Virus record (IMG/VR): IMGVR_UViG_3300037069_000805
Location: 1 to 64,000 of that record
Direction: 5' to 3' (one strand)
Length of the DNA: 64,000 bases
From: a virus
The position numbers and the translations under genes were made by a program. Of the stretch, positions 1 through 64,000 are shown in pieces. The notes under the pieces were generated by a model. That model was not told the DNA's origin. It was given only the letters and a program-made list of their open reading frames with translations, and searched no databases. Numbering within the stretch: the stretch's first letter is position 1; every line of letters starts with the position of its first letter.

Positions 1-54
1 TATATTCCAACACTGAATTGTTGGACAAGTAAATTTTTTATTAACTAAATTATT

Positions 55-162
55 ATGAAGAAACTATTATTTATACTATTTATAGTATTAACAACATCAT
101 GTGCATCCAAAGGAGGCAACATACATAAGTATAATTGTCATTGTAAATCTAAAACAGTATGA
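55..162 (+). CDS. small lipoprotein, 35 aa
   Basis: This 35-codon frame begins with a lysine pair, a hydrophobic stretch and a lipobox-like TTSC at residues 13-16, so the product is probably exported and lipid-anchored at Cys16. The mature peptide is short and polar, with two further cysteines. The motif TAACTAA lies 6 bases before the ATG. A similar lipoprotein follows at 534. Function is unknown; a cell-envelope role during infection is only an inference from the signal peptide. Confidence 0.6.
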   Translation: MKKLLFILFIVLTTSCASKGGNIHKYNCHCKSKTV

Positions 163-221
163 TAACAATATTATTAATTATTCTAATAGTAATTATATTA
201 GATAATAAATATAACAAATGA
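159..221 (+). CDS. possible 20-aa membrane peptide
   Basis: The ATG overlaps the TGA of the preceding lipoprotein (ATGA), a typical coupled junction. The predicted peptide is almost entirely Ile/Leu/Val followed by a short polar tail, so it would be a single membrane segment. It is too short to be sure it is translated, and no family is recognised. Confidence 0.3.
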   Translation: MITILLIILIVIILDNKYNK

Positions 222-319
222 GTGAGAATTGAATATAAATTATTAAATGAGATGTTAAACAACTTAGCTAATAAGATTATAATTGATTTTCTGAAACTTT
301 GAAATATACACTAATATAT

Positions 320-376
320 AATATCTAAATGATCTTCGTACGTGAATTCATTTAGTATCTGTCAGACTCAGATATA
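320..376 (+). ncRNA. structured element in the 222-454 gap
   Basis: The 233-base gap before 455 has no convincing gene. It holds an ordered fold: CTAAATGA at 325-332 pairs with TCATTTAG at 348-355, ATCTG at 357-361 pairs with CAGAT at 369-373, and ATATCT at 321-326 can close the whole with AGATAT at 370-375. Some pairings are mutually exclusive. No clear T-run follows, so this may be an untranslated RNA or leader. The next gene has TAACTAA upstream of its start. Confidence 0.35.
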
Positions 377-454
377 TTATTTAAATAGAAGTAAATCTTG
401 TTTGTTATATTTTATAATATTAGAAGTTTTTTAAATAACTAAAACAAAAACAAA

Positions 455-523
455 ATGAAAACAACTAAAAATGAAATATGGAATCCTGTTAATAAACATG
501 GTAACCCAGAAGATATTGATTAA
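455..523 (+). CDS. 22-aa polar peptide, unknown
   Basis: A very short frame that starts 12 bases after a TAACTAA motif and ends just before the lipoprotein gene at 534. The peptide is hydrophilic with no recognisable domain. Support is only positional (A-rich leader, leader motif, tight spacing), so this call is tentative. Confidence 0.3.
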   Translation: MKTTKNEIWNPVNKHGNPEDID

Positions 524-533
524 ATCTTAAATT

Positions 534-686
534 ATGAAAAAATTAATATTATTAGTAATATTATCATTCACAACATCATGTTCAACATGTAATGTTAAAA
601 TAAAGAAAACTAACCCTAAAATAACTATTTATGAACGTATTTATACCTTGGTTGTTTTTTATAGTATTTATACTAACCCTAAGTAA
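534..686 (+). CDS. small lipoprotein-like protein, 50 aa
   Basis: The N-terminus has a lysine pair, a Leu/Ile-rich core and TTSC at residues 13-16, matching a Bacteroidota lipoprotein signal. It resembles the lipoprotein at 55. The second half overlaps another frame (631-750) that encodes a membrane peptide, so either the two genes overlap or the C-terminal half is not under selection. Function unknown. Confidence 0.5.
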   Translation: MKKLILLVILSFTTSCSTCNVKIKKTNPKITIYERIYTLVVFYSIYTNPK

Positions 687-750
687 ACCATCAAAACCTA
701 AAAACTTTAAAATTAAGTTTAAAAAATCTAAAAAAGATGTTACTAATTAG
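631..750 (+). CDS. 39-aa membrane peptide with basic tail
   Basis: This frame overlaps the end of the lipoprotein-like gene at 534 in another phase. It encodes one hydrophobic segment (about residues 3-17) followed by a strongly lysine-rich tail, the usual layout of small inner-membrane proteins of phage early regions. No family recognised. Confidence 0.4.
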   Translation: MNVFIPWLFFIVFILTLSKPSKPKNFKIKFKKSKKDVTN

Positions 751-818
751 AATATATATAATTATAATAATATTATGTGTATTATTTGAAGATAATATTA
801 ACAATTAAATTTAACATT

Positions 819-1025
819 ATGAAACCTACTAAAACATATTATGATAGAAATCAAACAATGTGGGAATATTGGCTTATTACAAGTATAATTATATTCTTAT
901 GTTATTTCTTTATTGGTACATTGCCTAATAGTATAAAAGAATTTCCTAATTGGTTAATATTCTTTTTATTATCAGTAATAAATTTAACTATATGTATTTT
1001 TAAAGGAATACAAACTAAATATTAA
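819..1025 (+). CDS. small two-helix membrane protein, 68 aa
   Basis: The product has two hydrophobic segments (about residues 17-36 and 44-62) and short charged ends, so it is probably an integral inner-membrane protein. I chose the ATG at 819 rather than the in-frame ATG at 777. The former follows an A/T-rich leader like its neighbours, and the extra upstream residues are weakly coding. Function unknown. Confidence 0.55.
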   Translation: MKPTKTYYDRNQTMWEYWLITSIIIFLCYFFIGTLPNSIKEFPNWLIFFLLSVINLTICIFKGIQTKY

Positions 1026-1070
1026 CAATATATAATATAAAAATAAATATTATATAATAATAAAATTAAA

Positions 1071-1136
1071 ATGAAAACTATTTATAAAATCCTAAAATCT
1101 TTAGGTCAGGGTGCTGGACACGCAATGAGAAACTAA
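1071..1136 (+). CDS. 21-aa peptide, unknown
   Basis: A short frame with an A-rich leader right before the ATG, lying in line with neighbouring small genes. The peptide is basic with a small glycine-rich centre (GQGAGH). No domain is recognised and coding status is uncertain. Confidence 0.3.
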   Translation: MKTIYKILKSLGQGAGHAMRN

Positions 1137-1151
1137 TTTAAAACAATAATT

Positions 1152-1331
1152 ATGGTAATATTTATAATAATTCTTATTATATGTGCTATTGTATGGATAT
1201 TACAACCAGCAATAAATGCATCAGCTGAGGTTAAAATAACTTCAGAAGAAAAAGAAGACAAAGGTCATTTAACTGACCATATTAATTCAGTGGTAAATCC
1301 ACCAAAAAGAAAAAGAAAACAAAAGAAATAA
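1152..1331 (+). CDS. 59-aa single-pass membrane protein
   Basis: A hydrophobic N-terminal segment (residues 2-18) could be an uncleaved anchor or signal sequence. It is followed by an acidic middle and a C-terminus of alternating Lys/Arg (KRKRKQKK). Only 4 bases separate it from the next gene, suggesting cotranscription. Function unknown. Confidence 0.5.
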   Translation: MVIFIIILIICAIVWILQPAINASAEVKITSEEKEDKGHLTDHINSVVNPPKRKRKQKK

Positions 1332-1335
1332 TATT

Positions 1336-1515
1336 ATGGGAACAGCATGCATTTTAATAGGTTTACTTATATTCCTTCTTGTATCAGCTGTTAACTTCAG
1401 CCATACAGAACATGTTCATAGAAATACTCCTGAACATGAGAAATTAAAAGAAGTAAAAGAAAAGCCTAACTTAGAAACTAAACAAACTTTTAAGTTAGGT
1501 AAAACTAATAAATAA
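1336..1515 (+). CDS. 59-aa membrane protein, unknown
   Basis: One hydrophobic segment (residues 3-20) is followed by a His- and Lys/Glu-rich soluble tail. Length and layout match the preceding 59-residue protein, so the two may be a related pair. The stop codon overlaps a TAACTAA motif that leads the next gene. Confidence 0.5.
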   Translation: MGTACILIGLLIFLLVSAVNFSHTEHVHRNTPEHEKLKEVKEKPNLETKQTFKLGKTNK

Positions 1516-1536
1516 CTAACAATTAAATTAAACATT

Positions 1537-1713
1537 ATGAAAAATCAAGATCAAAACAAAGTAGTAAATTTAAATCAGAAATCTAAATCTCATTTTGAGA
1601 AAAAAGAAACTATCTTTAATGATAGAGATAGTATGAGGAATTACTTTCTTAATGAATTATCAAAAGTAAGGTTAATTAGAATGAATCTAAAACCTATTTT
1701 ATTCTTCACCTAA
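1537..1713 (+). CDS. 58-aa polar protein, unknown
   Basis: A soluble Lys/Asn/Gln-rich protein without membrane segments. Its stop codon overlaps the next start (TAATG), so the two genes are probably translationally coupled. A TAACTAA motif precedes the start by 17 bases. No family recognised. Confidence 0.5.
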   Translation: MKNQDQNKVVNLNQKSKSHFEKKETIFNDRDSMRNYFLNELSKVRLIRMNLKPILFFT

Positions 1714-1985
1714 TGAAACTAAAATTATTTAGATATATAAAGTATAGATTATACAAATATATACCTGGTACGAGTCAATTAGCTGCTTTAGAAGCACAAA
1801 GACTTGGTAAATATCTATCTGAAAATTATACAGAAGGACAACAACTGATAATATTGGATGAATTACATAATAATATTTGTGAACATCGTAGAAAACAGAT
1901 AGAAGAAAAAGAACAATTGATTATAGATGAAAGTAATCATTTAAAATCATTACAAAACAATTTAGAAAAATTAATTAATAGGTAA
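1713..1985 (+). CDS. 90-aa coiled-coil protein, unknown
   Basis: The first 20 residues are strongly basic and aromatic; residues 50-88 are a Glu/Lys/Leu pattern typical of a coiled coil. The start overlaps the stop of the upstream gene. It could be a small oligomeric regulator, but nothing specific is recognised. Confidence 0.55.
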   Translation: MKLKLFRYIKYRLYKYIPGTSQLAALEAQRLGKYLSENYTEGQQLIILDELHNNICEHRRKQIEEKEQLIIDESNHLKSLQNNLEKLINR

Positions 1986-2113
1986 AATGGTCACATAATG
2001 ATTATATCTTATTTATTGTCTTAATATATATTAGTTTCGATTAATATATAGGTATAATAAAGCATTGAGATATAGTGGTATTCTTGCACTAGCCACAAGA
2101 TTATTAATTAAAT

Positions 2114-2181
2114 AGGTAAAGTATGAATATTTTATTATAACCCACGTTATGGTAATTATAATATTTTGGATTACTTTACCT
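2114..2181 (+). terminator. hairpin closing the 1986-2215 gap
   Basis: AGGTAAAGTA at 2114-2123 pairs perfectly with TACTTTACCT at 2172-2181, and the 3' arm runs into CTCTTTT, a plausible intrinsic terminator. The long apical part contains further A/T pairing and a short CCA/TGG stem. Upstream, 2020-2100 carries other small hairpins but no gene. The next gene begins after a TAACTAA motif at 2200-2206. Confidence 0.5.
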
Positions 2182-2215
2182 CTTTTCTAAATTATAAAAT
2201 AACTAATTAAATATT

Positions 2216-2563
2216 ATGAAAAATTTAAAAGTAACAAAAGTAAATATTGATCAAATTCTATTTGATAATGGTGTAATATTAACTTCTGATCATTATCAAG
2301 ATTGTTGTGAAAATCATTATTTATCAATGTCTGATTTAACACTTAAGGATTTTGAAGGATTAGAATTTGATTTATCAAATGATAACTTTTTCAATAGAAT
2401 TGATGGTTATGGTATTGAATTAATACCAATTAAAGGTCATTCTGTTAAAATACCAGGATATGGAGAAAATAATGGATATTACTCATCAAATTTAAAATTA
2501 GTATTATCTGGTAATAAAGATTATAATAAAGAATTTGATATAACAGAATGTCAAAATTATTAA
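2216..2563 (+). CDS. 115-aa soluble protein, unknown
   Basis: An acidic soluble protein with a Cys-Cys pair near residue 30 and no membrane segment. It stands alone between two structured gaps, with TAACTAA 9 bases before its start. No domain is recognised; the compact beta-rich look suggests a small folded early protein. Confidence 0.6.
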   Translation: MKNLKVTKVNIDQILFDNGVILTSDHYQDCCENHYLSMSDLTLKDFEGLEFDLSNDNFFNRIDGYGIELIPIKGHSVKIPGYGENNGYYSSNLKLVLSGNKDYNKEFDITECQNY

Positions 2564-2571
2564 ATTAAAAC

Positions 2572-2708
2572 AATCTATTTTTCTGGTAGTTGTAGCTACG
2601 AAGTCCCAGTAATAGATTATGGCTTTATAGAGTGGTCTAATTAACTCTTGTAGCTTCAGTAACTTATCGGGTTAGACGTGATTGTATCTTACCTAACCCT
2701 TGTTACTG
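2572..2708 (+). ncRNA. structured non-coding gap with stacked hairpins
   Basis: The gap between two genes is filled with strong hairpins. AATCTATT (2572-2579) pairs with AATAGATT (2611-2618), with an inner CTGG/CCAG. CAGTAAC (2657-2663) pairs with GTTACTG (2702-2708), with an inner perfect GGGTTAG (2669-2675) to CTAACCC (2693-2699). A small AGAGT/ACTCT stem lies between. G+C is higher in the stems than in nearby coding DNA, as expected for a selected RNA fold. Role unknown: terminator, processing signal or small RNA. Confidence 0.5.
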
Positions 2709-2729
2709 TTGATTAACTAATTAAGTATT

Positions 2730-2939
2730 ATGGAAAATAATGAAAAAATAACAATAGATAATGAAGTTTATGAATATTCTAAATTTTATGATAGATTACA
2801 GATCATTAATGATGATTCAAATAAACCAGGAATAATATGTCCAAAATGTTTAAATACACTTTTTACTATTACATATGGAGATTATAAATGTATAGCGAAT
2901 TGTAAATGTGGTCACAGTATGACTGTTTACGATGGTTAA
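2730..2939 (+). CDS. 69-aa zinc-ribbon protein
   Basis: Residues 37-61 contain CPKC and a second CKCG cluster with an extra Cys between them, consistent with a small zinc ribbon. The N-terminal half is acidic. TAACTAA lies 9 bases upstream of the ATG. Small zinc ribbons in phage early regions often bind nucleic acid or host proteins, but no target is visible here. Confidence 0.6.
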   Translation: MENNEKITIDNEVYEYSKFYDRLQIINDDSNKPGIICPKCLNTLFTITYGDYKCIANCKCGHSMTVYDG

Positions 2940-2965
2940 ATTATAAATTAAAAAATAAATAAATT

Positions 2966-3049
2966 ATGAAACACTCATACAATCAACTTATGAATTGGAT
3001 TAGTTCCAATAAGAAAGATACTTATGTATCTCTTACAGAATACAAATAG
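2966..3049 (+). CDS. 27-aa peptide, unknown
   Basis: A short frame with an A/T-rich leader and a TAG stop at 3047-3049. It ends inside the structured region that leads into the tRNA-like cluster. Hydrophilic, no domain; coding status uncertain. Confidence 0.3.
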   Translation: MKHSYNQLMNWISSNKKDTYVSLTEYK

Positions 3050-3097
3050 GAATCTAAATGATTCTAATTGGAAGCACCAGCCATCAATTGGTGCCCT
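3044..3097 (+). ncRNA. branched hairpin element before the tRNA-like cluster
   Basis: Two stems sit side by side: GAATC (3050-3054)/GATTC (3060-3064) and GCACCA (3074-3079)/TGGTGC (3089-3094). They are bracketed by a short AGG/CCT closing helix (3048-3050 with 3095-3097). Downstream, 3100-3184 has no gene but further short stems, including an ACACC/GGTGT hairpin. Function unknown. Confidence 0.35.
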
Positions 3098-3184
3098 AAT
3101 ATTTATTTATAAATATTTTGTAAGGTGACACCATCTTCAAAGGTGTATCAGATGTGGAAAGTAGAGTACTGTCTGATTGTCGTT

Positions 3185-3276
3185 AGGTGAGTAAATAACT
3201 GGTAATGAATATGGACGTTTATGCCATATTAATGTGATAGACACGGGCGTGTTCTATTTGGTTCGACTCCCACCTC
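3185..3276 (+). tRNA. tRNA-like element 1 (atypical)
   Basis: A GGTTCGACTCC T-loop box (3260-3270) is followed directly by an acceptor-like arm: AGGTG (3185-3189) with CACCT (3271-3275). A GGTAA D-loop-like motif, an ATATGG/CCATAT arm and an extra arm like a long variable loop are present. The T-stem is weak and the anticodon-position loop is about 9 bases, so no anticodon can be assigned. It may be a diverged or decayed class II tRNA. Confidence 0.4.
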
Positions 3277-3290
3277 ATCGTGTAATTATA

Positions 3291-3359
3291 GGTAAGGGTA
3301 CATGAGTTAGTACTACTTATTGCCAACAATAAGGGAGGGTTCGAGTCCCTCTCTTACCT
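3291..3359 (+). tRNA. tRNA-like element 2 (atypical anticodon arm)
   Basis: A seven-pair acceptor (GGTAAGG with TCTTACC, one G-T) and a perfect T-arm (GAGGG, loop TTCGAGT, CCCTC) are clear. GTAC/GTAC forms a D-arm with no linker after the acceptor. The next arm is CTTAT/ATAAG around an 8-base loop containing GCC, rather than the normal 7-base loop. A Gly(GCC) ancestry is possible. At 69 bases it is short for a tRNA. Confidence 0.5.
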
Positions 3360-3395
3360 CAAAGATTAATATCTAAAGAAACTCAATCCGAGTGT

Positions 3396-3467
3396 GGTAG
3401 AATATGAGTAATTTAAAGGCTGGACGTAGTCGCCTTGTTGTGTAAGGTTCGATTCCTTCGTCTACCT
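3396..3467 (+). tRNA. tRNA-like element 3 (atypical anticodon arm)
   Basis: GGTAGA pairs with TCTACC as an acceptor stem, and AAGG/CCTT encloses the loop TTCGATT as a T-arm. The middle arm (GGC...GCC with inner GAC/GTC) has the right 17-base span, but position 33 would not be T, so an anticodon of CGT is doubtful. The D-arm lacks a clear GG. Real tRNA or relic cannot be settled by eye. Confidence 0.45.
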
Positions 3468-3507
3468 CAAATAAACTTCATAATGTTTATTTAGTAGTTA
3501 GTTAAAG

Positions 3508-3569
3508 TGTGGGTGAGAGTTATTGAACCCGATTAAAAGGGAGCGTTTAGCTGTTAACCCACATTTTTT
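3508..3569 (+). terminator. branched terminator after the tRNA-like cluster
   Basis: TGTGGGT (3508-3514) pairs with ACCCACA (3557-3563) and is followed by TTTTTT, the form of an intrinsic terminator. The apical part is not a simple loop: CCC/GGG and AGC/GCT mini-stems fit inside, giving a Y shape like the elements at 9022 and 31971. It would end the transcript carrying the tRNA-like RNAs. Confidence 0.55.
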
Positions 3570-3594
3570 ATTATAAATTTAAAAAATAAATATT

Positions 3595-3756
3595 ATGTTT
3601 AAAAGAGTAAAACAAGGTTACAAAGTAACTAAATTAGAATTTTGGTTATATAAACAATATAAAAGATTACCAATTTATATATGTATAATATTTATAATTA
3701 TATTCTTATATTTTTGGGTAAGAATTAGTATTAATTTTATTAAACAATATTGGTAA
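3595..3756 (+). CDS. 53-aa single-pass membrane protein
   Basis: Residues 1-27 are basic and aromatic, residues 28-43 are a hydrophobic Ile/Phe/Leu segment, and the C-terminus is short and polar. It is probably anchored in the inner membrane with a basic cytoplasmic face. One base separates its stop from the next start. Function unknown. Confidence 0.5.
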   Translation: MFKRVKQGYKVTKLEFWLYKQYKRLPIYICIIFIIIFLYFWVRISINFIKQYW

Positions 3757-3757
3757 T

Positions 3758-4003
3758 ATGACAACAAAACAATGGATTAAAATATTACAAGATTTTGGAT
3801 TAGATTATTATAATCAATGTAATACATTTATTTGTGTTAAAGGTATAAATGGTCAAGTAACAATACTACATTCAAATCATCCAGATAATAAAATCTATGC
3901 AGTATCAACATTATTAACTCTAAAAGACCATATTAAACAAATGGGTAGAGATTCATTAAAAATGGAATTACATTCATTATTAGATATAACTAGACATGTA
4001 TAA
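3758..4003 (+). CDS. 81-aa soluble protein, unknown
   Basis: A small soluble protein with two cysteines in the first third and a C-terminal helical half. It follows the membrane peptide by one base and overlaps the next short frame by 8 bases. No recognised family. Confidence 0.55.
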   Translation: MTTKQWIKILQDFGLDYYNQCNTFICVKGINGQVTILHSNHPDNKIYAVSTLLTLKDHIKQMGRDSLKMELHSLLDITRHV

Positions 4004-4118
4004 TAATAAATATAACTATGAAGAAACATTTTGTAATTTACATTTTCCAACTGGAGAAATGATAACAGTACATATATGGAATATAATAGACCTTAATAGA
4101 GGCTTAAGATTAAATTAA
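3996..4118 (+). CDS. 40-aa small protein, unknown
   Basis: The frame starts within the last codons of the preceding gene, in another phase, and ends 7 bases before the next start. The peptide is mixed polar/aromatic. The tight overlap supports a real coupled gene, but there is no functional clue. Confidence 0.4.
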   Translation: MYNNKYNYEETFCNLHFPTGEMITVHIWNIIDLNRGLRLN

Positions 4119-4125
4119 AAAAATT

Positions 4126-4350
4126 ATGACAAATACACAAGTTTCATATTTTATTTATATAATAGGATATATTTTAAGTTTTATATTATGTAAAATTTTA
4201 AGAGATAAATCAAAAAGTAATAATTGGGATGATATTGTTTCGTCAGTATTTTTATCAATATTAAGTTGGTTTTTTATAATTCTTGTAGGAATTGTATATT
4301 TATTAGATTACTTAATGATAAAAAAACCTAAACCACCAAAATGGCTATGA
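4126..4350 (+). CDS. 74-aa two-helix membrane protein
   Basis: Two hydrophobic segments (about residues 5-23 and 40-63) flank a charged loop, and the C-terminus is rich in Lys and Pro. It is likely an integral membrane protein. Its TGA overlaps the ATG of the next frame (ATGA). Confidence 0.55.
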   Translation: MTNTQVSYFIYIIGYILSFILCKILRDKSKSNNWDDIVSSVFLSILSWFFIILVGIVYLLDYLMIKKPKPPKWL

Positions 4351-4490
4351 AAAAACTATTTGAGGCTTTACTAGATAGAGCTAAAGAAATTGAAAATAAA
4401 TGTAAAAAAGATCCTATTGAATTTATTGATAATAAATTAATGAATGATTTTTATTTACAAGGTAAACATTATAAAATATCAGGATATTAA
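4347..4490 (+). CDS. 47-aa charged helical protein
   Basis: The ATGA junction at 4347-4350 couples it to the upstream membrane protein; an ATG two codons earlier (4341) is also possible. The peptide is a Lys/Glu-rich helix. Its last third overlaps the start of the next gene in a different frame. Confidence 0.45.
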   Translation: MKKLFEALLDRAKEIENKCKKDPIEFIDNKLMNDFYLQGKHYKISGY

Positions 4491-4791
4491 TATAAAATCA
4501 ATAGAATTAAAAGAAGAACATAAATCTAAATTATTAGAAATGTGTAAAGAATTGTTTCCTGAATATCCAAATTTACAATTTGGAGTTAAAGAAAAACACA
4601 ATTGGTCTAAAGATTATTTAGTTTTTGGATTAATAGGTGATGAACCAATAATTCATTGGTTTGAATTTTGTATGAGATATTTATTACCAAAAGTATTTAA
4701 TAAGAAAAGAATAAAGTTAGATTGTACATTCGGAGAAGAATCAGATCTAATTGAAATAATTTATAAACAATTTAAAAAAATGAAAAAATGA
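4444..4791 (+). CDS. HWFEFC-family protein, 115 aa
   Basis: It shares a pattern with the protein at 6702: a KSKLLEM...LFP block near residues 28-40, then HWFEFC around residues 71-77, a PK pair and a C-terminal acidic turn. The two are clearly paralogs. The conserved Trp/Phe/Cys motif suggests a small structured domain of unknown role. The first 15 residues overlap the upstream gene and may not all be translated. The stop overlaps the next ATG. Confidence 0.6.
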   Translation: MIFIYKVNIIKYQDINIKSIELKEEHKSKLLEMCKELFPEYPNLQFGVKEKHNWSKDYLVFGLIGDEPIIHWFEFCMRYLLPKVFNKKRIKLDCTFGEESDLIEIIYKQFKKMKK

Positions 4792-5246
4792 AAAAAATAA
4801 TATTATTAGTAGTTATAACAATGAGTCTTATATCTTGTATGAAAGATAATAATTCTGGATTATATCCAGAGAATAAATTAGTTACACAGCAACCTAAATT
4901 AGAAAATACATTAAAAGAAGGTGTAATTGTTGGGATAAGTAAAGTAGTTACTACACATGATAGTTCTAATGATAGAGCTGTTAATGGAGCCTTATTAGGA
5001 GGTGCTGCAAGCTATTTTTTATCTCGTAGACCATCTATTACCAAAACTTTAATAGGAGCTAGTACAGGAGCTGTAGTAGGTAAGACAACAGGTGGAGATA
5101 TTACGCAAACTACAAATTATATATTAACTATTAAGAATTTATCAGATAATAGTATTACACAAAAAGCAACAACATCGTCAGGATTTATGGTTAAAGATAC
5201 TATTAATTATGATGAATATAGTGATGTAATATTTAAGAAATCATGA
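4788..5246 (+). CDS. glycine-zipper lipoprotein, 152 aa
   Basis: The signal peptide ends in LISC (Cys17), a lipobox, so the product should be a lipoprotein. Residues 67-100 are a small-residue hydrophobic repeat (GALLGGAAS...GASTGAVVG), the glycine-zipper pattern found in 17-kDa/SlyB-like outer-membrane lipoproteins. The C-terminal part looks beta-rich. A phage copy could alter the host envelope or block superinfection, which is inference. It overlaps the preceding gene by 4 bases and the next by ATGA. Confidence 0.65.
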   Translation: MKKIILLVVITMSLISCMKDNNSGLYPENKLVTQQPKLENTLKEGVIVGISKVVTTHDSSNDRAVNGALLGGAASYFLSRRPSITKTLIGASTGAVVGKTTGGDITQTTNYILTIKNLSDNSITQKATTSSGFMVKDTINYDEYSDVIFKKS

Positions 5247-5311
5247 AAGAACAACATTATTTAGATGATATGGAAGAAGACTGGATGAATGGTCATGTAG
5301 TAGCTTCTTAA
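5243..5311 (+). CDS. 22-aa acidic peptide
   Basis: A short frame coupled to the lipoprotein by an ATGA overlap. Strongly acidic in the middle, no domain. Included because of the junction, with low certainty. Confidence 0.3.
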   Translation: MKEQHYLDDMEEDWMNGHVVAS

Positions 5312-5322
5312 ATAAAGTAATT

Positions 5323-5484
5323 ATGACTATACAAAAAGTTCATAGAATGTACCCACCAAATTATACTGGTGATAGTGTAAAAAAACTAAATGATTATTTA
5401 TTAGATGGTTGGAAAGTTGTAAGAGTTGATCCAATTTCTCATGATGGAAAAACTATTTATAATGATTATTTATTAGAAAAATAA
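5323..5484 (+). CDS. 53-aa small protein, DUF4177-like
   Basis: The core (NDYLLDGWKVVRVDPIS, about residues 23-39) resembles the beta-strand pattern of DUF4177-type small proteins. The stop codon is immediately followed, without a gap, by the pseudoknot at 5485. Function unknown. Confidence 0.5.
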   Translation: MTIQKVHRMYPPNYTGDSVKKLNDYLLDGWKVVRVDPISHDGKTIYNDYLLEK

Positions 5485-5531
5485 AATTCAGTTATCGGTG
5501 GGCAAGTCTGAATTAAAATAAAATCTTGCCT
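5485..5531 (+). ncRNA. H-type pseudoknot upstream of tmRNA
   Basis: Stem 1 is AATTCAG (5485-5491) with CTGAATT (5508-5514), 7 perfect pairs. The loop of stem 1 contains GGGCAAG (5500-5506), which pairs with CTTGCCT (5525-5531), 7 pairs with one G-T. Loop 1 is 8 bases, loop 2 is one base and loop 3 is a 10-base A-rich tract: a textbook H-type pseudoknot. It begins right after a stop codon and ends 7 bases before the tmRNA. It could be a riboswitch, an RNA stabiliser or a processing signal; it does not match the preQ1-I consensus that I know. Confidence 0.65.
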
Positions 5532-5538
5532 ATTTTAA

Positions 5539-5914
5539 GGGGGTGACAGGTTTTGACATATAATTAATAGATATATAATTCAGCCAGAGAGATAACTGTA
5601 AACTAAGGTGAATTTAATAATAAACGGCAAAAATAACAAATCTGTTGGAAACAACACACAAGTTAGCGCAAATATGCGTGTAGTACATAACATCTTAAAC
5701 GGTGGTACTGAAGTGAGAAGTAATTCTCAGCCAATTGTTGCATTAGCAGCATAATATTAAGTTAAAGATTTCTTATTTAGATTAAAGTAAGTGGTGGAAT
5801 CACTAGGAAACTAGTTGACCTCGTGTATCTAAACACATAAATCTATAGTAAAGCTGTATATAAATTATATATTGAAGGTTGATATGGACCCGTTTTCAAT
5901 TAACGGCACCTCCA
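5539..5914 (+). ncRNA. ssrA: transfer-messenger RNA (tmRNA)
   Basis: GGGGGTG (5539-5545) pairs with CACCTCC (5907-5913) as a seven-pair acceptor followed by discriminator A. The third pair is G-T, the alanine identity element of tmRNA. A T-arm CCGTT/AACGG encloses TTCAATT, and the 5' half carries the usual GACAGGTTTTGAC segment. The internal frame ends at TAA 5752-5754 with codons for I-V-A-L-A-A, the degradation-tag signature. The frame is open from 5602, so the tag could be up to about 37 residues; the resume codon is not certain. CCA is not encoded (CTA follows). Length 376, near the usual 350-400. tmRNA rescues stalled ribosomes and tags their products for proteolysis. Confidence 0.93.
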
Positions 5915-5929
5915 CTAACACGACTGTTA

Positions 5930-5975
5930 CTAATTCATAGGGTTCCATGTGAAACTGCATAGAATTAGATTTTTT
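5930..5975 (+). terminator. tmRNA terminator
   Basis: CTAATTC (5930-5936) pairs with GAATTAG (5962-5968), with some inner pairing, and six T residues follow (5970-5975). The position 15 bases after the tmRNA end fits an intrinsic terminator. TAACTAA and the next gene come straight after. Confidence 0.55.
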
Positions 5976-5995
5976 AATTAACTAATATAAATATT

Positions 5996-6358
5996 ATGAA
6001 AAGAAAATTTACATTTTATAAAGAAGATGGTATTTGGTTTATAAAACTTAAATATTGGTTAGGTCCTAAATGGATGTTAGCAATGGTGTGTGGTGCAGAT
6101 ATTTTATTAGAAAAATTAGCTGAAGGAAAACCTGAAGTTATATTAAGAATATCAACAAAACATTTCAATGAGTTTCATAGTGTCTTAACTAAAGAAAACT
6201 ATGATTTAAAATTATCTCAAGGAGCTGTATATAGAGGTGGTACATCAAGCGCTATTAATAATACAGTATTTAAATTTAATGAATTATGGTTATGTCCAGT
6301 TACATTATTTGTATTCGGAAGATATCCAGAAAAAATATTTTATGAAGTAATAAAATAA
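5996..6358 (+). CDS. DUF6717-like protein, 120 aa
   Basis: The start pattern (F-FYKEDGIWF, then LAMVCGAD near residues 28-36) resembles the DUF6717 family of small Bacteroidota and phage proteins, as I remember it. The domain is soluble, with a Cys-containing core and a basic C-terminus. No enzymatic motif is evident. It is a single gene between the tmRNA and a tRNA-like element, with TAACTAA 10 bases before the ATG. Confidence 0.55.
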   Translation: MKRKFTFYKEDGIWFIKLKYWLGPKWMLAMVCGADILLEKLAEGKPEVILRISTKHFNEFHSVLTKENYDLKLSQGAVYRGGTSSAINNTVFKFNELWLCPVTLFVFGRYPEKIFYEVIK

Positions 6359-6375
6359 ATTACTTTAAACTTATC

Positions 6376-6463
6376 GACTGATGTATGAGTTTAAACAGCT
6401 ATGGTGATAGCAGCAACTATCTTTTAAAAGTAACATAGTTAAGGTTCGAATCCTTATCAGTCA
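6376..6463 (+). tRNA. tRNA-like element 4 (long form, atypical)
   Basis: GACTGAT (6376-6382) pairs perfectly with ATCAGTC (6456-6462), and TAAGG/CCTTA encloses the loop TTCGAAT. The 88-base length fits a class II tRNA with a long extra arm. The D-arm lacks a GG loop, and no 7-base anticodon loop closed by 5 pairs can be drawn; GATAG/CTATC closes only 6 bases. The acceptor and T-arm are thus intact while the decoding half is not canonical. Confidence 0.5.
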
Positions 6464-6493
6464 CAAAAATTAATAACTAAAATAACAAAAATT

Positions 6494-6697
6494 ATGAATA
6501 TTAAAAAATGGATTAAAATTGAATATAAAGATGGTGATCGAAACAAAGTAAGATTTAATAAAGTAAAAGATATTGATTCTGTTAGTATAATAGATAATAT
6601 TGTTACTTTTACAAAAAAATCTGGTTTTCCACAAAAAAATAATGTTACTAATATCAAAGAAATATTTGATAAAGTAATAGTAAACAATTTAGCTTAA
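6494..6697 (+). CDS. 67-aa basic protein, unknown
   Basis: A small soluble, lysine-rich, beta-leaning protein. TAACTAA precedes the start by 13 bases and the next gene follows after 4 bases. A frame on the other strand across the same bases looks like a shadow. Function unknown. Confidence 0.5.
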   Translation: MNIKKWIKIEYKDGDRNKVRFNKVKDIDSVSIIDNIVTFTKKSGFPQKNNVTNIKEIFDKVIVNNLA

Positions 6698-6701
6698 AGT
6701 T

Positions 6702-6992
6702 ATGGAATGTATACAATTAACAGCTAAAGATAAAGCTAAGTTGTTAGAAATGATATTAATATTGTTTCCTACGTGGAAATGTATTAAAATATCAGCATTA
6801 AATTATTTGTACTTTAGAAATATAGAAGGATTACCAGGAAGATTTCATTGGTTTGAATTTTGCATTACTAGAATAGGACCTAAATTAATTGATAAAGGTT
6901 TATCTATTAGTTTTGATGGAGATTATAATCCAATTCCTTATTTACATAGTGAATTCGTAAAAAAACAAGAAAATGCAACAGAAAAAGTATAA
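6702..6992 (+). CDS. HWFEFC-family protein, 96 aa (paralog of 4444)
   Basis: It shares with the protein at 4444 the order KAKLLEM...LFP (residues 11-24), HWFEFC (about 50-55), PK and an acidic DGD turn. It is shorter at the N-terminus, which supports a later start for its paralog. The C-terminus overlaps the next gene by 20 bases. Role unknown; two diverged copies in one early region suggest paralogs with different targets. Confidence 0.6.
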   Translation: MECIQLTAKDKAKLLEMILILFPTWKCIKISALNYLYFRNIEGLPGRFHWFEFCITRIGPKLIDKGLSISFDGDYNPIPYLHSEFVKKQENATEKV

Positions 6993-7500
6993 ATTAATTA
7001 AATTATTACCATTTGAAAATAGTCCTAGAATAGGATATATTTCTAAACCTCACATTACACAAAATGATAATACACATTATTGTAATGGTATGTGGTTTAA
7101 ACCAGAAAATTATCCAGAATTTTGGGAAGAAGTAATTGAAAAAGATTATGAAATATTAAGTTATTATGAAAATAAAAATATTTTTACTATTGAAGATAAT
7201 TCGGAAATATTAGAGAGATTAGATTTTAAAATTAACTCAATCAGAAGATTATCTGATGGTGAAATTTTTACTATTGGTGATAAAGTAGATCATTTACCTA
7301 CAACTAATTTACCTGTTTATAAAAATGTAGAAATTACATCATTTATAATTTCAGGTGAAAAAATTGAAGTATATGGTAAGTATAATAGTTGTATGTCTGG
7401 TTATATATATTTAGAATTTTTATCTAAATGTAAAACTCCATTATTCACAACTGAACAAGTAAAAGAAATAGAAAATATAATAAAAAATATTATAAAATAA
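6973..7500 (+). CDS. 175-aa soluble protein, unknown
   Basis: An acidic, probably two-part protein: an N-terminal third with aromatic/Pro positions and a C-terminal half with an SGEKIEVYGKY beta pattern and a final helix. The last base of its stop overlaps the ATG of the next gene. No recognised family; the second half resembles beta domains of phage-modulated small proteins only loosely. Confidence 0.55.
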   Translation: MQQKKYKLIKLLPFENSPRIGYISKPHITQNDNTHYCNGMWFKPENYPEFWEEVIEKDYEILSYYENKNIFTIEDNSEILERLDFKINSIRRLSDGEIFTIGDKVDHLPTTNLPVYKNVEITSFIISGEKIEVYGKYNSCMSGYIYLEFLSKCKTPLFTTEQVKEIENIIKNIIK

Positions 7501-7949
7501 TGGCTATATATGTAAACTTTAAAAAACCAAGAACTATTAATGAATTTTTATTAATGTTTTATACTCAAAGAAATAATAATACACATCAATCAACAGCTGC
7601 TATTACATATTTTAATAATAAATGTACTATTGTACAATGTGATAAAATAAGAAGAAGCTTTGATGATTTATTAGAATTAGTACAGACATATTATCCTTCT
7701 ACTACACCAAAGATATTAATTGGTAAACTATTAAAATTAAAAATTCCAGAATATAATTCTATAATGTTAACAAATTGTGGAGGAATGAAAAGAATTAGAA
7801 TTTCTTATTTCGCACATAGTTCATATAAAACAAATTATGATAATGCAATAGGTATAAATAAATTAGATTCTAAATATTCATGGAAAGATTTATTAGACAT
7901 GATTGGAATAATGAATGAACAACAATATGAAAACTATATAAATAATTAA
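7500..7949 (+). CDS. paralog family A member 1, 149 aa
   Basis: A central block (AITYFNNKCTIVQCD, then RRSFDDLLELVQTYYP and a helix with KLLKLK) recurs in the proteins at 11805 and 13429. The shared order is a short beta segment, R-S-x-x-(D/E)-(L/F) helix, aromatic-Pro or basic stretch, and a later strand with Cys. The members are too diverged to carry obvious catalytic residues. Probably a small early regulatory protein family. Confidence 0.55.
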   Translation: MAIYVNFKKPRTINEFLLMFYTQRNNNTHQSTAAITYFNNKCTIVQCDKIRRSFDDLLELVQTYYPSTTPKILIGKLLKLKIPEYNSIMLTNCGGMKRIRISYFAHSSYKTNYDNAIGINKLDSKYSWKDLLDMIGIMNEQQYENYINN

Positions 7950-7959
7950 ATAAACAATT

Positions 7960-8229
7960 ATGAAAACAGAGAATACAAGAATAGTTTTTATCTATAATAA
8001 AGATAACTCTATTACAACTATTGTAAAAAATAGAAAAAATAATGAACCAATATTTGATCGTACAGTAAGATTAAGAGGTACTGATACACCAAATAAAATA
8101 GTAGGTAGAAGATTTGCTTTTGAAAAAGCTATGACTCATGCTCGTAAGTATAATGTACTACCTAAAACTGAAGTGACAGCTTTATGGAATGATTTTAGAT
8201 CTAATTTAAAACAACCATTAGGTAAATAA
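7960..8229 (+). CDS. 89-aa basic protein, unknown
   Basis: The first half is a beta pattern with alternating charge, and the middle carries RLRGTDTPNKIVGRRFAF and a helix; the protein is basic overall. It could bind nucleic acid, but no motif is diagnostic. Its stop overlaps the next start (TAATG). Confidence 0.5.
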   Translation: MKTENTRIVFIYNKDNSITTIVKNRKNNEPIFDRTVRLRGTDTPNKIVGRRFAFEKAMTHARKYNVLPKTEVTALWNDFRSNLKQPLGK

Positions 8230-8450
8230 TGAAACAAACCTATGAAGAGTTACTTATAGCATTAGGAAATGCTAGAGTAAACGGTGGTAATGTAACTTAT
8301 CACTTTGCTGATGATACTAAAACAGTATCAAATATTAATAAAGAAGTATTTATTAATGAAAAAAATAATAGAGAAAGACCACTAGATGATGTTCTAGGAA
8401 TCTTAGATTCAATTAGACATGATTTAGGAGCAGTTTCTCTTGAATTGTAA
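8229..8450 (+). CDS. 73-aa protein, unknown
   Basis: A small acidic protein coupled to the upstream gene by TAATG. It has helical ends and a beta-like middle. No family recognised. Confidence 0.5.
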   Translation: MKQTYEELLIALGNARVNGGNVTYHFADDTKTVSNINKEVFINEKNNRERPLDDVLGILDSIRHDLGAVSLEL

Positions 8451-8452
8451 TT

Positions 8453-8800
8453 GTGAAAACTCAAGATCAAATCAATAATGAAAATTTTAAATACATTATT
8501 GAAAATACTATATTAACAGTTAATATAATATTACAGAAATGGAAAATAGACAAAGATAATGAATTTAATAATAAAATTAAACTATTTAGGATTTGTTTTT
8601 CCAGATTCTTTTATAAGAAATATACTAAAGAAGTATATAATATACAAGAATCTAATCCATATTGTATAATTGATTACTATAAATTAATTAGTATTAATTT
8701 GAATATAAGTGATGAAGAATTAAAGAATAATAATATTATGATGGAATTTAATAATTTTATTAAAGATTTTGATTTCTTATATTTTAATGAAAAAAATTAA
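8453..8800 (+). CDS. 115-aa helical protein, GTG start
   Basis: The start is GTG, two bases after the preceding stop; no ATG gives an equally tight fit. The product is all-helical with many Asn/Lys/Ile residues and no membrane segment. Function unknown. Confidence 0.5.
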   Translation: MKTQDQINNENFKYIIENTILTVNIILQKWKIDKDNEFNNKIKLFRICFSRFFYKKYTKEVYNIQESNPYCIIDYYKLISINLNISDEELKNNNIMMEFNNFIKDFDFLYFNEKN

Positions 8801-8822
8801 ATATAATTAAAATTTAAAAGTT

Positions 8823-9017
8823 ATGATGATTAAAGCAATAATAGCAATGTTATTAATAATATTATTAATTGCATTTTTTATAATAGTAACTTCATTTTTA
8901 ATAAGAATATCATTTCTATTAACAAGTGATATGGATAGTTTATGCTATGAAGATCAAAGAAGCAGAACAATTATATTGTTAAAACTGAGGAAACTTGGTA
9001 TAGTATTATATAAATAA
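8823..9017 (+). CDS. 64-aa single-pass membrane protein
   Basis: Residues 4-32 form a long hydrophobic segment (Ile/Leu/Phe), followed by a polar tail with one Cys. It is the last gene before the branched terminator at 9022, so it probably closes an early operon. Confidence 0.5.
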   Translation: MMIKAIIAMLLIILLIAFFIIVTSFLIRISFLLTSDMDSLCYEDQRSRTIILLKLRKLGIVLYK

Positions 9018-9021
9018 ATTT

Positions 9022-9087
9022 AATAATTAGGTGCTCATATTTTGTATTTGAGCTAAGTGACCGTATGTATCAGCCTAATTATTTTTT
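9022..9087 (+). terminator. branched intrinsic terminator
   Basis: AATAATTAGG (9022-9031) pairs perfectly over 10 bases with CCTAATTATT (9074-9083), and the T-run continues to 9087. Inside, GCTCA/TGAGC and a small TGA/TCA stem make a Y-shaped apex. It lies between the 64-aa membrane protein and the gene at 9104. The sequence AGCTAAGT in the apex also occurs in the element at 31971. Confidence 0.65.
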
Positions 9088-9103
9088 AAATGAAAGTGAA
9101 TGA

Positions 9104-9505
9104 ATGAAAGTTATTGGTAAAAAATATATAAGAGCAGGATCTGTAATGATTAGGATAAATAAGAAATTTTATGAAGTTCCTGATTCATTTCTATTTAAAT
9201 CTCATGACAACAAAGATATATATCTTGTTGGAGTAAGAAAAGATAATGAAAATTCATTTAAACCTAAATATATATCAACTGTGAAATTTATAGAAGACGA
9301 TATATATGAACATGTTCCATATGATTTATTGGAAAGTTTTATGATAAAAAAACATAAAAAACTAATAATAGATAATGAAGAATATGATATTCCAATAGAA
9401 ATTATAGATGATATTAAATTGAAATTAATGAATTTATCTAAATATGATTTAAAAAATTTAAAACAAATTAAAAATGAATGTAGTATATATTTATTTAATA
9501 AATAA
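9104..9505 (+). CDS. 133-aa soluble protein, unknown
   Basis: A basic and acidic mix with repeated KKHKKLIIDNEEYDIP-like segments: two halves begin with a similar FYEVPDSF/EYDIPIEI pattern, hinting at an internal duplication. It starts 17 bases after the terminator at 9022. The 87-base gap after it shows no feature. Confidence 0.5.
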   Translation: MKVIGKKYIRAGSVMIRINKKFYEVPDSFLFKSHDNKDIYLVGVRKDNENSFKPKYISTVKFIEDDIYEHVPYDLLESFMIKKHKKLIIDNEEYDIPIEIIDDIKLKLMNLSKYDLKNLKQIKNECSIYLFNK

Positions 9506-9592
9506 AAAATTACTTATAGTAAATAATATATATTATTCTTATTTTATTAATATAACAAAATTATTAATTAACATTATTTTAAAATAAAAAAT

Positions 9593-9814
9593 ATGGGATT
9601 TACAATTACAGGAATTACAGAAAATAAACCTACAGGTAAAAGGTTTGAATTAATAAAACATAGAAATGGACAAATTGGTATAATTGTTCATACTGATTCA
9701 GGTAAAACATTAATAAAAGCTGTCGCTTTTGATAATAATCGTGAATCATGTTATGCTGAATGGAGATTAGAAGATTGTACATTATTCGATGGTGAAATAA
9801 TTTTAAAAAACTAA
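9593..9814 (+). CDS. 73-aa protein, unknown
   Basis: A small beta-rich soluble protein with one Cys. It is followed after 2 bases by a zinc-ribbon protein, which suggests a shared transcript. No family recognised. Confidence 0.5.
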   Translation: MGFTITGITENKPTGKRFELIKHRNGQIGIIVHTDSGKTLIKAVAFDNNRESCYAEWRLEDCTLFDGEIILKN

Positions 9815-9816
9815 CA

Positions 9817-10017
9817 ATGGCACATGGAAATCCAAGAATTTGTATTTGTAATAAATGTAATATGTATGGATGTATTCCAAGATTTAGTCAAAATATTTGT
9901 ACTAATTGTAATGGAAAGGTAGAACAAATTACTAAAGAGGAATTAAAAAAGAAATTAGGTTTAGCTATTTATCAAGAATTACCATATATACCATTTACAT
10001 TTATTAAAATTAAATAA
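9817..10017 (+). CDS. 66-aa zinc-ribbon protein
   Basis: Cysteine pairs at CICNKC (residues 8-13) and CTNC (about 27-30) form a likely four-Cys zinc ribbon in the first half. A helix and hydrophobic tail follow. Probably nucleic-acid or protein binding. It is one of several small zinc proteins in this block. Confidence 0.6.
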   Translation: MAHGNPRICICNKCNMYGCIPRFSQNICTNCNGKVEQITKEELKKKLGLAIYQELPYIPFTFIKIK

Positions 10018-10019
10018 TT

Positions 10020-10247
10020 ATGTCAAAACCTTATTCAGCTTTAGCAGTAGCAATAGATTTATTATCTAATGAATACAAAACATATGATCCAATTACTATC
10101 TCTGATAAAGCTTGGGAAGATTTAGGTATGTGTATTAGTATTCACGAAATATCTGATTATTTAGATATAAATAGAGTAGAAGATTTTGAAACAGAATCTG
10201 AGAAAATTAAAAATAAAACAATAATAGAAATTAACTATGGAAAATAA
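10020..10247 (+). CDS. 75-aa acidic protein, unknown
   Basis: Soluble, acidic and mostly helical. It begins 2 bases after the zinc-ribbon gene and overlaps the next gene by 11 bases. No recognised domain. Confidence 0.5.
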   Translation: MSKPYSALAVAIDLLSNEYKTYDPITISDKAWEDLGMCISIHEISDYLDINRVEDFETESEKIKNKTIIEINYGK

Positions 10248-10437
10248 TAGTAAAAAAGTAGTAGAATGTCCAAATTGTTTAGGAGCTAAAAATATTATGG
10301 TTCCAAATGAAACAAGAGGTTTTCATTATGAAGATTGTGGATTATGTCATGCTACTGGAGTAGTAGATCCTCAATTAGCTGATGATTATATTTTTAGTTT
10401 AGATGAAGATAATTTAGAAACTAATAATGATTGGTAA
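10237..10437 (+). CDS. 66-aa DnaJ-type zinc-finger protein
   Basis: CPNCLGAK near residues 9-16 and CGLCHATG near 35-42 match half of the CxxCxGxG repeats of the DnaJ zinc domain. A stand-alone domain of this kind could bind a host chaperone client or nucleic acid. The rest is acidic. It overlaps both neighbours slightly. Confidence 0.6.
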   Translation: MENNSKKVVECPNCLGAKNIMVPNETRGFHYEDCGLCHATGVVDPQLADDYIFSLDEDNLETNNDW

Positions 10438-10796
10438 TTAAAGAAATTCAAGATCAAATATTAATTTATTTTAAAGATACTACTAAAGATAGATTAAATA
10501 GTAGAGGTAATTATTGGTCTTTTAAAGTGTTAGATAATAAGTATAAATATTTTTATACTGGAGTAAGTATACAATATATATGTTATGATTTATTTAAAGC
10601 TAAATACAGAAAATCTGATGTAGCACAAGCAATATATAATTTAGTTATTAATGATGAAATTAAAACACTATATTGTCCACATGTAAAAAAACATGTATTT
10701 TGCAATAAAGAATGTGTATACACTAATATATACACAGAAAGTTATGATAAAAAAGAGGCTCAAATTAAACATTTAGAAAGTTTTATAATAAAATAA
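10431..10796 (+). CDS. 121-aa protein, unknown, TTG start
   Basis: The frame opens with TTG overlapping the preceding stop; no ATG fits nearby. Its core (YCPHVKKHVFCNKEC, about residues 82-97) has a His/Cys arrangement that may bind zinc. No family recognised. Confidence 0.5.
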   Translation: MVIKEIQDQILIYFKDTTKDRLNSRGNYWSFKVLDNKYKYFYTGVSIQYICYDLFKAKYRKSDVAQAIYNLVINDEIKTLYCPHVKKHVFCNKECVYTNIYTESYDKKEAQIKHLESFIIK

Positions 10797-10802
10797 AAAA
10801 TT

Positions 10803-11198
10803 ATGAGAAATACATTAATATGTGTATATGGTAGTTTAAGAAAAGAATTTGGAAATCATAGATTAATTAAAGATGCAGAATATAAAGGAATGTTTAGTAC
10901 AGATCCTGTTTATTCACTGTATTCATTAGGAGGATTTCCAGGTTTAAAAGAAAATGGTAACACATCTGTAGTTATGGAAGTTTATGCTGTAAATGACGCA
11001 GAAGCCCATAATGTAGATATGTTAGAAGGTTATACACCTGGTGAACCAGCCTATTTTTATGATAAGGTTAACATTGAAACTCCTTGGGGAGAGGCTGGTG
11101 TTTATATTTATGTTGGAAATATTGCTGAAGATAGATTAGTTAAATCAGGAGATTGGTTTACTTTTAAAAAAGGATTGGAAGTTAAAGAAGTAGTATAA
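10803..11198 (+). CDS. gamma-glutamylcyclotransferase-like protein
   Basis: YGSLR at residues 9-13 and the conserved acidic residue in MLEGYTPG (about residue 75) are the hallmarks of the GGCT/AIG2 fold, which cleaves gamma-glutamyl amides to 5-oxoproline plus amine. The 131-residue length is normal. A paralog lies at 17083, next to the amide-ligase cluster, so this copy may act on the same product although it is 6 kb away. Its stop overlaps the next start. Confidence 0.8.
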   Translation: MRNTLICVYGSLRKEFGNHRLIKDAEYKGMFSTDPVYSLYSLGGFPGLKENGNTSVVMEVYAVNDAEAHNVDMLEGYTPGEPAYFYDKVNIETPWGEAGVYIYVGNIAEDRLVKSGDWFTFKKGLEVKEVV

Positions 11199-11797
11199 TG
11201 AAAAGTAATGCTTTTATATTAGATTTTAATCTATTAAAAGAACAAGGTATTGAACCTGAAGATTTTGTATTATTAATACAAATAAATAATAATTTACCAA
11301 TAGATAATTCAGTTGGAAATATTTGTTTAAATTCTTTACAAAATAATTTATTTATTCGTATAGAAAATAATGATATTATAATCAGAGAAAAAGGTAGATT
11401 ATTATTAGAATTAACAACTATAGATAGTGTTAATTATCAATCTAATAAAGCTATTATTAAAAAGTCTTCAAGAGCTATAAATTCAGAGTTAACAAATGAA
11501 TTTATAAATACTTATAGACAATTATGGAAAGGTTTAAAACTTGGCAGTATGGGCTCTGAAAGTGCTTGTAAAGCTAAATTAACTAGATGGATGTTAGAGA
11601 ATCCTTCTTATACATCTAATGATATATTAAAAGCAGCTAAGATTTATATTGATTCATTAGTAGATTATAGATTTCTACAAACAGCAGATTATTTTATCTT
11701 TAAAAAAGATGGTAAAGAAGAATCTTCTAGATTATCTGCTTTTATAGATGAAATAGATAATGAAGAAATAAAAGATTGGACTACAAATTTGAGCTGA
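11198..11797 (+). CDS. 199-aa protein, possible replication accessory
   Basis: The N-terminal part is beta-rich. Residues 105-170 are helical, with a basic WKGLKLGSMGSESACKAKL stretch, and the end is acidic. It sits just upstream of the helicase module. A role in replication initiation or helicase loading is plausible from position only; no motif proves it. Confidence 0.45.
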   Translation: MKSNAFILDFNLLKEQGIEPEDFVLLIQINNNLPIDNSVGNICLNSLQNNLFIRIENNDIIIREKGRLLLELTTIDSVNYQSNKAIIKKSSRAINSELTNEFINTYRQLWKGLKLGSMGSESACKAKLTRWMLENPSYTSNDILKAAKIYIDSLVDYRFLQTADYFIFKKDGKEESSRLSAFIDEIDNEEIKDWTTNLS

Positions 11798-11804
11798 TTT
11801 AAAA

Positions 11805-12230
11805 ATGAAAAAAAATAATATGATTTATATAGATGAAGTTGATGTTCCTAAAACAAAGACAAGAAAAGAATTCATAAAAAAAATACTTACAAATAAAGGA
11901 GTAATAACTTATTCTAATAAAGAATGTACAATCGTTCAATGTGATAGAAAAGAAGCTTATAGAAGTATAAGTGAATTACATGAAATTGTCAAAGCAAGAT
12001 TTAAATTTACTTCATTAGAGGCTTTATTAAAAATTATTAAAGCTATCAATGATGAAGATAAATGTATAGGTATTGTTTGGTGTACACAAATTGAGAAAGT
12101 AGTTGTTAAATATATGAAAAATACTCCTGGAAATTATATTACTAGTTTTAGTAGAGAAAGATTTTATAATGCAAAAGGTGTAGATGGAAAATCATTAGCA
12201 GACTACGAAAAAATTATGAATGCTATTTAA
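11805..12230 (+). CDS. paralog family A member 2, 141 aa
   Basis: The block VITYSNKECTIVQCDRK (about residues 32-48), followed by a YRSISELHEIVK helix, aligns with the protein at 7500, and more weakly with 13429. A later VWC motif corresponds to the TNC and FFC positions of the other two. No catalytic motif. The 90-base gap after it is A/T only and probably carries a promoter for the helicase gene. Confidence 0.55.
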   Translation: MKKNNMIYIDEVDVPKTKTRKEFIKKILTNKGVITYSNKECTIVQCDRKEAYRSISELHEIVKARFKFTSLEALLKIIKAINDEDKCIGIVWCTQIEKVVVKYMKNTPGNYITSFSRERFYNAKGVDGKSLADYEKIMNAI

Positions 12231-12320
12231 TATAAAATAATTACAAGATAATAATTTTATAAAAATAAAAGACTAAATAAATAAGTTATTTTATATTGAT
12301 ATTAAAAATTAATATTAATA

Positions 12321-13427
12321 TTGTCAGATAAAAGTTTATTTAATAGAACATTTGAATCCATAGTAAATAAAAGAGAACGTTTACTTAATGGAAAAATAAA
12401 TTGTATTCCTTGGAATTTACCTAGATTTGAAAGACAATGTCCTGGTATTGAACAAGGTAAATACTATTTAGTAACAGCTGCATCAAAAGCAGCAAAAACA
12501 CAACTAACAGATTGGTTGTTTGTATATAATACAATTCAACAAATAGTTGATAATAAATTAGATATTAGATTAAAAATATTTTATTTTTCATTAGAGCTTT
12601 CTAAAGAAGAAAAAATGTTAGCATGTTTTGCAAATATTTTGTATGTTAAAGAAGGAATACGTATATCACCTAGTGATTTAAAATCAACAAGAGAATCTAA
12701 TATTTTATCAAAAGATATATTAAATATTATTAAAAAATATGAAATATATTTTAAGAAAATAGAAGAAATTGTTGAATTTGTCGATGATGTTCGCCATCCA
12801 ACTGGAATTTACAATTTAGTTAGAAGATATGCTTTAGCTAATGGTAAAATTTATACAAGAAATATAGATATTAAAGGTGTTTTAACAGAAGTTGAAGATT
12901 ACTATGAGCCAAATGATCCTGACGAATATGTTATGATTATAATTGATCATATTAGCTTAATTTCAAGTGAAAAAAGAAATGATCAACAGTTAACACAACA
13001 TGAAAGTATTTCTATATTATCTTCAGATTATTTAATTAAACTTAGAAATAGATTTAATTATATACCTGTAGTTGTACAACAACAAGCATTAGCTGGTGAA
13101 AATATTGAACACAAGAAAATGAATAGTTTAAAACCTTCTGCTGCAAATTTAGCAGATAATAAATTAACTATTCGTGATTGTAATGTAGCATTAGGAATAT
13201 TTAGTCCTTTTAGAAATGAAATACCAGAATACTACGGATATGATATTACTCAATTTAAAGATAATATTAGATTTTTAGAAATTATGGTAAGTCGTGATGG
13301 AGGAGCAGGTACAATCTGCCCATTGTACTTTGACGGAGCTGTTAATTATTTTAAAGAGCTTCCTAAACCTGATGATAAAGAAGGTATGAAAGTAGTTTAT
13401 GAATTTTTAAAAAACATAAAGAGATAG
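12321..13427 (+). CDS. DnaB-like replicative helicase
   Basis: A RecA-fold ATPase. The P-loop is a variant TAASKAAKT (about residues 52-60), in which the usual Gly-Lys-Thr is Ala-Lys-Thr. A strand ending in MIIIDHISLI (about 211-220) is Walker B, and VVVQQQ (about 250-255) fits motif H3 of DnaB-family helicases. The 368 residues correspond to the C-terminal motor with little N-terminal domain. The start is TTG; the next gene begins one base after the stop. The crAss-like family is known to encode such helicases. The P-loop change is worth checking but many crAss-like variants differ here. Confidence 0.75.
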   Translation: MSDKSLFNRTFESIVNKRERLLNGKINCIPWNLPRFERQCPGIEQGKYYLVTAASKAAKTQLTDWLFVYNTIQQIVDNKLDIRLKIFYFSLELSKEEKMLACFANILYVKEGIRISPSDLKSTRESNILSKDILNIIKKYEIYFKKIEEIVEFVDDVRHPTGIYNLVRRYALANGKIYTRNIDIKGVLTEVEDYYEPNDPDEYVMIIIDHISLISSEKRNDQQLTQHESISILSSDYLIKLRNRFNYIPVVVQQQALAGENIEHKKMNSLKPSAANLADNKLTIRDCNVALGIFSPFRNEIPEYYGYDITQFKDNIRFLEIMVSRDGGAGTICPLYFDGAVNYFKELPKPDDKEGMKVVYEFLKNIKR

Positions 13428-13428
13428 A

Positions 13429-13887
13429 ATGAAGAAAAGTGATGTAGTGAGTTTAGATACTTTAGATGAATACTATACAAAAACAAGAAAAATAAAATTT
13501 AACAATGATATACAAATAGAATCTTTAGATAATATTTATGATTCATTATTTTATAAAAAATTATATACTAATTTGCCAACTTATTATAGTAGGGGAGCAA
13601 GACATTGTAAATCTGGTAGAGCAAGAAGTATAGATGATTTTTTTAGAATTTCTAAATTTTATTTTCCAAATATGAATATCAAGGAAATAATTATTTTTTT
13701 AAAACTTAAAAATAAAGAAGAATTGAAAAATAGAGAAGTAATGCGTTTATTTTTTTGCAATACTATTAGAAAATATAATTTTCATGGTATTGTAAGTAAT
13801 ACAACATATTATAAATATTTATTAGATTATAATTTTCTTAGAGATGGTTTTATTAACTTTAATAAATCAATTGTAGATATAGTATAA
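13429..13887 (+). CDS. paralog family A member 3, 152 aa
   Basis: The pattern ARSIDDFFRISKFYFPN (about residues 64-80) matches RRSFDDLLELVQTYYP in the protein at 7500, followed by an LK-rich helix and a strand with LFFC. It is the most diverged of the three paralogs and the most basic. It sits between the helicase and a recombination ATPase, so one family member has been placed in the replication module. Confidence 0.55.
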   Translation: MKKSDVVSLDTLDEYYTKTRKIKFNNDIQIESLDNIYDSLFYKKLYTNLPTYYSRGARHCKSGRARSIDDFFRISKFYFPNMNIKEIIIFLKLKNKEELKNREVMRLFFCNTIRKYNFHGIVSNTTYYKYLLDYNFLRDGFINFNKSIVDIV

Positions 13888-13918
13888 ATTTAAAGTGGAT
13901 GGTGGTCGGAATAAATGA

Positions 13919-14686
13919 ATGATAGATTTACCAAAAGAAGTTGGAGGACCTTCTAGAAAAAACCCTAAAAAATTAATTATATTTAGTTCACCTAAAGCTG
14001 GTAAAACACACGCATTAAGTTTACTTGAAGATAATTTAATTCTTGATTTAGAAAGTGGTTCAGGATTTGTAGCTGGTCTAAAAATAAATGTTTTAGATGA
14101 AGCAAAAAAGCAGGATATTAAACCTATTATGGCTTTAAAACAAATTATTGATTCTATTACTAAAGCTAATAATGCAAAAAAAGGATATTTATATAAATAT
14201 ATCTCTATAGATACTGTTTCAGCTTTAGAAGATTTTTATGCTCCAACACTTGCATTAAGCCTTTACAAAAATACACCTATTGGGCGCAACTTTCAAGGTG
14301 ATAATGTTTTAGAATTACCACAAGGTGCAGGTTATTACTGGCAGAGATTAGCAATGATAATGATTTTAGATGAATTAGAAGCTCTTTGTGAAACATTAAT
14401 TATATCAGGTCACACAAAAGATAAATTAGTAGAACTTAATGGTAAAGAAATGACCCAGAGAGGATTAGATTTAGTAGGAAAAATGCCTTCTATATTATGT
14501 TCCAAAAGTGATGCAATTTGTTATTTATATCGTAAAGATAATCAAACAATAGCTAATTTTAAGACAGCAGATTCATTATCTGTAGGTGCTAGACCTGAAC
14601 ATCTTAAAAATCAAGAGATTGTTCTATTAGAACAAAATGAAAATGGAGAATTTGTATCTCATTGGGATAAAATCTTTATAGAATAA
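13919..14686 (+). CDS. Sak4-like single-strand annealing ATPase
   Basis: Walker A is FSSPKAGKT (residues 22-30), and LILDLE and YISIDTVSALE (about residues 92-104) follow as the expected acidic strands. A glutamine-rich GYYWQRL and HTK motif near residue 160 complete the AAA_24/Sak4 pattern of RecA-like phage recombinases. Its 255 residues are typical. It overlaps the next gene by one base. Likely acts with the ssDNA-binding protein at 15004 in recombination-dependent replication. Confidence 0.75.
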   Translation: MIDLPKEVGGPSRKNPKKLIIFSSPKAGKTHALSLLEDNLILDLESGSGFVAGLKINVLDEAKKQDIKPIMALKQIIDSITKANNAKKGYLYKYISIDTVSALEDFYAPTLALSLYKNTPIGRNFQGDNVLELPQGAGYYWQRLAMIMILDELEALCETLIISGHTKDKLVELNGKEMTQRGLDLVGKMPSILCSKSDAICYLYRKDNQTIANFKTADSLSVGARPEHLKNQEIVLLEQNENGEFVSHWDKIFIE

Positions 14687-14949
14687 TGAGTTTTTATAAA
14701 GAAGAAGCTTTTAATCTTTTTATTTCAGAATTAACTGAATTAATTGAAAAAGGTGAAGGTACAATAGAAAATGATTGTTTATGTATAGGAGATATTGAAT
14801 CTCATCTTGGAGAAATAGCATCATTTAATGATGATTTTGATTCTAATGGTTGGGAATTTGATTATTGGTGTACATATAAAATAAATGATAAAACTCTTAA
14901 CATAAATGGTTCTGGGTATTATGGTGGTTTAAGTATCACAATAGATTAA
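14686..14949 (+). CDS. 87-aa acidic protein, unknown
   Basis: Coupled to the Sak4-like gene by TAATG. Acidic, with a C-terminal GSGYYGGLSI beta turn. Nothing recognised; its location suggests a replication or recombination accessory protein. Confidence 0.5.
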   Translation: MSFYKEEAFNLFISELTELIEKGEGTIENDCLCIGDIESHLGEIASFNDDFDSNGWEFDYWCTYKINDKTLNINGSGYYGGLSITID

Positions 14950-15003
14950 ATAAGTTATAGTTCTTTAAAAACTAAAAATTTAATATAAGCAGATAAAATA
15001 AAT

Positions 15004-15600
15004 ATGGGAATAGATTTAAATGGAAGTGAGTATAATTCTCCAGTAGTGGGAATTTTCAACAATGGACAGGCTGGAAAAGTCAATGGAGTAAAAGTATCAG
15101 TAGAAAAGAAAGGAATAGCAGATTCAGATAATGCACCTGCATATAAAGTTCTATTTACTGATGAAATTGGTAGTATTAACATGGGATTATTCTACCCAAC
15201 TGAGCAATCAACAGATTCTCAAAATAAATTACTAGCAGGTAAATGTGCTGATTTAGTTAAAGCAGTTATGGGTGTAGATTATGTATTTCCTCAATATAAT
15301 TCATATAATGAATTACTTGATGGTTGTATGACAATCTTATCTCAAAATGCTGAAGGTAAATTAGTAAATGTATTTGCTACTTATGGAACTAAAGGAGCTC
15401 CTAAGAAATTCTTAGGTGTTTATAAAAACTTTAATTTCGTAGAAGGTGCTGATGTTAAAGCTTCTGCATTACGTCAAACTATTAATCCTAATAAGGAACA
15501 ATATGATGATTTAATGGAAAGAATTGTTGAAGATCAACAACCTACACAAATTAATGAAAGTAATGTATCTTCTGAACCAGTTTGGGGAGCAAGATCATAA
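15004..15600 (+). CDS. putative ssDNA-binding protein
   Basis: Residues 20-150 are beta-rich with aromatic residues at regular spacing (for example VFATYGTKGAPKKFLGVYKNFNF), and the C-terminal 50 residues are polar and flexible. Composition and position between a Sak4-like ATPase and a primase fit a phage ssDNA-binding protein. I see no classic OB-fold signature or acidic tip, so this is moderate. It ends the operon before the hairpin at 15609. Confidence 0.45.
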   Translation: MGIDLNGSEYNSPVVGIFNNGQAGKVNGVKVSVEKKGIADSDNAPAYKVLFTDEIGSINMGLFYPTEQSTDSQNKLLAGKCADLVKAVMGVDYVFPQYNSYNELLDGCMTILSQNAEGKLVNVFATYGTKGAPKKFLGVYKNFNFVEGADVKASALRQTINPNKEQYDDLMERIVEDQQPTQINESNVSSEPVWGARS

Positions 15601-15608
15601 ATATAAAA

Positions 15609-15630
15609 ATAGGGAGTGAATGCTCCCTAT
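15609..15630 (+). terminator. short hairpin after the ssDNA-binding gene
   Basis: ATAGGGAG (15609-15616) pairs with CTCCCTAT (15623-15630) around a 6-base loop. There is no T-run, so termination is doubtful. It sits 9 bases after a stop and 2 bases before a tRNA-like element, and may serve as a 3'-end stabiliser or processing boundary. Confidence 0.45.
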
Positions 15631-15632
15631 AT

Positions 15633-15707
15633 GGGCTGTATGGTGGTAATGGATTTGCCATAGACGACGTGTGTTGTACAGTATCGGTTCGAGTCCGAAA
15701 CAGTCCA
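15633..15707 (+). tRNA. tRNA-like element 5 (atypical anticodon arm)
   Basis: GGGCTGT (15633-15639) pairs with ACAGTCC (15700-15706) in a full acceptor. A GGTAATGG D-loop with a GGT/GCC D-stem and the T-loop TTCGAGT closed by TCGG/CCGA are present. At 75 bases the length is normal. The anticodon arm is poor: ACGAC/GTTGT closes only four bases, and the standard register gives a non-T at position 33. It may be a diverged or inactive tRNA. Confidence 0.55.
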
Positions 15708-15742
15708 CTATAAAATAAATAACTAATAAATAATAAACAAAT

Positions 15743-16054
15743 ATGAAATCGCAAGAATTTCCACAATGTTGTGGTATGAAGATATTATCAGAATTTGGTC
15801 ATACTACTACTGCTGTAGTTACAACAAAATATACCAGAGATGAAATAAAAGAATTTATAGTAAATGATAGAGGTGTTAGTTTTACACGTAGTACAATACA
15901 AGTAATATCTTTAAATGAACAACAACTTAAAAGTATAGGTAGAGATTTATTTGTAGAATTAGGATTTAAAATATCAGAACCAATGTATTATCCTGGTCAT
16001 GGTAATAATTTATTTATATTAACATATAATCCAAATGGTAGTAAACCTGAATAA
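15743..16054 (+). CDS. 103-aa protein, unknown
   Basis: Soluble, with a CCGMK turn near residue 10 and a helix-beta pattern. It follows the tRNA-like element with TAACTAA 16 bases before the start, and overlaps the primase gene by 20 bases. No family recognised. Confidence 0.5.
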   Translation: MKSQEFPQCCGMKILSEFGHTTTAVVTTKYTRDEIKEFIVNDRGVSFTRSTIQVISLNEQQLKSIGRDLFVELGFKISEPMYYPGHGNNLFILTYNPNGSKPE

Positions 16055-17069
16055 AAAATATGTAAGTAAAGAATTATTATTTGAACATATATCTGATTTA
16101 CAAATATATAGAGCATATATAGATTTTGATATAAAATTTGGAACTGTATTTTCATCTCCCTTAAGAGAAATAGATAATAAACCATCATTTGGTTTTTTTG
16201 AAGGTGAAGGTGGTGAAATATGTTTTAAAGATTTTGTATTAGGTACAGGTGACTGTATTAAATTTGTACAAATGAAATTTGGTTTAAATTATTTTGAGGC
16301 ATTAAGTAAAATTGCATTAGACTTTAATTTAGAAGATGAATTTAAAATTACAAATACATTCAAAACAAACATTAATTCTAATTATCAAAATTTTAAAGAT
16401 AGAGAAGCTATTATAAGAGAAATTAATAGTAATAATTTAGGTAAAACAGCTCGTACTTGGGCTTTACATGATTTAGCATTCTGGAATAAATTTGGTATAA
16501 CTAAAACTACATTAGAAAAATATAATGTAGAACCAGTATCTTATTTACATGTAGGTGTAAACAAAAAAATAATACCTGCTGATAAATATGCTTATTCATT
16601 TAGAGAAGCCAAAGAAGGTTCTTTTACTTATAAGATATATCAACCATATAATATAAATTATAAATGGTTAAATAATCATAATAATTCTGTATGGCAAGGA
16701 TGGTCACAATTACCATTAACAGGTAATGAAATTATAATAACTAAATCATTAAAAGATGTAATGTCTATTCATGATGTATTAGGAATACCTGCTGTAGCAT
16801 TACAATCAGAATCTGTAATACCTAAAGAAAAAATAATTGATGAATTAAAATCAAGATTTAAATATGTTTACATATTATATGACAATGATTACGATAAAGA
16901 AGAAAATTGGGGACAGATATTTAGTAATAAATTAACTAAAGAATTTGGATTTTATGAAATGTTTATACATGAAAAATATAAAAGTAAAGATTTTAGTGAT
17001 TTAGTTAAAAATCATGGTTCTAAAATAGCAACAGATTATATTAATACATTAATGGATTTACCATTTTAA
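16035..17069 (+). CDS. DnaG-type DNA primase
   Basis: The N-terminal part has the catalytic-core look of primase (KPSFGFFEGEGGEICFKDF near residues 50-68). The second half holds a TOPRIM-like domain: EIIITKSLKDVMS (about 232-244) and VYILYDNDYD (about 281-290), the acidic pair that binds metal. No intact CHC2 zinc finger is visible. At 344 residues it is a compact phage primase. It would make primers at the fork with the DnaB-like helicase. The first codons overlap the preceding gene. Confidence 0.7.
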   Translation: MVVNLNKKYVSKELLFEHISDLQIYRAYIDFDIKFGTVFSSPLREIDNKPSFGFFEGEGGEICFKDFVLGTGDCIKFVQMKFGLNYFEALSKIALDFNLEDEFKITNTFKTNINSNYQNFKDREAIIREINSNNLGKTARTWALHDLAFWNKFGITKTTLEKYNVEPVSYLHVGVNKKIIPADKYAYSFREAKEGSFTYKIYQPYNINYKWLNNHNNSVWQGWSQLPLTGNEIIITKSLKDVMSIHDVLGIPAVALQSESVIPKEKIIDELKSRFKYVYILYDNDYDKEENWGQIFSNKLTKEFGFYEMFIHEKYKSKDFSDLVKNHGSKIATDYINTLMDLPF

Positions 17070-17082
17070 ATACTTTTAAGAT

Positions 17083-17484
17083 ATGGAAAAAAAGTTTTTG
17101 ATAGCTGTATATGGTTGTCTTAGAAAAGGTCTAAATATGCACGGTTATTTATCTTCCAATTCAATATATATGGGTAGTTATGATACAGATCCTATTTATA
17201 GTATGTATTCAATTAAATCATTTCCTGGTTTAGTAAAAAATGGTAATACTTCTATAAGAATGGAAGTATATGAAGTCAATGAAGGAGTATTAGATAATAT
17301 AGATGGATTAGAAGGAGTTAGTTCAATACACGATGATTTAAGTATGTTCTTAAGAGAATTAATAGAAACACCATATGGAGATGCTTATACTTATTTTTAT
17401 AATGAAGAAATTAATACAAGAGTAAAAGTAGATTGTGGTGATTGGTTAGAGTTTAAAAAACAATTAAAAAAAATGATTAAATAA
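17083..17484 (+). CDS. gamma-glutamylcyclotransferase-like protein 2
   Basis: YGCLRKG (residues 10-16) is the nucleotide-like loop of the GGCT fold, and DGLEG (about residues 74-78) carries the catalytic acid. It is a clear paralog of the 10803 protein (shared TDP-Y-Y---FPGL--NGNTS-MEVY pattern). It lies 7 bases before the ATP-grasp gene, so it belongs to the amide-bond cluster and probably hydrolyses or cyclises a gamma-glutamyl-like amide there. Confidence 0.8.
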   Translation: MEKKFLIAVYGCLRKGLNMHGYLSSNSIYMGSYDTDPIYSMYSIKSFPGLVKNGNTSIRMEVYEVNEGVLDNIDGLEGVSSIHDDLSMFLRELIETPYGDAYTYFYNEEINTRVKVDCGDWLEFKKQLKKMIK

Positions 17485-17491
17485 TAATATT

Positions 17492-18367
17492 ATGGGTATT
17501 GTAAGTATTAAAAAAAATAAAAAAGAAATAACAAAAACTACAGATACTGGTAGAGGATGGATTCCTCAAATACGTAGTAGACATCCTAGCCATCATGGTT
17601 TAAGAGGTGCTCTTAGAAGATTAGGTTTTAGAAGTGTAATTAGATTTGGTTCTACAACAGAATTAGATGTTAATTATAGAGTTGAATTAAATTCAGCAGA
17701 AGCTATTAGAAATAGTTCTAGTAAACTTAAAATGAAAGAATGTTTTGATAATCTAAAAGTTAAAACAGCTAAATGGACACAATTAACTGGTGAAGCATTA
17801 ATTAATTGGATTCAAAATGAAAAAGATGGAGTTGGTTATCCAATTGTAGCTAAACATCATTTTGGAAGTAGAGGTACAGGTAATTATTTATTAAGAAATA
17901 AAAAAGAAGTAGAAGAATTTCTTAGTAAACAATCTAAAAATTTAGGTAGATATATATTTGAAAAATATTATAACTATAATAGAGAATATAGATTACATGT
18001 AACTAAAAATGGTTCATTCTATGCTTGTAGAAAAATGTTAAAAGGAGAATTTAAAGATAGTGATAAAGCATGGCAAAGACATGATGATAATTGCTCTTGG
18101 ATTTTACCAAACAATCCTTTATTTGAAACACCTAATAACTGGAAAGAAATAGAAGAACATTGTGTAAATGCTTTAAAATCTTGTGGTTTAGATTTTGGTG
18201 CTTGTGATTTAAGAGTTCAAAATAATACTGATGAAAAAGGTAAGGTAAGAGCTAATCCTGATTTTATTGTAATTGAAATTAATAGTGCTCCATCATTTGG
18301 ACAGATAACATTAGAAAAATATAAAGAAATGTTACCTGAACTACTTATACAGAAAAGTAATGAATGA
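17492..18367 (+). CDS. ATP-grasp carboxylate-amine ligase
   Basis: The ATP-grasp fold is marked by YPIVAKHHFGSRGTG (about residues 116-130) as the glycine-rich lysine strand, EKYYNYNREYRLHV (about 154-167), and the metal-binding end FIVIEINSAPSFG (about 258-270). Such enzymes form amide or peptide bonds through an acyl phosphate. The N-terminal 60 residues are basic and Arg/His-rich. It starts a tight run of amide-chemistry genes. The substrate cannot be read from sequence. Confidence 0.8.
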   Translation: MGIVSIKKNKKEITKTTDTGRGWIPQIRSRHPSHHGLRGALRRLGFRSVIRFGSTTELDVNYRVELNSAEAIRNSSSKLKMKECFDNLKVKTAKWTQLTGEALINWIQNEKDGVGYPIVAKHHFGSRGTGNYLLRNKKEVEEFLSKQSKNLGRYIFEKYYNYNREYRLHVTKNGSFYACRKMLKGEFKDSDKAWQRHDDNCSWILPNNPLFETPNNWKEIEEHCVNALKSCGLDFGACDLRVQNNTDEKGKVRANPDFIVIEINSAPSFGQITLEKYKEMLPELLIQKSNE

Positions 18368-18854
18368 ACCTTTTTATTTTTTTAACCAAAGTCCTTACAT
18401 AATCAATGATAATATAACTAAAGAAGTTTCAAAAATAGAATATAAAACAAGACTTCTTGTTACTGATTATTTAAAAGCTGGTAAAGTTACACAAATAGGA
18501 GAACATTTTTCTATAGAATTTATAATACAGAAAAATAGTTTTCCATATGATTTACGATTTGATGTATATACTGGAGCTTTTGGTAATTGTCAAAATGTTA
18601 CAGTAAGAAATTCTAATAAAATTATATTTGCAACAAATGATTATCAAGAATTTAAAGATGTTTTATTATATATAGTTGAACATTCTAAAAAGAAAGTTAT
18701 TATCTTTGATATTAAAGAAAGTTATTATGATCAATTAATTAAATTAATAGAAGGACATAATACAGAAGAAAAGCTGTTTTTAGTTAAACAAAAATATACA
18801 AATTTAACAAACAATATTATGTATTGCTTATACATAAATACAAATAATTTATAA
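18360..18854 (+). CDS. 164-aa protein in amide-ligase cluster, unknown
   Basis: An alpha/beta protein with a beta-rich first half and a VIIFDIKESYYDQLIKLIEG strand-helix unit near residue 120, followed by a strand pair. The second half looks faintly like an acetyltransferase end, but no CoA motif is present. It overlaps the ATP-grasp gene by 8 bases and ends one base before the split amidotransferase gene, so a role in the same pathway is likely. Confidence 0.5.
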   Translation: MNEPFYFFNQSPYIINDNITKEVSKIEYKTRLLVTDYLKAGKVTQIGEHFSIEFIIQKNSFPYDLRFDVYTGAFGNCQNVTVRNSNKIIFATNDYQEFKDVLLYIVEHSKKKVIIFDIKESYYDQLIKLIEGHNTEEKLFLVKQKYTNLTNNIMYCLYINTNNL

Positions 18855-18855
18855 A

Positions 18856-20547
18856 ATGAAAAAAACAATAGGTATTTATGCCGACACATTTAATGGTAAA
18901 GTTGGACAAACATTTGCTTATATGCAATTTTTTAGTCAATTTGGTTTTGTTAGAATGATATCTACACATGAAAATTTAGATAATATTATAAATGAAATTG
19001 ATATTCTAGTTATACCAGGTGGTGCTGATGTTGATGCAACATTATATGGTGAAATACCAGGTGTAAATGATAGTAGAATTAATCAACATTATGAATATTT
19101 AGATAATTTGTTAATACCTCAATTTATACAAGCAAATAAACCTATTATAGGGATAAACTAACATGTCCCATTATGTAGTGATACATAATTAAAAACGGGG
19201 TGAACTCATGGAAAAGCTGAAATGCCAATCATGAGCTAAGCTTAGAGAGAAATCTATTTGAAAGTGCAACGACTAGGAATCAAGACTAAGTTCTTCATTA
19301 TTAAAGAATATGTCAGTAATATTCCCACGAGCGCCCTGGTTCTCATTAAAACAAATAATATTTAAAATATTTTTAGAAAAAAGTTTAAGTTGATTAAAAT
19401 TTGCTTCATTCTTCATAGCATTAGCTAATCTAGAAATAACAATAATATTTCCTTTAATATATCCTTTAGAATTATTAATTCTATCTATTGTATGTGTATT
19501 GATAGCATAGGAAATATTTTTAGAATAATCTAATTCAAATTCTAATATTGGACAATATCTTGGTAAGATAATATCCGTATATTCTAAATTGAATTCTAAA
19601 TTTCTTCTTTTTGCAGATCCTTTTAAATTTCGTATCATATAACCTTTAATTCTATCTTCTCTATTTGAATAATTTCTTTCAATAAAGTTAGTTTTTAAAC
19701 CTAGTTTTTTACGAATATTTTGAGTCATTGATTTAGAAATATTAAGTTTTTCTGAAATCATTCTATCTGAATATCCTTTTTCTACATAATCTATAAATAA
19801 TTCTTTATAGGCTGTAATTTTAGAGGCTGGTTCAAGATTTAATGATTTTCTAAAAATACCTATTTTTTTACGATCAATATTTAATTCTGCTGCGATTTTA
19901 TAATCGCTTAATCCTTTATTATATAAAGGTAAAAATAATTCTTCCATAATTAAAATGTGTTTTATATTAAACATATAATAAAGATAGGGAATTTTTATTT
20001 AAAAAACAAGAAATAATTAAATTATTTTATAATAAAAAATATTATATTGAGAATATGATATAGTCTGGACTTACGTTAATAGAAAGCGTAAGAAGTATAG
20101 AATAAAGAGTCTATACGATAACAGCGACGATGTCGCGGAATGCAACGTCTAAATGTATATTTTGGTGGAACCCTGAACCAACATATTATTGGACATCATC
20201 AAGGTGATGATAGAGATAAAAGATTACAAATGTTACAATTTCCAGATAGTGAAAATGTATATTATGTAAATACTTTACATCATCAATCAGTTGATAAATT
20301 AGGTGATAATTTAGAAATATTAGCATATACACCAATATATGATGGATGTTATTCTAAACATACTAATTATCAACCTTGGAGAAGATTTGATAAATCTGGT
20401 AAACTTGAATCTACAGATAATTCACCTGTAACTATTGAAATATTTAAACATTCAGATTTAAAAGTTTTAGGAATACAATATCATCCAGAACAGTTCAATT
20501 GTAAACTAGCAAAAATGTTAATAGAAAATTTAATCGATGATGAATAA
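18856..20547 (+). CDS. class I amidotransferase/C26 peptidase, split by intron
   Basis: Exon 1 is 18856-19154 and exon 2 is 20130-20547. Joined they give 717 bases and 238 residues. The frame restores G-I-C-R-G-M-Q, with Cys101 the nucleophile of a class I glutamine amidotransferase/gamma-glutamyl hydrolase (C26, PuuD-like) domain. IPGGADVD (about 54-61) forms the oxyanion side, HHQ and QYHPEQF supply the catalytic His and Glu. It would hydrolyse gamma-glutamyl bonds or pass ammonia to a ligase. Unspliced RNA stops one codon into the intron. It pairs with the intron-less relative at 20537, whose start overlaps its end. Confidence 0.85.
19155..20129 (+). mobile_element. group I intron
   Basis: The 5' exon ends in GGGAT and pairs with GTCCC a few bases into the intron, leaving the diagnostic U-G wobble at the splice site (P1). 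The intron ends in G (20129). Core strands are visible: GACTA at 19271-19275 pairs with TAGTC in the GATATAGTC box near 20061 (P7). Splicing fuses AT+A to give Ile100, directly before the catalytic Cys codon. The 975-base intron holds one ORF, on the minus strand, whose TAG stop lies inside the P7 strand. Confidence 0.88.
19273..19974 (-). CDS. HNH-type homing endonuclease, antisense in intron
   Basis: Two helix-turn-helix units (about residues 12-45 and 55-95) recognise DNA. The C-terminal part has YCPILEFELDY and then TIDRINNSKGYIKGN (about 168-182), the DRI-N-KGY-GN signature of phage HNH endonucleases, followed by a helix with AN-MK. An internal Met (start 19947) is also possible. The gene reads opposite to the intron and the interrupted gene. 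Its last codons encode the core P7 strand on the other strand. It probably mediates intron homing. Confidence 0.8.
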   Translation of the reverse strand: MFNIKHILIMEELFLPLYNKGLSDYKIAAELNIDRKKIGIFRKSLNLEPASKITAYKELFIDYVEKGYSDRMISEKLNISKSMTQNIRKKLGLKTNFIERNYSNREDRIKGYMIRNLKGSAKRRNLEFNLEYTDIILPRYCPILEFELDYSKNISYAINTHTIDRINNSKGYIKGNIIVISRLANAMKNEANFNQLKLFSKNILNIICFNENQGARGNITDIFFNNEELSLDS

Positions 20548-21205
20548 AAAAATAACAGTATTAATAAATGATAAGTTAAGTAATTCATCTTATTTAGCTT
20601 TCTTAAAAGAAATATTCACAGTTGAAGTTGTAGAATATTCAAAATACAATTACGAACATATTGACTTAGCATTATTTACAGGTGGAGAAGATGTAAATCC
20701 TATTTACTATAATGAAGGACAAGGAAATAGAACTCAATGTAATCCTGATAGAGATAAAGTTGAAAAAGCAATGTATAATTCTGTAGGTAAAAAAACATTT
20801 AAATTAGGAATTTGTAGAGGTTCTCAGTTATTAACTGTTTTATCTGGTGGAAAATTAGTACAACATGTTGAAAATCATACTAGATCTCATAGTATTATTT
20901 CTAATTTTCCAGAACATAATTATAAATTTATTATAACTTCTACACATCATCAAATGATGTACCCTTTCTTAATGAAAAAAGAAAGTTATCATATTATTGC
21001 TTATTCTGAATATTATTTAAGTAATACATATTTAAATGGAAAAAATGAAGAAATTTCTATTCCTGATGATTTTGTAGAACCTGAAATAGTATTTTATAAA
21101 GATAGTAATTCTTTATGTATTCAAGGACATCCTGAAATGTCAAGTTGTCCAGATGATACTAAACAAATGGTTGCTCATCTAATATTAAAATATTTAAACA
21201 AATAA
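20537..21205 (+). CDS. class I amidotransferase/C26-type protein 2
   Basis: FTGGEDVNP (about residues 47-55) and LGICRGSQLL (about 93-102, Cys nucleophile) are followed by STHHQM (about 135-140) and IQGHPEMS (about 194-201) carrying His and Glu. This is a full C26/GATase I triad in 222 residues, without an intron. It overlaps the end of its relative by 11 bases. It likely hydrolyses a gamma-glutamyl product or supplies ammonia within the amide-bond cluster. Confidence 0.85.
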   Translation: MMNKKITVLINDKLSNSSYLAFLKEIFTVEVVEYSKYNYEHIDLALFTGGEDVNPIYYNEGQGNRTQCNPDRDKVEKAMYNSVGKKTFKLGICRGSQLLTVLSGGKLVQHVENHTRSHSIISNFPEHNYKFIITSTHHQMMYPFLMKKESYHIIAYSEYYLSNTYLNGKNEEISIPDDFVEPEIVFYKDSNSLCIQGHPEMSSCPDDTKQMVAHLILKYLNK

Positions 21206-21208
21206 AAA

Positions 21209-22021
21209 ATGGTTAAAATTAAAGAAAATAAATATAAAATAACATTGGGGAGTGATCCTGAAATATTCATTAAAAATGAAAAAGAAATTGTATCAGCTGA
21301 AGGATTAACTGGTGGTTCTAAATGGGCACCAGTTCCTATTAGTGAAAGTGGTCATATGATTCAAGAAGATGGAATCGCTCTTGAATATAATATTCCACCA
21401 TCTGAAACAGTAGAAGAATTTATTGAAAATCATGAATTTGTACAAGATTATTTAAAACAAATGATTTTAGCTCACGGATATACATTTTCAATAAATAGAA
21501 GTGCTGAAATTAATCCTATATATTTACAAACAGAACAAGCAACTACATTTGGTTGTGAACCTGATTATAATGTATATTTAAAAGGAGAAAATATATCACC
21601 TAATCCTAATACAAATTTAAGATGTTGTGGTGGTCATATTCATATTGGATATCCAAATAATAATCAAGAACAAACTGAAAAAATAGTTTTAATGTTTGAT
21701 ATATTTCTTACATTACCTGCTCTATTTAAAGACAATGATACGCGTCGTAGAGAATTATATGGTAAAGCTGGTTCTTTCAGATTTAAAGATTTTGGTGTAG
21801 AATGTAGAGCATTATCTAATTTTTGGATTCATAATAGAGAAGATATGACTTGGATTTGGGAACAAACTATTAAAGCTGTAACTTGTGTATTGGATAATGA
21901 ATGTGATGAATTAATTGCAAAATATTCAGAAAAAACTAGAGAAGCTATTGATACTAATAATTTAGTATTAGCTAGAGAAATATTAACAAGTATAGAAAAA
22001 GAAGAATTAATAACAATTTAA
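21209..22021 (+). CDS. COOH-NH2 ligase (amidoligase)
   Basis: LGSDPEIFI (residues 14-22), EDGIALEYNIPP (about 54-65), CCGGHIHIGY (about 141-150) and LYGKAGSFRFK...GVECRALSNFW (about 180-203) are the ordered motifs of the phage COOH-NH2 ligase family with a glutamine-synthetase-like fold. The paired Glu and His residues bind metal and ATP. It joins a carboxylate to an amine. It sits between amidotransferase genes with 1-3 base spacing. The substrate is unknown. Confidence 0.85.
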   Translation: MVKIKENKYKITLGSDPEIFIKNEKEIVSAEGLTGGSKWAPVPISESGHMIQEDGIALEYNIPPSETVEEFIENHEFVQDYLKQMILAHGYTFSINRSAEINPIYLQTEQATTFGCEPDYNVYLKGENISPNPNTNLRCCGGHIHIGYPNNNQEQTEKIVLMFDIFLTLPALFKDNDTRRRELYGKAGSFRFKDFGVECRALSNFWIHNREDMTWIWEQTIKAVTCVLDNECDELIAKYSEKTREAIDTNNLVLAREILTSIEKEELITI

Positions 22022-22022
22022 G

Positions 22023-24050
22023 ATGATAAACACATTAATAATTTTATTATTAATTCACTATGTGGGATTAATAGTCTTTAAACCAAAATTAAACATATTA
22101 AGTTGTGGTATATTTGCCTGGGCTGGTAAAGATTTTAAGAAATTTGATAAAGCAAAATTTGATATCCAAGGACTTTATAATAATGATAGAGGTGGAGATT
22201 CATGTGGAGTTAGTACAGATGGAGAAATATATTATGGTGTTGGTAATTTTCAAAAACACTATAATCAATTTATTGTAGAAAAAAATTATAAAACACCATT
22301 ATTATATCCAACAGTTATAGGTCATACTAGAAAATCTAGTTATGGAGTAATTAATGAACATAATGCACATCCATTTGGATTTGGTAATATTGATGGAGCA
22401 GGTTTTTCTTTTATAGGTTGTCACAATGGAACATTAATTAATCATAAAGAACTTGCAGAAAAATATAATGTAGATGAAGATCACTATAAACAAGAAAATG
22501 GAAATTTTGATAGAACTAAAATTGATTCAGAAATATTATTAGAAGGTATTTATTTATCTAAAGATATTAAAATACTTAATGATTATATTGGTGGGGCAGC
22601 TATTATATTTCAAGACTTAAGTGAACCTAATATAATATATGCTTATCATGGTGCATCTAGAAAAGAAACTACTGATACAGATGCTACAATATATGAAGAA
22701 AGACCTTTATATTATTATAGAGAAACTAAAAATAGTTTATATATTTCATCTATACCTGAACCATTAATAGCTATTGGTGGAGAGTTAGAAAAAACTGTAT
22801 TTGAATTTGATTATAATTATGTTTATAAAATCGAAAATGGTGATATAGATAAATGTGTTAAATTTAAAGTAGATAGATCTAAATCTGCACATAAAAGAGG
22901 TTATGCTAGTTCTGTTAGTAATCATAATCAAGCATCTGCATTTCATATGGGACAAAATTATAGTCAAATGATGAATAATAGAAATAGTAAGAAAAATAGA
23001 AAAAATAAGAAGAAATTATCAGATAATACTAAAGTAATTAATATTTATGATGAAGTTGAAGATAATTTCTTCAAATCTAAAGTATATTATAAAAATTTAA
23101 GATATTTTAGAAATGGTCATAAAATTAATGGTGTATGGACATTTATTAAAGGTTATGGTTTTTATTTTCTTAGTAATGATACTACTGCAGCTGAAAAAGA
23201 ATCTTATGATTTAATTGAAAGAGATTTTGATTTATCATCTGGTACTTTTATTAGAGTAGATAAAAAAGTTGATAAAAATAATAAAAATCTCTTTAAACCA
23301 TTTCCATTTAATTCTGAATTTCCTACTTTAATATATTTTCATGAAGGTATATTACTTAAAGATCCATTAGATTATAAAGTTCTTACTACAGAAAAAAGTA
23401 GAACATTTACATTAAGTGATTTATCTTATATGTCAAAATATCCATTAATATATAATATTACTATTAGAAAACCTGATTTACATCAAGAAATTTGGTTAGA
23501 TGGTAAAGCTTATACTGATACTTTTTCACCTACACAAAGTGGTAAAATTTATGAAGTTATTAATGGTAATTTAAAAAGTATTGAGGTATGTGAAAATATA
23601 TCTGATATTGTAGATATTCCTGATAATGAAACTCCTGTAATTCAATTACCTATTTCTTTAAATACATGTTGTAATATTGATGATCAAGATGATACAGAAA
23701 TGTTAGCAAATCTTGAGCAAGGTTTAATAGGACAATATTCACCATTAACAGAAGAAAATACTTTATTCACTCTACATTTAGAATCAAAAGTAACTGAATA
23801 TTTTATTAAAAAAAATAAATTTATTGAAGATGAAAAAATAATAGATGATGAATTACCATTAGTTAATTTTGATAAAGAAAGTACTGATAAAATTAATAAT
23901 TTAATGACTCCAATTTATGTAACAGTACAAAATGCTAATATTGAGTTAAAAAATATTAAAAATAATGATCAAGCATCACAATTAATTGATATAAATAAAG
24001 AATATTTAATGAATATTGATGATGTTGTAAATACAGATAACAAGAACTAA
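22023..24050 (+). CDS. class II glutamine amidotransferase fusion, 675 aa
   Basis: SCGIFAW starts at residue 27. Cys28 would be the N-terminal nucleophile, followed by GHTRKSSYG (about 99-107), NAHPFG and CHNGTLIN. These are the Ntn-type GATase II motifs. The first 27 residues are hydrophobic, so Cys28 must be freed by processing. The domain ends near residue 290. The remaining 380 residues are low-complexity and beta-rich without a recognised family, perhaps a binding module. It likely makes ammonia or a glutamyl intermediate for the adjacent ligases. Confidence 0.8.
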   Translation: MINTLIILLLIHYVGLIVFKPKLNILSCGIFAWAGKDFKKFDKAKFDIQGLYNNDRGGDSCGVSTDGEIYYGVGNFQKHYNQFIVEKNYKTPLLYPTVIGHTRKSSYGVINEHNAHPFGFGNIDGAGFSFIGCHNGTLINHKELAEKYNVDEDHYKQENGNFDRTKIDSEILLEGIYLSKDIKILNDYIGGAAIIFQDLSEPNIIYAYHGASRKETTDTDATIYEERPLYYYRETKNSLYISSIPEPLIAIGGELEKTVFEFDYNYVYKIENGDIDKCVKFKVDRSKSAHKRGYASSVSNHNQASAFHMGQNYSQMMNNRNSKKNRKNKKKLSDNTKVINIYDEVEDNFFKSKVYYKNLRYFRNGHKINGVWTFIKGYGFYFLSNDTTAAEKESYDLIERDFDLSSGTFIRVDKKVDKNNKNLFKPFPFNSEFPTLIYFHEGILLKDPLDYKVLTTEKSRTFTLSDLSYMSKYPLIYNITIRKPDLHQEIWLDGKAYTDTFSPTQSGKIYEVINGNLKSIEVCENISDIVDIPDNETPVIQLPISLNTCCNIDDQDDTEMLANLEQGLIGQYSPLTEENTLFTLHLESKVTEYFIKKNKFIEDEKIIDDELPLVNFDKESTDKINNLMTPIYVTVQNANIELKNIKNNDQASQLIDINKEYLMNIDDVVNTDNKN

Positions 24051-24051
24051 T

Positions 24052-25881
24052 ATGGAAAATATTGAAAAAGTAATAGCAATAGATAATAAAACTTATCCTA
24101 AAGATTCTTGTAGATTTATAGATGGTAAATATTATTTAATTGGATTAAAAGAAATTAAATGTTCTGGTCATGTTTATTTGATTAATGGTAGATATATTAG
24201 AGAAAATACTAATAGATTAGTTTATAATCATACTACAATGGAATATGAGTTGAAAAATAATTCAGTAATAGAAGGTATTATTGGATTTGATAAATTTAAT
24301 GTTCCTATATTAGGTTATTTTAATTTAAATCCAGTATATAATGTTAAAATTGTACTACAAAATGGCAATGAAAATATCTGTATTAATGAATCTATAATTA
24401 ATTTAAATTATAGAGAAGAAAAAAGTACAGGTATTTATTATCATATAACTTTAAAAAGCGTATTAGAATTAAGATCATTAGAATTAGTAGGAAGAGAATA
24501 TAAAGAATCTTTACCTTATGATTCAAGAGGTATTACATCTAAATATTTAAAAAATTATAATGATAATTATAATCCTATTTATAATGATAGTGTTGAAAAA
24601 TATAGTCTATTATTAAAAAATTATACTTTTGGTTTAGAATTTGAAAGTGTACTAGGTATTATACCTAATAATAAATTAAATTATTTACCATTAATTCCAT
24701 TAAGAGATGGTAGTATTGATGGTATAGAATATGTTACAGTTCCATTACAACATAAAAAGGGAATGCAAGCATTAATTGATTCAGTAAAAGAGTTAAATAA
24801 AAGAACAGAATATAATGAATCTTGTTCTTTACATTTACATATAGGTAATATACCTAGAACACCTGAATTTATATTAGCATTTTATAAATTATCTTGTTAT
24901 TTTCAAGAAGATATATTTAAGATGTTTCCTTTGTATAAAAAATATAATTTTGGAATAAAACGTAAAAATTATAGTAAACCATTTGATTTTAATAAGATTA
25001 ATATTTGCTTAGAACCAAGTATTGATATTAAAAATAAAGATCAAGTAAATAAAAATTTTAGTTTAATATTTAATTATTTATCAGAGGTTACACCTTTTTC
25101 AGAATTTAAATATGATTTAAATAATGTTAAAGAGCATCCTAGAGATCCTAATGGAAATACAAAATGGAATATTACAAATAGATATTATTCTGTAAATTTT
25201 ATTCCTTTAATTTTTGGAAATAAACAAACTGTTGAATTTAGAATTCATACTCCTACTTATGATATAGGTAAAATTATAAATTTCTTATTAATTAATATTT
25301 ATTGTATAGATTATACTATTAATAATATTTCTGAAATATTAAGTAATCCTAAGTTTTTATTAAAATATAATAATTTTCAACATTTTGTAGAAGATTATAT
25401 TTATAATCACAATCCTTTAAAAAAAGGTTTAAAAAATACATTATCAACTCATCAATTAAATTATTTAAGAGAAAGAATTTCTAAAACCTATGATGGAAAT
25501 TGTAATGGTGAAATTTCTGGTAATGAAAAGATTATTAAATGTAATAATGTTATAAACTGGAAAAATAATAATTTAGTTAATTATGATGAACTATATTATG
25601 ATAATAAATATGTTATTTCTAATGAAAATGATTTAGAAATTGATGAATCTAGAGAAATAAATAATAACGAAAAAGTTTTAAAAGCTAAAAAGAATTTTGG
25701 TTATATGCCAAGTCCTTTTGATGAAATTAGACAACCAGATTCACAAATAATATCTGATGCTAAAATTCACTACAAAAATACTATTAATAAAATACATAAT
25801 GAAATAAATTCTACACAATCAGTACATGGTGGATTTTTTCAACAGATACGTGAACGTGAAACTAATGTAAAACCAGTATAA
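24052..25881 (+). CDS. Amidoligase_2 family enzyme with N-terminal extension
   Basis: FGLEFES (193-199), RDGSIDGIEYVTVPL (218-232), CSLHLHIG (258-265) and VEFRIHTP (394-401) are the ordered motifs of the Amidoligase_2 family, another glutamine-synthetase-fold ligase. Residues 1-190 are a beta-rich extension with Cys20 and Cys37, of unknown role. The C-terminal 150 residues are polar. It is the last gene of the cluster and a second, distinct ligase beside the COOH-NH2 ligase. Confidence 0.8.
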   Translation: MENIEKVIAIDNKTYPKDSCRFIDGKYYLIGLKEIKCSGHVYLINGRYIRENTNRLVYNHTTMEYELKNNSVIEGIIGFDKFNVPILGYFNLNPVYNVKIVLQNGNENICINESIINLNYREEKSTGIYYHITLKSVLELRSLELVGREYKESLPYDSRGITSKYLKNYNDNYNPIYNDSVEKYSLLLKNYTFGLEFESVLGIIPNNKLNYLPLIPLRDGSIDGIEYVTVPLQHKKGMQALIDSVKELNKRTEYNESCSLHLHIGNIPRTPEFILAFYKLSCYFQEDIFKMFPLYKKYNFGIKRKNYSKPFDFNKINICLEPSIDIKNKDQVNKNFSLIFNYLSEVTPFSEFKYDLNNVKEHPRDPNGNTKWNITNRYYSVNFIPLIFGNKQTVEFRIHTPTYDIGKIINFLLINIYCIDYTINNISEILSNPKFLLKYNNFQHFVEDYIYNHNPLKKGLKNTLSTHQLNYLRERISKTYDGNCNGEISGNEKIIKCNNVINWKNNNLVNYDELYYDNKYVISNENDLEIDESREINNNEKVLKAKKNFGYMPSPFDEIRQPDSQIISDAKIHYKNTINKIHNEINSTQSVHGGFFQQIRERETNVKPV

Positions 25882-25904
25882 TTTAAATTAAAATATAGAA
25901 GGTA

Positions 25905-26594
25905 ATGGAAATAAAACATTTAAATCGCGAACATAATTATGATCTAGTTGTAGATTATGATGAGTTATTAGGAAAAAAATGGGCTAATTGTATTAAAAAT
26001 ACTCTTATCTCTAAACAAATGAATGAACTGATGTATAATCTTCATGAGAAATATAAAAATTGTAATTTCTTTTATCCTAGTAAACATGATATATTTAATG
26101 CTTTTAAGTATGTTGGTCCTTCTGAAATAAAAGTAGTAATTGTTAATACATTACCTAAATTTTCAGAACATAGTAATGGTCTTGCATTTGGTTCTAAATA
26201 TACTGATAAGGAAGATGTTCCAAGAGATATAATAGATTTATTTAAAAAAATAAATGAAAAATATCATTCTGATATAACTATTAGTAATGATTATACATTG
26301 AAAACTTGGGCTAATCAAGGTGTTTTATTATTAAATTCAGCATTAACTGGAACACATATGTCCAGAGATATATCTGAATGGTATTTTTTTGTACAAAATA
26401 TTATAAAATATATAAATGATTTTAAAACAGGTGTTGTATTTTTATTTGTAGAAGATGCTAATTTTTATTCTTCAATGGTGAATAAGAAAAGACATACTGT
26501 AATAAAATCAAAATCTTTAACTATAGATAAATTAGATGAAATTAATAATGAAATATTATTTATAAATGGTGAAGGTCATAACATTGAATGGTAG
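25905..26594 (+). CDS. uracil-DNA glycosylase homologue, likely inactive
   Basis: The fold is clear: FNAFKYVG...IKVVIV (64-80), NGLAFG (91-96), WANQGVLLLNSALT (135-148) and GVVFLF match family 1 UDG in order. The catalytic GQDPYH loop is replaced by NTLPKF (81-86), so the Asp and His are missing. The HPSPLS loop with the second catalytic His is also changed (IKSKSLTI, 200-207). It probably cannot excise uracil; it may bind DNA or act as a processivity or decoy factor. Crass-like phages commonly encode a UDG. Confidence 0.8.
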   Translation: MEIKHLNREHNYDLVVDYDELLGKKWANCIKNTLISKQMNELMYNLHEKYKNCNFFYPSKHDIFNAFKYVGPSEIKVVIVNTLPKFSEHSNGLAFGSKYTDKEDVPRDIIDLFKKINEKYHSDITISNDYTLKTWANQGVLLLNSALTGTHMSRDISEWYFFVQNIIKYINDFKTGVVFLFVEDANFYSSMVNKKRHTVIKSKSLTIDKLDEINNEILFINGEGHNIEW

Positions 26595-27024
26595 TGAATA
26601 TTTATTTATAAGCACTAATGTTCCGAGTTTAAAAAACTCAAAAGTAAAAACTTCAAAAGGTATTTTCTCATCAAAGACGGTGGGAAAATATCTAAGAGGT
26701 TTAGGTATACAATCATATTCCTCAAGTAAAAAGATTGTAAAAGGTTATGTAAATAGACCTAATGAATTCTTGAAATGTCAAGAATACTTTGAAAAATATT
26801 TAATTAATAAACCATATGAAATAGGATTTCATTTTGTTAGAGGTACTAAACATAAATTTGATTTTAATAATGCTACACAAATTATTGCTGATTTAATGAC
26901 AGCACATAATTTTATAGAAGATGATGATATGGATAATTTTATTCCATTTCCATTTAAAATTAATAATCAATTTTATACTTATAATAAAGAAAATCCTGGA
27001 GTATATATAAAAATATTAAATTGA
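26566..27024 (+). CDS. RusA-like Holliday junction resolvase
   Basis: KFDFNNATQIIADLMTAHNF (about residues 103-122), followed by EDDD, matches the RusA signature in which an Asp-Asn pair and later Asp residues bind metal. The N-terminal 60 residues are basic. It would cleave four-way junctions in replication intermediates. It overlaps the UDG-like gene by 29 bases; other starts are poor. Confidence 0.7.
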   Translation: MVKVITLNGSEYLFISTNVPSLKNSKVKTSKGIFSSKTVGKYLRGLGIQSYSSSKKIVKGYVNRPNEFLKCQEYFEKYLINKPYEIGFHFVRGTKHKFDFNNATQIIADLMTAHNFIEDDDMDNFIPFPFKINNQFYTYNKENPGVYIKILN

Positions 27025-27050
27025 TAAAATTTAATTGTGAATGAAGATGA

Positions 27051-28070
27051 ATGGTAGAAAAGTTAAACAATTTAACAAAAATACTCAGTAATGAGGAAAT
27101 AATAGATTTAACATTATCATATAGTAAACTATCAGATTTTGATAGGAATGGATCTGTTTCTTTAATTAGAAACACTTTTATAGATAATGATGGTGTGAAA
27201 TTTGGATCATTAGTAGATGATTTATTATTTCAAGACAAAAATTATTTCAAAAAAACATATTATATTTTTGATGGAGAAAAACCCACTGGTACTTTAGGTT
27301 TACTTACTGATATAATTTTAAAAAATTATATGAAAATACCCAATACTGAAAAAGTATTAGAAATTATAAAAGTAAATAACTTTTGGGCTTCTACTAAAAA
27401 AGAAGAATTATTGCAAAAGAATTTTGACCAAGATAATTTTTGGCAATATTTAAGATGTAAATTTGAAGTTAACGATAGAGTTATTATAGCAAATAAAGAA
27501 TATGAAGATGCAATTGAATTAGTTGATATTTTAAAAAATCATAAATATTCTAAGAATGTATTATATAATAACTTTGATAAATACTATCAGTTTAGATTTG
27601 AGTTTGAATACAGAAAATTTAAAATAAGAGGTATTTTAGATATAATTAATATTGATCATGAAAATAAAAAAGTATATTTTATAGATTTAAAAACAGGTAA
27701 AAATCCTGCTATTGAATTTCCAGATAGTTTTATTAAGTGGAGATATTATTTTCAAGGTGCTATATATAAATTAGCTTTTGAATCAATTTGTAAAAAATTA
27801 GATTTGAAAGATTACACATTAGAACCTTTCCAATTCTTATATATTTCAAAATCAGATAAGATACCTTTAATATATGAAATGACTGATAAATGGTTTAATG
27901 CTGCAGTCAAAGGATTTAAAATCAATAATTATAAATTTAAAGGAATTAATGAGTTATGTGATGAAATTTATTGGTGTTGGAAAAATAAACAATACGATAT
28001 ACCAAAATATATCGTAGAAAATGATGGATTAGTAGAAATTAATGATAATTTTATAAGTGTAAATGAGTAA
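27051..28070 (+). CDS. PD-(D/E)XK nuclease (Cas4/RecB-like)
   Basis: KIRGILDIINID (about residues 193-204), followed by VYFIDLKTGK (about 209-218), supplies the D...DxK active site. FIKWRYYFQGAIYKLAF is the conserved QxxxY motif of the RecB/Cas4 group. At 339 residues the length is normal. No Cys cluster for an iron-sulphur site is evident. It probably processes DNA ends with the Sak4-like ATPase. Overlaps the next gene by 8 bases. Confidence 0.75.
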   Translation: MVEKLNNLTKILSNEEIIDLTLSYSKLSDFDRNGSVSLIRNTFIDNDGVKFGSLVDDLLFQDKNYFKKTYYIFDGEKPTGTLGLLTDIILKNYMKIPNTEKVLEIIKVNNFWASTKKEELLQKNFDQDNFWQYLRCKFEVNDRVIIANKEYEDAIELVDILKNHKYSKNVLYNNFDKYYQFRFEFEYRKFKIRGILDIINIDHENKKVYFIDLKTGKNPAIEFPDSFIKWRYYFQGAIYKLAFESICKKLDLKDYTLEPFQFLYISKSDKIPLIYEMTDKWFNAAVKGFKINNYKFKGINELCDEIYWCWKNKQYDIPKYIVENDGLVEINDNFISVNE

Positions 28071-28623
28071 TCTCAAGTATAATGCATCAAAAACATATTT
28101 ACTACCTTTAATATCTGAAGTAATACATTTAGAACCTAAATTTATTAACTATTTAGAAAATACATACATGTTTGATGAGAATAATGAATATAACGAATGT
28201 TTTTTTATAAGACATAAGTTTTCATTCAGAAATCCTGAATTTACATCGTATGAACATAAACTAATAGATAATGAATATTTTATAAAATGTATTGATATAG
28301 ATGATGAGGTAATATATATATTCAAATTTCCTAAAGAATATTTAAAAGAATATTACTGTTTAATGAACAGTAAATATTCAGAATTTGAAGAAGATGCTAA
28401 AGAATTAATATTAAGATTTTGGACTAGAATTTATGGTAAAATACCTACTGGTGTAAATGTAATATTAAGAATAAAACAAATACTATACAAAGACGAGAAA
28501 CTTAAAAAACAATTAGAAGAAAAATTAAATGTGAAATTAAACAGTAACTCCGAACTTGGAGAAAATGTTAATATAAAAGACGAAACTTTTAAATATGAAA
28601 GTAAGAATAAAGAAAAAAGTTGA
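28063..28623 (+). CDS. 186-aa protein, unknown
   Basis: Soluble and mostly alpha/beta in the first 150 residues, with a Lys/Glu-rich tail. It overlaps the nuclease gene, so it may be a partner protein. No domain recognised. Confidence 0.5.
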   Translation: MSNLKYNASKTYLLPLISEVIHLEPKFINYLENTYMFDENNEYNECFFIRHKFSFRNPEFTSYEHKLIDNEYFIKCIDIDDEVIYIFKFPKEYLKEYYCLMNSKYSEFEEDAKELILRFWTRIYGKIPTGVNVILRIKQILYKDEKLKKQLEEKLNVKLNSNSELGENVNIKDETFKYESKNKEKS

Positions 28624-28631
28624 CAATTAAT

Positions 28632-28662
28632 TAGGAATTCTAATATTTTTTCACTATATTTG
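28632..28662 (+). promoter_or_regulatory. Bacteroidota-type promoter for the HNH gene
   Basis: TATATTTG (28655-28662) matches the -7 consensus TAnnTTTG, and TAGGAATTCTAATA starts 23 bases upstream, in the -33 position. The same GGAATTCTAATA plus TATATTTG with identical spacing occurs on the minus strand at 61604-61634. It would start transcription a few bases before 28679, giving the endonuclease gene its own promoter. Confidence 0.65.
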
Positions 28663-28678
28663 TAAAAAACAAATATAT

Positions 28679-29182
28679 ATGGAAATAAAAAGAAGAATAT
28701 CTAGATATTCCAGTGGAATGTTATTTACAGAATATTTAAAAATATGTAAATATTGTAAAGAGGAATGTTGGGTTAATAAAAAAAATATTGAACATTGTTC
28801 TAGAAATTGTGCAAATAATCATTTAAGAAAAATAATTAATCCTCTAGAATTTTATTTTAGAGAAAAAATTAGTAGATTAAGAAGTAATGCAAAAACAAGA
28901 CGAAAAGAATTTAATTTAACATGGAATGATTTGTTGGAAAGATATAATAAACAAAACGGTTTATGTTATTATACTAATATTAAAATGTCATTAACTTATT
29001 CTGTAAAATCTGAAAAAATTTGTCCACCTAAACAATTATCAGTAGATCGATTAGATAATAAAAAAGGTTATGATAAAGATAATATCGTATTATGTTTATT
29101 TTGTATTAACAATTTCAAAGGAGAAATGTCAATTAATGAATTTAAAGAAATTATTAATGAAATAAGATTTAATGAAGATTAG
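28679..29182 (+). CDS. free-standing HNH homing endonuclease
   Basis: A CKYCKEEC...CSRNC zinc knuckle (about residues 22-43) is followed by NGLCYYTNIKM (about 97-107) and LSVDRLDNKKGYDKDNIVL (about 120-138), the HNH core of phage endonucleases. It is inserted between an unknown gene and dut with its own promoter. It ends 11 bases inside the dut gene, so its stop overlaps the dut start region. Confidence 0.8.
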   Translation: MEIKRRISRYSSGMLFTEYLKICKYCKEECWVNKKNIEHCSRNCANNHLRKIINPLEFYFREKISRLRSNAKTRRKEFNLTWNDLLERYNKQNGLCYYTNIKMSLTYSVKSEKICPPKQLSVDRLDNKKGYDKDNIVLCLFCINNFKGEMSINEFKEIINEIRFNED

Positions 29183-29600
29183 AATTAAAAAATTACATGA
29201 AAACGCAGTTATACCATCTTATTCAAAGATTGGGGATGCTGCAGTTGATTTGACTGCAATAGATATAAATACTATTGATAATAAAGATCATGGTTATATT
29301 GAATATAATACTGGCTTAGCTGTTGAGGTACCTGAAGGACATGTTGGATTAATATTTCCACGTAGCTCTATAAGCAATACAGGGCTCATTTTAGCTAATG
29401 CTGTAGGTGTAGTGGACTCTAACTATAGAGGACCAATTAAATGTCGTTTTAAAGCTATTCCTGGTACTATTATTTATAGTGTAGGAGATAGAATAGCACA
29501 ATTAATTATTTTACCAATTCCAAATATTGAATTTGAAGAAGTTAAAGATTTATCTGAAACTGAAAGAGGTGAAGGTGGATTTGGAAGTACTGGAAAATAA
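29172..29600 (+). CDS. dut: dUTP diphosphatase (trimeric dUTPase)
   Basis: AAVDLTA (motif 1), FPRSSISNTGL (motif 2, residues 56-66), GVVDSNYRG (motif 3), RIAQLI (motif 4) and RGEGGFGSTG (motif 5, residues 132-141) are all present in 142 residues, so the enzyme looks complete. It hydrolyses dUTP to dUMP, keeping uracil out of DNA and feeding ThyX. The ATG lies within the last codons of the HNH gene. Confidence 0.93.
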   Translation: MKIRIKKLHENAVIPSYSKIGDAAVDLTAIDINTIDNKDHGYIEYNTGLAVEVPEGHVGLIFPRSSISNTGLILANAVGVVDSNYRGPIKCRFKAIPGTIIYSVGDRIAQLIILPIPNIEFEEVKDLSETERGEGGFGSTGK

Positions 29601-29615
29601 GTATATAAAAATATA

Positions 29616-29846
29616 ATGAAAAAAGAAACTTTAGAAGCAACTATTAAATGTTTAGAACATTTAGCAATAAATATTGGAGAAACTACAACAGAATATCACT
29701 GGAGAGAGTTTTGTGGATTAATAGAAATGCTTAAAGAAAATTTTCCAGAATATAATTTACAAGAAGTTCAAACTAATATATATAAGAAATTAATTGTAGA
29801 TAATAATATAAAGGAAAATAATATTATAGATGAAGATGAGTGGTAA
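29616..29846 (+). CDS. 76-aa protein, unknown
   Basis: Acidic helical protein with no domain. It is transcribed between dut and the ribonucleotide reductase gene. Function unknown. Confidence 0.5.
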   Translation: MKKETLEATIKCLEHLAINIGETTTEYHWREFCGLIEMLKENFPEYNLQEVQTNIYKKLIVDNNIKENNIIDEDEW

Positions 29847-29877
29847 AACCACAAATGTTGAATGATAAAAAATTTGA

Positions 29878-31743
29878 ATGCAAAAAGATAAAGAGATATT
29901 AAGCAATATCACTGTATACAGTAAGTATGCAAAACACAAACCTGAATTAGAACGTAGAGAAACATGGGAAGAATTAGTAACTAGAAATATGGAAATGCAT
30001 ATTGAAAAATATCCTAATTTAAAAAAGGATATTACAAATATGTATAATAAATTTGTATTTACTAAAAAAGTGTTACCATCTATGCGTAGTTTACAATTTG
30101 GGGGTCGAGCAATTAAATTAAACAATAGTAGAATATATAATTGTGCTTTCTTACCAGTTGATGATATTCGTAGTTTTAGTGAAACTATGTTTTTATTACT
30201 TGGAGGCACAGGAGTTGGTTACTCTGTACAAAATCACCACATAGATAAATTACCAGAAATTAGAAAACCAAATTACACAAGAAAGAAAAAATATGTGGTG
30301 CAAGATAGTATTATAGGTTGGGCAGATTCTATAAAAACACTATTTAAATCATATACAGGAAGTATAGGTTCTCATATTGAATTTGATTTATCTGATATTA
30401 GGGCTAAAGGTGCTTTATTAATTACAGCAGGAGGTAAAGCACCAGGACCTGAACCATTAAGAATAGCTTTAGTTAAAATTGAAGCTATTCTAAGAGAAAA
30501 AGAAGATGGTTCTAAATTAACAGATATAGAATGTCATGATATTCAATGTCATATAGCTGATGCTGTGTTAGCAGGTGGAATCCGCCGTGCTGCGATGATA
30601 TCATTATTTGACTTAGATAGTGACGCAATGTTAAATTGTAAAGCTGGAAATTGGTGGGAAACTAATCCACAAAGAGGTAGATCTAATAATTCAGTTACAT
30701 TATTACGTCATAAAATTGATAAAAAAACTTTTGATAAAGTTTGGGAAAGAATTGAAGCATCAGGAAGTGGTGAGCCAGGTATTTATCTTACAAATGATAG
30801 AGATTGGGGAACAAATCCATGTTGTGAAATAGCACTTAGACCTTATCAATTTTGTAATCTTGTAGAAATTAATATGTCAAATATTAAATCACAAGAAGAT
30901 TTAAATGAAAGATCACAAGCTGCAAGTTTTATTGCAACATTACAAGCATCTTATACAGATTTTCATTATCTTCGTGATATATGGAAAAAAAATACTGAAA
31001 AAGATGCATTATTAGGTGTATCAATGACTGGTATAGCTTCTAAATATAATTTAACTTTAAATTATGAAGAAGCAGCTAATATTGTAAAAGAGCAAAATAA
31101 ACAATTAGCTGAAATTCTTGGTATTAATCAAGCAGCACGTACAACTGCAGTTAAACCTGCAGGAACTACATCACTTGTATTAGGGACATCATCTGGAATT
31201 CATGCTTGGCATAATGATTATTATATAAGAAGAATGCGAATAGGTAAAAATGAAGCATTATATCATCATTTAGCTATTTATCACCCAGAATTATTAGAAG
31301 ATGAGTATTTCAACCCAAAATTACAAGCTGTTATCTCTGTTCCTCAAAAGGCTCCAGAAGATGCTATCACACGTCATGAATCTACGTTAGATTTACTTGA
31401 AAGAGTTAAATTTATATCTGCAAATTGGGTTAAAACAGGACATATTAAAGGACAAAATACACATAATGTATCTTGTACTGTATCTGTAAGACCTGATGAA
31501 TGGAAAATAATAGGAGAATGGATGTGGGTTAATAAAGATTATTACAATGGTTTATCTGTATTACCATATGATGGTGGTAGTTATCGTCAAACTCCTTTTA
31601 CTGACTGCACAAAAGAAGAATATGAAAAATTAATGGAAACATTAAATAATGTAGATTTATCTAAAGTTATAGAACTTCAAGATAATACTAATCTTAATGA
31701 TCAAGCAGCATGTTCAGGACCTAATGGATGTGAAATAACATAA
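29878..31743 (+). CDS. nrdJ: class II (B12-dependent) ribonucleotide reductase
   Basis: LLGGTGVGYSVQ (about residues 107-118), NPCCEIALRPYQFCN (about 313-327) and AVKPAGTTSLVLGTSSG (about 422-438) are the active-site loops of adenosylcobalamin-dependent ribonucleotide reductase, with the catalytic Cys in the NPCCE region. The C-terminal ACSGPNGC carries the redox pair. The 621 residues fit the monomeric class II form. It reduces NTPs to dNTPs; cofactor B12 would come from the host. It supplies dNTPs for replication. Confidence 0.92.
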   Translation: MQKDKEILSNITVYSKYAKHKPELERRETWEELVTRNMEMHIEKYPNLKKDITNMYNKFVFTKKVLPSMRSLQFGGRAIKLNNSRIYNCAFLPVDDIRSFSETMFLLLGGTGVGYSVQNHHIDKLPEIRKPNYTRKKKYVVQDSIIGWADSIKTLFKSYTGSIGSHIEFDLSDIRAKGALLITAGGKAPGPEPLRIALVKIEAILREKEDGSKLTDIECHDIQCHIADAVLAGGIRRAAMISLFDLDSDAMLNCKAGNWWETNPQRGRSNNSVTLLRHKIDKKTFDKVWERIEASGSGEPGIYLTNDRDWGTNPCCEIALRPYQFCNLVEINMSNIKSQEDLNERSQAASFIATLQASYTDFHYLRDIWKKNTEKDALLGVSMTGIASKYNLTLNYEEAANIVKEQNKQLAEILGINQAARTTAVKPAGTTSLVLGTSSGIHAWHNDYYIRRMRIGKNEALYHHLAIYHPELLEDEYFNPKLQAVISVPQKAPEDAITRHESTLDLLERVKFISANWVKTGHIKGQNTHNVSCTVSVRPDEWKIIGEWMWVNKDYYNGLSVLPYDGGSYRQTPFTDCTKEEYEKLMETLNNVDLSKVIELQDNTNLNDQAACSGPNGCEIT

Positions 31744-31745
31744 TT

Positions 31746-31955
31746 ATGGAAAAAGAAACAAAAGATTTATTAATAGAAGTTTATAAAAAATTTGGTGAAA
31801 ATAAAGGTTTACTTTTAAGAGGTAAAAATTCTTATACTGGAAATGAAGTAGCTGAAGAAATTGCTAATGAAACTAAAGTAGGAATGGATATTTATAAAAG
31901 TATAATTTCTTTAACTTGTGACTTGTTGTCAAGACAAAAACTTGAAATAAAATAG
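31746..31955 (+). CDS. 69-aa helical protein, unknown
   Basis: A helical, charged protein two bases after the reductase gene and therefore likely cotranscribed. No recognised family. Confidence 0.5.
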   Translation: MEKETKDLLIEVYKKFGENKGLLLRGKNSYTGNEVAEEIANETKVGMDIYKSIISLTCDLLSRQKLEIK

Positions 31956-31970
31956 AAAACAAATAATAAT

Positions 31971-32053
31971 AGAGAGAAGTACTTATAACTAAATGGATGT
32001 AACATTTATATGTCGTATAAGCTAAGTACTATTTGTGGAGCTTCTCTCTTTTA
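31971..32053 (+). terminator. branched terminator-like element
   Basis: AGAGAGAAG (31971-31979) pairs with CTTCTCTCT (32041-32049) and TTTT follows, a plausible intrinsic terminator after the reductase operon. The large apex contains CTTATA/TATAAG, an AATG/CATT hairpin and AGCTAAGT, the motif also seen at 9022. A longer ORF start at 32010 lies inside this fold, so I place the next gene start at 32070. Confidence 0.6.
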
Positions 32054-32069
32054 TTTAATAAATATAAAA

Positions 32070-32825
32070 ATGAATATAACAGCAGAAATAATTAATACAT
32101 TAGGAGATTCATATAAACTTAAAGAAATAATAAGACAAACTAGTTGTTTTTCTGGATTTAATTGTTCAATAACTTCTAGTAGTCATGATATAGGAAGTAT
32201 TATATTAGAAAAAAATAAAATAGATCAGTTAGGTATTGAAGATTTAAAATATTTCTTAGAAAATATTAAATTAGCTGGAACATTAGATTTTAAAATAATT
32301 GAAAAAAATGATGAAATACATTTAGAATTTGACTCAAAAGATTGTAAAGTTAAATCATATTATCAATATACTGGAATGTTAGTTAGATGTTCTTATAATA
32401 ATAGATCAGATACTTTCTTACCTATAGGCAAACACTTTATTAATATGTGTAAATATTTTCCTAAAACAGATAGAGGTAAATTATTTACAATAGCATGTAA
32501 TATATATTTAAGCAATAATACTACTACTGGCTATTCTTATAATTCTAATCATATTTTAATGCTAAATGCAGGATGTAAAATATTAACAACTAAAAAAATA
32601 AAGGAATTATTAGATTTAAATAACGGAATTAATGATAATTTCACTCTAGTTGATAAATTACATAATCCAGATAAAATATATATTGAAAATGAAAATGGAA
32701 TGAAATTATTTAATAAAGATAATCCACCAAAATATAATCCTAAAGCATTTAAAAAAGACTTATTTAACCTTGAAAATAATTCTAAAGAAAGTTATTTAAA
32801 AATAATAAAAAATGGAACTAAATAA
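32070..32825 (+). CDS. 251-aa protein, unknown
   Basis: A soluble alpha/beta protein with several Cys and Asn-rich stretches. It overlaps the SF2 helicase gene by 14 bases, so may be a partner. The start is the Met after the terminator-like fold. No family recognised. Confidence 0.5.
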   Translation: MNITAEIINTLGDSYKLKEIIRQTSCFSGFNCSITSSSHDIGSIILEKNKIDQLGIEDLKYFLENIKLAGTLDFKIIEKNDEIHLEFDSKDCKVKSYYQYTGMLVRCSYNNRSDTFLPIGKHFINMCKYFPKTDRGKLFTIACNIYLSNNTTTGYSYNSNHILMLNAGCKILTTKKIKELLDLNNGINDNFTLVDKLHNPDKIYIENENGMKLFNKDNPPKYNPKAFKKDLFNLENNSKESYLKIIKNGTK

Positions 32826-34080
32826 TAAAAAGACAAATATACATGAGGAAGCTTTAGAAAAATGGATTTATCAAGTTAAACATGGTACAGTACAATTAGT
32901 AACTGGTACAGGTAAAACATTTTTATTTCTTAAGGCATTATATACTATGCCAAAAGATATGACTAAACAACATTGGTTTTTAGCAGAAACAACTGAAAGA
33001 GAAAAAGATTTAAATAGAGAAATTAAAAAATATAATCAAATCTATAATGTAGATGTTTATAAAGATTATGATTTAAAATTTCATTGTTATCAATCTGTAT
33101 ATAAATGGTCAGGATTTAAATTAGGTTTAGTAGGATGTGATGAAATCCATGATCAATTAACTCCTGAATATTTTAAATTTCATTTAAATAATAATTATGA
33201 TGCTTGTTTAGGTCTAAGCGCTTTAATTAATAATACAACATCATATACAATTAAAAAAGATGATCAATTACATAAATTATTTGGTAAAGATATCATTAAT
33301 AAATTTGATATGTTGAATGTAATGGCACCAATATGTTATAAATATGATATGAATCAAGCACAATTAGATAATACATCAAGAAAGTTAAATATCTACATTA
33401 TTAAAAATAAATTAGATAATAATAATAAAACTATTTTAAGTGGTAATATGAAAAATAGATTTTATCAAACTGAACAAGAACATTATAAATATTTAAATGA
33501 TGTTTTCATTAAAGTAACTAATTTAGAAAGAAAAGATAATGAAGATATTTATGATTATGAAAATAGAAAAAATCTTGAAATAATTAAAGCATCTAATAGA
33601 AGATCTTCTTTTCTATATAGTTTACAAAGTAAATTAACATTATCAAAAGAATTATTATCTAATATTACTGAAAAAACTATAATTTTTGGAAATTATTTAC
33701 CAATGTTATATAATTTAACTACAAATGTAGTTTCATCAGCAAATAATGATGAAAATAATGAAAAAATTAGAGATGATTTTAATGAAAGTAAAATAAAAAC
33801 TATTGCATCATTTAAAAAACTAAAACAAGGTGCTAATCTTGATGGTGTTGATGTATGTTTAATTGTATCTTATTATAGTTCAGAAGTTGATCTTAGACAA
33901 AGAATGGGAAGACTTAGACAAAATGGAGATAAAGAAGGTAGTGTATTTATTATTGTTACAGAAAATACTCAAGAAGTAGTTTGGTTTAATACAATGATGG
34001 AAAATATTAAAGAACATAATATTATATTATGTGATAATGTAGATAATACTATAAAAGAATATATTAAAAATAAAAAATAA
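32812..34080 (+). CDS. SF2 helicase
   Basis: Walker A is LVTGTGKT (about residues 28-35), Walker B is VGCDEIHD (about 104-111), and motif VI is QRMGRLRQNGDKEG (about 363-376). The lobes of a superfamily 2 helicase are complete in 422 residues, with the DExH form. It likely remodels or unwinds DNA or RNA in early infection. Its TAA overlaps the next start. Confidence 0.8.
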   Translation: MELNNKKTNIHEEALEKWIYQVKHGTVQLVTGTGKTFLFLKALYTMPKDMTKQHWFLAETTEREKDLNREIKKYNQIYNVDVYKDYDLKFHCYQSVYKWSGFKLGLVGCDEIHDQLTPEYFKFHLNNNYDACLGLSALINNTTSYTIKKDDQLHKLFGKDIINKFDMLNVMAPICYKYDMNQAQLDNTSRKLNIYIIKNKLDNNNKTILSGNMKNRFYQTEQEHYKYLNDVFIKVTNLERKDNEDIYDYENRKNLEIIKASNRRSSFLYSLQSKLTLSKELLSNITEKTIIFGNYLPMLYNLTTNVVSSANNDENNEKIRDDFNESKIKTIASFKKLKQGANLDGVDVCLIVSYYSSEVDLRQRMGRLRQNGDKEGSVFIIVTENTQEVVWFNTMMENIKEHNIILCDNVDNTIKEYIKNKK

Positions 34081-34376
34081 TGAAATTAAAAAATATATTT
34101 ATAGTATATGATTATTTATTAATTAAAAATGATAGAAATTATAATTTATTAAAAACAGTAGAAGAATTACAAGAGTTAGCTCTCATACTTACACAAAGAT
34201 TAAATAAAGGTGATTTAATACCAGATTATAAAATAATTGAAGAAATAGGAGATGTTAATATAAGAATGAAAGTTCTTAATAAAATGTTTCCACAAGAAAA
34301 AATACAAAAAAGAATGACCTTTAAACTTAAGAAGTTTTTTGGTTTTATACAAACAGAAAAATATAAAAACATATAA
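34080..34376 (+). CDS. MazG-like NTP pyrophosphohydrolase
   Basis: VEELQEL (about residues 22-28) and EEIGDV (about 58-63) provide the acidic residues of an all-alpha NTP-PPase, spaced as in MazG-type proteins. At 98 residues it is a minimal single domain. It probably hydrolyses non-canonical or excess (d)NTPs, or ppGpp-like signals. It is coupled to the helicase by TAATG. Confidence 0.6.
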   Translation: MKLKNIFIVYDYLLIKNDRNYNLLKTVEELQELALILTQRLNKGDLIPDYKIIEEIGDVNIRMKVLNKMFPQEKIQKRMTFKLKKFFGFIQTEKYKNI

Positions 34377-34382
34377 ATAAAA

Positions 34383-35111
34383 ATGAAAATAAAATGTAAA
34401 CAATTAGGTAATAATAAATCAATATCATTAACAACAGAATACGATGTAATCGATGAATCAGATTCTCGTTATGCAGTAATTAATGATAAAGGTATTCAAA
34501 AAAATTATGCAAAAAGTTTATTTGATATTATACCTGAAGTACCTGTAATACCACCAGTAGAAGTTATTGATGAATTAAATATTGAAACTTCTATTGAAAA
34601 AACGGAAGATGATGAACAATCAATTGATAAATTAGCAATTAAAGTAATATGTCCTTTTATAGGAAGAAATAGATTTGAATATAATTCTGGAAATATTCTT
34701 ACAGTTTCAGGAATGTCAATTAGTTGTGGTATATTACAAATTGAAGGACTTAATTCTTTAATAACTCATTTAAATTCTATGAGAACTGCATTTGATACAT
34801 ATATGAGAAATCATGCAAATGTATTTATTTTAAATGAAGAAATTAATGTTGATGAAGTATTTAAAGATATTACAACATCTTTAGTACAAGATATTATTGC
34901 AGAATTTCAAGGAGAAGATGGTTCTGCAGTTTTATTACTATCAACAACAAATGATTCAATTGCTTCATCACCTGTATTAAAAGAAGCATTAAATGAAGTA
35001 TCTTCTACTGTAACAGCACTTAATCCAAATAGTGGTAATAATATTACTTTGTGGACAATTCTTACAGGTCATGAAGGAAACAATGATGAAGAAGATAATG
35101 AGGAAAGATAA
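34383..35111 (+). CDS. 242-aa protein, unknown
   Basis: An N-terminal beta domain (about residues 1-55), an acidic linker rich in Glu/Asp/Pro, then a helical domain (about 115-180) and a low-complexity acidic tail. No motif recognised. The hairpin at 35129 ends this transcription unit. Confidence 0.5.
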   Translation: MKIKCKQLGNNKSISLTTEYDVIDESDSRYAVINDKGIQKNYAKSLFDIIPEVPVIPPVEVIDELNIETSIEKTEDDEQSIDKLAIKVICPFIGRNRFEYNSGNILTVSGMSISCGILQIEGLNSLITHLNSMRTAFDTYMRNHANVFILNEEINVDEVFKDITTSLVQDIIAEFQGEDGSAVLLLSTTNDSIASSPVLKEALNEVSSTVTALNPNSGNNITLWTILTGHEGNNDEEDNEER

Positions 35112-35128
35112 TGAATAAATAATAATAG

Positions 35129-35170
35129 AAAAGCCACTACAGTCATATTGATTATAGTGGCTTTAATTTT
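35129..35170 (+). terminator. hairpin terminator
   Basis: AAAAGCCACTA (35129-35139) pairs with TAGTGGCTTT (35155-35164) followed by a T-rich tail to 35170. A longer ORF start at 35148 would lie in this hairpin, so the next gene is placed at 35178. Confidence 0.6.
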
Positions 35171-35177
35171 AAATAAA

Positions 35178-35570
35178 ATGAAAATATTTTTAGATGATGT
35201 TAGAATACCTAAAGATTGTATAAATTATATGTACAGAAGAATAGGACCCTTAAATCCTATTTATTTAGAAGAATGGAAAGTAGTTTCAAATTACGATGAA
35301 TTTGTACAAACATTACGAAAACATCATAGAGAAATAACACATATAAGTTTTGATCATGATTTAGGTGAAGATGTAGCACTTGCTGCAATAGAAAGAGGAA
35401 TGTCTAAAAGAAAAGCTCGTAAAAAATTAAAAAAGAATGTTCAATCTGGTTATGATTGTGCTAAATTTACTAAACAATTTTATATTGATTTAGGTAAAGA
35501 TTTACCAATAATGTTTGTACATAGTATGAATCCTGTTGGTACAGAAAATATTATTAATTTGTTTAAATAA
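35178..35570 (+). CDS. cyclic-phosphate processing receiver-like protein
   Basis: MKIFLDDVR (residues 1-9), ISFDHDLGED (about 55-64), SGYDCAKF and FVHSMNPVGTENI (about 112-124) match the cREC family, a receiver-like domain thought to act on cyclic phosphate RNA or nucleotide ends. Acidic residues are conserved. It may help RNA repair or signalling. One base separates its stop from the next gene. Confidence 0.6.
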   Translation: MKIFLDDVRIPKDCINYMYRRIGPLNPIYLEEWKVVSNYDEFVQTLRKHHREITHISFDHDLGEDVALAAIERGMSKRKARKKLKKNVQSGYDCAKFTKQFYIDLGKDLPIMFVHSMNPVGTENIINLFK

Positions 35571-35571
35571 A

Positions 35572-35892
35572 ATGAGTGGAAAGAGATATAATGAAGGGAA
35601 ATTAAAATGGAGTTTGGTTAGCTGGAAAGCCTTAGAACCAATGATTAAAGTACTAATGTTTGGAGCTGAAAAATACAGTCCAAATAATTGGAAAGGAGGA
35701 CTTAAATATACTGAAGTATGTGAAAGTATGCAAAGACATTTAAACTCCTTTATAGATGGTGAAAATGATGATAAAGAGAGTAAAATAGCTCACGTTGGAC
35801 ATATACTCTGTAACGCAATGTTTCTATCTTATATGTATCTTTTTAGAAAAGATATGGATGATAGATATATTGATAAAAATACTAAAGAATGA
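35572..35892 (+). CDS. dATP/dGTP diphosphohydrolase-like protein
   Basis: KRYNEGKLKWSLVSWKALE (residues 4-22), FGAEKYSPNNW (about 30-40) and MQRHLNSFIDGENDDKES...HVGHILCNAMFLSY (about 52-83) match the N-terminal domain family of phage dATP/dGTP diphosphohydrolases. It would turn over purine dNTPs, possibly to bias the dNTP pool. An ATG upstream (35536) is less likely since it overlaps the preceding gene. Its stop overlaps the next start. Confidence 0.6.
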   Translation: MSGKRYNEGKLKWSLVSWKALEPMIKVLMFGAEKYSPNNWKGGLKYTEVCESMQRHLNSFIDGENDDKESKIAHVGHILCNAMFLSYMYLFRKDMDDRYIDKNTKE

Positions 35893-36098
35893 AAATATTT
35901 GAAAAAAGAGAATTTACAGATGGTGGACCAAATGATAAAGGTTTTGTAATAGGTTATATAAAAGCTAAATCTAAAGAAGAAGCTCGGAATATATTAAATA
36001 TTAAACATGGTTTTATTCAACTATTTGAAATTTCATTAATTGATTTTTCAAAAAGAAAAATGGAAGCTTGGAAAAATTATAAAATATTTGATATATGA
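35889..36098 (+). CDS. 69-aa protein, unknown
   Basis: Basic, with no domain. It overlaps both neighbours by 4 bases, so it is part of the same operon. Function unknown. Confidence 0.5.
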   Translation: MKIFEKREFTDGGPNDKGFVIGYIKAKSKEEARNILNIKHGFIQLFEISLIDFSKRKMEAWKNYKIFDI

Positions 36099-36610
36099 GC
36101 TATATAAGAACACATAATGGATTTATGTTTAATTATTTAAATCCAGATGAAAGACAAATAGATATTGATGATATTGCACAAGCTTTATCTAATATACCTA
36201 GATGGTTAGGACATACAGGTCAACACTATTCTGTAGCACAACATTGTTGTTGGTGTTATGATTGGACAGATGGTAATAAATTAGAAGCTTTAATGCATGA
36301 TGCATCTGAAGCATATGTTGGAGATTGTCCTACTCCATTAAAAATATTATTACCAGACTATCAAGCAATGGAACATAAAGTTAGTATTATACTAGCTAAT
36401 AAATATAAATATAATTATCCTTATTCAAATGAAACACATTTTGTTGATAAAATAGCTTTAGCTTTTGAAAGACATAATGTAAAACACCTTGATATAAATT
36501 ATTTACCATTAACATATATACCAGAGCCTATAGAAATATGGACTCATAAAAGAGCTAAAAGAGAATTTTTGAAAAGATTTAATGCTGAAATGAATGGAAA
36601 AATTATTTAA
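36095..36610 (+). CDS. HD-domain nucleotide phosphohydrolase
   Basis: HYSVAQHC (about residues 43-50) and LEALMHDASEAYVGD (about 63-77) supply the His, HD and terminal Asp metal ligands of a phage HD hydrolase related to YfbR 5'-nucleotidases. It probably dephosphorylates dNMPs. Genes on both sides handle dNTPs. Confidence 0.75.
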   Translation: MSYIRTHNGFMFNYLNPDERQIDIDDIAQALSNIPRWLGHTGQHYSVAQHCCWCYDWTDGNKLEALMHDASEAYVGDCPTPLKILLPDYQAMEHKVSIILANKYKYNYPYSNETHFVDKIALAFERHNVKHLDINYLPLTYIPEPIEIWTHKRAKREFLKRFNAEMNGKII

Positions 36611-36758
36611 AGACAGATTAAATTGTTTAAAAAGTAGATTAAAATCTGCAACAGGTGTTAAGTTAACTAAAGTTAGAAATGAATGTGAAGTATCTTTTAT
36701 AAATGGTCAAATTCACGAATTAACACAATTAGCTTATAAATTAAATATTAAATTATGA
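36594..36758 (+). CDS. 54-aa basic protein, unknown
   Basis: A small basic protein that starts inside the end of the HD gene and ends 10 bases before thyX. No family recognised; tight packing supports it. Confidence 0.45.
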   Translation: MEKLFKDRLNCLKSRLKSATGVKLTKVRNECEVSFINGQIHELTQLAYKLNIKL

Positions 36759-36768
36759 AAATGATAGA

Positions 36769-37431
36769 ATGAATGTAGAGTTAATAAGTAAAACTATTGG
36801 AGTAAATAGTTATAAAGAATTAGATAATAATGAAATTATTGCAGCAATTGCAAGACATGGTGTTATTAAAGAAGATAAAGGAAAGCTTGTGAAATATCTT
36901 ATGGATAATGCACATTGGTCACCTTTACAACATATTTCTTTTGGTTTTAAAATTGAAACTAGAAGAAGTATATCAGCTCAGATATTTAGACATCGTAGTT
37001 TAAATGGACAAGAGTGGAGTTTAAGATATGCAGAACCATTAGGTTTTGAAGAAATTAAACTTAGAAAAGAACATCCAACTAATAGACAGAGTAGTCTAGA
37101 AATATTTGACCCTTTAGTTAAAGAAAATGGATTAATAAAATTGTCACAATTATATAAAGAAGCATTAGAACATATAGAATGGTTATATAACAAATCTATA
37201 GAATTAGGTGTGGCAAAAGAATGCGCTAGAGATATATTACCTCTATGTACAAAAACTACAATTCATATTACAGGTACTTTAAGAGATCTTCTAGTATTTC
37301 TAAATGTAAGATGTGATGAACATGCACAAAAAGAAGTTAGAGATATTGCAACAAGAATAGGAGAAGAACTTGAAAAAGAACTTCCTGAAATTATGCAAAC
37401 TATCGATTGGAAGAATGGAATGTTCATGTAA
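36769..37431 (+). CDS. thyX: flavin-dependent thymidylate synthase ThyX
   Basis: RHRSLNGQEWSLRYAE (about residues 74-89) is the RHR-7x-S signature of ThyX, and HISFGF and RRSISAQIF flank it. The 220-residue length is typical. ThyX makes dTMP from dUMP using FAD and methylene-tetrahydrofolate. It would work with the dUTPase and reductase to make dTTP. Confidence 0.9.
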   Translation: MNVELISKTIGVNSYKELDNNEIIAAIARHGVIKEDKGKLVKYLMDNAHWSPLQHISFGFKIETRRSISAQIFRHRSLNGQEWSLRYAEPLGFEEIKLRKEHPTNRQSSLEIFDPLVKENGLIKLSQLYKEALEHIEWLYNKSIELGVAKECARDILPLCTKTTIHITGTLRDLLVFLNVRCDEHAQKEVRDIATRIGEELEKELPEIMQTIDWKNGMFM

Positions 37432-37447
37432 TTTAAAATAGAAAATA

Positions 37448-37615
37448 ATGGAACAGAAATTAGTTAAAGTTACACATAGAAATCCTTATTTTGAAGAGCA
37501 TAGTTTTTATTTAAATTTTGATTTAAAAAGAGGATTCAGAGTAATAAGTCAGATATATTATCCTGAAACTAAAGATGTTTATGCACATACAATGTATTTA
37601 ATACAGAAAGATTAA
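37448..37615 (+). CDS. 55-aa protein, unknown
   Basis: A small basic/aromatic protein whose TAA overlaps the next ATG. No domain recognised. Confidence 0.45.
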   Translation: MEQKLVKVTHRNPYFEEHSFYLNFDLKRGFRVISQIYYPETKDVYAHTMYLIQKD

Positions 37616-37707
37616 TGAAATATACAGATATAATGATTGATATAGAAACTCTAGGTAGAACACCTGGTTGTGCTATAATTCAAATTGCAAAGAAATTAAA
37701 ACAATAA
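37615..37707 (+). pseudogene. truncated 3'-5' exonuclease fragment
   Basis: The 30-residue product contains MIDIETLGRTPGCAIIQIA, which is the ExoI motif of DnaQ/RNase T-type 3'-5' exonucleases (the Asp and Glu pair and following strand), and then stops. Motifs II and III and the rest of the domain are missing, and the next gene is unrelated. It appears to be a deletion remnant of a phage exonuclease, or a short retained peptide. Confidence 0.6.
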
Positions 37708-37710
37708 TTT

Positions 37711-38115
37711 ATGAGTAAATTAAAATACGAAACTAAAAAAGTAATTGATTCTTTTGATTGGGATGATTTAGTTCGAGAAACTTATAAAAAACCTTATTGT
37801 TTTCAACAGCAAGACGGATGTCAAAGTAGAGGTGTTGTTAATATTACAATTTCTAAAGATGATATTGAAGATTATGATTTTGAAAATGATACATTACCAT
37901 TTAAAATAAATGGAAATGAAATGGGTGTTAGTTTTAAAGGTTGGTTAGAAACTTCCGAAGAAGATATTAATAAAGATAATCCTGAGTTATATCCTAATGC
38001 AAATAAATTATTTTGGTCAAGAAATTTTTATCCTGCATTAGATGTAGTTGCAAATGATTTATGTAAAAAAGGATTAATTGAACCAGGTGATTATGTAATT
38101 AATATTGATTGGTAA
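37711..38115 (+). CDS. 134-aa acidic protein, unknown
   Basis: An acidic protein with a QQDGCQSRG turn near residue 33, alternating helix and beta segments, and a last segment rich in Asp. It overlaps the next gene by TAATG. Function unknown. Confidence 0.5.
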   Translation: MSKLKYETKKVIDSFDWDDLVRETYKKPYCFQQQDGCQSRGVVNITISKDDIEDYDFENDTLPFKINGNEMGVSFKGWLETSEEDINKDNPELYPNANKLFWSRNFYPALDVVANDLCKKGLIEPGDYVINIDW

Positions 38116-38801
38116 TGAAAAGAATCTGGCATATTAGTGATACTCACACTTATCATGATTTACTATTAGTTCCAGATAATATAGATATTGTAATATTTAG
38201 TGGTGATTGTAGTAACCCTAGAGATAAATTATTAAGCTCTTATGAAATTAAAACATTTATATCTTGGTTTAAAGAATTACCTATTAAACATAAAATATTT
38301 GTAGCAGGTAATCATGATATAGGTATTGAAAAAGGATTAGTTCAAAGAATTGATTTCTCTGGATATAATATTTATTATTTAGAAAATGATTATATAAATA
38401 TTGAAGGAATAAAAATATTTGGTAGTCCTTTAACACCTAGTTTTGGTTCTGGTTGGGCTTTTAATAAAGATAGAAGTAAAATCAATAAATACTGGTCTGA
38501 AATTGATGAAGATACAGATATTGTAGTTGTTCATGGACCTCCTAAGGGAATATTAGATTTATCTTACAGTAGAGATGGTATTTTAGAATATTGTGGCTGT
38601 AATAGCCTTAAAAAGCATATTTTAAATAGAATAAAACCAAAGTTTTGTTTATTTGGGCATATACATAATTGTGAAGATATTATTAATGCTGGAGTAACCA
38701 AATTATCTAATTATAATACTATCTTTAGTAATGGTTCAGTAGTAACTGATCGTAAGTTTGGAATATTAACTTCAAATGGTAATATATTAGAATATATATA
38801 A
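38115..38801 (+). CDS. calcineurin-like metallophosphoesterase
   Basis: HISDTH (about residues 5-10), FSGDCSNP (about 28-35), GNHDIG (about 64-69), VVHGPP (about 142-147) and FGHIHN (about 179-184) give the complete five-block metal site of the calcineurin family. A start at 38109 is possible but the TAATG coupling favours 38115. The substrate is unknown: nucleotide, DNA end or phosphoprotein. Confidence 0.85.
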   Translation: MKRIWHISDTHTYHDLLLVPDNIDIVIFSGDCSNPRDKLLSSYEIKTFISWFKELPIKHKIFVAGNHDIGIEKGLVQRIDFSGYNIYYLENDYINIEGIKIFGSPLTPSFGSGWAFNKDRSKINKYWSEIDEDTDIVVVHGPPKGILDLSYSRDGILEYCGCNSLKKHILNRIKPKFCLFGHIHNCEDIINAGVTKLSNYNTIFSNGSVVTDRKFGILTSNGNILEYI

Positions 38802-38812
38802 ATTAAAAAAAT

Positions 38813-38959
38813 ATGAATAAAATAACAGCTGATTATGATTATGTATCAGGTCATTTAAGATACGGACATCTTGAATTAGAATTAAACGATGAAGGTGAAT
38901 TAATTATAGATGATTTTGAAGTAAATGATCGTGGAGATCTTGGTAAAATAGAATATTAA
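38813..38959 (+). CDS. 48-aa acidic protein, unknown
   Basis: A very acidic peptide (repeated Asp/Glu), the last plus-strand gene before the convergent terminator. No domain. Short acidic proteins in phages may inhibit DNA-binding host proteins, but nothing here proves that. Confidence 0.5.
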   Translation: MNKITADYDYVSGHLRYGHLELELNDEGELIIDDFEVNDRGDLGKIEY

Positions 38960-38971
38960 AAAATTAAGTAT

Positions 38972-39009
38972 AAAAAAAGGGGCAACTACATTTGTAGCAC
39001 CCCTTTTTA
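38972..39009. terminator. bidirectional terminator between convergent blocks
   Basis: An A-run plus GGGG (38972-38982) pairs with CCCC plus a T-run (39000-39008), with an inner CTACA/TGTAG stem. Read on either strand it gives a G/C stem followed by T residues. It separates the plus-strand block from the minus-strand block, so it ends both. Confidence 0.85.
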
Positions 39010-39012
39010 TTT

Positions 39013-39546
39013 TTAATATATTTTACAACCTTTGCTAAAATTATCTATTGCCCATAATGGTTGTAGATTAGTATAGTTTGATAAAATATATAATTCATCA
39101 ATATTATTGGCTGATGATAATGGTATTATATGATCAATATGCCATTCTCCATAATTATTCCAGTTCATATTTTTAGTAAATTTATTTTCTAAATGAATTT
39201 TTAGTTCACTAAAAGAACAACCTAATAATAAATGTTTTGAATTATCTTTTTTCCATTTTTTTCTTTTAATAGCATTAGAAGTGCGAGAATGTATATTAGA
39301 TTTTAATCTAAAAAGAATATCCTCATTTCTTTGTTTTTTTCTTTTATTTTTTAAAATTTTTTGAAAATATTCTTTACTATAATTAATGTTATATTCTTTA
39401 AAATAGGATATGTTTTTCAATCTATATTCTTTATTATAATTATTTTTACAAAGTTTACATTCACTAGAATAACCATCACTTTTATTTTTATTTTTATGAA
39501 AATCAAATAATTCTTTATTATTTTTACAATTAGTACATTTTTTCAT
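39013..39546 (-). CDS. free-standing HNH endonuclease
   Basis: CTNCKNNK and CKLCKNNYN (about residues 4-37) form a zinc-binding pair. WHIDHIIPLSSANNIDELYILSNYTNLQPLW (about 136-166) carries the HNH fold with the H-DH active site. It is the last gene of the minus block, starting 20 bases after the stop of the 1689-residue protein, just before the terminator. It is probably a mobile endonuclease. Confidence 0.8.
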   Translation of the reverse strand: MKKCTNCKNNKELFDFHKNKNKSDGYSSECKLCKNNYNKEYRLKNISYFKEYNINYSKEYFQKILKNKRKKQRNEDILFRLKSNIHSRTSNAIKRKKWKKDNSKHLLLGCSFSELKIHLENKFTKNMNWNNYGEWHIDHIIPLSSANNIDELYILSNYTNLQPLWAIDNFSKGCKIY

Positions 39547-39566
39547 AATTATTTTTTTTAGACTTT

Positions 39567-42500
39567 CTAATACATTCCAAACATGGATTTTTGATAGTTA
39601 TATAAATCTTCACTATCTTTATTCCAGTTATTAAGAACAGGTATTAATTTTTCCCATGATCTTATAACTTTTAATTTACCTTTATTAGGACCAGATTTAT
39701 ATTCTTCTTCCCAATCAAATACATTAATAGTTTTACCAATAGCATCTAATGAATTTTCTAATATTCTCATTGAAGGAATTGGTGATCTAAGTAATTTAAT
39801 ATTAGCAGATGGATTTCTATATTGAGCTAATTCTGATTCCATTCTATTTACTTGGTATAACCAGAAATAAAGTACTTTATCATCATCTCCATCTCCTGCA
39901 CCACCTAACATAGAACCTAATAACATAGCTGTAAGTGGTAATATAACAGCTGTAGCAACTAATTCACCAACAGCATATCTAATATTACCTCTTTCTAAAT
40001 CAGATAACTTATTCCACTCTTTACTAATTATATCAAATTTCATTTGTTTTAAAGCAGGTATTACTCCATGAGCTAAGTATCTCATTGCTGAAGTATATAC
40101 ACCTTCTTCATAATTTTGTAAAGCATAAGAATATTGTTTAAATTTCTCAGGATCTGCGTCAATTTCTTCTTTAGATTTTAATGAATTAGTAAAACCCATA
40201 TATCTCTTAGTTCCCATTTCAACAAAGAATCTTCTAAACATCATAAATAATTTACCCCACCAATGTCTTAATGCTTCTGGTTGAGTATTTGGATCATAAT
40301 TACCAAAACAATCCATTATTTTCTTTTTAATTAACAGATTAATTTTTGCCTTACCACCTTCATTAACTTTAGAAGTTAGTGATTGTGTAGTATAAATAAC
40401 TTTATCGTTAATTTTAAGAATACCATCTTCTTTATCAATGTATAACATGTCTAATAAAGATGCAGATTTAGATTTATCTACAACATTACCATTCTTATCA
40501 ATATAATTATTATCAGCATCCATTACTTTAATACTGTCTAATACAGAAGCAGTAAGTACAGATTGTACCCAGTGTTCACCACCAGAATGCATAAATTGTA
40601 ATGATTCAGCATTTACATAAGATTTTAAAACACCTTTTTTAATAAAAGCTTCCATACTATTTCTATCAAATCCAAATGTATCAAACATTCTATTCATTTG
40701 ATTTATAAATGATTTTTCAACAGGTTGACCTAAATCTTTCATAGTATTTGCAAATTCTTTAAAATATAAAGCTTCTGCTTTAGCAAGATTTGTTTTATTA
40801 ATTACATTCTTACTTAACCCTTCTAAAAACATCATTGCTTTAGCATTTAATATATTCTGAGTAGCTGCAAACTTATTTAAACTTAATCCAATAGTAGCAA
40901 GTGAACCATTCATAAATCCAATAGCTTTATTAACGTCTACAGGACCTAATTTACCAGCATAATGATGTCCAATATCATAAATGTTTTTTTCCATTAGAGA
41001 TTGTAATCTTTTATAAGTATTACTATTCTCACCAGTATCTAACATTTGTGGATTGTTTTTATTAAATATAGATTTAAGAACTTCTTTACCACTTTGAGTT
41101 TTATAATATTTTTTAGATTTAGCAATATCTGTAATAGTATTTAATTCTCTTTCTCTTTTAGACTTTTCTTTATAATTAATACCATTTAGATATTGTAGTC
41201 TAAATACTGTCATTAAATCTAATGATTGATCTTTAGGATCTATTTGACCACTATATCTAACAGGAATATTATAAAGAATATTATTATCATTATCAGTCCT
41301 ATAATTAAAATCTATATCATCAGCTTTAATTGTAGTTAAATCTGTCCATTTATCTTTTATAATACCTTTAATATCACCACCTAATACTCTTTCTAAGTCA
41401 GATTTAGTAATAGAAGGTAATTCATAATAATAAGCATTATTCTTTTTATTACCTACAAATTTCTTTTTAGATTGTTTACCAAATGTTACATCTGTAACTA
41501 AATCTTGAATTTCTGTAAAAGTTTTTAATACATCTTTTTCAATATCAGATAAATTAACTTTATTTTCATATTTATCTATATTTTTTAAAAGTGTATATTT
41601 TTCTTTAGCTTTAGTTCCAAATTCTATAGAATTAGTTGTATGAGTTTTTAATATTTCATCTATTTCAGAATCAATTTTATTTAATTTATCTTTAAATTCT
41701 AAATTATGTGTACCAAGTAAATAATAATTACCAGCTTTATCTTGTTGAATAATATTTTTATAAAGTTTAGTTACATCTTCTGTACCTTTCTCTTTAACTA
41801 ATTTATCAAACAAACCACTTAATTCAAATTCTTTTTGTCTAACTTGATCATTAATAGCCTCCTTAACCTCATTTAATATCTGATTAAATATTTGTATTAG
41901 ATGAGAATTAGTATTAATAGAATCATTAAAGAATTTAGTGCCAGATGATATATCATATGCAGGACTATCTATTAAATTATTTACATAAGATTCAGCATCA
42001 TTTTGAATATCTTCTTTATATGTAGTATTCATTTGTCTAGCAATCCATACATCTTCAGATTCAGTTCTAGGAATAACTTTATAATCAATTTTTAACTGAT
42101 CTTTCCATTTAGTTTCTAATTCTGGTAAATATTGAATATTAGATATTGTTAATTTTAAAGCTTTTTTAAGATAAGAATTATATTCAGTTTTTAAACTATC
42201 ATATGTTCCTATAATATGTTTTAATGCATCATCCATTTCATTAATATCATCATTAGATAAACCAAATTTATTTTCTACTTTAATATCAGCTAATAAATCT
42301 TGAATATCTTTAGCAATAGTAAATGAATCTAAATATTTACTATAATGACCAATAGTTTTTAATATTTCTTCTTCAGTAAAAGATTTTCTATCAAAACTTC
42401 TTTCTAGTGAATTAATATCTTCAAATAATGATTTAGTATAAAATGATACAGCTTCTAATTGTTTAGCAGCATCAAAGTTTTCTAAAGCTTTTAATGTTTC

Positions 42501-44636
42501 TTTAAATTTATCTGAAAATTTTATAAATTTATCTTGTTGTTCACCTTTAGTAGTTCTATTACCAATTGCATTATAAAAGTTAATATTTTGATCTAATATA
42601 TCTTTAGCTTTATTAATTACATGAGTAATCTTCTTATCAATAGTATTTAAGTCATAATAACCTTCTTTCTTGTCTTTTAAGACAGTTTTAAACATTGCTG
42701 GACTATATATATCACCTTCAAAAGAAAAGCCTTTAAAATCACTATTATCATTATTCTCAACAAAGTCATTTACTTTATTAATTAATAATGCAGCATCTAT
42801 AAGTTCATTATTAGATAATGTTCTAGGTAATCCAAATAATCTTCTAATAATATCTTTTAATTCATTCCAGAAAGATTTATTTTGTCTTAATTCAGCTTGA
42901 AATTCTGGATTACTAAATATCTCAGCTACAAATTCATCAGTATTAGTAAAACCATACTTAGAATTTATATCACCTCTTTCATTTGCTACAAACTTATGTT
43001 GTTCAAATGCTTTTTCAATAAATTTTTTAAATTCTCTTTCTTCAAAAGTTTGAGGATTTTTTAATGCTTTATGAGTAATAGCGTGAACAACTTCATGTAT
43101 AAATGATTCAATAGTTTGTTCTTTAGATAAAGATTCTAACGACTCTTTAGCTATAATTATTTTATTAAGATTAGCATCGTAAGCCATAGCTACAGAACTA
43201 TCTACATAATCATATCTTTTAGACATGTTTTCTAAAGTATCTATTTCTACAGTAGCTTTAGTATTATTAATAATCTTTTGACCTTTTTCTAATAAAGTTA
43301 TAAAATTAGGTTGTAAATTCTCTTTATTTTGATTAATGATATTAGTTAAAACTTCTTCTACAGTATAACTATATTTTTCTTCAGAATTAAATAATAATTG
43401 TTTATTAGATTGAGTATTATCTGTTTTAATATTTGTAGTTGATGTATTTTCACCAGTAGTAAATATTTCTTCTTTTTTATTTTCATCTAATAATTTATTA
43501 AATAATATAGTAGAATTATCTCTTTCATTATCTAAAATAACTTCATTCCAAGTATTATCATATTCGTCAGTAATTTGATTAGAATTATAATAATTTTGTA
43601 AATTTTTTCTAATTTTATCTTGACTTAATTTTTTAAATGATTCCAAACTTTCAATTTGTTTTTCTAAATCATCAATTTTATCTGTAATGTTAAATAATTG
43701 ATTATCATAAATTTCTTTAGTTATTTCATATTCTAAAGGACCAACTCCTTCTGGAGTATTATTATCTATTTTAATATCTCCAATTTTAGAAGTAGTTTTA
43801 AAATTTAATAATTGTTTTCTTGCTAATATTAATTTTTTATTTAATTCTTCAATTTTATTTTCAAAATATTTATTTATATTTTCAAGTTCTCTTTTAGCTA
43901 TTTTGTCAGTAATTTTATTATTTAATTTTACAACTTTATTTGAAATTATAAGTTGGTATAAATCTTTAATTGTAGAATCTTCAGGTATTTTTATATTATC
44001 GTTAATTCCAAAAAATTCTTTAATAAAATCTAAAATTTTACTTAATATAGAACGTTTAACTTTTAAATCTTCATTTTTAAATTCTTTTTCAATTGCTCTT
44101 ACAATATATTCTTCTTGTTGCCAAGATTTTGGCATATCGGAATATGTTTTATTATTTAAAAATGAAGATATTTCTGGATATAATCTTTTAGAATCATTAT
44201 AAATTTTATTAAATAATTCAGGATTTGAAGAATTTAAATAAGTTACAAAAGGATGTGATATTTCATGTAAAAATGTACTAGCATTTACTTTGTTTTTATT
44301 TAAATTTACAGTATTTGTATTTTTATCATATTCACCATATGTTATAAAACCATCTTCTTTATCTTTAAATTCAACAAGGTTTAAATTTACTTTTTTATCT
44401 TTTGCAAAATAATTTAAACTTTTAATTATTTTTTCATCATTATCTTCATTAATTAAATTTAAATTATTTTGATAATTTATTTCATTAGATTGTTGTAATT
44501 CATCAATAGTAGGAAAACTATCTACACCATTTTTATCCTGAAAGATAGAAATTTTAGCTTTCAGGATAATTGGATTTAAATCTGTTTGTTCTAATAGCTC
44601 TTTGTATTGAGCATCATTTATATTTATACAATTCAT
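39567..44636 (-). CDS. giant virion protein with two zincin motifs, 1689 aa
   Basis: Two metalloprotease signatures occur: HEISH (residues 124-128) and HEVVH (514-518), each in a helix with later acidic residues as a possible third ligand. Residues 640-1480 are a long region with coiled-coil character. A hydrophobic stretch with small residues (about 1555-1590, including LLGSMLGGAG) could insert in membrane. In crAss-like phages the largest genes beside the RNA polymerase are virion cargo delivered into the host, so this may cut host proteins or the envelope. It is coupled to the upstream endonuclease by ATGA. Confidence 0.65.
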   Translation of the reverse strand: MNCININDAQYKELLEQTDLNPIILKAKISIFQDKNGVDSFPTIDELQQSNEINYQNNLNLINEDNDEKIIKSLNYFAKDKKVNLNLVEFKDKEDGFITYGEYDKNTNTVNLNKNKVNASTFLHEISHPFVTYLNSSNPELFNKIYNDSKRLYPEISSFLNNKTYSDMPKSWQQEEYIVRAIEKEFKNEDLKVKRSILSKILDFIKEFFGINDNIKIPEDSTIKDLYQLIISNKVVKLNNKITDKIAKRELENINKYFENKIEELNKKLILARKQLLNFKTTSKIGDIKIDNNTPEGVGPLEYEITKEIYDNQLFNITDKIDDLEKQIESLESFKKLSQDKIRKNLQNYYNSNQITDEYDNTWNEVILDNERDNSTILFNKLLDENKKEEIFTTGENTSTTNIKTDNTQSNKQLLFNSEEKYSYTVEEVLTNIINQNKENLQPNFITLLEKGQKIINNTKATVEIDTLENMSKRYDYVDSSVAMAYDANLNKIIIAKESLESLSKEQTIESFIHEVVHAITHKALKNPQTFEEREFKKFIEKAFEQHKFVANERGDINSKYGFTNTDEFVAEIFSNPEFQAELRQNKSFWNELKDIIRRLFGLPRTLSNNELIDAALLINKVNDFVENNDNSDFKGFSFEGDIYSPAMFKTVLKDKKEGYYDLNTIDKKITHVINKAKDILDQNINFYNAIGNRTTKGEQQDKFIKFSDKFKETLKALENFDAAKQLEAVSFYTKSLFEDINSLERSFDRKSFTEEEILKTIGHYSKYLDSFTIAKDIQDLLADIKVENKFGLSNDDINEMDDALKHIIGTYDSLKTEYNSYLKKALKLTISNIQYLPELETKWKDQLKIDYKVIPRTESEDVWIARQMNTTYKEDIQNDAESYVNNLIDSPAYDISSGTKFFNDSINTNSHLIQIFNQILNEVKEAINDQVRQKEFELSGLFDKLVKEKGTEDVTKLYKNIIQQDKAGNYYLLGTHNLEFKDKLNKIDSEIDEILKTHTTNSIEFGTKAKEKYTLLKNIDKYENKVNLSDIEKDVLKTFTEIQDLVTDVTFGKQSKKKFVGNKKNNAYYYELPSITKSDLERVLGGDIKGIIKDKWTDLTTIKADDIDFNYRTDNDNNILYNIPVRYSGQIDPKDQSLDLMTVFRLQYLNGINYKEKSKRERELNTITDIAKSKKYYKTQSGKEVLKSIFNKNNPQMLDTGENSNTYKRLQSLMEKNIYDIGHHYAGKLGPVDVNKAIGFMNGSLATIGLSLNKFAATQNILNAKAMMFLEGLSKNVINKTNLAKAEALYFKEFANTMKDLGQPVEKSFINQMNRMFDTFGFDRNSMEAFIKKGVLKSYVNAESLQFMHSGGEHWVQSVLTASVLDSIKVMDADNNYIDKNGNVVDKSKSASLLDMLYIDKEDGILKINDKVIYTTQSLTSKVNEGGKAKINLLIKKKIMDCFGNYDPNTQPEALRHWWGKLFMMFRRFFVEMGTKRYMGFTNSLKSKEEIDADPEKFKQYSYALQNYEEGVYTSAMRYLAHGVIPALKQMKFDIISKEWNKLSDLERGNIRYAVGELVATAVILPLTAMLLGSMLGGAGDGDDDKVLYFWLYQVNRMESELAQYRNPSANIKLLRSPIPSMRILENSLDAIGKTINVFDWEEEYKSGPNKGKLKVIRSWEKLIPVLNNWNKDSEDLYNYQKSMFGMY

Positions 44637-45349
44637 ATTTTTTCTATTTTAAAACACTCTGTTGAACTACCTAAAAATTTGTTATTAGGAATGTAGTGAA
44701 AATTTTTTAGATATTTTATTAATAATTTTTCAGAAGTCCAAATATTTTCTGGAGTATCTTCTATTTGAGATAACATTTCTAACTTATAACCTGTTTTAGA
44801 AAAACCACTATATCTTCTATTTATATTTTTATGTTTAGTTATACCTATTTTAAAAAAAGACTCATTTTCATTGTATATATTTAATAAATATAAATAAGCT
44901 TTATTATTAATACATATAGCTTTCCAGTTTTTAAATTTGAAATTATTATAATCTCTTGGATAACATTCTGGACATCCTTTACCTCTTAGAACATTTCTAG
45001 CTATCGTTTTAAAATGTCCATGATGATTACAAGTTAAAATAACTTCATTCAGAATTCCTCTAAATTCAAGTTTATCAAATGAATATAAATCATTGTAAGC
45101 TTCTTTAACATCAAATATATATTTTTCTCTTCCTATTTTTAATTTAGTCTTTGATTTATTAATATCTCCACATTTTTTACAATTTCTAGAATGTGTTAAA
45201 AAATTATTAACAATAATTTCAAAATCACCATGTTTTTTACATGTAATTGTTACTTTATCATTATAAGATATAAAGATACTTTTTGAATAATCATATTTAT
45301 TTCCATGAGTGTCCTTACATCTTTTAATAAATTCTTCTTGTGTTATCAT
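44633..45349 (-). CDS. zinc-ribbon/GIY-YIG-like endonuclease
   Basis: The Met at 45349 is the sensible start; the frame also runs upstream inside the polymerase gene. Two copies of a VTITCKKHGDFE...CKKC pattern (about residues 28-60) and VILTCNHHGHFK...CPEC (about 97-125) are DUF723-like zinc repeats. They are followed by YLLNI...FKIGITK (about 146-162), a GIY-YIG-like nuclease core. It lies between the polymerase and the zincin protein genes and is likely a mobile endonuclease. Confidence 0.7.
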   Translation of the reverse strand: MITQEEFIKRCKDTHGNKYDYSKSIFISYNDKVTITCKKHGDFEIIVNNFLTHSRNCKKCGDINKSKTKLKIGREKYIFDVKEAYNDLYSFDKLEFRGILNEVILTCNHHGHFKTIARNVLRGKGCPECYPRDYNNFKFKNWKAICINNKAYLYLLNIYNENESFFKIGITKHKNINRRYSGFSKTGYKLEMLSQIEDTPENIWTSEKLLIKYLKNFHYIPNNKFLGSSTECFKIEKI

Positions 45350-45350
45350 A

Positions 45351-48300
45351 TTAACAAGATTTTTTCTGCCATAATATTGTAGCTTTTTCTTCTTCAGATA
45401 GATTATTATATTCTTGTTCAGATAATTCATTAAAAGTATTATCTTTAGGTTCTATTGAAGTTTTTTCATTACTAGGTAATATACTTCTTTCTGTTTCATT
45501 CATATCTATATCATAAGCTACTTCAGGTAGCAATGTTTCATTATAATATTTTAACAATCCTTCTTTATTAGCAATATCATTTTGAGCTAATAATGATCTA
45601 TTGTTTTCATCAAATGAATATTCAAAATATTTATTACCTTGTTTATCTTTAAAACCTTTAGTATAAGTTCTTACATAAATTGGATCATGATGTTGGTCAT
45701 ATCCTATAAGTTTAAATAAATTATCATTCTGTTTAATATATCTTCTAACCTTATTAACAAGTTGAGAATCTAATACAAATCCAAAATCTTTACTACCTCT
45801 TAATATTTGATTAGTAAATACGTTAGGAACATATAAAGAATTATCATAATTATTCTGATAAAGCTGTTCTATAAAATTAGTATCAATATGTTTAAGTTCT
45901 CTTGAATTTAAATAACCATTAATATCTTTTTCAATAAAGAATTCATTAGGTATTAATGTAAAAAATTGTCCTTTATTCATATTAAATCCTGATGTAATAT
46001 AAGAATATTTAACTAAGTTTTCAGCCATTTCTTTATCATTATTTAACATATCTAACCAAGACTTAGTAAGTTCTTGTTGAATATCAGCACTTTTTCTTCT
46101 ATTACTTAATGTAATAAATAATTTATCATCTTTATTTTTAGATAAATCTAATTCTTTAAGAATAGCATATCTATTAGACTTACTATCTTTAAAAGCACTA
46201 AATTCTTTAACAAAATCATTAGATGTTAAATGTGTATATTCTGGAGAAGATGTTTTAATACCTTCAAATCCAGATAGTACATATGATAAGTATTTCTGTT
46301 CTAAGTCTTTACCAAAATCTTCATCCATTAACTTAGTACCTTTAACATCATTACTAATGATATCAAAGTTATTTATAATACTAGATTGAGTCATAAAGAA
46401 TAATTTAGGATTTTTAACAACCATATTTATCATATCAAATATAGAATTATTTGTATAATGACCCAATAAAGTAGGTTTACCATTTCTTTCTAACTTGGTT
46501 TCAAATCCTAATAATTGACCTTTATCTTTATTATTTAATAAATCATTAATAATATTATTTCTAGCAACTAATGAAGTTACTGTTGAACCTATACCAGATA
46601 CATCTTGTGTAGAACCATCAATATTTTTCTTCATTTTTTTAGCATCTTCTTTTAATTTAAAGAATGTAGATAATACTTTCATCTGAAATTCAGGAGTATC
46701 ATTTAATAATAATGAATTAAACTCTGGAAAATAGCTCGGTTCTATCTGTTGTGATTTAACAAATGAAGCCTGTCTAGTACTAACTATATTAATAAATCTA
46801 TCAAAACTTTCTTTATATTGTATAAGTTGTTCTTTAGTAAATAAGGCTTTTTTAGTTCTTTCACCATCTTCAGTTACAAACTTTTTAGCTGATTGTAACT
46901 TAGTATTAATTTCATTATATGTTAATTTCTTATAATCAGTTTCAAAACTATTTTTAAATACTAATTTATGTAAATCTGCAACAGATATATTTCTATCACC
47001 AAATGGTAATTGTAATTGGAAATCTTTAGAATTTCTTAATACATCTAGTTTAAATTTATTTTCAATGTTACCAGTATCATTATTAATTTTAGATTCTTTA
47101 TTGTTTTGAAATTGTATAAAACTTTTAAGAATTGGTTGTTTTAAGAAAGCATTTACTTGAAATGGATGTGCTCCAGCTCTTAATAACATATTACCAACAT
47201 TTGTAGTAGCTGTATTCCAGTTACCTCTAGTAATATAAGGATCTTTAGCTATATCTACAAAAGCATTAAGAATAGCTGATAATGAATTAGCTATCTTGAT
47301 TTTTTTTAGACTTTCTAAATCAGAAGCACTTATTTTAGAATCAGATAATTCATTATATTTTTTAGAATATAATTTTAAATCTTCATCTGATAATTCTTCT
47401 GAAAACTCTTCATCAAATTTAGTTTCACCTAATTCATTTTTAAAACCAACACCTAAATAATAACCATTAAATCTAAGATTAGCCATAGTACCTCTAACAT
47501 GATCTACTAATGAATTAGCTTCCATTCCAACTCCAGCTTTACCAGCTTTATATTGAGCTTTAATATATATATCTTTAAGTCCATCAAAATGATATGTATC
47601 ACTAGTTTCATCTTCTTTATTAAAAGCTAAAATATCATTTTTAATAAAGTCAAAATCAATAGGTGTCATTAAATCATTTAATACATCTGGACTAGTAAAT
47701 ACAGCTTTATAAGCTTCAATAAGATCATTTTCTAATGAATCTTTATATACTAACTTACCATCTACCTTATTAAATGAAGGTATCATCATATACATTTTAT
47801 CAATATCGTAGTCACTACCAGTCTTAGTAGTAATACCTGTATAAGCAACAATAGTATCACCCATTCCTTCTGGTAATATACCAGCTATTTGAAATGCATC
47901 ATTTGAAGAAATTCCTTGATTAGGTATTCTATATCCAATAATATTATTTAGTATCTTATAATCAATTAAACCACCTTCATATTCATTAGTTTCAGGATTT
48001 AATGTACCAAATAATATTTCTGGTTTATTAGTATAATCTCTATAATTAGGAATATGTTGTGCTATTAATGAACCTGGTATTAATATACCTGCTGGTCTAA
48101 TCAATGGTTTACCATTAGGACCTTTTAATATATTACCAATACCATCTTTTTGTACTGTATAAGGTTGTACTTTATTTTCTGACCAAGGTGTCCATAAAAC
48201 TCCTTTTTCATTTGCTTCAGTTTTATTTAAACCAAAATCAGACATTTGAATAAAAGAACCACCATTAGTTTTAATCTTAACAACTCTATCTAATACAATA

Positions 48301-51300
48301 GATGCAAACATATTCATAATCTTACCATATGCTTGTGGTATACCTACTGGATTAATTTGAGCTTTTAAACCGTTAATAATATTTTTATTACCTTCTTGTT
48401 CAATTAATTGATTGGCTAAACTATCATAAAATAAAGATACATTATTAATTTTACCATTCTCATCAATACCTAATTCTTTATATAGTTGTTTAACACCTTT
48501 ATTAGATAATTGTCCAACTATATTATTAATTTTATCAATTAATTGACTACCAGTTATATCTTCACCTTTATAATGAAACATTTTATCTAAATTAAAAGAT
48601 AATCCTTGAAATACATTCTTTTGTATCTGAGAACCTGTATCAGTATCATGTACACCCTTAGTAGGTAAATCTTGTTGAAGTTTCCAACCTGAATTTAAAA
48701 GTTCTTGTTTATTTAAAGTAAAATCTTTTTCTAATTCAGTTTCATTACCATCTTTATGTAATCTAGTAGTATTTAAAGAACCTACTTTAATACCATCTAA
48801 TGTAATAACCTCATGTATCTGATCATTATAATGACTAGCTTCAGTCATTTTATTATACATATTCTCTAAAGATGTTCCTCTAATTAAAGAGGGAATAAGT
48901 ACAGCTTGTGAATATTTAAGCATTGTAGGAACTCCATCTTTTACTTCAAAATATACACCTTTTAAAGGTTGCATTACAAATTTTAACTCTTTTTCAGTAA
49001 GAGTTTCTTCATTCTTTGTAATTTTATTATATACATGTTCATAATTATCATTCCATTTACCCAAACCATTCATAATAAACTTCCATCTTGTAGGAGTTAT
49101 CCATGCTTGAGCATCTGCAATATTAATATTATTACCCTTATATTCTTTACCTTTATATGTAATACTATTAGTAGAACCAATATAATGTGCAGCAATTTCT
49201 GGTTTTAATATTTTATTATCAACTAATTCTTGAAAATAATCTGTAAATGGTGAGCCACCTTCTACTGAAGCAATTGAAGCAATATTAAAATATTTATCAT
49301 TAGTATTAAGATATTGACCATCTGTATAAGTAGCAGGTACTCTTTTCTTATAATCAACCATATTTTTATAATATGCATAATCACCTGAAAAAGCTTTAGA
49401 ATATTCTATTTGAGAAATTAAACCATTAATATATACATCTGCAGCAATTTGCTCTCTTATTTTATAAGATGATAATTGATTTTTATCTGCATATTTTTGA
49501 TATATAGCACTATCAATAGCATAATTTTCAGTATCTAATTTATCAGTACCTTTAAATAATTCAATATCTAACATGGTATTTAATGTACCATTAATATTTT
49601 CTTTAATATTTTGTTTAATATGTTCTTTAATTGCAATTTTTATTCTACTTGGAAATGTATTCATTACAGGAAATCCAGTTACAGAATCATATAATATAAC
49701 ATCATTACCTTCTAAATCTTTAATTTTAGGTAATGTGGATAACTTTCCTTTATTAAAGTCAACAGATAATGAAGGAAATAAAGCTGATTTAAGACCATTT
49801 TTATTACCAAGATGATAATGAATATATAACTTACTATTATCTTTGTTTAAATCAGCTTGTTTTATCTCATAAGCTACTTTATTCATCCTATCATACTCAT
49901 CTATAAAGTAATTATACAATACTTCAATAGCTTCATCATTAATAATATCGTTTTCAGAATCATAATTTGATTCAATAAATATTTCTTTAGGATATTCTAT
50001 TAGTTTTTGTTGAGATTTATCTGCTGGAGTAACTGTTCTAATAATAGGATTATTATTTTTAACAAAAGATAATAAATTATTAATATAACTAGCAATTTCA
50101 TCATTAGTAGTTATTTCTTTATTATCTACAGCATTTTTAAAATCTTCAGTTTCCTGTAAATTATTAAATATACCTACATTAAAATTTTCTAATCTATCTT
50201 TTATTACATTATCTTTTTCAGCTGGAGTTAAATATTCTAAATCTGAAGCTAATAAATAATTTAATAATTTAGATCTTTTATTAAATGGTGTTGATTCTAA
50301 ATGTTGTCTAATTAATTCAGGATGTTTTTTCCATTTTTCAACCTTAATAGTTAAATAATCTGGTTTACTAAAAACCCATTTGGTAGTTCCTGCAGAAAAT
50401 ATAGTTGATTCAGAACCTTCTGTAAAATATTTTGCTTCAGCATTAGCTAATTGTTTAAATATATTTTCATATTTTAAAGCATTACCTTCTGAAGGTTTAA
50501 TATTTTTGTTAAGTATATTTTTGGAAAAGTATTGTAATTTATTTATTAAACTATTTGTAGCAAGTTTTATAGAATCTGTATCATATATATCTTCTAGATT
50601 ATTTCTAAGAAAATAATTCATACCTTCTTCTGTAGTAACTAAACCTAAATCAGACAATATTTTAACTAAAGGATTTAATTTATGTAATAATTCAGTAGAT
50701 ATTAAATCTTCTTTAACTATTTTAGTATTAAATTCTTGTTTAAAATCATTAATTTTATCTGAAACTATTTTAAATTTTTCATATTTAAAATTATCGTTAT
50801 TAAGATATATTTCATTAAATTTAATACCCCATTCTTCCAATATTCTAGAAGCTTTGGAATTAGTTTCAGTAACAGGTAATACTCTTTGTGAATAATTAGT
50901 TAATAAATTATCTTTAGTATATTGCTTATCTACTTCAAATGTATAAAATTCATTTTTTGACAAATCAAATGCTTGTACAAATTTATTCTTAGTATTTAAA
51001 CTTAAAGGTTTGTTAGTACTTTCTAATATATTAAGTACATCTTTAATGAAAGGTTGAAATTCTTTCTCTTTTTCTAGTATACTTATAAATTCATTAAACT
51101 TATTTTCATCATCTTTAACTACAACATTATTTAATACTTGTAATAGATGTCCATATACTTGTTCAAATGTATAAAATGAATTACTATCTAATACATCATC
51201 TACCTCATTAACATTTGGTATTAAAGATAACATAAGTTTAACATCAGAATTAATATTTTCTTTATATGATCTTTCATATGATGATACATTAAAAGAATGT

Positions 51301-51953
51301 TCTCTTGTATCATCTTGAACAGTATTCATATCATCAATATTATTTTCATTTTCATTATACTTAATCTTAATAGATTTAAAATAATCTATAACCTCATCTT
51401 TAATCTCATCAATATTATCTAATAATTTAGTGATACGTTGTGATTTGATTTTAGCTATAGGTGTACTAATTGTAGATAATTCTTTAAGTTTATTATGTAA
51501 AGTATCTTCTATAAATTTACTAATATTAGTATTACTAGTTTGATTAAAATCTAAATCTTCAAATTGTTCAACTAATCTAAAATTATTTTTAATATATTGA
51601 GCACCTAAAGTTTTCTTAAGTTTATTAATACTATTAGATGTTAATACTTTAGTTAAACCTTTTTCAGGGAAAAATACTCTTTCATTATTTTTATTTAAAT
51701 AATAATGTCTATTATAGTTTTCATCTTTAAATAACTTAGGTTCACCATTATCATCAACTCTGTCTTGATTAATTTCCTTAACTTCATTCTGATAATCTTC
51801 TTCATAATTACCAAATTGATTTATAAAACTTTCAGATTTAAATTGTGTATAATAACGATTAGCTAACAATTCATCATTACTAGTTAATTTAAGTAAACTA
51901 TTAAATAAAATAGATTCATTATCATTTGTATTTGTTTGTCTTTTACAACTCAT
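45351..51953 (-). CDS. virion RNA polymerase, crAss-like
   Basis: TGSDYDIDKMYMM carries the catalytic triad of Asp (D1381, D1383, D1385), placed at about the same point as in the single-subunit virion RNA polymerase of crAss-like phage phi14:2. The 2200-residue length also fits that family. The protein spans the fused beta/beta'-like parts, with no bacterial subunits needed. It is packaged and injected to transcribe early genes. It is followed by an endonuclease gene one base after the stop. Confidence 0.9.
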   Translation of the reverse strand: MSCKRQTNTNDNESILFNSLLKLTSNDELLANRYYTQFKSESFINQFGNYEEDYQNEVKEINQDRVDDNGEPKLFKDENYNRHYYLNKNNERVFFPEKGLTKVLTSNSINKLKKTLGAQYIKNNFRLVEQFEDLDFNQTSNTNISKFIEDTLHNKLKELSTISTPIAKIKSQRITKLLDNIDEIKDEVIDYFKSIKIKYNENENNIDDMNTVQDDTREHSFNVSSYERSYKENINSDVKLMLSLIPNVNEVDDVLDSNSFYTFEQVYGHLLQVLNNVVVKDDENKFNEFISILEKEKEFQPFIKDVLNILESTNKPLSLNTKNKFVQAFDLSKNEFYTFEVDKQYTKDNLLTNYSQRVLPVTETNSKASRILEEWGIKFNEIYLNNDNFKYEKFKIVSDKINDFKQEFNTKIVKEDLISTELLHKLNPLVKILSDLGLVTTEEGMNYFLRNNLEDIYDTDSIKLATNSLINKLQYFSKNILNKNIKPSEGNALKYENIFKQLANAEAKYFTEGSESTIFSAGTTKWVFSKPDYLTIKVEKWKKHPELIRQHLESTPFNKRSKLLNYLLASDLEYLTPAEKDNVIKDRLENFNVGIFNNLQETEDFKNAVDNKEITTNDEIASYINNLLSFVKNNNPIIRTVTPADKSQQKLIEYPKEIFIESNYDSENDIINDEAIEVLYNYFIDEYDRMNKVAYEIKQADLNKDNSKLYIHYHLGNKNGLKSALFPSLSVDFNKGKLSTLPKIKDLEGNDVILYDSVTGFPVMNTFPSRIKIAIKEHIKQNIKENINGTLNTMLDIELFKGTDKLDTENYAIDSAIYQKYADKNQLSSYKIREQIAADVYINGLISQIEYSKAFSGDYAYYKNMVDYKKRVPATYTDGQYLNTNDKYFNIASIASVEGGSPFTDYFQELVDNKILKPEIAAHYIGSTNSITYKGKEYKGNNINIADAQAWITPTRWKFIMNGLGKWNDNYEHVYNKITKNEETLTEKELKFVMQPLKGVYFEVKDGVPTMLKYSQAVLIPSLIRGTSLENMYNKMTEASHYNDQIHEVITLDGIKVGSLNTTRLHKDGNETELEKDFTLNKQELLNSGWKLQQDLPTKGVHDTDTGSQIQKNVFQGLSFNLDKMFHYKGEDITGSQLIDKINNIVGQLSNKGVKQLYKELGIDENGKINNVSLFYDSLANQLIEQEGNKNIINGLKAQINPVGIPQAYGKIMNMFASIVLDRVVKIKTNGGSFIQMSDFGLNKTEANEKGVLWTPWSENKVQPYTVQKDGIGNILKGPNGKPLIRPAGILIPGSLIAQHIPNYRDYTNKPEILFGTLNPETNEYEGGLIDYKILNNIIGYRIPNQGISSNDAFQIAGILPEGMGDTIVAYTGITTKTGSDYDIDKMYMMIPSFNKVDGKLVYKDSLENDLIEAYKAVFTSPDVLNDLMTPIDFDFIKNDILAFNKEDETSDTYHFDGLKDIYIKAQYKAGKAGVGMEANSLVDHVRGTMANLRFNGYYLGVGFKNELGETKFDEEFSEELSDEDLKLYSKKYNELSDSKISASDLESLKKIKIANSLSAILNAFVDIAKDPYITRGNWNTATTNVGNMLLRAGAHPFQVNAFLKQPILKSFIQFQNNKESKINNDTGNIENKFKLDVLRNSKDFQLQLPFGDRNISVADLHKLVFKNSFETDYKKLTYNEINTKLQSAKKFVTEDGERTKKALFTKEQLIQYKESFDRFINIVSTRQASFVKSQQIEPSYFPEFNSLLLNDTPEFQMKVLSTFFKLKEDAKKMKKNIDGSTQDVSGIGSTVTSLVARNNIINDLLNNKDKGQLLGFETKLERNGKPTLLGHYTNNSIFDMINMVVKNPKLFFMTQSSIINNFDIISNDVKGTKLMDEDFGKDLEQKYLSYVLSGFEGIKTSSPEYTHLTSNDFVKEFSAFKDSKSNRYAILKELDLSKNKDDKLFITLSNRRKSADIQQELTKSWLDMLNNDKEMAENLVKYSYITSGFNMNKGQFFTLIPNEFFIEKDINGYLNSRELKHIDTNFIEQLYQNNYDNSLYVPNVFTNQILRGSKDFGFVLDSQLVNKVRRYIKQNDNLFKLIGYDQHHDPIYVRTYTKGFKDKQGNKYFEYSFDENNRSLLAQNDIANKEGLLKYYNETLLPEVAYDIDMNETERSILPSNEKTSIEPKDNTFNELSEQEYNNLSEEEKATILWQKKSC

Positions 51954-51954
51954 A

Positions 51955-54900
51955 TTAATTTCCTTTACAAATTTTCTTAATTTCTTCTGGTTTGTAGTTT
52001 AACTCTATAATTTTTTCAAAATCTACATAAGTTAAATCATTATCAGATTTATTATTTTCATCTTTATATATATCCATTCCTTTTAAGAATGTTTCATCTT
52101 CAAGAAATAAATCTATTTGTGGTTCAGATAATTTAGTATTATCTTTTTTAACATCTTCAGTTAATTTTTGTGCCTCTTTATTTTCCACTGTACCAGGTAT
52201 TTCACTTTGTGATTGCAAAGATAGTGATTTTTTTTCAGAATTCCTAGTATTTTCTACTTTATTTTCATTACCAGTAGCAACATTAAAGAAATCAGTAGCT
52301 AAATTCATTTCTTCTTCTGGACTTAAATTAGCATCTTTACCTACATATTTATCTAAGTAATCATTTTGTGCTTTAGTAAATTTAGTTGTACTAGGATTTT
52401 TTATAATAGGTTTAGTTTCTAAGTAAATGTTAGTATAACCTCCAAATGTTGGTTTTAAATTACCATTTTCATCAGTTCCTACGACAGCATTTGTATTTAA
52501 TACATTATTTTGAATAAGATAGTTTAAATAATCTATATTATGTGTATTTAAAGCTTTAGTTCCAATATTTTTAGGATTACCAAAGTTTATACCTCTTCTT
52601 TTTTGAGTAGTTAAAAACTCTATTAAATCACCCTCAACAGCTTCTAATTCATCTAAACTATTAACACTTACATTTCTAAATTTAAATGCCCCTGTTTTAT
52701 AATCAAATCTAAATTGTGATTTTTCATTTTCAGAACCATCGTAAATTAATAAATCAATTATATCTTTTAATGAAATTTCATTTTCATTTTTAACAGATTT
52801 AATCAAATCATATTCTATTGGTATAGTTAATTTAATTTTATTTACTAAATCAGGTGCGTCTTTTTCAATATCTTTTAATAAAGTAGCTTTATTTAAGGTT
52901 GTAGGTCTATTATTATTTTTAAATCTATATCTAGTAATATCAAATAATAAATCAGCCTGATTAAAATCTAATTTTAAAGTATTTAATTTTAAATGAAACA
53001 ACTCACCATTAGTCATTGGTATTTTTAAATAAAATTCTCCAGAAGATAAAGTTTCTCCATTAACATTATATTTAGTTTCAATATCTCCTTTAGGATTAAT
53101 TAAAGTACCAAAATCTTGCACATTAAATAAATTCTCTCTAATATATTGATAACCTTTTTTAGTTAAATTACCATTTTCATCTACTAATTTTAATGTTTGA
53201 AATGCTTGTAATTGAGAAATAGTATTCTCTTTTACATTTCCATTTTCATCTGTATCTGTAATTAGCGTACCAGGCATTTGTCCTGCAATTTTAATAGACA
53301 TATTATTTAAAGAATTACCATCTAATATAGAATTAACTATCAGTAATCTACTATCTCTATCTTTGCTATTAAATATTTCAGCACTAACTTTAGTAGAAGG
53401 TAGTGTTTCCATTGGCGCAACTACATTAGAGTCCTTTATACCTACATTTAAAGGAAGATAATTAGTTAAGAACTCTCTAAGTTCATCTATAGATTTAATG
53501 TTGTTCTTAGGACTGTTAATTATGTATTGTATTGTTTCTTTAATACTATTACTTTGTAAATATGTAGCAATTTCTGAAGCAAGTTTTAAATTAGCATTAT
53601 CTCCAGGATTAGTGTTTATACTAAAATTTAATACTCTTCCTGTTTTATCTTCAGGAGTATTTTCATAATCAATCCAATCTTGATTTATAAATTCAAATTT
53701 TACTCCAGTCTTTTGATTTTTACTTATTAGTTTTAATTTATTTTGTTGTAAAGTTTTATACTTAGTATCACCTGCTATTTTTTTACTTTCATTAATATTA
53801 TCTTCTAAATTTACATCATCTACTTGTTCAAATGAATTATCTGGATTATCAGTTAAAGTTCCACTAGGAGTTGTTGAAGTATTACCTTCATTTTCAACTT
53901 CATCTTTTTGGTTTGATATAGTAGCATCTTCTTCTTGTTTTAAAGACTCTTTAGAATCTTCTATTGCTTTGCTAATAATTGGATTATCTTTTTGTTCTTT
54001 AGATAATTTATCTGTAAAATCTTGTAAATCTTTACTAGTAGGTTGTTTTCTTATGTTATCTATAACTTCTTGATGTTTTTCTGTATTTTCGTCAGAAGTT
54101 TCTTTTTCTAGATTTTCTCTTTGGTTTATTAAACTATCAAAATAATTCTGATTAGCCTTTTTATCCCAAATAACATCATTAACTAATTCAGATATTTCTT
54201 TTAGATTATTTTTAGATTTTTCTATCTGCTTATCTAAATGTTCTATTACATTACCTTTATTTTCTTTTTTGTATTTATAGATTTCTTCAGTAACACCTTC
54301 TTTGTAATCAGGATTTAATTCTAATTCTTTTTTAGGCAAATAATCTAAATTCTTTTCAAATTCAATTTTTTGTTTCTCTAATTTATCTAATTTTTTACGC
54401 TCATGATATTCATCTGACTTTTCACCTATATAAGTGTTTAATAAATTCATATAGTATGATTTATAGTCATTATCATTAGCTTTTACATTTTTAGGTTGTA
54501 TTTTTAATGCTTTTTGAAAGTCATTAAAAGCTTGAACATGTTTTTGTAAATATTTAGCTTTATCTATAACTCTTTCAATAGATTCTCTATTTTCTTTATT
54601 TTTATTTTTACGTTCTTTTTCTTCTAATGTATTATCAGACTCTTGTGTATCTTCTGAGAACAATTGTTTTAAATGTTCATGTAAAGCGTCAATACCCATC
54701 TCGTCCTCACCTATAAAATTATTAATTAATTGAGTTTCTGCAGAATGTTTTAAATCTTCAATAAGTTGTTCATTACCATTTTTAACAGCTAAGTCGAATA
54801 ATTCAGACTTACCTTCCATTATATTTAAAGCATCATGTACTTTTTTAACATTTTCTGGAATTATAATTTTATTACCTTTTTTATCCTTATCAAATACTCT

Positions 54901-56592
54901 TTCTTCTTTACCAGTTTCTTTATTTAGTTCTACATGGCTTTTATAAATATCTGTATTTAATATTGTATTATAATCAGATGAATGAAGATTTATTTTGTCT
55001 ATTAATTTATTTGTTTTTTCTCTATCTTGTGCATCATGTTTCATTCCTCCATATACACCAAAAGCACCACCTTGTACAGCTCCTAATAATACTGAAACCT
55101 GCCCTTCAGTTGTTCCTAATGTTTTTATATAATCAGATCCTAATGATATTAAATCTAAATTTAATTCGCCATCATCTGTAATTAAATTATTAGAATCTTT
55201 TTTACCATATAATCCTCTTTTTACAATTCTATTTTCTAAAGTAGTTTGAATACCTTCTTCCCATAAACCTTCAGATGCAGCATTTTTAACAAAATGTCCT
55301 AATACATCTTTAACTACATTTTTACCACTTCTTTGCGCTACATTCTCTAATTTAGGTATTTCTTTTTCAGTAGTTGATGTTATAGCTTTACCTAATTTCT
55401 GTAGTGGTTTATATTCTGAATTTGCAATTTTACCACCAACTTGATCAACTAAGTTAGTTAAAGTTTTATTTTCAGCTGTTTTAACTAAAGACTTAGCTCC
55501 TTTACCATATAATAGTCTTGTCTGAATATAATCTGGACCAGCCAATACAGCTACATTATCCCAAAATGATGTAGACATTGCATTAGCAACTCTTTCTTTA
55601 AATTCATTTTCAGCTACATCATCTGATACTGTTGCTGATTTTTGATTATATTCTTCGTCAGTTATTTGATGAGTTCTTCTTTTTATATCTAAATCAGCTA
55701 ATTCATTTAGAACTTTTTGTTGATAATCTGGTTGTGCTTTTCTATTTTTAATCCATTTAGGTTTTTCTTTCATCATATCATCAGAAACACCTTTTGATTC
55801 TGCTCCAGCTTCAAAAAATACATTTGCAGCAGTTATACCTATCTCATTAACTTTTTCAGCAGTAAAACCTAATTTTGTTAATTTTGAAATTGTATCTCCA
55901 GTATCTTTAGCGTAACCAACTCTATTTAACGCTTTAGCTGATAAACCTAATAATTCTTCACTTATTCCCATAGCTTTAAATGCAGCTCCAGGAGCCATAG
56001 CTGATAACATATAACCTAAACCATCTGCACCATCAGTAGCAAAAAATGAAGTAGATTTCATTTTATCAATAACATTACCATCCTGGACTGCTCTTGATAT
56101 ATATACTGGTAATAAATCACTATTAATTTTTGCATTTAGATTATCCAATGCTTTTACACCAACATTATTAAATGTTGTATCTAAAAAATTATGTTCATCC
56201 TTACCTGTTGTAAGATCACCAATATTTTCAACAGTTCCAGCTATAGCACCACCTAAGTAAGCTACTGTTTTAGCCATTTCTATACCTGCTTTATCAGCAG
56301 TTCTAATAAGACCTAAACCAGCTTGTGCTAAACCAGATTGTTCATTAGCTCTATGTTCATTAATAGAACCTTGAACATCATCTTTTCTAATATCAGTTGC
56401 CCAGTTTAAACCTTCGTCATATTTAGAATCACCGTATCCAGTATTTACACCAAGTAATGAAGTGTTTATTTTACTATAAACTTGCTTCATTTTATTTGGA
56501 GTATCTTGTTTTAGTCCTAATTGATCAGCTAAACCCTTTTTTGGAGGATCTGTAAACTCATTATCATAAGGATTGTTTTGTAATAAACTCAT
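51955..56592 (-). CDS. giant virion/cargo protein, 1545 aa
   Basis: The N-terminal third has several small-residue hydrophobic stretches (AYLGGAIAGTVENIG near residue 110, MLSAMAPGAAFKAMG near 195, LLGAVQGGAFGVYGGM near 505) that could enter membrane. The middle (about 540-900) is strongly coiled-coil, and the rest is mixed. One base separates it from the polymerase gene. It fits a crAss-like ejected cargo protein. No enzymatic motif was found. Confidence 0.6.
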   Translation of the reverse strand: MSLLQNNPYDNEFTDPPKKGLADQLGLKQDTPNKMKQVYSKINTSLLGVNTGYGDSKYDEGLNWATDIRKDDVQGSINEHRANEQSGLAQAGLGLIRTADKAGIEMAKTVAYLGGAIAGTVENIGDLTTGKDEHNFLDTTFNNVGVKALDNLNAKINSDLLPVYISRAVQDGNVIDKMKSTSFFATDGADGLGYMLSAMAPGAAFKAMGISEELLGLSAKALNRVGYAKDTGDTISKLTKLGFTAEKVNEIGITAANVFFEAGAESKGVSDDMMKEKPKWIKNRKAQPDYQQKVLNELADLDIKRRTHQITDEEYNQKSATVSDDVAENEFKERVANAMSTSFWDNVAVLAGPDYIQTRLLYGKGAKSLVKTAENKTLTNLVDQVGGKIANSEYKPLQKLGKAITSTTEKEIPKLENVAQRSGKNVVKDVLGHFVKNAASEGLWEEGIQTTLENRIVKRGLYGKKDSNNLITDDGELNLDLISLGSDYIKTLGTTEGQVSVLLGAVQGGAFGVYGGMKHDAQDREKTNKLIDKINLHSSDYNTILNTDIYKSHVELNKETGKEERVFDKDKKGNKIIIPENVKKVHDALNIMEGKSELFDLAVKNGNEQLIEDLKHSAETQLINNFIGEDEMGIDALHEHLKQLFSEDTQESDNTLEEKERKNKNKENRESIERVIDKAKYLQKHVQAFNDFQKALKIQPKNVKANDNDYKSYYMNLLNTYIGEKSDEYHERKKLDKLEKQKIEFEKNLDYLPKKELELNPDYKEGVTEEIYKYKKENKGNVIEHLDKQIEKSKNNLKEISELVNDVIWDKKANQNYFDSLINQRENLEKETSDENTEKHQEVIDNIRKQPTSKDLQDFTDKLSKEQKDNPIISKAIEDSKESLKQEEDATISNQKDEVENEGNTSTTPSGTLTDNPDNSFEQVDDVNLEDNINESKKIAGDTKYKTLQQNKLKLISKNQKTGVKFEFINQDWIDYENTPEDKTGRVLNFSINTNPGDNANLKLASEIATYLQSNSIKETIQYIINSPKNNIKSIDELREFLTNYLPLNVGIKDSNVVAPMETLPSTKVSAEIFNSKDRDSRLLIVNSILDGNSLNNMSIKIAGQMPGTLITDTDENGNVKENTISQLQAFQTLKLVDENGNLTKKGYQYIRENLFNVQDFGTLINPKGDIETKYNVNGETLSSGEFYLKIPMTNGELFHLKLNTLKLDFNQADLLFDITRYRFKNNNRPTTLNKATLLKDIEKDAPDLVNKIKLTIPIEYDLIKSVKNENEISLKDIIDLLIYDGSENEKSQFRFDYKTGAFKFRNVSVNSLDELEAVEGDLIEFLTTQKRRGINFGNPKNIGTKALNTHNIDYLNYLIQNNVLNTNAVVGTDENGNLKPTFGGYTNIYLETKPIIKNPSTTKFTKAQNDYLDKYVGKDANLSPEEEMNLATDFFNVATGNENKVENTRNSEKKSLSLQSQSEIPGTVENKEAQKLTEDVKKDNTKLSEPQIDLFLEDETFLKGMDIYKDENNKSDNDLTYVDFEKIIELNYKPEEIKKICKGN

Positions 56593-56601
56593 ATTTTATA
56601 T

Positions 56602-58413
56602 TTATTTACCTGTCATTAAATCTTCCATTTCAGTAGAAAATTCAGCAGGTGATAATTTTTCAGCTTTAGCGTTTCCTTTTCTCATATCTATAGTACCATC
56701 TTCATTATATCTAATTTGAGTACCTTTTAAGTTTTCATTTCCAGAATATCTACCTGTAGCCGTAACCCAATCACCAAATTTCTGAACTGCATTTTTATAA
56801 ACTTGATTTATTTCATACGCTCTTTTGAATTCTGGTTTTGCAATTTCATTTAATGTTCTTCCAATTGCAACTTTATGAACTGGATTACCATCTTTGTCAA
56901 CTACTAATGCTCTATGAGCCATTACACTTTGTTCTTTATTATTTTCAAATTTATAATTGTTATAATTAACAGGTGAATCATATCCAATATATTGAACTTT
57001 TTCACCATCTCCTAGTGTAATTTTTTCACCAGTTTTTATATCAATCATTGGTCTAAGACCAGCTTTAGTATCTAAAGTAAGTTGTTGATCTCTATCTGCT
57101 GGAGCTTTACCTGATAATTCTCCCATAAATAATTGATCTTCTCCTGTTGTATCAGGTCTTAATATATCATTACCTATAGTTAATTTATCCATATATTTTT
57201 TCATATATTCACTAGCAGCAGCTGCAGTTTTTGGATCATTTAAATCAGCATTAGATGGTAATTTATGAGAACTTTTTAATTTATTAACTGCTACTTCATA
57301 AGCTCTTTGAGATAATTTATCATCAAATATATCTTTATAAGTATACTTATTAGGATTTTCACCTGGTTTATATGGAGTATTTCTACCTTGTAATCCAGTA
57401 TGAGAATTAGCTAATGCATAAGAAAATCCAACTTTACTTTTACCTATTTGACTAACATCAACATCATTTATTCTTCCTGTTAAAGTATGAGTACTATCTG
57501 GATCAAATATACCAGATGGTTCTGCTTTATCTTCTTTTTTCTTAGCATTTGGATCACCTATAAATTGTGCATTTTCTCCTCTGTTATCAACTACTCCAGT
57601 TTTTAACATTGAATTAACTCCATTTACTAATTGAGATTGAACATTTGCATCATTAGCACCTTCAAATTTTCTTGAATCACTCCATTCTTTTTCACCAAAT
57701 TGATTTTGTAACAGTCCTAATGCACTTTGTAAATTAGGTTTATTAGATGTTTCTATTCTTCTTCCAGAACGATCAACCATTATCATTCCACCAAATGGTC
57801 CTTGTGCAAAACTGTATCCATTAGCTCTCATTTCACCAGTAACTTGTTCTCCTAATAAATCATGAACACTTTTAAGTTTATCTAAAGTTTCAATTTTCTT
57901 AGGTGCTCCAAGTAAACCAATGTTTGATATATTATTTTGACTATCAAAGCCAGTATATTTATCTTTTGAACTAAAATCATTCCATGCATTTAATGCACGT
58001 TCCATTGACCAACCTTTTGTTTTAGTAGCATCTTCTAGAAAATCTTTACGATTTTCCATATATACTTTCTTAGCATTATTTATTTGTCCAATCCTTCCAG
58101 TTGGTGCAACTAAATTTTGATATTCTCTATTTAAAGCTATAGTTTTACCAACCATATCATTATTAAAACCATTTGTTGCTAAATCAGATGCTTGTTGATC
58201 TATTTTTGATTCAATATTATTTTTTAATTTAGCTGCTTCTTCCAAATGTACATCTAATGGATCTACTTTTGCAAGTCCACCAATAATTTCTTGTTGTTGT
58301 GCTAGTAATGCATCATGCTTTTGTCTTTTTAACATAGGAACAAAAGCTAATTCTTGCATGGTCTGAGGAGTATATGCTGAAGGTGAAATCTCTGTGTAAC
58401 GGTTAGTTGCCAT
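56602..58413 (-). CDS. virion protein, 603 aa
   Basis: A soluble, mixed alpha/beta protein with an N-terminal helical part (about residues 10-130) and polar, Gly/Asn-rich later half. No signature found. Location and size match a crAss-like internal or portal-proximal virion protein. Its start lies 11 bases inside the end of a GIY-YIG endonuclease gene. Confidence 0.5.
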   Translation of the reverse strand: MATNRYTEISPSAYTPQTMQELAFVPMLKRQKHDALLAQQQEIIGGLAKVDPLDVHLEEAAKLKNNIESKIDQQASDLATNGFNNDMVGKTIALNREYQNLVAPTGRIGQINNAKKVYMENRKDFLEDATKTKGWSMERALNAWNDFSSKDKYTGFDSQNNISNIGLLGAPKKIETLDKLKSVHDLLGEQVTGEMRANGYSFAQGPFGGMIMVDRSGRRIETSNKPNLQSALGLLQNQFGEKEWSDSRKFEGANDANVQSQLVNGVNSMLKTGVVDNRGENAQFIGDPNAKKKEDKAEPSGIFDPDSTHTLTGRINDVDVSQIGKSKVGFSYALANSHTGLQGRNTPYKPGENPNKYTYKDIFDDKLSQRAYEVAVNKLKSSHKLPSNADLNDPKTAAAASEYMKKYMDKLTIGNDILRPDTTGEDQLFMGELSGKAPADRDQQLTLDTKAGLRPMIDIKTGEKITLGDGEKVQYIGYDSPVNYNNYKFENNKEQSVMAHRALVVDKDGNPVHKVAIGRTLNEIAKPEFKRAYEINQVYKNAVQKFGDWVTATGRYSGNENLKGTQIRYNEDGTIDMRKGNAKAEKLSPAEFSTEMEDLMTGK

Positions 58414-58966
58414 ATTCTATTTGTTTAAATATTGTTTTATTATTACGAGTACCATTTATGTTTTGTGATAATGTAACATAATTAATATTATTAATTCTTG
58501 CACATTCGGCAGCAGATGAGTAAATTTCTCCTGTTTCTGTGTTTATAATTTCTTTAGCCATTCCACTATTCTTTTTTAAATTTTCTTTATGAGAATTAGA
58601 ATGTTTTAATCCTTTATTCCAAGCTAATTGACCTTTATGACTAATTGATAATTTAAGACGTTGTTCTTTTGTAGCAATCCTACCAAAAGCTCCTTCTCCA
58701 CCTAATGAAATATTACAAAGAGTTCCTGTTTTATTACATTTTCTTCCGTAGTAATCTATTAAAATTATTTCTAATTCTTTAGCTTCTTCGATTGTAATAT
58801 TTTTTTTTAAAATATCAATTTCATAATTAGGATATTTTTTAATTGTTTTAGACCATATATTATTACGATGTCTTCTTTCAAAAGGTCTTTTTATATTTCC
58901 AATACCAATATAGAATACCTCACCGTTTGGTTTAATATGTCTATATATACAATAATTATTGTTCAT
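58403..58966 (-). CDS. free-standing GIY-YIG homing endonuclease
   Basis: CIYRHI...FYIGIG (about residues 6-23) begins the GIY-YIG nuclease domain, with RRHRNN providing the conserved Arg. The C-terminal part has an AWNKG and a SSAAECARINN helix-turn-helix of the NUMOD type. It resembles the endonuclease at 60656, including the end (NG-RNNKT). It overlaps the next gene by 11 bases. Confidence 0.8.
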   Translation of the reverse strand: MNNNYCIYRHIKPNGEVFYIGIGNIKRPFERRHRNNIWSKTIKKYPNYEIDILKKNITIEEAKELEIILIDYYGRKCNKTGTLCNISLGGEGAFGRIATKEQRLKLSISHKGQLAWNKGLKHSNSHKENLKKNSGMAKEIINTETGEIYSSAAECARINNINYVTLSQNINGTRNNKTIFKQIEYGN

Positions 58967-58968
58967 TA

Positions 58969-60666
58969 TTAATATCCTTTATTATTTTTACGTAAATAAC
59001 CTCCATACATATTACTTGTAATAGAAGTTCCTACAAATTTATTTGGATCACCAAAAGATGGTGTACTATTTTTTTCAGCTAGTACTTGTTCATATGTTTT
59101 TTTAACACCAGTTTTCTTATTTACCATATACTTTCCATCCCACGAATATCCTAAGGCTTCAGCAATTTGATTTTTTTCAACTTCTTCTTTACCAATAGCT
59201 CCTAAATCAGTACCTATACTACCAAGTAATTTAGATTTTTGAGTATCATAATTAGCTGTATTTCTATCATTAATATCTAATTCAGCATTAGATTGACTCA
59301 TATTAGCTTGATTAACTCCTAAATCAAATTGTTGTTTATATTGTTTTTGTGCATTATTTAATTCGTTTGCTTTTAGATATGCATCTGACATACCTTTAGT
59401 ATAATTAAGATTAGCTCCTAATATATTACTTCTTAAAGCTCCTTCTGAACCATTAGTAGCATTTGTAAGTGCATTAATAGTATTATCATTTTCATTAGAT
59501 ACTGTATTTTGTAAATTTCTTTCATCAACATATGAAGGATTATATGTATTAGATAATCTATCTAATCTTTCAGCTTTTGGTTTTTTTAATTGAGATAACT
59601 GAAATGCATTCATAGCTACTGGAGCATATTTTAAAAACTTACCACCATTTTTATCTAAATAATCACCAATACCTGAATTAGAATTAACTGGTAAAGTAGA
59701 TTTAACTAGTGAATTAGATGGTTGTAATAGTGATGTTGTAGGTTGTAAATTATTACTAACTAAACCTTGCTTTAAACCTGTTGTATCTATTGAAGATACT
59801 GGATTTCTTGCCGATGTAAAAGCATATTGTCCATTTGGAAAACCTAAATTACTAGAATCATATATTCCTTTAGGAAAAGTATCTTCTTCTAATGGACCTC
59901 CATATGCAAAATCATTACTAAATTGATTACTAGCTTTAAAAGCTTGTCTATTTGCTTCACGTTTAGCTTCTTTTTTAGCACTAATTCCAGTTATAAATCC
60001 ACTTGCTAATTTACCTACTTGACTACCAATCATTCCACCAATAGGACCACCAATAGCAGTTCCTGCCAATGTTGTACCTGTTTCAATTCCAGCACTTAAT
60101 GCACCATCATTATCTCCAGCTATAAGTGAATTTATTCCAGCCATAGCAGGTTGTATTGCAGCAGTATATCCACTACCTTCAGCACCTTCTGCATTATCTA
60201 AATCACCACCTAAAAACATTTGTTTTTGTTGTGGTTGTACAAATTGTTCCATACCTTCTGGTATATCTCCACTATCTTGATTAGAAACTTGTTGAGAATT
60301 AGCTTGCATAGATTGATTAATTTGTTCTGCTTCAGCTTGTCTTTTAGCTTTTTCAGCTTCTTGAGCTTGTGTTAATCTACCTAATAGAGTCTTTCTAGTT
60401 TCCATTGAAGGTTTATCATTCCTATCTTTAAATTTCTTATCTATTATTTTTGAAGCATCTGCATAAGTTTTACCTTTAACATAAGATGGTAAGTTCATAT
60501 CTTTAGCAGTATTTTCATCAATAGATAATCTATTTGAATAAATATAATTACCAATCTTGGATTCACCTTGTTCTACTGTATTATTTTTACCCTGTGGTAT
60601 TCCGCCTCTTGGGTTTTCACTATGTGTTTCACCTACATTAAATTCCGTTAGTTTATTATTCTCCAT
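58969..60666 (-). CDS. virion cargo protein with glycine zipper, 565 aa
   Basis: I place the start at the Met at 60666 (MENNKLTEF); a longer frame from 60702 adds a run inside the upstream endonuclease. Residues 95-130 are Lys/Gln/Ala-rich coiled coil, and residues 190-228 a small-residue hydrophobic run (GTTLAGTAIGGPIGGMIGS) of membrane-inserting type. The rest is polar Asn/Gln-rich. It fits an ejected phage protein that crosses the host envelope. Confidence 0.55.
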   Translation of the reverse strand: MENNKLTEFNVGETHSENPRGGIPQGKNNTVEQGESKIGNYIYSNRLSIDENTAKDMNLPSYVKGKTYADASKIIDKKFKDRNDKPSMETRKTLLGRLTQAQEAEKAKRQAEAEQINQSMQANSQQVSNQDSGDIPEGMEQFVQPQQKQMFLGGDLDNAEGAEGSGYTAAIQPAMAGINSLIAGDNDGALSAGIETGTTLAGTAIGGPIGGMIGSQVGKLASGFITGISAKKEAKREANRQAFKASNQFSNDFAYGGPLEEDTFPKGIYDSSNLGFPNGQYAFTSARNPVSSIDTTGLKQGLVSNNLQPTTSLLQPSNSLVKSTLPVNSNSGIGDYLDKNGGKFLKYAPVAMNAFQLSQLKKPKAERLDRLSNTYNPSYVDERNLQNTVSNENDNTINALTNATNGSEGALRSNILGANLNYTKGMSDAYLKANELNNAQKQYKQQFDLGVNQANMSQSNAELDINDRNTANYDTQKSKLLGSIGTDLGAIGKEEVEKNQIAEALGYSWDGKYMVNKKTGVKKTYEQVLAEKNSTPSFGDPNKFVGTSITSNMYGGYLRKNNKGY

Positions 60667-61186
60667 AATATTTATAAGTTGTTTTATTATTCCTACTACC
60701 ATTCAACCAACGTGACATGTATTTAGGATTTAAGTTATTTTCTTCACAACATTCTGTTAGTGAATTATATATTTTATTTGTTAAGGTACAAATTACTTTT
60801 TTAGAATTATGATGTTTTTCTCCTTTAATTCCATACATAGGATTATTTTTACCAGTATTTCTAATTTTAGAATTAAGCAAGTACTCTTTAGTATATATTC
60901 TTGGTAAAATATTAGTTTCTACTAAAACACAATTTAATCCATTTTCAGATAATACATCATAATAATCTTGCCAATATCTTTCTCTAATATTTAGTTCTTC
61001 AAATTTACATTCTTCAATAAATTCTATGATATGATTTTCAAAACTATATTTATCAAAACTATTAAATAATCTAACTTGTTTATTATGACATTTATATTTA
61101 TAATAAGATATTCTTTTCTTGTAATTTCTTGTCTGCCCAATATATATTCTACCTTTTGGATTTGTTATTTTATATATTCCAATCAT
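60656..61186 (-). CDS. free-standing GIY-YIG homing endonuclease
   Basis: IGIYKITNPKGRIYIGQTRNYKKRISYY (residues 2-29) is a clear GIY-YIG nuclease domain with the Arg and later Glu (about 62). A NUMOD-like C-terminus (TNKIYNSLTECCEENN, then NGSRNNKT) binds DNA. It starts about 13 bases downstream of a terminator on this strand and ends 11 bases inside the next gene. Confidence 0.8.
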   Translation of the reverse strand: MIGIYKITNPKGRIYIGQTRNYKKRISYYKYKCHNKQVRLFNSFDKYSFENHIIEFIEECKFEELNIRERYWQDYYDVLSENGLNCVLVETNILPRIYTKEYLLNSKIRNTGKNNPMYGIKGEKHHNSKKVICTLTNKIYNSLTECCEENNLNPKYMSRWLNGSRNNKTTYKYYGE

Positions 61187-61198
61187 ATTTAATATTAT

Positions 61199-61226
61199 AA
61201 AAAAAAGGAGAGCGTTAACTCTCCTT
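61199..61226 (-). terminator. terminator of the 98-aa gene
   Basis: On the minus strand AAGGAGAG pairs with CTCTCCTT (61219-61226 with 61205-61212) around a 6-base loop, and an eight-base T-run follows. The stop of the 98-residue gene lies just upstream (61235). This is a good intrinsic terminator, although the virion gene operon continues downstream. Confidence 0.8.
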
Positions 61227-61234
61227 GATTGGTT

Positions 61235-61531
61235 TTACTTAAATGTTAAATTCTTAAACGTCTTTCCACTGTCGGTAACAATGTAGTAATAATTAGATTT
61301 TGTTAAACAAATCAATTTTTTACCTCCTTCTGTAGCGACAATACAATGAATATTTGGATTAATGTTTTCCAAAGTAAACATCTTATCGTCAGGCTTGTTG
61401 TAAAAGGCATTGTAAGCCGTTTCAAATTTTGAAGGTGAATTTTCTCTTTCAATAATTGAAAAAGATTCTCCTAATCCCTGATTATAGACCACGTTATCTT
61501 GGTCTATGCTAATCTCTGTTAATGTGTACAT
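61235..61531 (-). CDS. 98-aa protein with own promoter and terminator
   Basis: A soluble, beta-leaning protein with an N-terminal IDQDNVVYNQGLGES stretch and a GGKKLICLTKSNYYYIV strand pair near the end. It is not recognised. A consensus promoter (61604-61634) lies about 75 bases upstream and a terminator directly downstream, so it is an independent unit between two virion genes. This is the layout of a phage moron. Confidence 0.65.
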   Translation of the reverse strand: MYTLTEISIDQDNVVYNQGLGESFSIIERENSPSKFETAYNAFYNKPDDKMFTLENINPNIHCIVATEGGKKLICLTKSNYYYIVTDSGKTFKNLTFK

Positions 61532-61603
61532 AATTTGTGTGTATTTATATATTGCCTACTCTTTAGCTTTTCGGCTTCCGCTATGATTTTAAATATGTCA
61601 ATA

Positions 61604-61634
61604 CAAATATAAGGAATTTTTATTAGAATTCCAA
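61604..61634 (-). promoter_or_regulatory. Bacteroidota-type promoter for the 98-aa gene
   Basis: On the minus strand TTGG (61634-61631) lies 20 bases before TATATTTG (61611-61604), the -33 and -7 elements of Bacteroidota promoters. It contains GGAATTCTAATA, identical to the promoter at 28632-28662, with the same spacing. It is placed to start the mRNA of the 98-residue gene. Confidence 0.7.
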
Positions 61635-61666
61635 ATTTTTAAATACATATTTTATAATATTTTTTA

Positions 61667-64000
61667 TTATGTAGTATAATAAATAGATGGTGAATAGAAA
61701 ATTAATTTATAGTTATTTTCATTTTGAAACTGAAGTTTCAATTTAATATATGGAGCACGAATTCTATTTCTATTTTGACGAGGAATCAACACATTCCAGT
61801 CACGAAATTTTCTTCTTGCATTTTCATTTCTTCCAACAACTATTGGAACCAGTCCACTATCTTGATAATCATTATAAGCTTGTATTTTATTTAAAGTTAT
61901 TTCAGGTTGATCTACATTATTTAATGTAACATCAGATTTAAAATTAATATTATCAAATACACAATCTAAATTTGGTTCTGGGTTAACATTAAATGTAATA
62001 TAAGAAGGAAATATTTCACCATAAAATGAATTATAATCTCCAGCATATTGTTTCCATATTTGAGATATATCAGGTGAAGTAGTAATAAAATTATCACCTT
62101 TACTCATATACATAGACGGAATATAATCATAGAAACTAATAAAGTTCTGCTTATTCTCATTATAAGATAATGTAAATGATTGATCATTTTGATGTAATGT
62201 TATAAATATATCATTATTAATATAATCAAAAGATACTACCACACCTTGTTTAATTAACGGATTATCTATTTTAAGCTCTTGTAAGGAACTATTATTATAA
62301 AAGTATGTATGCATACCTTTTGTATCAGATTGTCCTTCTATTTGTCCTCTAAATGAGTTAAATGATCTATTTAAAGCATCATAGTAATATATAGCAGATG
62401 ATGAACTTGCAATAGCCCATTTATTTATACTTCCAGATTCAGTAGTAATATAATTATAATCTTGTAATACTGAACCTAAACCTAATTCTAATGATAATCC
62501 ATCACTAGCTTGTGTTTGAACTCTTGGTAATATAGATATAAATGCAATACCTGTATCTTGAAATGAAAATATATTATCTTTGAAACTATATAATGAATTT
62601 ATTGGTCCATATTCACCTTTTAAATGTAATATATTATTTACTTGAATATCAGTCCAGCTATCTATAATCTCACCAGGAACTTTAATTTTAGTTGATATTA
62701 TAGTAGTGTCAAAATTATTTGTTTTTTTAAATTTATAATCAACATCTCTAGTTTTAATTAAATTAGATTGTTGAGAATAAACTGTATTATATTTTTGATA
62801 TTCATTATATTGTGGTTGAAATCTATTATCCCAAGGAGTAAGGCTTAAATCATTTCTGTTTTGTAAATCTATAGATGTTTCCAATCTTACAGATACTATT
62901 TCAGTATGTTGTTGTGAATTTTTACTATATACTTCAGTTTCGGTTTTAACTAATTTTGTAAACTGAAACTTTTGAACAAATGTATCTCCTGGATGTTTAC
63001 AGTAATAAATATTTGTATTTATTTCTTGGTATTCACCTATTTCAATATAATTAGTTCTTTTCTTAGATTCATAACTATTACCTTTGTATAAATTACCAAC
63101 ATATATTAATATATTAGGTATTTTAAATTCTCCAATAACAGCGATATCATCATCCATTCCTAATGATGCATGTATATCTTCAAGTTTAGTTCTATCTTCT
63201 GTTGCAAGTGAAGAATCACCTAATGCAAATGTAATATTTTTAGAACCAAAAGTATTTACTGAATATAAATATCTACCACCATCAGCAGTTAATTGTTCTA
63301 ATGAATTATAAAATACTAGTTCAGAATTATTTGCATATATAGTTCTACCTTGACCTTTTTCAACAAGTAATGGTGTACTATAAGTATCATATGTAGTTAT
63401 AATAGATGGATTAAATGTTCCCATATAACTTCTATACGTTTGCACAAATTCCATATTATCATCACCATGTGCTACTTCAAAAAATCCTTTATCAACTAAA
63501 TCCATCCAATTTCCTATAGTTTCTTGTAGATTTACTCCAACAGCTTTAACATCATATGGTGATATTGCACCTATAACTTTAGTTTCACTAATTACTTGTT
63601 TAGTTTCAATTTTTCTAAGTTGTCCCCAAAAATAATTATTATCATTTTTAGCTCCACCTATCACATTAAGTTGTACATTTGACATATTTTGAATTAAATC
63701 AAATGTTGCTTCTGGAGAATACATTTGCATAAGTTGATTAAACTGAAATGTTTCAGATAATCTATCATCTGCATTTGAAGTATTAAATACTTCTGTACCT
63801 GCACCATATGTAAATGGTGAAATTGGATTAGGTTTTAAATTTGGATGTATAGTAGGATCTTGACTATCAACTCTATCATATGTTGACATTCTATATTGAG
63901 GGCATAAATAATTATCATATCTACGCATTAATGATGGTAATTTATCTCCAGCATTTGCAAAATCTATTGCTTCAGGACTAAATGGTGCTGTATTAACATT
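61667..64000 (-). CDS. large virion protein, C-terminal part (runs off window)
   Basis: The frame stays open from 61667 to the window edge at 64000; the Met at 63928 is only internal, since codons upstream of it are in frame and coding. About 777 residues are visible. They are beta-rich with Tyr/Asn/Gly turns, typical of a tail or portal-vertex protein. By gene order in crAss-like genomes a muzzle or tail-hub role is plausible but not proven. It ends just before the 98-aa gene promoter. Confidence 0.6.
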   Translation of the reverse strand, partial: NVNTAPFSPEAIDFANAGDKLPSLMRRYDNYLCPQYRMSTYDRVDSQDPTIHPNLKPNPISPFTYGAGTEVFNTSNADDRLSETFQFNQLMQMYSPEATFDLIQNMSNVQLNVIGGAKNDNNYFWGQLRKIETKQVISETKVIGAISPYDVKAVGVNLQETIGNWMDLVDKGFFEVAHGDDNMEFVQTYRSYMGTFNPSIITTYDTYSTPLLVEKGQGRTIYANNSELVFYNSLEQLTADGGRYLYSVNTFGSKNITFALGDSSLATEDRTKLEDIHASLGMDDDIAVIGEFKIPNILIYVGNLYKGNSYESKKRTNYIEIGEYQEINTNIYYCKHPGDTFVQKFQFTKLVKTETEVYSKNSQQHTEIVSVRLETSIDLQNRNDLSLTPWDNRFQPQYNEYQKYNTVYSQQSNLIKTRDVDYKFKKTNNFDTTIISTKIKVPGEIIDSWTDIQVNNILHLKGEYGPINSLYSFKDNIFSFQDTGIAFISILPRVQTQASDGLSLELGLGSVLQDYNYITTESGSINKWAIASSSSAIYYYDALNRSFNSFRGQIEGQSDTKGMHTYFYNNSSLQELKIDNPLIKQGVVVSFDYINNDIFITLHQNDQSFTLSYNENKQNFISFYDYIPSMYMSKGDNFITTSPDISQIWKQYAGDYNSFYGEIFPSYITFNVNPEPNLDCVFDNINFKSDVTLNNVDQPEITLNKIQAYNDYQDSGLVPIVVGRNENARRKFRDWNVLIPRQNRNRIRAPYIKLKLQFQNENNYKLIFYSPSIYYTT

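Follow-up and report, generated by a model that had tools for sequence, protein, structure and literature searches.

An amidoligase gene cassette in a crAss-type phage genome: conservation, a split C26 hydrolase gene and a candidate membrane leader on the glutaminase

Introduction

Do the enzymes encoded by a tight run of plus-strand genes (17083-25881), found directly after the primase gene of a viral genome, act together, and if so, what do they make and where in the host cell? The run encodes two ligases of the GCS fold, an ATP-grasp enzyme, a class II glutaminase, C26/GATase I hydrolases and a gamma-glutamyl cyclotransferase (GGCT). The window analyzed here is a 64-kb stretch out of a 104,240-base virus record. 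Its gene order from Sak4 through the exonuclease matches that of Cellulophaga phage phi14:2, which places the virus within the Crassvirales by synteny.

Gene content of the cassette

Pfam and PHROG profile searches confirmed all seven enzyme calls in the run, and the catalytic residues are kept (Table 1). The enzyme families named in a preliminary description of this DNA, and the further GGCT-like paralog that it reported at 10803, were thus borne out. The genes overlap or are separated by gaps of 1-7 nt on one strand, an operon-like spacing to which an intron is the exception. Within the run, matches resembling promoters or terminators were no more frequent than in shuffled sequences. The gene that had been left as being of unknown kind can now be called weakly GNAT-like: nearly all top Foldseek matches to its AlphaFold model (pLDDT 69, pTM 0.66) are GNATs, but with TM scores of 0.3-0.43.

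Table 1. Features of the cassette and its surroundings (positions in the 64-kb window)
Feature	Position	Strand	Evidence
Second GGCT-like gene	10803-11198	+	phrog_2520 2.3e-22
DNA primase (context neighbor)	16035-17069	+	phrog_12622 2.8e-66; primase in 73/79 loci
GGCT/AIG2-like gamma-glutamyl(amine) cyclotransferase	17083-17484	+	PF06094 1e-13; phrog_2520; LDxxEG Glu kept
RimK/cyanophycin-synthetase-like ATP-grasp carboxylate-amine ligase	17492-18367	+	phrog_2599 3e-32
Small protein, weak GNAT-like fold, crAss branch only	18360-18854	+	AlphaFold and Foldseek
C26/GATase I hydrolase a, exon 1, ends ...PIIGI	18856-19154	+	PF07722 2.6e-8; alignment with uninterrupted relatives
Group I-like intron in nucleophile motif GI^CRGMQ	19155-20129	+	RF00028 29.5 bits (gathering score 50), E 2.4e-5
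Intron-internal ORF, HTH, putatively homing-endonuclease-like	19273-19974	-	Weak HTH Pfam matches only
C26/GATase I hydrolase a, exon 2, first residue the nucleophile Cys	20130-20547	+	PF07722 1.2e-10; alignment
C26/GATase I hydrolase b	20537-21205	+	PF07722 1.6e-17; phrog_7218 2e-32; C94-H199-E201 kept
COOH-NH2 ligase type 2 (PF14395), GCS-like	21209-22021	+	phrog_3815 4.5e-75
Class II (Ntn) glutaminase: transmembrane leader, Ntn domain, C-terminal domain without recognized family	22023-24050	+	PF13522 2.3e-6
27-aa transmembrane leader of the glutaminase, MINTLIILLLIHYVGLIVFKPKLNILS; catalytic Cys codon next, at 22104	22023-22103	+	
Amidoligase_2 with extra N-terminal domain of ~190 aa	24052-25881	+	PF12224 3.5e-5, over cut-off; phrog_2443 6.7e-30

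Conservation, gene order and expression

Viral loci were collected with two seeds, the COOH-NH2 ligase (43 loci) and the crAss-type Amidoligase_2 (79 loci); these loci are partly non-independent, as some contigs are near copies of each other. Five families form the core, namely the COOH-NH2 ligase (COOH), Amidoligase_2 (AMID2), the class II glutaminase (GATII), the RimK-like ATP-grasp enzyme and GGCT. All five are present in 70 of the 79 Amidoligase_2-seeded loci, and three of the nine incomplete loci (L068, L072, and L078) are cut off near a contig end. Counted gene by gene, the glutaminase is found in 79 loci, the COOH-NH2 ligase in 77, the ATP-grasp gene in 74, the primase in 73, GGCT in 72, C26 in 65, and homologs of the GNAT-like gene in 20. 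The cassette genes share one strand in every locus (79/79), and the exact order primase-GGCT-ATPgrasp-COOH-GATII-AMID2 occurs in 60. Loci seeded with the COOH-NH2 ligase are dominated by a second order, COOH-AMID2-GATII-ATPgrasp(-GGCT), which is that of phiEco32/LUZ24-type phages and in which GGCT adjoins the primase/helicase region.

This pattern upholds the earlier proposal of one co-inherited gene set, and the genes likewise recur together in related phages, including, in the same order, the Crassvirales phage phi14:2. That the genes are instead unrelated neighbors or decaying acquisitions, acting separately, could be argued from the variable edges of the cassette, from a C26 copy number of 0-3 across loci, from the GNAT-like gene being in a minority and from some GGCTs lacking the catalytic Glu. 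This is extremely improbable: the core genes keep together on one strand, two orders are conserved in unrelated phages, all catalytic residues are kept, and the co-occurrence in practice refutes such a reading. The COOH-NH2 ligase is encoded in 313 phage records. A look for cellular homologs gave only 8 contigs, most of them with phage-like cassettes. Five enzymes that spend ATP or use glutamine, kept as one cassette in hundreds of phages from unrelated groups, must matter to infection.

The homologs in Pseudomonas aeruginosa phage PaP3 are ORF42 (GGCT), ORF43 (ATP-grasp), ORF45 (glutaminase), ORF46 (amidoligase), and ORF48 (COOH-NH2 ligase). By microarray, ORF32-48 of PaP3 are middle genes that peak at 10-30 min, a class that also holds the DNA polymerase (ORF32 and ORF39) and the primase/helicase (ORF40) (PMC4707531). 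Joint expression, on which the preliminary description had made its reading depend, is thus seen in a relative of the window phage, where the homologs share one temporal class (PMC4707531).

A position beside the primase in two unrelated phage groups, the crAss-type and the phiEco32/LUZ24-type, could equally indicate nucleic acid or nucleotides as the target. The cassette might then shield phage DNA through a modification of DNA or nucleotides in which a base carries an amino acid or an amide. Expression of the PaP3 homologs with replication genes (PMC4707531) is consistent with this, as is the resistance of cassette-bearing Gordonclarkvirinae to restriction-modification without a known modification pathway, for which the BASEL authors instead point to a dCTP deaminase and a nucleotidyltransferase (PMC11990801). 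On the other hand, BamHI digestion of the cassette-bearing phage Delta gives distinct bands (PMC8540360), and we counted 6 BamHI sites in its sequence. SmaI resistance of the same phage was considered as a sign of modification and rejected, as its sequence has 0 SmaI sites. The PaP3 annotation has no base hydroxymethylase or nucleotide kinase, and no base-modifying enzyme family was found by Pfam in the cluster here. We regard DNA modification as unlikely.

A group I-like intron in the first C26 gene

The first C26 gene (18856-20547) is no single ORF and consists of two exons around a group I-like intron of ~975 nt. The ORF at 18856-19161 encodes the first half of the enzyme and stops just short of the nucleophile, and the ORF at 20140-20547 encodes the second half. 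Uninterrupted relatives (L002, L004-L007, L012, and L016) align across both halves. The intron lies exactly before the nucleophile codon (GI^CRGMQ), and splicing at the junction GGGAT|...|ATGTCGCGG would restore GI-CRGMQ. As in group I introns, the last base of the 5' exon is T and the last base of the intron is G. The Rfam model Intron_gpI (RF00028) matches 19145-19346 with 29.5 bits (E 2.4e-5), which is below its gathering score of 50. The intron is missing in L002 and L004-L007, and an intron at the same site is found in L067 and L081. From its position and sequence, the minus-strand ORF inside the intron may encode a homing-endonuclease-like nuclease, although its HTH matches are weak. Since the intron sits directly before the nucleophile codon, the active site of hydrolase a exists only after splicing.

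A transmembrane leader on the glutaminase

The glutaminase ORF of the window opens with MINTLIILLLIHYVGLIVFKPKLNILS, and the catalytic Cys follows. The preliminary description made no mention of this leader. A leader of ~27 aa, set precisely after the start Met and before the catalytic Cys, is present in 42 of 71 distinct crAss-type glutaminases when it is defined as at least 20 residues before the Cys, and 39 of those 42 pass a hydropathy cut-off. The remaining 29 are leaderless and start with MCG or similar, and none of the phiEco32-type glutaminases carries a leader. To our knowledge, no transmembrane leader is known on any class II glutamine amidotransferase.

A start-site artefact was rejected on three grounds. 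In most cases no more than 30 nt separate the leader ATG from the upstream stop, as with plain ATGs, while the Cys codon is ~75-145 nt away from that stop; the second codon positions of the leader vary least; and a pattern recurs, consisting of a hydrophobic stretch followed by FKPK, N-x-L-S/N and the Cys. When mapped on a tree, leader presence changes 22 times, 16 or more of them on supported branches, and shuffled labels do not require more changes. It flips between near relatives, by a clean indel between the ATG and the TGT. In the leaderless phages, no ORF upstream encodes the leader as a separate small gene, nor has the segment been relocated to another cassette protein; more generally, no cassette protein other than the glutaminase has a consistent transmembrane segment.

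The positive charges of the leader come after its hydrophobic stretch, and the enzyme is therefore predicted to face the cytoplasm. Candidate roles as a signal peptide or lipoprotein signal were rejected, because Asn or Tyr often directly precedes the Cys, position -2 is Leu and position -3 is Thr, Ile or Val, a combination that gives neither a signal peptidase I site nor a lipobox. Class II glutaminases require an N-terminal catalytic Cys, as established for GlmS, PurF, and GltB; the leader must therefore be removed, or else the enzyme would be inactive. By analogy with these known enzymes, we infer that the leader is cleaved. A further step would make the crAss-type glutaminase a membrane-tethered pro-enzyme, in which cleavage before the Cys activates a membrane pathway that amidates or peptide-tags an envelope precursor; this is a speculative proposal that we think is rather doubtful. 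The 29 leaderless enzymes and the flips in near relatives mean that membrane targeting cannot be essential everywhere.

Catalytic residues and fold relationships

Family-invariant positions were compared with 30-49 relatives per family, and the window proteins depart from their relatives at no catalytic position. The COOH-NH2 ligase retains every family-invariant residue (49 sequences), and both ligases keep their H-x-H and E/R residues, which in Amidoligase_2 comprise ExE, HxH, and EFR. The ATP-grasp enzyme keeps all conserved K/E/D/N residues, the glutaminase its Cys, GHTR, NAHPF, HNG, and D-S-E, and C26 b its C-H-E residues. The Glu of the GGCT LDxxEG motif is present in the window copy at 17083-17484 and in 90 of 115 relatives; many of the 25 that lack it are second copies. 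Thus, the earlier statement that the motifs are intact in each enzyme stands on proper family alignments, with the exception of the split C26 a, whose motif is whole only once spliced. By every sequence test available, the cassette is predicted to be functional.

No solved structure was found to match either GCS-fold ligase by sequence. The ATP-grasp profile matches cyanophycin synthase and RimK structures and also touches GshAB, while the Ntn domain of the glutaminase matches the GlmS glutaminase (1xff, E 4.6e-12), and the glutaminase model also matches the ergothioneine amidase EgtC (4zfk, E 1e-8). These GshAB and EgtC matches would suit a pathway to a free gamma-glutamyl peptide or amide of the glutathione or ergothioneine type, serving as a redox, protective or counter-defense metabolite. 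Ligase folds like these, and GGCT, are those used to make and break down glutathione, and all cassette families handle glutamate or gamma-glutamyl groups. However, such a metabolite would leave the transmembrane leader unexplained, no gene in the window has been shown to use it, and two GCS-fold ligases plus a glutaminase exceed what glutathione requires. We consider a free metabolite improbable, if not greatly so.

RimK modifies ribosomal protein S6, and RimK and cyanophycin synthase are the proteins to which the ATP-grasp enzyme of the cassette comes closest. The enzymes could accordingly redirect host machinery by attaching glutamate, glutamine or a short peptide to a protein of the host or of the phage; for related ATP-grasp enzymes in jumbo phages, modification of host proteins has been predicted (PMC7824862). 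Yet RimK alone suffices for protein glutamylation, which would leave the other ligases, the glutaminase and the hydrolases to be explained by a different role, and no target has been linked to the cassette. We regard protein tagging as unlikely.

Proposed pathway and target

The cassette is probably a gamma-glutamyl or peptide amide pathway. Our best overall explanation, which falls just short of an even call, is a glutamine-fed amide pathway at the host inner membrane that changes the envelope. The cassette genes would be expressed as one unit with the replication genes, and the class II glutaminase would draw on glutamine. Three ligases, the ATP-grasp enzyme and the pair with the GCS fold, may then spend ATP to join carboxylates to amines successively, with a glutamate- or glutamine-derived peptide or amide as the likely substrate. 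GGCT and the C26 hydrolases could cut gamma-glutamyl bonds, so that a protecting group is removed or the product edited. As the preliminary description suggested, a cyclotransferase and a hydrolase may serve to undo the product. In known pathways, cyclotransferases and hydrolases of this kind also remove a gamma-glutamyl protecting group, and ligase-plus-GGCT pairs carry out the protect and deprotect steps in butirosin synthesis (BtrJ/BtrG).

The leader would put newly made glutaminase at the inner face of the inner membrane and would then be cut off, freeing the N-terminal Cys. It favors a membrane-near acceptor, possibly a cell-wall precursor or another envelope peptide, although the 29 leaderless enzymes argue for caution. 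The likely use would be a change of the host envelope during infection, for instance against superinfection, as proposed for phiEco32. The host envelope as target is a possibility that we hold with reserve, and against it, no glycosyltransferase, flippase, Mur ligase or other clear envelope enzyme was found by Pfam in the cluster. Should envelope modification be true, the cassette would be a widespread means by which phages change the host cell wall from the inside. The leader points to a place in the cell at which to seek cassette action, and function can be tested in phi14:2 with Cellulophaga baltica, which are a cultured pair, and in the P. aeruginosa phage PaP3.

Comparison with known systems

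Several cellular pathways combine similar enzymes. Ergothioneine (EgtA/EgtC) and glutathione metabolism likewise pair a GCS-fold ligase with a gamma-glutamyl amidase of the class II GATase fold, or an ATP-grasp enzyme with GGCT; for ergothioneine, however, no EgtB/EgtD-like gene was seen in the cluster by Pfam. The Puu pathway (PuuA/PuuD) and MurT/GatD peptidoglycan amidation likewise join a C26/GATase I-type enzyme with an amide ligase. Pfam found neither a PuuA-type glutamine synthetase (PF00120) nor a Mur-ligase-like MurT partner of GatD in the cluster, the ligases of which are PF14395 and PF12224.

The closest systems are in phages. The suggestion that the run is an undescribed system was rejected, as the five core genes occur together in long-annotated LUZ24-, phiEco32-, Salinovirus-, Libingvirus-, and crAss-type (phi14:2) phages. 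The link drawn earlier to the sets that Iyer, Aravind and colleagues predicted for phages is right. For the phiEco32 enzymes, a modification of the cell wall that prevents superinfection has been proposed, according to a later paper that cites Iyer et al. 2009 (PMC10580990). No experimental test of cassette function was found in the papers searched.

Judged by sequence, the set is almost certainly the form that the amidoligase cassette of phiEco32/LUZ24-type phages takes in the Crassvirales branch. Phages of the phiEco32/LUZ24/PaP3 type (PaP3 ORF42-48, SU10 gp078-gp088, and UFV-P2 ORF21-29) have the same five core families on one strand beside the primase/helicase, and the same domains are listed for UFV-P2 ORF21-29 (PMC3890496). 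Their order, COOH-X-AMID2-GATII-ATPgrasp-GGCT, in which X is a protein of ~200 aa (190-205 aa), differs from that found here, and the X family had no match in the crAss-type loci searched. The different order and the missing X family make the crAss set a variant rather than the same subtype. The X protein also showed no profile similarity to the N-terminal domain of Amidoligase_2 or to the C-terminal domain of the glutaminase, and it was rejected as a source of either.

Within the Crassvirales, the cultured phage phi14:2 (Akihdevirus) carries the core set with a transmembrane leader (g037-g041) and shares the order primase-GGCT-ATPgrasp-COOH-GATII-AMID2-UDG-RusA-exonuclease. It differs in being without C26 genes and in its Amidoligase_2, which is only 37% identical. 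Compared with the phiEco32/LUZ24 type, the crAss branch adds an N-terminal domain of ~190 aa on Amidoligase_2, which is also found in crAss-type relatives, the GNAT-like gene and the transmembrane leader, and its C26 genes are more numerous (one to three added). What is new here is the extra C26 genes, the Amidoligase_2 N-terminal domain and the glutaminase leader of the crAss branch.

Intervening sequences and the glutaminase leader

The active-site codons of the cassette genes are recurrent interruption sites for intervening sequences, both in the window and in its relatives. Interrupted genes occur in the window and in the related loci L067, L081, L125, L016/L062, L053, L071, L098, L007/L066, and L111. 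Insertion into C26 genes occurs at GI^CRG (^, insertion point) in three loci, with a further site at CRG^xQ; the COOH-NH2 ligase gene is entered at CG^GHIHIG, G^CEPD, and KKYG^VECR, and Amidoligase_2 at KWNIxTR^. None of the intervening sequences from seven relatives reached the gathering score in an Rfam search.

Across 71 relatives (L057-L135, crAss-type), the transmembrane leader of the class II glutaminase has changed state, by gain or by loss, at least 16 times. Its presence or absence is a clean indel, located between the start ATG and the Cys codon, and differs even among close relatives.

Features of the window
Feature	Position	Strand	Basis
tmRNA gene	5539-5917		ARAGORN; Rfam RF00023, 56.9 bits
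Second GGCT gene	10803-11198	+	
Intron, C26 gene a	19155-20129	+	
Glutaminase leader	22023-22103	+	
ORF, 167 aa	28679-29182		HNH-like, by eye
DUF805b cis-regulatory RNA match	61553-61584	-	Rfam, 47.1 bits

The ORF downstream of the cassette looks like an HNH homing endonuclease; it is flanked by an exonuclease region on one side and by dUTPase-like and ribonucleotide-reductase-like ORFs on the other. The phage-encoded tmRNA carries the tag GGTEVRSNSQPIVALAA, and the DUF805b match is set amid large minus-strand late genes.

GGCT paralogs and genome-bin contigs

Many of the crAss-type relatives, like the window, carry two GGCT genes. The catalytic Glu is missing from 25 of 115 related GGCTs, which suggests a non-catalytic paralog.

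COOH-NH2 ligase is also encoded on eight genome-bin contigs (L049-L056), whose labels include one Dojkabacteria, one Parcubacteria, and one archaeon. Most bear phage-like cassettes, and most are likely prophages or phage contigs within MAGs.
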